Below, one piece after another: positions 1 to 10,966 of a stretch of DNA of 10,966 nucleotides. A program made the translations under genes and the position numbers. The notes under the pieces are model-generated. The model made no database searches, was not told where the DNA came from, and saw only the letters and a list, made by a program, of their open reading frames with translations. Numbering within the stretch: position 1 is the stretch's first letter; each line of letters starts with the position of its first letter. Source of the DNA: Mageeibacillus sp. UBA5770 (GTDB lineage Bacteria; Bacillota_A; Clostridia; Saccharofermentanales; Saccharofermentanaceae); the NCBI GenBank assembly GCA_002418705.1, contig DIEQ01000061.1, forward strand, positions 9,869 through 20,834, in the 5' to 3' direction.

Positions 1-363
1 AATTAACTGATCAAATTTATCGCTCTTTTCACAATACCCTTGAATATCAAGGGCTTTAATAGTCTCAAGAGGCGGTGCCATATCTTTATGCCCGGTAAGC
101 AGGAGAATATACAGATCAGAATTAAATTCACGAATCTGAGCTACCACCTTATCTCCGTTGATTGGTGACATGAGAAAGTCAAGAATAAGCAGGTCGTATT
201 TACCGTTGCGTATCATCTCAATAGCATCCGTCGGCGATGTAACACCGGTGAATTCATAGCCATTGCGCCGCAGCACAACAGAGAGAGAGTCGATAATACC
301 GACCTCGTCATCTAGGACTATGATTTCATAAGGTGATTGAGATTCCGTTTTTTTCCTTCTCAT
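1..363 (-). CDS. Response regulator receiver domain (partial, runs off left edge)
   Basis: N-terminal 121 residues of a two-component response regulator; the C-terminus lies beyond the window. A CheY-like receiver fold is visible: the acidic pair D18-D19 (IIVLDDE) for Mg2+, the predicted phospho-acceptor D62 in LILDFLM, the switch Thr T90 in LLLTGH and the conserved Lys K113 in YCEKSD. The start is the ATG at 363, with a GTGGGGAT-like ribosome binding site about 8 nt upstream. It begins 21 bp after the stop of the histidine kinase gene, so the two are almost certainly co-transcribed and form a cognate pair. Whether an output domain (DNA-binding, HD-GYP or other) follows cannot be seen, so its link to transcription of the upstream NRPS genes is inference. 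Confidence 0.93.
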   Translation of the reverse strand, partial: MRRKKTESQSPYEIIVLDDEVGIIDSLSVVLRRNGYEFTGVTSPTDAIEMIRNGKYDLLILDFLMSPINGDKVVAQIREFNSDLYILLLTGHKDMAPPLETIKALDIQGYCEKSDKFDQLI

Positions 364-384
364 GGTGCTTATCCCCACTGCACA

Positions 385-2202
385 TCAAATAACTGGAATT
401 GATATTGAGAAAGTCGTCCCCTTGCCAACTGTTGAGTCAAACCACATTCTGCCGCCGAATTTACCGATGATTGTTGAGTACGACATGTACAATCCCAATC
501 CCGTACCCTTTTTTGCCTTTGTTGTAAGCATCTCTTTAAAGAGCTTTTCCTTGACATGGTCCGGCATTCCGCACCCATAATCCTGAACAGCAATCAAAAG
601 CGAAGCCCCCTCCTGTGATATGGAAAGGTCAATTACACCCTCATTCCCCTCATACGCTTCAATGCTGTTAGCAATCAAATTATTGATGATTTGAACAAGA
701 CTGTTTACTTCACCTCTTATCATAGTCGATTTTTCAAGCCCGCATATAACATTTAGTTTACAAGCATATTTTTTTAGTTCGTGATTCATCAAAATATCGA
801 TTCTTTTCAGCAATTCATTTAATTCAAAATTATCTGTCGTTGAAGAAGTAAGCTGAACCGCCTGTCCTTTGACCGTCGAGATAATATCTGACATATACTC
901 ACAATAGCTGCGCATTTTTTTTGTCCAGACACGCATTTCACTTGCAATCTCATGATGGTCTTCCTTTCCGACCTTCGGATCGTCAATCGAGTCATCATAT
1001 TCATCAATCAAATCATTGACGCCTTCGATACCTCCGGAAATTGACATGATCGGAGTTTTTAGATTGTGGGCAATGCCCCCTACCAGCTGGCCGAGTGTAA
1101 TGAGATGTTCCTTCTCAATCAGCTGCGCCTGTGTTTCGCGGACAAGTTCAAAGGACCGCCTTAACTCCGTGATGTCCTTGAGCAAAATTATCGTTCCCTT
1201 ATATCTGTCCTGCGTTATTACCGGGGTAATCTCGATGGCAAAAATTTTATCAAATCCATCTTTAGAAAAATGTTCTTCGAAATGTGTTGTTCTCCGTTCA
1301 TTTATTGTCTGCTCAAGCTTTTGTTCAAATTGTGCAAGTCCGTCAACAGAAATTTCTTTGAGCGGTTTACTCCACTCCCAGACACTCATTTTTCGTTTTA
1401 TGGGAGTGACGGCTGCAAAGGTCTTGATTAACGTCTGGTTGAAGTCGATAATTTCTACACTGTCATTAATTACAATATAGCTGTCTGATATATGGTCTAC
1501 AATTGTCTGCAGCGCAATTGGTGCAATTCCGAGAAAATCATACTTCAATATGGCAAACATTACACATACAACAGCAAAAGTGAAAGAGATGGGTTCATAG
1601 TACATAGAAAAAGAGAAAAGCCGGAATACGAATGCAACATCAACAGAAAGAGGCACGATTGCACCGATCGTGAACAGCAGGGATTGTTTTGAAAAAAAGC
1701 CTGCATTCTTTATCGAAAAATACAACAAAAACCAGAGACCAAGGATAATAAGGGGATATGCCAAAGCAGCCTGTATATTGATAAGGGGTCCCCGGATAAT
1801 TTCGTTGTTCATGAGTGAATATTTTTCAAGAAAGAGATGATGATAATCATTTGTCCAAATGACAATAATATTCGCAATCGGAAAAAGAACAAGGAAATAG
1901 TGCCGTCGCTTCAGGTTTGAGCCTGTAGAAAATGAGCGTCCCAATAAAAAAGTAAATACAGATATAAAACCCACTGCGGAAAAGTAAATGTTTGCAAAGA
2001 CCATCCCTGAATATGCGAAATAATAGATGGCATATGCCTCAACCAGCATACTCGCGCACCAGATAAAAACGCTGGTTATCAGCCCGAGAGACAGATAATG
2101 CAGCTCCTGCTTTTTTCTCATTCTTAATACAAACAGCAAAAGAATAAACACCGATACAGTCGATATATGAAGCAGTACAGTCGCTAAATCATTTAAATGC
2201 AA
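385..2202 (-). CDS. Membrane sensor histidine kinase (N-terminal 7TM, PAS, HisKA, HATPase)
   Basis: 605-residue sensor kinase, the presumed partner of the response regulator 21 bp downstream. Residues about 8-220 contain about seven hydrophobic segments (roughly 8-27, 36-57, 65-88, 102-117, 143-163, 173-195, 203-219), matching the 7TM sensor module of Gram-positive histidine kinases. A PAS-like domain follows (about 228-345), then the dimerisation/phosphoacceptor helix with predicted phospho-His H379 in GGIAHNLKTP, and a C-terminal ATPase domain with N-box NNLIAN (507-512), G1 DYGCG (541-545) and G2 GTGLGL (566-571). The residue after the phospho-His is Asn, where Glu or Asp is usual. The start is TTG, chosen because a strong GGGAGGTG site lies upstream and the next in-frame Met is residue 28, which would delete TM1. 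It starts 35 bp after the NRPS stop with no terminator between. The sensed ligand is unknown; the NRPS product is a speculation from position. Confidence 0.95.
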   Translation of the reverse strand: MHLNDLATVLLHISTVSVFILLLFVLRMRKKQELHYLSLGLITSVFIWCASMLVEAYAIYYFAYSGMVFANIYFSAVGFISVFTFLLGRSFSTGSNLKRRHYFLVLFPIANIIVIWTNDYHHLFLEKYSLMNNEIIRGPLINIQAALAYPLIILGLWFLLYFSIKNAGFFSKQSLLFTIGAIVPLSVDVAFVFRLFSFSMYYEPISFTFAVVCVMFAILKYDFLGIAPIALQTIVDHISDSYIVINDSVEIIDFNQTLIKTFAAVTPIKRKMSVWEWSKPLKEISVDGLAQFEQKLEQTINERRTTHFEEHFSKDGFDKIFAIEITPVITQDRYKGTIILLKDITELRRSFELVRETQAQLIEKEHLITLGQLVGGIAHNLKTPIMSISGGIEGVNDLIDEYDDSIDDPKVGKEDHHEIASEMRVWTKKMRSYCEYMSDIISTVKGQAVQLTSSTTDNFELNELLKRIDILMNHELKKYACKLNVICGLEKSTMIRGEVNSLVQIINNLIANSIEAYEGNEGVIDLSISQEGASLLIAVQDYGCGMPDHVKEKLFKEMLTTKAKKGTGLGLYMSYSTIIGKFGGRMWFDSTVGKGTTFSISIPVI

Positions 2203-2207
2203 GTCGA

Positions 2208-2215
2208 CACCTCCC
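2208..2215 (-). promoter_or_regulatory. Ribosome binding site fixing the TTG start of the kinase
   Basis: The minus strand reads GGGAGGTG here, with the GGAGG core 7 nt upstream of TTG at 2202. This near-consensus Shine-Dalgarno sequence supports the rare TTG start and therefore a complete first membrane segment. Confidence 0.8.
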
Positions 2216-2237
2216 AGCGCCTATAAGAACGGACTGT

Positions 2238-5200
2238 TTAACCGGATCCGGATCCTTCTGCAATCTGTGCTTTAATTATCTCAGCAAGTTCTTCGGAATG
2301 TGAATTGATAAAGTAATGCTCGGCTTCAGGAATTACATGAAGGTAGACATCATCAGAATATGCAAGCCAGCCCCTGTGGCTCTTTTCATAATTTCTGGTA
2401 ACTTTGTCTTTCGATCCGACAATACAGTGAATGGGTGTGTTCAGCTTGAGATGCTTATTGGAAGCAAGTCTGTGAAGGTATTGATAAAAGGACTTCGTAT
2501 CATGTCTGAATGCTTTTATGATAAAGCCCATGTTAACGGAATCAAATGAAGCATACGGCAATCCGATACTGCTGAGATACTTAATAATTTTGTCATCCGG
2601 ATAGAATCTCCAGGGATCGAATACGCCTCCGTAAACACCTGCATATTTAGGCGGAACGATACCGCCAACGAATATGGCCTTAATTGGTATGCCTTCATTT
2701 TCAACAAGCCTTGCGGTTTCAATCAGAGCGGCGCTTCCGACACAATGCCCATATAGAACGATCTCCTGCGGATTCATCTTCTTAATTTCCGCAAGAACAA
2801 GCTCAGACACGTCTTCAACGGACAGATAGGTCTCATCACCGTCCATGTCATGGCCGGGAAGGTTTACAGCAAGCAGATCATATTCAGGCAGATGCTTCGC
2901 TGCCGACTCTGATAAGTTACGATACGAAATAACATTGCCGCCCCCGTATGGGAAACAAATCATGGGTGTTTTACCTTTTTGTGATTTAGGCGAAAGCCTG
3001 AAAAGGATTGAAGCCGCGTCATCTATGTTTTCGTGGTCGATTCTTTGAGCCAGCTGTCGAATCGTCGGATGATTGTACAAATCCACGAGGGTCATATCCT
3101 TATACCCGCAAGGGATTCTCGAGATTACTTTAATGGCACTGAGTGAATCTCCGCCAACAGAAAAGAAATCATCATCTATACCTATCTTCTCGAGACCAAG
3201 AACATCCGACCACAGATCCGCAAGCATAATTTCCGTTGAAGTCTGCGGCGGCATATAGATACTCGCAGGTTTAATAGCTTCGTCACTGCCCGGTAAGGCA
3301 GCCCTGTCGATTTTCCCGTTTCGATTAAGCGGCATCTTATCAATCTGAATAAAGAAAGACGGAATCATATACTGAGGCAGATTTTTCTTCAGGAAAGTTT
3401 TAAGATCATCATACGACAGCTCCTCTTCACCGACAAAATATGCGAACAGCTGACTTTCCCCGCTCGTCTTTTTTGCGATGGCAAGAACTTCCTTAATGAA
3501 TGGATGCTTCAACAGCTCGGACTCTATTTCGCCAAGCTCCACCCGGTATCCGCGAATCTTAATCTGATTATCGATTCTGCCTAAGTATTCCAGATCCCCG
3601 TCGGCTGTCACCCTTGCAAGGTCACCGGAATGATACAGCCTGTCTGAACCGGAGAAAGGATCCGGACAGAATTTCAGGGCTGTCAGTTCAGGATTATTCA
3701 AGTATCCCCTTGCGACGCCTGCTCCGCTTACACACAGCTCACCCGGTACTCCGACGGGCAGGAGATTCATGCTCCTGTCAACGACATAAGCCTTAAGTGT
3801 CGGTATGGCTTTGCCAATATTACTTATGTTTTGCTCGATTTCCTTTTCCCGGATTTCCTTAAATGTGACATGAACAGTCGTTTCAGTAATACCATACATA
3901 TTAATCAGCCTGGTGGCCGGATATCTTTCTCTGAACGGCTTGAGCATACTTGGTTTTAATGCATCTCCTCCAAAAATGACATACCGCAGCTCCAGATTTC
4001 GTACGTCCGAAGATTTTTCCTCGATAATCAGGTTGTTAAATGCCGCAGGTGTCTGGTTGAGGACTGTCACCTTTTCGTTTTCAAGGATGGAAAGGAATGC
4101 TCTCGTGTCTTTCGCATCCTGTTTTTTGACAATAACCAGCTTGCCTCCATACAGCAGAGCCCCATACATTTCCCACACAGAAAAATCAAAACAAAATGAA
4201 TGGAACAGCGTCCATACATCCTGCTGAGAGAATTGGAATTGAAATTTGCTGTTAAACAGCAGTCTGACCACGTTCCCATGCTCGATCATTACGCCTTTCG
4301 GCTTTCCTGTCGAACCGGAGGTATAAATAATATATGCCAGGTTATGCGAATTATGATTTTGAATGAGATTGGATGCTTCCGGGACCGAATGGCCGGTATC
4401 GTCAAGGCACAGGCATTCGAGGTACGGAGAGAATCTGGTCTCATGCACCTTTTGTGTAAGCATGACCAGTGCCTTGCTGTCCTCAATCATGTACGAAATA
4501 CGATCATCCGGAAAATCCGGGTCTATCGGCAGATAGGCAGCTCCCGCTTTCAGAATGGCTAGAATCCCGACTATCATTTCAAACGAAGGCGCTGCTGAAA
4601 TGGCAACAATGTCATCCGGGTGAATTCCCTTGTCCCGCAGGATTCCTGCCAGCATATTCGACTTACAGTTAAGCTCACCGTAGGTCATTTCCCGGTCCTC
4701 AAAAACAAGCGCGATGTTATCCGGATTCCTGCCGGCCTGCTCCTCAAAGATCCGATTTAAAGTCATCTGTTCCGGATAATCTGCCAGGGTATCATTAAAT
4801 TCGTAAATCAGCTGATGTCTTTCTTTTTCAGACAGCATATTAATTTCTGATATTTTTATCTGCCTGTTCGCTGTAATCTCATGGATTATATTCGAAAAGT
4901 GCGACAGAAGCCTGTCAATCGCAGCCCCGGTAAACAGGTCTGTGCTGTATTCGGCATTGATCCGGATCGTTTTATCTTTTTCACAGGCTTCCAACGATAT
5001 ATCAAATTTAGATGTCCGTATATTGAGTTCATCAGGCGAGAAAACAAGGTTCTCCGCGCTGATGCCATGAACATCCATATTTTGAAAAACAAAGGCCGTA
5101 TCAAAGATTGGATTTCTGCCTAAATCCCTTGTCTTGCATATTTTTTCTACCAGAAGTTCAATCGGATAATCCTGATTCTCGTAAGACTCGAGCAGATTTG

Positions 5201-8200
5201 CCTTAACATTATGAAGAAACACAGAAAACGGTAAGTCTTTCCGGGGGAAGTTCCTGATTGCTAAAGTATTTACGAACATTCCAATAATATTACTGACATC
5301 AGAATGCTGCCTTCCTGCAATGGGGGTCCCGACAATAATATCCTCCTGACCGGAATACCTTGATAAAATAATATTATAGGCTGCAAAAAGTATCATAAAA
5401 ACAGTTGACTGCGTTTTGGACGCCAGTTTGTTTAGCGCTGCCGTTGTATCTTCATCCAATATGATTGAAGTTTTATCACCTCTGAAGCTTTTCCTGGGCG
5501 GTCTTGAAAAGTCAGTGGGCATATTCAGAACAGGCAATTCATCTGCAAACTTATTAAGCCAGAACTGTTCCTGCCTGTGCAGTTTTCCGGAATCAGACAT
5601 CTGGTTCTGCCAGACAGAATAATCCTTGTACTGCGTTTTTAATTTCGGTATTATTTTACCTGCATAAAGTTCCGAAAATTCCCGGAGCAGTATGTTGATT
5701 GATTCACCGTCGGAAATAATGTGGTGCATGTCAAACAGGAGAACATGCTGATTATCACCGAGTTTGATAAGCATGATTCTCAATATCGGTGCAGTATGGA
5801 GATCAAACGGGCGTATAAAGGATTTAATGATCCCTTCGATATCGTCCTCGCGTGATTCCTTAAATGCTATTTCAAAATCCACATGTTCATGAACGATTTG
5901 TACGGGTTCACCATCCACTAAATCAAAGGATGTCCGAAGTGACTCATGTCTCTCAATGATTGTCTTAATAGACCGGTCAAGCAATTCCCGGTCAAGTTTT
6001 CCTTCAATCCGCAGAATACCCGGCAAGTTGTAGTTTATCCCCTCCCCTTCTATCTGCCGCAGGATATAAAGCCGTTTTTGCGCTGAGGAAGCAGGGTAGT
6101 AATCTCTTTTTTCTATGAGGGGAATCGGCGAATAAGCTTTGTTGGCTGCGTCATCAATTTTAGCGCTCATTTTTAAAATCGTCCTGTTTGCAAAGATATC
6201 CCTGATTGTCAGTTCCACATTGAATTTTTTCTGAATTTCGCAGGATAGAGCGATGGCACGAAGCGAATCGCCTCCGATATCAAAGAAATCTTCTGTAATG
6301 CTGACATGCTCTATCTCCAGCATCCCCGACCATATTTGTGTCAGCGCTTTCTCAGTATCAGAGACAGGGGCAATATAGGCTGCTTCGGCTATATCAGTGA
6401 ATGCAGGCGCAGGAAGAGCTTTTCGATCAACTTTGCCATTTGATGATAAGGGAAGGTTCAAGAGGCATATAAAAAATGTCGGAATCATATATTCCGGAAG
6501 ATCCCGGGACAGATGCTTCTTCAATTCTGAGGACTTCACCTCTTTTTCAGCAGCATAATATGCACATAGATATGTCGAACTATTATGTGTCCTGCCGACA
6601 ACTACTGCACTTTTTACATGTGAATGTGAAAGAAGTTTGCTTTCAATTTCGCCCAGTTCGATTCGAAATCCGCGGATTTTCACCTGGAAATCGAGTCTGC
6701 CTAAATACTCAATATCACCATGCGGGAACCAGCGGGCACTGTCTCCTGTCTTATACAGGATTTCTCCCGGATTGTATGGGTCGCTGACGAATTTTTCAGC
6801 TGTAAGTACAGGATTATTGATATATCCTCTGGCGACCCCTACTCCTCCGATATAAAGTTCACCGGGTATTCCGATCGGGAGAAGAGTCTTGTTGCGGTCA
6901 AGAATATAGAGTCTGATATTATCAATTGGCTTTCCGATCGGTACAGTTTTCAGCGAGACTTTCGGAGAGCAGTTAAAGTAAGATACATCAACAGCAGCTT
7001 CCGTCGGTCCGTATAAATTATAAAGTTGTGTTCCGTTTTCTGCATATAAAGTCCGATTAAACAGGTCGACCTGATTTGTTGTCAGCGCTTCTCCGCTCGC
7101 GAAAACCTGAGCCAGCGATGAAAGCTTTGCACTGCATGCATTTCTGGTGACATAGTCCAAAAAGGCACCGAGCATGGATGGCACGAAATGCATTGTTGTT
7201 ATGAAGTCACGCGCAATCGCCTTGATGATTATTCCGGGATCCTTTTCACCGCCCGGTTCAAGCATAGATACCTTTGCGCCGACAAAAGTCCACCAAAACA
7301 GTTCCCATAGGGATACATCAAAAGTAAATGGTGTTTTCTGCAAAATAGTGCTCTCACCGATTATCGGGTATTTTTTTTGCATCCAGTTTATTCTGTTGAC
7401 GATACTGCGGTGCTCAATCATAACCCCCTTGGGCTTACCGGTTGATCCGGAAGTATAGATGATATAGGCAAGGCTGTCGGGACCGCTGATAAGACTTAAG
7501 TCAGACGGATCGCCGGTATAGATGGCTTCATCATCAATACTCAGCACATCTGCATCTAAGGCAAAACGTCCGGACAATTCGCGCTGGGTGAGAAGTACTT
7601 CAGAGCTGCTGTCCTTCATCATATATTGAATTCGGTCCAGCGGATAATCCGGGTCCATCGGAAGATAGGCGCCGCCGGCCTTGAGAATAGCCATGAGTCC
7701 GATAATCATCTCAAAGGATCTGAAAACAGAAATTCCGACGACTGTGTCTGACTTTACGCCTTTTTCCCGAAGAATCCGGGCAAGCTGGTTGGAGCGTTCA
7801 TTCACTTCGCGGTATGTCATCTGCTGATCCCCGTATATCACGGCGGCATTGTCAGGCGTCTTTTTCGCCTGGGCGTATAAAAATTCATGCAGCGTCTTAT
7901 CCTCCGGGAATTCCGCTGCTGTGTTGTTGAACTCGTAGAGGATCTGATGCTTTTCTTTTTCAGAAAGCATTTCAAGGCGTGAAATAGCCCTTTCCGGATT
8001 ATCGAGCGCATGCCAGAGCAAGCTGATGACGTGCTGGTGCAGGTATTCAATTTCTTTGGCATTGTATATTTCCGCCAGGAAATCATAGTCAAATATGTAT
8101 TTGCCGTTGTCATCCCTGTCATTGATATGGATGACAAGCGACTCGACCTGATGACCGGAAAAATGCCATCTTGTCGCAAAATCTTCCTGCGATTTTTTGG

Positions 8201-9314
8201 TGACCAGCTTGGTGTTCTGATAATTAAGAACGATATCAAAAAGGCGTCCGGGCAGCTTGTGCTTCTTTTTCAAGTCCCGGATCAGATAGTTATACGGATA
8301 TTTCTGATGCTTGAGTATGGATACGGTTTCTTTGAGCATTTCATTTGAAAACTGCAAAAAATTCTGTGTGTCACTCATTTGGATCCGTATCGGCGCTGCG
8401 ACGCTGACAAACATCCCGATCGTGTCCTTTTCGCGGGAGTTGACCCGGTTAAGTGTTGTCGTTCCGAGAATGATATCTTCTGTACCTGTCACACGGTGTA
8501 TATATATCGACAGTGCGGAAAGGAACAGGGTGAATACAGATACATTGTTCCCCGTACAGTATTCGCGTATTTTATCAGATAATTTCTGAGGTGTGATGAA
8601 CGTCTTGCGGCCGGAGTTTGTTGTTGTGCTGTTCAGCGCCTGTGGCTTCAGGATTGTCGGCTCAGGAAAAACATCAAACTTGGCATTCCAATATTCCCTG
8701 TCGCGAATGAATCGTTCCGATTCTTCATATTTCTTTTCGCTGGCGAGGTGTTCAAAGAAGGATGGTTTACTCACATCTTCAATCGGCAGTTCATTTTTCA
8801 TCGCCGAATAATACCCCATCACTGCATTTGCGGTCACACTGATTGACCAGGCATCAGCAATCATATGGTGCATCTTGCTGTACACACCGCCGTTTTCGTC
8901 GTCCAATTTGAATATGGCAAAATAGCAGAGGTCCGAGTCATAGAGATCAAAAGGAATTTTGGTCTGCTCGGCATCCCATCGATAGAGGTCATCAACACCA
9001 TTACCACGGCTGAAGTCTATAAAATCAAGTTTTTTCTCTGTATATGGAGACAGGTACTGGCTCGCGTCCCCGTCTTTTTCACGGACGTGAATACGTAAAC
9101 CGTCATTATTCCTGATCGTTAAGTTGATAGCCCTTTCAAGTGCGGCATAGTCGATCTGACCCTTTAATCGAAGGGTTCCCGCGATAACATTCATACATGT
9201 ATCCGGATATTTTTGTTCGAGATACCAGATGGATTTCTGCGGTTGTGAAAGCGCAAAATACTCTGTTGAGATTTCCATATTCACTCTTTTCTGCTCGCGG
9301 TAAATTGATTCCAT
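2238..9314 (-). CDS. Dimodular NRPS, C-A(Ser)-T-C-A(Thr)-T-TE
   Basis: 2358-residue cytoplasmic peptide synthetase predicted to build X-Ser-Thr and release it. C1 about 16-455 (HHMIADA, H149-H150); A1 about 465-965 (Y620 TSGSTGKPKG); carrier T1 with pantetheinylated Ser S1017 (GGDSL); C2 about 1072-1500 (HHIISDG, H1197-H1198); A2 about 1508-2005 (Y1664 TSGSTGKPKG); T2 with S2057; TE about 2116-2350. A1 code residues D666 V667 W670 H709 F738 S740 L767 V775 D776 K961 read serine; A2 residues D1710 F1711 W1714 N1753 I1780 G1782 M1806 V1814 H1815 K2001 read threonine. No epimerase or loading module. The TE triad appears to be C2191-D2303-H2333, with Cys as nucleophile. Order and length resemble DhbF (bacillibactin; about 2380 residues). 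The ATG at 9314 has GGGTGA 6 nt upstream; M13 is an alternative start. The frame is intact. Residues and order are seen; substrates follow from known codes; the product is inferred. Confidence 0.97.
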   Translation of the reverse strand: MESIYREQKRVNMEISTEYFALSQPQKSIWYLEQKYPDTCMNVIAGTLRLKGQIDYAALERAINLTIRNNDGLRIHVREKDGDASQYLSPYTEKKLDFIDFSRGNGVDDLYRWDAEQTKIPFDLYDSDLCYFAIFKLDDENGGVYSKMHHMIADAWSISVTANAVMGYYSAMKNELPIEDVSKPSFFEHLASEKKYEESERFIRDREYWNAKFDVFPEPTILKPQALNSTTTNSGRKTFITPQKLSDKIREYCTGNNVSVFTLFLSALSIYIHRVTGTEDIILGTTTLNRVNSREKDTIGMFVSVAAPIRIQMSDTQNFLQFSNEMLKETVSILKHQKYPYNYLIRDLKKKHKLPGRLFDIVLNYQNTKLVTKKSQEDFATRWHFSGHQVESLVIHINDRDDNGKYIFDYDFLAEIYNAKEIEYLHQHVISLLWHALDNPERAISRLEMLSEKEKHQILYEFNNTAAEFPEDKTLHEFLYAQAKKTPDNAAVIYGDQQMTYREVNERSNQLARILREKGVKSDTVVGISVFRSFEMIIGLMAILKAGGAYLPMDPDYPLDRIQYMMKDSSSEVLLTQRELSGRFALDADVLSIDDEAIYTGDPSDLSLISGPDSLAYIIYTSGSTGKPKGVMIEHRSIVNRINWMQKKYPIIGESTILQKTPFTFDVSLWELFWWTFVGAKVSMLEPGGEKDPGIIIKAIARDFITTMHFVPSMLGAFLDYVTRNACSAKLSSLAQVFASGEALTTNQVDLFNRTLYAENGTQLYNLYGPTEAAVDVSYFNCSPKVSLKTVPIGKPIDNIRLYILDRNKTLLPIGIPGELYIGGVGVARGYINNPVLTAEKFVSDPYNPGEILYKTGDSARWFPHGDIEYLGRLDFQVKIRGFRIELGEIESKLLSHSHVKSAVVVGRTHNSSTYLCAYYAAEKEVKSSELKKHLSRDLPEYMIPTFFICLLNLPLSSNGKVDRKALPAPAFTDIAEAAYIAPVSDTEKALTQIWSGMLEIEHVSITEDFFDIGGDSLRAIALSCEIQKKFNVELTIRDIFANRTILKMSAKIDDAANKAYSPIPLIEKRDYYPASSAQKRLYILRQIEGEGINYNLPGILRIEGKLDRELLDRSIKTIIERHESLRTSFDLVDGEPVQIVHEHVDFEIAFKESREDDIEGIIKSFIRPFDLHTAPILRIMLIKLGDNQHVLLFDMHHIISDGESINILLREFSELYAGKIIPKLKTQYKDYSVWQNQMSDSGKLHRQEQFWLNKFADELPVLNMPTDFSRPPRKSFRGDKTSIILDEDTTAALNKLASKTQSTVFMILFAAYNIILSRYSGQEDIIVGTPIAGRQHSDVSNIIGMFVNTLAIRNFPRKDLPFSVFLHNVKANLLESYENQDYPIELLVEKICKTRDLGRNPIFDTAFVFQNMDVHGISAENLVFSPDELNIRTSKFDISLEACEKDKTIRINAEYSTDLFTGAAIDRLLSHFSNIIHEITANRQIKISEINMLSEKERHQLIYEFNDTLADYPEQMTLNRIFEEQAGRNPDNIALVFEDREMTYGELNCKSNMLAGILRDKGIHPDDIVAISAAPSFEMIVGILAILKAGAAYLPIDPDFPDDRISYMIEDSKALVMLTQKVHETRFSPYLECLCLDDTGHSVPEASNLIQNHNSHNLAYIIYTSGSTGKPKGVMIEHGNVVRLLFNSKFQFQFSQQDVWTLFHSFCFDFSVWEMYGALLYGGKLVIVKKQDAKDTRAFLSILENEKVTVLNQTPAAFNNLIIEEKSSDVRNLELRYVIFGGDALKPSMLKPFRERYPATRLINMYGITETTVHVTFKEIREKEIEQNISNIGKAIPTLKAYVVDRSMNLLPVGVPGELCVSGAGVARGYLNNPELTALKFCPDPFSGSDRLYHSGDLARVTADGDLEYLGRIDNQIKIRGYRVELGEIESELLKHPFIKEVLAIAKKTSGESQLFAYFVGEEELSYDDLKTFLKKNLPQYMIPSFFIQIDKMPLNRNGKIDRAALPGSDEAIKPASIYMPPQTSTEIMLADLWSDVLGLEKIGIDDDFFSVGGDSLSAIKVISRIPCGYKDMTLVDLYNHPTIRQLAQRIDHENIDDAASILFRLSPKSQKGKTPMICFPYGGGNVISYRNLSESAAKHLPEYDLLAVNLPGHDMDGDETYLSVEDVSELVLAEIKKMNPQEIVLYGHCVGSAALIETARLVENEGIPIKAIFVGGIVPPKYAGVYGGVFDPWRFYPDDKIIKYLSSIGLPYASFDSVNMGFIIKAFRHDTKSFYQYLHRLASNKHLKLNTPIHCIVGSKDKVTRNYEKSHRGWLAYSDDVYLHVIPEAEHYFINSHSEELAEIIKAQIAEGSGSG

Positions 9315-9320
9315 TTTTAG

Positions 9321-9326
9321 TCACCC
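9321..9326 (-). promoter_or_regulatory. Ribosome binding site of the NRPS gene
   Basis: The minus strand reads GGGTGA with a 6-nt spacer to the ATG at 9314. It favours this start over the internal Met at codon 13, which has only a weak GAGTG close in front of it. The site lies inside the end of a possible short upstream reading frame (9317-9394), so translation of that frame would run across it. Confidence 0.6.
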
Positions 9327-9360
9327 ATCCGAGCGATCCTATGTAAAAACAGAAATATGT

Positions 9361-9392
9361 GGGTCAGCATTGGTACTATGACATGCTGAGCC
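9361..9392. repeat. Inverted repeat in the NRPS 5' leader
   Basis: Arms TCAGCAT (9364-9370) and ATGCTGA (9383-9389) are perfectly complementary around a 12-nt loop. Two further G-C pairs flank one mismatch (9361-9362 with 9391-9392). It sits about 47 bp upstream of the NRPS ATG. No run of T directly follows the stem on the minus strand, so it is not a standard intrinsic terminator. It could be an RNA hairpin affecting translation or stability, or a binding site for a dimeric regulator. The repeat is seen; the role is not known. Confidence 0.6.
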
Positions 9393-9426
9393 ATTAAAAA
9401 AGCAAGCAGCGCATAATAATACCACT

Positions 9427-9470
9427 TACAATTGTACACATTCTTATAATGAAACAACAATACAATTTTA
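9427..9470. repeat. Repeated TACAATTxTA motif upstream of the NRPS
   Basis: TACAATTGTA at 9427-9436 is a perfect 10-bp palindrome. TACAATTTTA at 9461-9470 matches it at 9 of 10 positions, 34 bp away start to start, which is close to three helical turns. Together they bracket the best promoter candidate for the NRPS gene, an arrangement typical of operators. The AT-rich composition of the region makes chance matches possible. Confidence 0.4.
9431..9460 (-). promoter_or_regulatory. Candidate promoter of the NRPS gene
   Basis: On the minus strand a TACAAT -10 (plus 9431-9436, 5 of 6 consensus) lies 18 bp after TTGTTG (plus 9455-9460, a weak 3 of 6 -35). The -10 overlaps the palindrome at 9427-9436. 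The 188-bp gap after the PPTase gene, unlike the 19-35 bp gaps elsewhere, makes a promoter here reasonable, but the -35 match is poor and read-through from the PPTase gene is equally possible. Confidence 0.3.
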
Positions 9471-9502
9471 GGTTTGTTAGGTTACAGGGATGTATCATTG
9501 GT

Positions 9503-10162
9503 TTAAAAAATCTCGTTATTTATCATGCAAAGAAAATCCATTTCATTCATTTGTGTGTAACCGGCATACTCATTTATTTTTTCAGAGCATACGGACAGTG
9601 TATATTGCTGAATGTATGAAGTGGCAATCATGGATCTGACAGGATCTATGAGTACATCGATCTTGCCTGTATCGGAAGGCCAGCCTTCGCCCCTCCACTT
9701 AAGATATGATTCCTTTCCTGTCCATACTTCGTTGAAGCGGCGGTCCGTACTGCCCCCTTTCTCATATATATATACTATTTCATTGTCGGTAAATACTCTT
9801 TGAGCAACAGCCATATCAGCCGGATTATCTTTCTCAATGTCAACACCGACAGGCAGGTCGCAAATCCCGACGGCAATGGCATTCCTGGTATGTGATATGT
9901 TGAAATGCAAATTCGGATGATCCGGGAAATATGGCTTTCCGAAAGGATTGTACCGGATCAGCAGATCACGGCCCGAAACGGAGAGCAGCTCACCCGCCTT
10001 ATATCGAAGCAGCACTTCCGGATACACGCGAAGTTTTTTGTCGGTCTCAAAACGCATCCGGCTGACCTGGATCTGCTTCTCAGGGGAAATCCGGGGCAGA
10101 AGACACCTGAGTATCTCCGGATCCGGCTTATCGCTTATTTCCATCATGAATAACTGCATCAT
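9503..10162 (-). CDS. Sfp-type 4'-phosphopantetheinyl transferase
   Basis: 219-residue enzyme that transfers the phosphopantetheine arm of coenzyme A to the conserved Ser of carrier domains, the expected activator of S1017 and S2057 in the NRPS next door. Sfp-family signatures are in order: NPFGKPYF (72-79), FNISHT (87-92), VGVDIEK (105-111) with Mg2+ ligands D108 and E110, and WTGKESYLK (147-155) with E151 and K150/K155. Length fits the family (about 220-240). The start at 10162 is ATG; a GAGGGG sequence about 15 nt upstream is rather distant, and its first bases overlap the stop codon of the preceding gene, suggesting translational coupling. Met6 or Met7 are possible alternative starts. It lies 19 bp after the pentapeptide-repeat gene and 188 bp before the NRPS. 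The enzyme family is secure; the exact target carriers are inferred from linkage. Confidence 0.95.
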   Translation of the reverse strand: MMQLFMMEISDKPDPEILRCLLPRISPEKQIQVSRMRFETDKKLRVYPEVLLRYKAGELLSVSGRDLLIRYNPFGKPYFPDHPNLHFNISHTRNAIAVGICDLPVGVDIEKDNPADMAVAQRVFTDNEIVYIYEKGGSTDRRFNEVWTGKESYLKWRGEGWPSDTGKIDVLIDPVRSMIATSYIQQYTLSVCSEKINEYAGYTQMNEMDFLCMINNEIF

Positions 10163-10181
10163 TCCGGCTGCCCGCTTCCCC

Positions 10182-10865
10182 TCAGTATTTTATGACAACA
10201 CCCATCAGCCTGCACAGTTCCGCTGCCTGTGCGGGTGCCACAATGGCCCCTGTAAGATCTTCGATCCGAACACCGATTCCGCTGATATCACAAGTACTCA
10301 GGTCGATTCCAGCCAGCGCCGTCCCCGACATTTGTGTCTGCGTCATATTGCAGTCGCTGAAAAACACCTTTGCAAGCTTCACCTGCTGAAAATCAGTATT
10401 TTCCATGCGGCACGAGCGAAAGGCAGTCCGGTCCATATCCGAACTTCGGAAAAAAGAATAACGCATGATACAATTCTCAAAAACAACGTTTCTGAAAGTT
10501 GCTTCACGCATATCGATTCCGGTAAGATTACAGTCCTTAAACACGGTTCGATGAATAAGGGCATGTCCGAAATCCACGTTCATGATGCTGCAGTTTTGAA
10601 AGCACACATCCGTAACATCAAGTCCGTGAAGGGCTGTCTGCTGGAAAGTGCAGCCCTCTAATACAAACCGGGCAACGGAGACGTTATCTGCACGTATGTC
10701 TTCAAAAAGGATGCCTTGTGCCCTGCCTGCGCACAATACATCATCATCTTCAATTTCATGGTCTGAAAGATCCATGGCATCAAGGTCCCGGGGTATTCCT
10801 GGTGCGAGAATATCGGTTTCAACTGTATTTTTCACGTCCTGCAGGTTCATTTTGGGACGAGCCAT
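10182..10865 (-). CDS. Pentapeptide-repeat protein (right-handed quadrilateral beta-helix)
   Basis: 227-residue protein with no signal peptide or membrane segment, so probably cytoplasmic. From about residue 53 to 196 it runs in five-residue units with Leu, Phe or Met at the centre (CNLTG, ATFRN, TAFRS, CRMEN, TDFQQ), about 28 units or seven coils of a pentapeptide-repeat helix. Cysteines recur at exactly 20-residue steps: C72, C92, C112, C132, C152, C172 and C192. Flanks are a polar N-terminus (about 1-50) and a C-terminal cap with AQAAELCRLMGVVIKY. The ATG at 10865 has AAGGGGTG 6 nt upstream. It is followed after 19 bp by the PPTase gene, so both are likely in one operon. Some members of this fold (McbG, AlbG, Qnr) protect DNA gyrase from inhibitors, which makes self-protection possible, but many have no known role and the sequence does not decide. 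Confidence 0.93.
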   Translation of the reverse strand: MARPKMNLQDVKNTVETDILAPGIPRDLDAMDLSDHEIEDDDVLCAGRAQGILFEDIRADNVSVARFVLEGCTFQQTALHGLDVTDVCFQNCSIMNVDFGHALIHRTVFKDCNLTGIDMREATFRNVVFENCIMRYSFFRSSDMDRTAFRSCRMENTDFQQVKLAKVFFSDCNMTQTQMSGTALAGIDLSTCDISGIGVRIEDLTGAIVAPAQAAELCRLMGVVIKY

Positions 10866-10871
10866 ACTTTA

Positions 10872-10879
10872 CACCCCTT
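10872..10879 (-). promoter_or_regulatory. Ribosome binding site of the pentapeptide-repeat gene
   Basis: The minus strand reads AAGGGGTG, 6 nt before the ATG at 10865, supporting that start codon. Confidence 0.7.
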
Positions 10880-10888
10880 ACTTTGTAT

Positions 10889-10917
10889 ATTTAACCGGAT
10901 ATCGTGTTGCCTGACAA
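10889..10917 (-). promoter_or_regulatory. Candidate promoter of the pentapeptide-repeat/PPTase operon
   Basis: On the minus strand TTGTCA (plus 10912-10917, 5 of 6 with the -35 consensus) is followed after 17 bp by TTAAAT (plus 10889-10894, 4 of 6 with the -10 consensus), placing a start site just upstream of the ribosome binding site. The -35 lies within GCCTTGTCAGGC, a small 4-bp stem. If the partial frame to its right is real, this promoter sits in a 56-bp gap, and read-through from that gene is also possible. Confidence 0.35.
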
Positions 10918-10921
10918 GGCT

Positions 10922-10966
10922 TCAAAAGAACATGTGCTCTACATAGAGTTCATTGAAATCCTTGTC
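10922..10966 (-). CDS. Possible C-terminal tail of an upstream gene (partial)
   Basis: One minus-strand frame stays open from the right edge for 14 codons (DKDFNELYVEHMFF) and ends in TGA at 10922-10924, 56 bp before the pentapeptide-repeat start. The codons resemble those used in the neighbouring genes and the other two minus frames stop earlier. Fourteen codons are too few to exclude chance, and no family can be recognised. Confidence 0.25.
   Translation of the reverse strand, partial: DKDFNELYVEHMFF

What the first reader, a model, noticed from the sequence alone, without database searches (positions are those of the whole stretch)
2241..2969. Release thioesterase has Cys instead of Ser as nucleophile
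The nucleophile elbow reads Y-G-H-C-V-G-S with C2191 (codon TGT at 2742-2744) where NRPS thioesterases normally have Ser (GxSxG). The rest of the triad looks intact: D2303 in VGSKDKV and H2333 in AEHYF, and the oxyanion-side FPYGGG motif is present, so this is not a decayed domain. A catalytic Cys is established for the ObiF thioesterase of obafluorin synthesis, where it supports strained beta-lactone release. A thioester enzyme intermediate changes the energetics of release compared with an oxyester.
Basis: partly seen in the sequence, partly recalled or inferred. Interest (0 to 1): 0.7.

Follow-up and report, generated by a model that had tools for sequence, protein, structure and literature searches.

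The report
Cysteine release domain in NRPS–kinase operon
A bacterial peptide-making enzyme ends in a cysteine-type release domain resembling those that close strained lactone rings, and its gene is followed directly by genes for a membrane sensor and its response protein, which suggests that the reactive peptide may be a signal that the cell both makes and senses.

The parts
2238..9314 (-). NRPS gene, C-A-T-C-A-T-TE, 2358 aa
7935..9269 (-). C1 domain, motif HHxxxDA; likely acyl-accepting starter type
6420..7907 (-). A1 domain, code DVWHFSLVDK (Ser-like)
   Evidence: one residue off the Ser codes printed in PMC12283262
6162..6347 (-). T1 carrier domain
4809..6107 (-). C2 domain, motif HHxxxDG
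3291..4748 (-). A2 domain, code DFWNIGMVHK (Thr)
   Evidence: code named in the Thr/Dhb section of PMC12283262
3045..3236 (-). T2 carrier domain (approximate limits)
   Evidence: two PF00550 stretches; limits set by eye
2265..2966 (-). TE domain, ObiF-type
2742..2744 (-). C2191, nucleophile (H2190 precedes it, 2745-2747)
2661..2663 (-). G2218, where EntF-type TEs have Asp (ObiF1 G1173)
   Evidence: alignment; model
2406..2408 (-). D2303, catalytic Asp in position II, after strand 7
2316..2318 (-). H2333, catalytic His
385..2202 (-). 7TM histidine kinase (HisKA_7TM, HATPase_c), starting 35 bases after the NRPS
   Evidence: conserved neighbour
1..378 (-). response regulator, receiver part only (cut by the window edge); the two whole relatives scanned are REC-DUF3369-HD
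   Evidence: HD-GYP motif in 15 of 16 relatives
9503..10162 (-). 4'-phosphopantetheinyl transferase, likely arms the T domains
   Evidence: also upstream in L002, L003, L013
10182..10865 (-). pentapeptide-repeat protein, same strand; no relative found in the 80 loci

Best explanation
The gene encodes an N-acyl dipeptide synthetase. C1 puts an acyl group on Ser (module 1) and C2 joins it to Thr (module 2); this is inferred from codes and motifs. The acyl-Ser-Thr chain moves from T2 to C2191 by thioester exchange, helped by H2333 and D2303; the residues are shown, the chemistry is inferred from ObiF1. A closed ObiF-like pocket keeps water out and the Thr β-hydroxyl attacks the thioester, closing a four-membered ring and releasing N-acyl-Ser-Thr-β-lactone (inferred). 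The product, or one derived from it, is probably sensed by the 7TM histidine kinase encoded by the next gene, which would pass phosphate to an HD-GYP response regulator that breaks down c-di-GMP. The operon order is shown; sensing and output are inferred.
Against: No product, substrate or sensing is known. Of 76 loci with a readable terminal code, 30 are not Thr/Ser: 16 Asp-like, 9 Asn-like, 3 Glu-like, 1 other, 1 garbled. Genes between synthetases in four Asp-type clusters were glycosyltransferases, not hydroxylases, so this TE class does not always act on β-hydroxy residues. P0044 keeps Cys with code DFWNFGLIF. The 16:0 split reflects about three origins on the kinase tree. ObiF1 R1190, which helps acyl transfer, has no clear counterpart. 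ObiF-type Cys-TEs without the kinase occur in Clostridia too: L014, L026, L079, L182, L183. No acyl-supply or export gene recurs beside the operons. β-Lactones hydrolyse readily (general knowledge), an odd choice for a diffusible signal.
Confidence: 0.52

Rival explanations
1. The Cys-TE simply hydrolyses the chain and releases a linear N-acyl-Ser-Thr acid, which may itself be the signal.
For: The fold is also near type II editing thioesterases. Asp-type relatives without a hydroxylase in the clusters checked need some other release. An N-acyl amino acid would be a stabler signal.
Against: ObiF1 C1146S shifts to hydrolysis, and Cys is rationalised as favouring ring closure (PMC6668435, PMC11536411, passages read). 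Cys is kept in 47 of 48 homologues, and the TE goes with terminal Thr/Ser in kinase-linked operons.
Confidence: 0.2
2. The TE closes another ring: the Ser hydroxyl on the Thr carbonyl (seven-membered), or it oligomerises acyl-Ser-Thr into a macrolactone as DhbF does for bacillibactin.
For: DhbF has the same C-A-T-C-A-T-TE order with terminal Thr (recalled). Terminal Thr/Ser fits oligomerisation too.
Against: EntF-type TEs have Asp at position I (PMC6668435); here it is Gly, and structures with the ordinary layout match less well. Single-module Thr relatives have no Ser module to cyclise. No siderophore gene family recurs beside the operons (recurrence, checked; catechol genes were not searched by name).
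Confidence: 0.13
3. A β-lactam-forming TE like SulM.
For: SulM is second by structure and lies in the same tree clade.
Against: Published criteria fail: HCV rather than QCN at the elbow, Thr rather than diaminopropionate code, no sulfotransferase among the five window proteins scanned (PMC11298585 section 10).
Confidence: 0.02
4. The kinase pair only regulates the operon or answers another cue, and the peptide acts outward, for example as an enzyme inhibitor. (This concerns the signalling half and can hold together with β-lactone release.)
For: Relatives of the same operon type end in a reductase and resemble gut clostridial dipeptide aldehydes, known as protease inhibitors (link recalled; PMC12327764, passages read, names ruminopeptin as a dipeptide aldehyde of Ruminococcus bromii). 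Two kinase relatives had no synthetase beside them (L181, L187).
Against: Among 17 loci only NRPS, kinase and regulator recur in most; no immunity gene does. Kinase clades largely follow synthetase class, and at kinase-core identity of 50-65% the 7TM part is more alike within a class than between classes.
Confidence: 0.35

Closest known systems
ObiF1 thioesterase (obafluorin synthetase, PDB 6n8e)
   Same: Cys nucleophile, Asp after strand 7, Gly at position I, terminal β-hydroxy amino acid, best match by sequence and structure
   Different: 27% identity; Thr instead of a nitro-homophenylalanine derivative; dimodular with a Ser module; no MbtH part found; followed by a sensor kinase pair
SulM thioesterase (sulfazecin, PDB 8w2c)
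   Same: Cys, Asp position II, overall structure
   Different: HCV not QCN; Thr not diaminopropionate; no sulfotransferase seen in the window
Clostridial NRPSs with a terminal reductase (dipeptide-aldehyde class, e.g. ruminopeptin)
   Same: Domain order up to T2, HHxxxDA C1 in the three dimodular ones looked at, related 7TM kinase downstream in 8 loci
   Different: NAD_binding_4 reductase and other terminal codes instead of ObiF-type TE and Thr/Ser. That these loci make such aldehydes is recalled, not tested
Vfm quorum-sensing system of Dickeya
   Same: Non-ribosomally made signal and a two-component system in one cluster (PMC9306890, abstract and passages)
   Different: 26 genes, stand-alone adenylation proteins, and a kinase that lacks a predicted ligand domain and does not covary with the synthetase genes; here three core genes, and the kinase tree does follow the synthetase

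Membership tests
ObiF-type (β-lactone/β-lactam class) thioesterase | GXCXG nucleophile | tested here: met
   YGHCVGS
ObiF-type (β-lactone/β-lactam class) thioesterase | catalytic Asp after strand 7, small residue after strand 6 | tested here: met
   D2303, G2218
ObiF-type (β-lactone/β-lactam class) thioesterase | same clade and closest structures | tested here: met
ObiF-type (β-lactone/β-lactam class) thioesterase | last residue carries a β-nucleophile | tested here: met
   code DFWNIGMVHK; in the Thr/Dhb section of PMC12283262. A code prediction, not an assay
ObiF-type (β-lactone/β-lactam class) thioesterase | Arg equivalent to ObiF1 R1190 | tested here: inconclusive
   lid aligns with gaps; no Arg in register
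ObiF-type (β-lactone/β-lactam class) thioesterase | forms a β-lactone | not testable with these tools
   needs an enzyme assay
SulM-type β-lactam thioesterase | QCN motif | tested here: not met
   HCV
SulM-type β-lactam thioesterase | diaminopropionate code in last module | tested here: not met
   Thr code
EntF/DhbF-type thioesterase | Ser nucleophile and Asp at position I | tested here: not met
   C2191, G2218; (EntF layout from PMC6668435)
Quorum-sensing synthase-receptor pair | synthase and sensor kinase adjacent and conserved together | tested here: met
   16 ObiF-type-TE loci with the kinase downstream; kinase tree. ObiF-type TEs in Clostridia without it: L014, L026, L079, L182, L183
Quorum-sensing synthase-receptor pair | product accumulates and triggers the kinase | not testable with these tools
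   needs experiment

The most novel reading that the evidence does not exclude
A family of minimal, three-gene signalling units in Clostridia: an NRPS makes an electrophilic N-acyl amino acid or dipeptide (β-lactone where the end is an ObiF-type Cys-TE, aldehyde where it is a reductase), a matched 7TM kinase senses it, and an HD-GYP regulator lowers c-di-GMP. Changing the release domain changes the electrophile while the receptor lineage follows. Some members carry a PilZ-like domain on the synthetase, which would let c-di-GMP feed back on signal synthesis.
Probability: 0.28. Interest if true: 0.88.

Novelty: new variant of a known kind. Interest (0 to 1): 0.66.

Why it matters
It would extend the few known strained-ring thioesterases to anaerobic Clostridia, with ordinary Thr or Ser as the ring-forming residue, and give a natural set for asking why Cys, the Asp position and the terminal residue go together. 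If the kinase senses the product, it would be a signalling system with a reactive small molecule, its synthase and its receptor side by side, linked to c-di-GMP, and open to test in cultured species such as Sporobacter termitidis (L003).

Tried and rejected
Cys as a sequencing error or decay: rejected, conserved in 47 of 48 homologues. β-Lactam formation: published criteria not met. Plasmid search: 127 records, all under 60% identity, not followed. Rfam: no match in the window. The single-sequence model was poor (pLDDT 47.8) and not used. A first TE panel read reverse-strand loci in the wrong frame and was replaced. A hydroxylase beside Asp-type relatives would have made β-hydroxy-Asp plausible: in the four clusters where between-synthetase genes were scanned (L016, L025, L182, L183) they were glycosyltransferases; other clusters were not scanned. 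The genome scan used patterns CFPYGGG and LYGHCVG, the second of which holds the Cys, so its 80 of 80 Cys is no measure of frequency; the protein search is less biased. A 534-aa gene in L008 that seemed to recur in six loci proved to share a weak (19-25% identity) 7TM-like stretch with the kinases and part of one other protein. No paper joining these kinases to NRPS operons turned up in the listings, nor a clostridial or Thr β-lactone NRPS in those; the library holds open-licence papers only and the terms were few, so this is weak. The papers I recalled on gut pyrazinones/dipeptide aldehydes and on fatty amides were not held.

Full report
What is there. The window's minus strand carries five genes in one direction: a pentapeptide-repeat protein (10182-10865), a phosphopantetheinyl transferase (9503-10162), a 2358-aa NRPS (2238-9314), a 7TM histidine kinase (385-2202) and the receiver part of a response regulator (1-378, cut by the window edge). 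The NRPS is C-A-T-C-A-T-TE.

Is the Cys special? A protein search keyed to residues 2090-2358 found 48 homologues. The aligned residue is Cys in 47 and the Asp and His are kept in 48 of 48. P0043 is the exception (GHSAGS). In a 97-row tree for which I asked that the nucleophile column be left out, 70 Cys rows and P0043 form one side of a branch (SH-aLRT 99) with ObiF1 and SulM inside; the other side holds 25 Ser rows and one Cys row, L096, which has Asp at position I. Three changes of nucleophile suffice. Limits: a quick search without bootstraps, SulM on a long branch, and rows that came partly from a Cys-containing pattern.

What it is given. The A2 code is DFWNIGMVHK and the A1 code DVWHFSLVDK. 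PMC12283262 names the first in its section on Thr/Dhb-activating domains, where it is also tied to modified Thr, and gives DVWHLSLVDK and DVWHMSLVDK for Ser (passages, section 14). Among the 48 homologues the terminal code is Thr in 33, Ser in 9 and other in 6: P0043, P0044 and the four proteins P0046-P0049, which also carry MFS domains. The window's C1 has HHxxxDA and C2 HHxxxDG (read on the identical P0002); among homologues P0013 has DG in its C1 and P0041 gave no match. Fatty-amide C domains, related to starter domains, have Ser (42%) or Ala (36%) at that place (PMC13142362, passages). Solved C domains that I recall as starter types (RzmA, CDA) are among the better matches of C1 but not the top two. 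Single-module relatives keep the C1 type (L007, L008, L009, L011, L012, L022; L172). An N-acyl start is likely, not shown.

The neighbourhood. A tblastn of the window's kinase and receiver against 80 Cys-TE loci found both downstream in L001-L011, L013, L022 and L058; in L012 the contig ends inside a weak kinase match. L014, L026 and L079, also Bacillota, have neither, and the non-clostridial loci have neither apart from a weak receiver match in L038. L182 and L183, two further clostridial Cys-TE loci of Asp-like code, lack the kinase too. PPTase lies upstream in L002, L003 and L013. In 17 Bacillota loci compared among themselves, only NRPS, kinase and regulator recur in most; next come a 534-aa L008 protein and the PPTase, which recurs in three. 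Two whole regulators scanned are REC-DUF3369-HD, and the HD-GYP signature HHExxDGxGYP is present in 15 of 16 regulators looked at, the exception being L013 with N for D.

Seeding from the kinase instead: 60 of 391 Clostridia genomes match at 1e-20, and 5 of 394 genomes of the narrower order at 1e-100. In that order the TE is found in 2 of 394 genomes, both next to the kinase. I opened neighbourhoods for the best matches only. Of 24 kinase-seeded places with the 7TM part (L003, L143, L165-L181, L184-L188), an NRPS lies directly upstream in 17, a PilZ-like protein in 3, a contig edge in 2, and no synthetase in 2 (L181, L187). So the kinase is shared by NRPS operons with several kinds of ending.

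Release domain against last residue. All kinase-linked loci together: 37 kinases, of which 16 follow an ObiF-type TE (window, L001-L009, L011, L013, L022, L058, L172, L184); 8 a reductase (PF07993 in L165 and L171; L166, L174, L175, L176, L185, L186 by similarity); 4 a C-A-T protein without a recognised end (L168-L170, L173); 1 another TE with a GWCIGG elbow (L180); 3 a PilZ-like protein; 3 a contig edge; 2 no synthetase. The terminal code is Thr (14) or Ser (2) in 16 of 16 ObiF-type loci and in 0 of the 13 others. Fisher gives 1.5e-8, but the loci are related: on the kinase tree the TE state needs three changes with contig-edge rows left out, four with them, so independent events are few. The natural reading is that the β-hydroxyl takes part in release.

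Against that reading. Over all 76 scan loci with a readable terminal code, 46 are Thr or Ser, 16 Asp-like, 9 Asn-like, 3 Glu-like, 1 other (L038) and 1 garbled (L012); L010, L068, L079 and L080 gave none. The Asp-, Asn- and Glu-like labels are by resemblance to published or recalled codes. These lie mostly in a sister group of about 1800-aa proteins; the four scanned (L016, L019, L030, L050) are C-A-T-TE-MFS fusions. The genes between synthetases in four Asp-like clusters (L016, L025, L182, L183) were glycosyltransferases, not hydroxylases. Either the residue is modified elsewhere or these TEs do other chemistry. The claim is made for the kinase-linked clostridial group only.

Sensor and synthetase. 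In the 37-row kinase tree the dimodular-TE, single-module-TE (with contig-edge L010 inside), PilZ-fused-TE and PilZ-only groups each have 100/100 support, while reductase types fall in three places. L001 is cut by its contig and was filed as dimodular by its C2-type domain. Among 30 kinases, pairs with kinase-core identity of 50-65% have 7TM identity of 40-49% within a class and 33-37% between classes; in the 45-50% bin the order is reversed, 25.5% (10 pairs) against 30.7% (54 pairs). This fits receptors tuned to products but is also expected from plain co-inheritance.

Mechanism, with status. Shown: residues, layout, codes, gene order and conservation. Inferred from ObiF1: thioester on C2191, closure by the β-hydroxyl, exclusion of water. 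Inferred from context: sensing by the kinase and a fall in c-di-GMP through the HD-GYP domain. Not known: the acyl group, export, and whether the intact lactone or its opened form is the ligand.

Novelty. The thioesterase is a distant new member of a known class. The combination with Thr/Ser, an acyl start and an adjacent sensor pair did not turn up in the listings. The nearest precedent seen for a non-ribosomal signal with a two-component system is Vfm of Dickeya, where the kinase does not covary with the synthetase genes (PMC9306890, abstract and passages).

Noticed in passing
L005, L006, L180, P0020 N-terminus; L177-L179 stand-alone: A ~550-aa region, PilZ-like in its first part (PF07238 over its cut-off in L180, below it in P0020 and L178), is fused to the front of some kinase-linked NRPSs or stands alone before the same kinase.
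   Followed up: partly
L168:9653-13981, L169:2159-6472, L173:4883-9211: C-A-T proteins with ~400 C-terminal residues that match no known release domain (Pfam on L168 and L173; BLAST only for L169), at most a weak NAD-binding hit in L168; perhaps an unrecognised release domain.
   Followed up: no
L008:1111-2712: Upstream of the NRPS lies a 534-aa protein with a kinase-like 7TM front and a GGEEF sequence (diguanylate cyclase signature, recalled), a further possible c-di-GMP link.
   Followed up: no
P0043 and P0044: Sister proteins: P0043 has Ser with terminal code DFWTFGLIF, P0044 keeps Cys with DFWNFGLIF; a possible natural test of why Cys is needed.
   Followed up: partly
L015-L078, mostly Actinomycetota, Chloroflexota, Paenibacillaceae: A large sister group of Cys-TE proteins, C-A-T-TE-MFS in the four scanned (L016, L019, L030, L050), with Ser-, Asp-, Asn- or Glu-like terminal codes; some clusters hold glycosyltransferases.
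   Followed up: partly
L096 (genome G008); L180: Cys elbows outside the ObiF-type clade: L096 has Asp at position I; L180 reads GWCIGG and did not match the window TE by BLAST.
   Followed up: no
window 10182-10865: Pentapeptide-repeat protein upstream of the PPTase, below the cut-off of each of the 18 NCBIfam models listed; no relative in the 80 loci.
   Followed up: partly
L079: In Clostridium sp. CF012 the NRPS reading frame is broken and no kinase match lies beside it.
   Followed up: no
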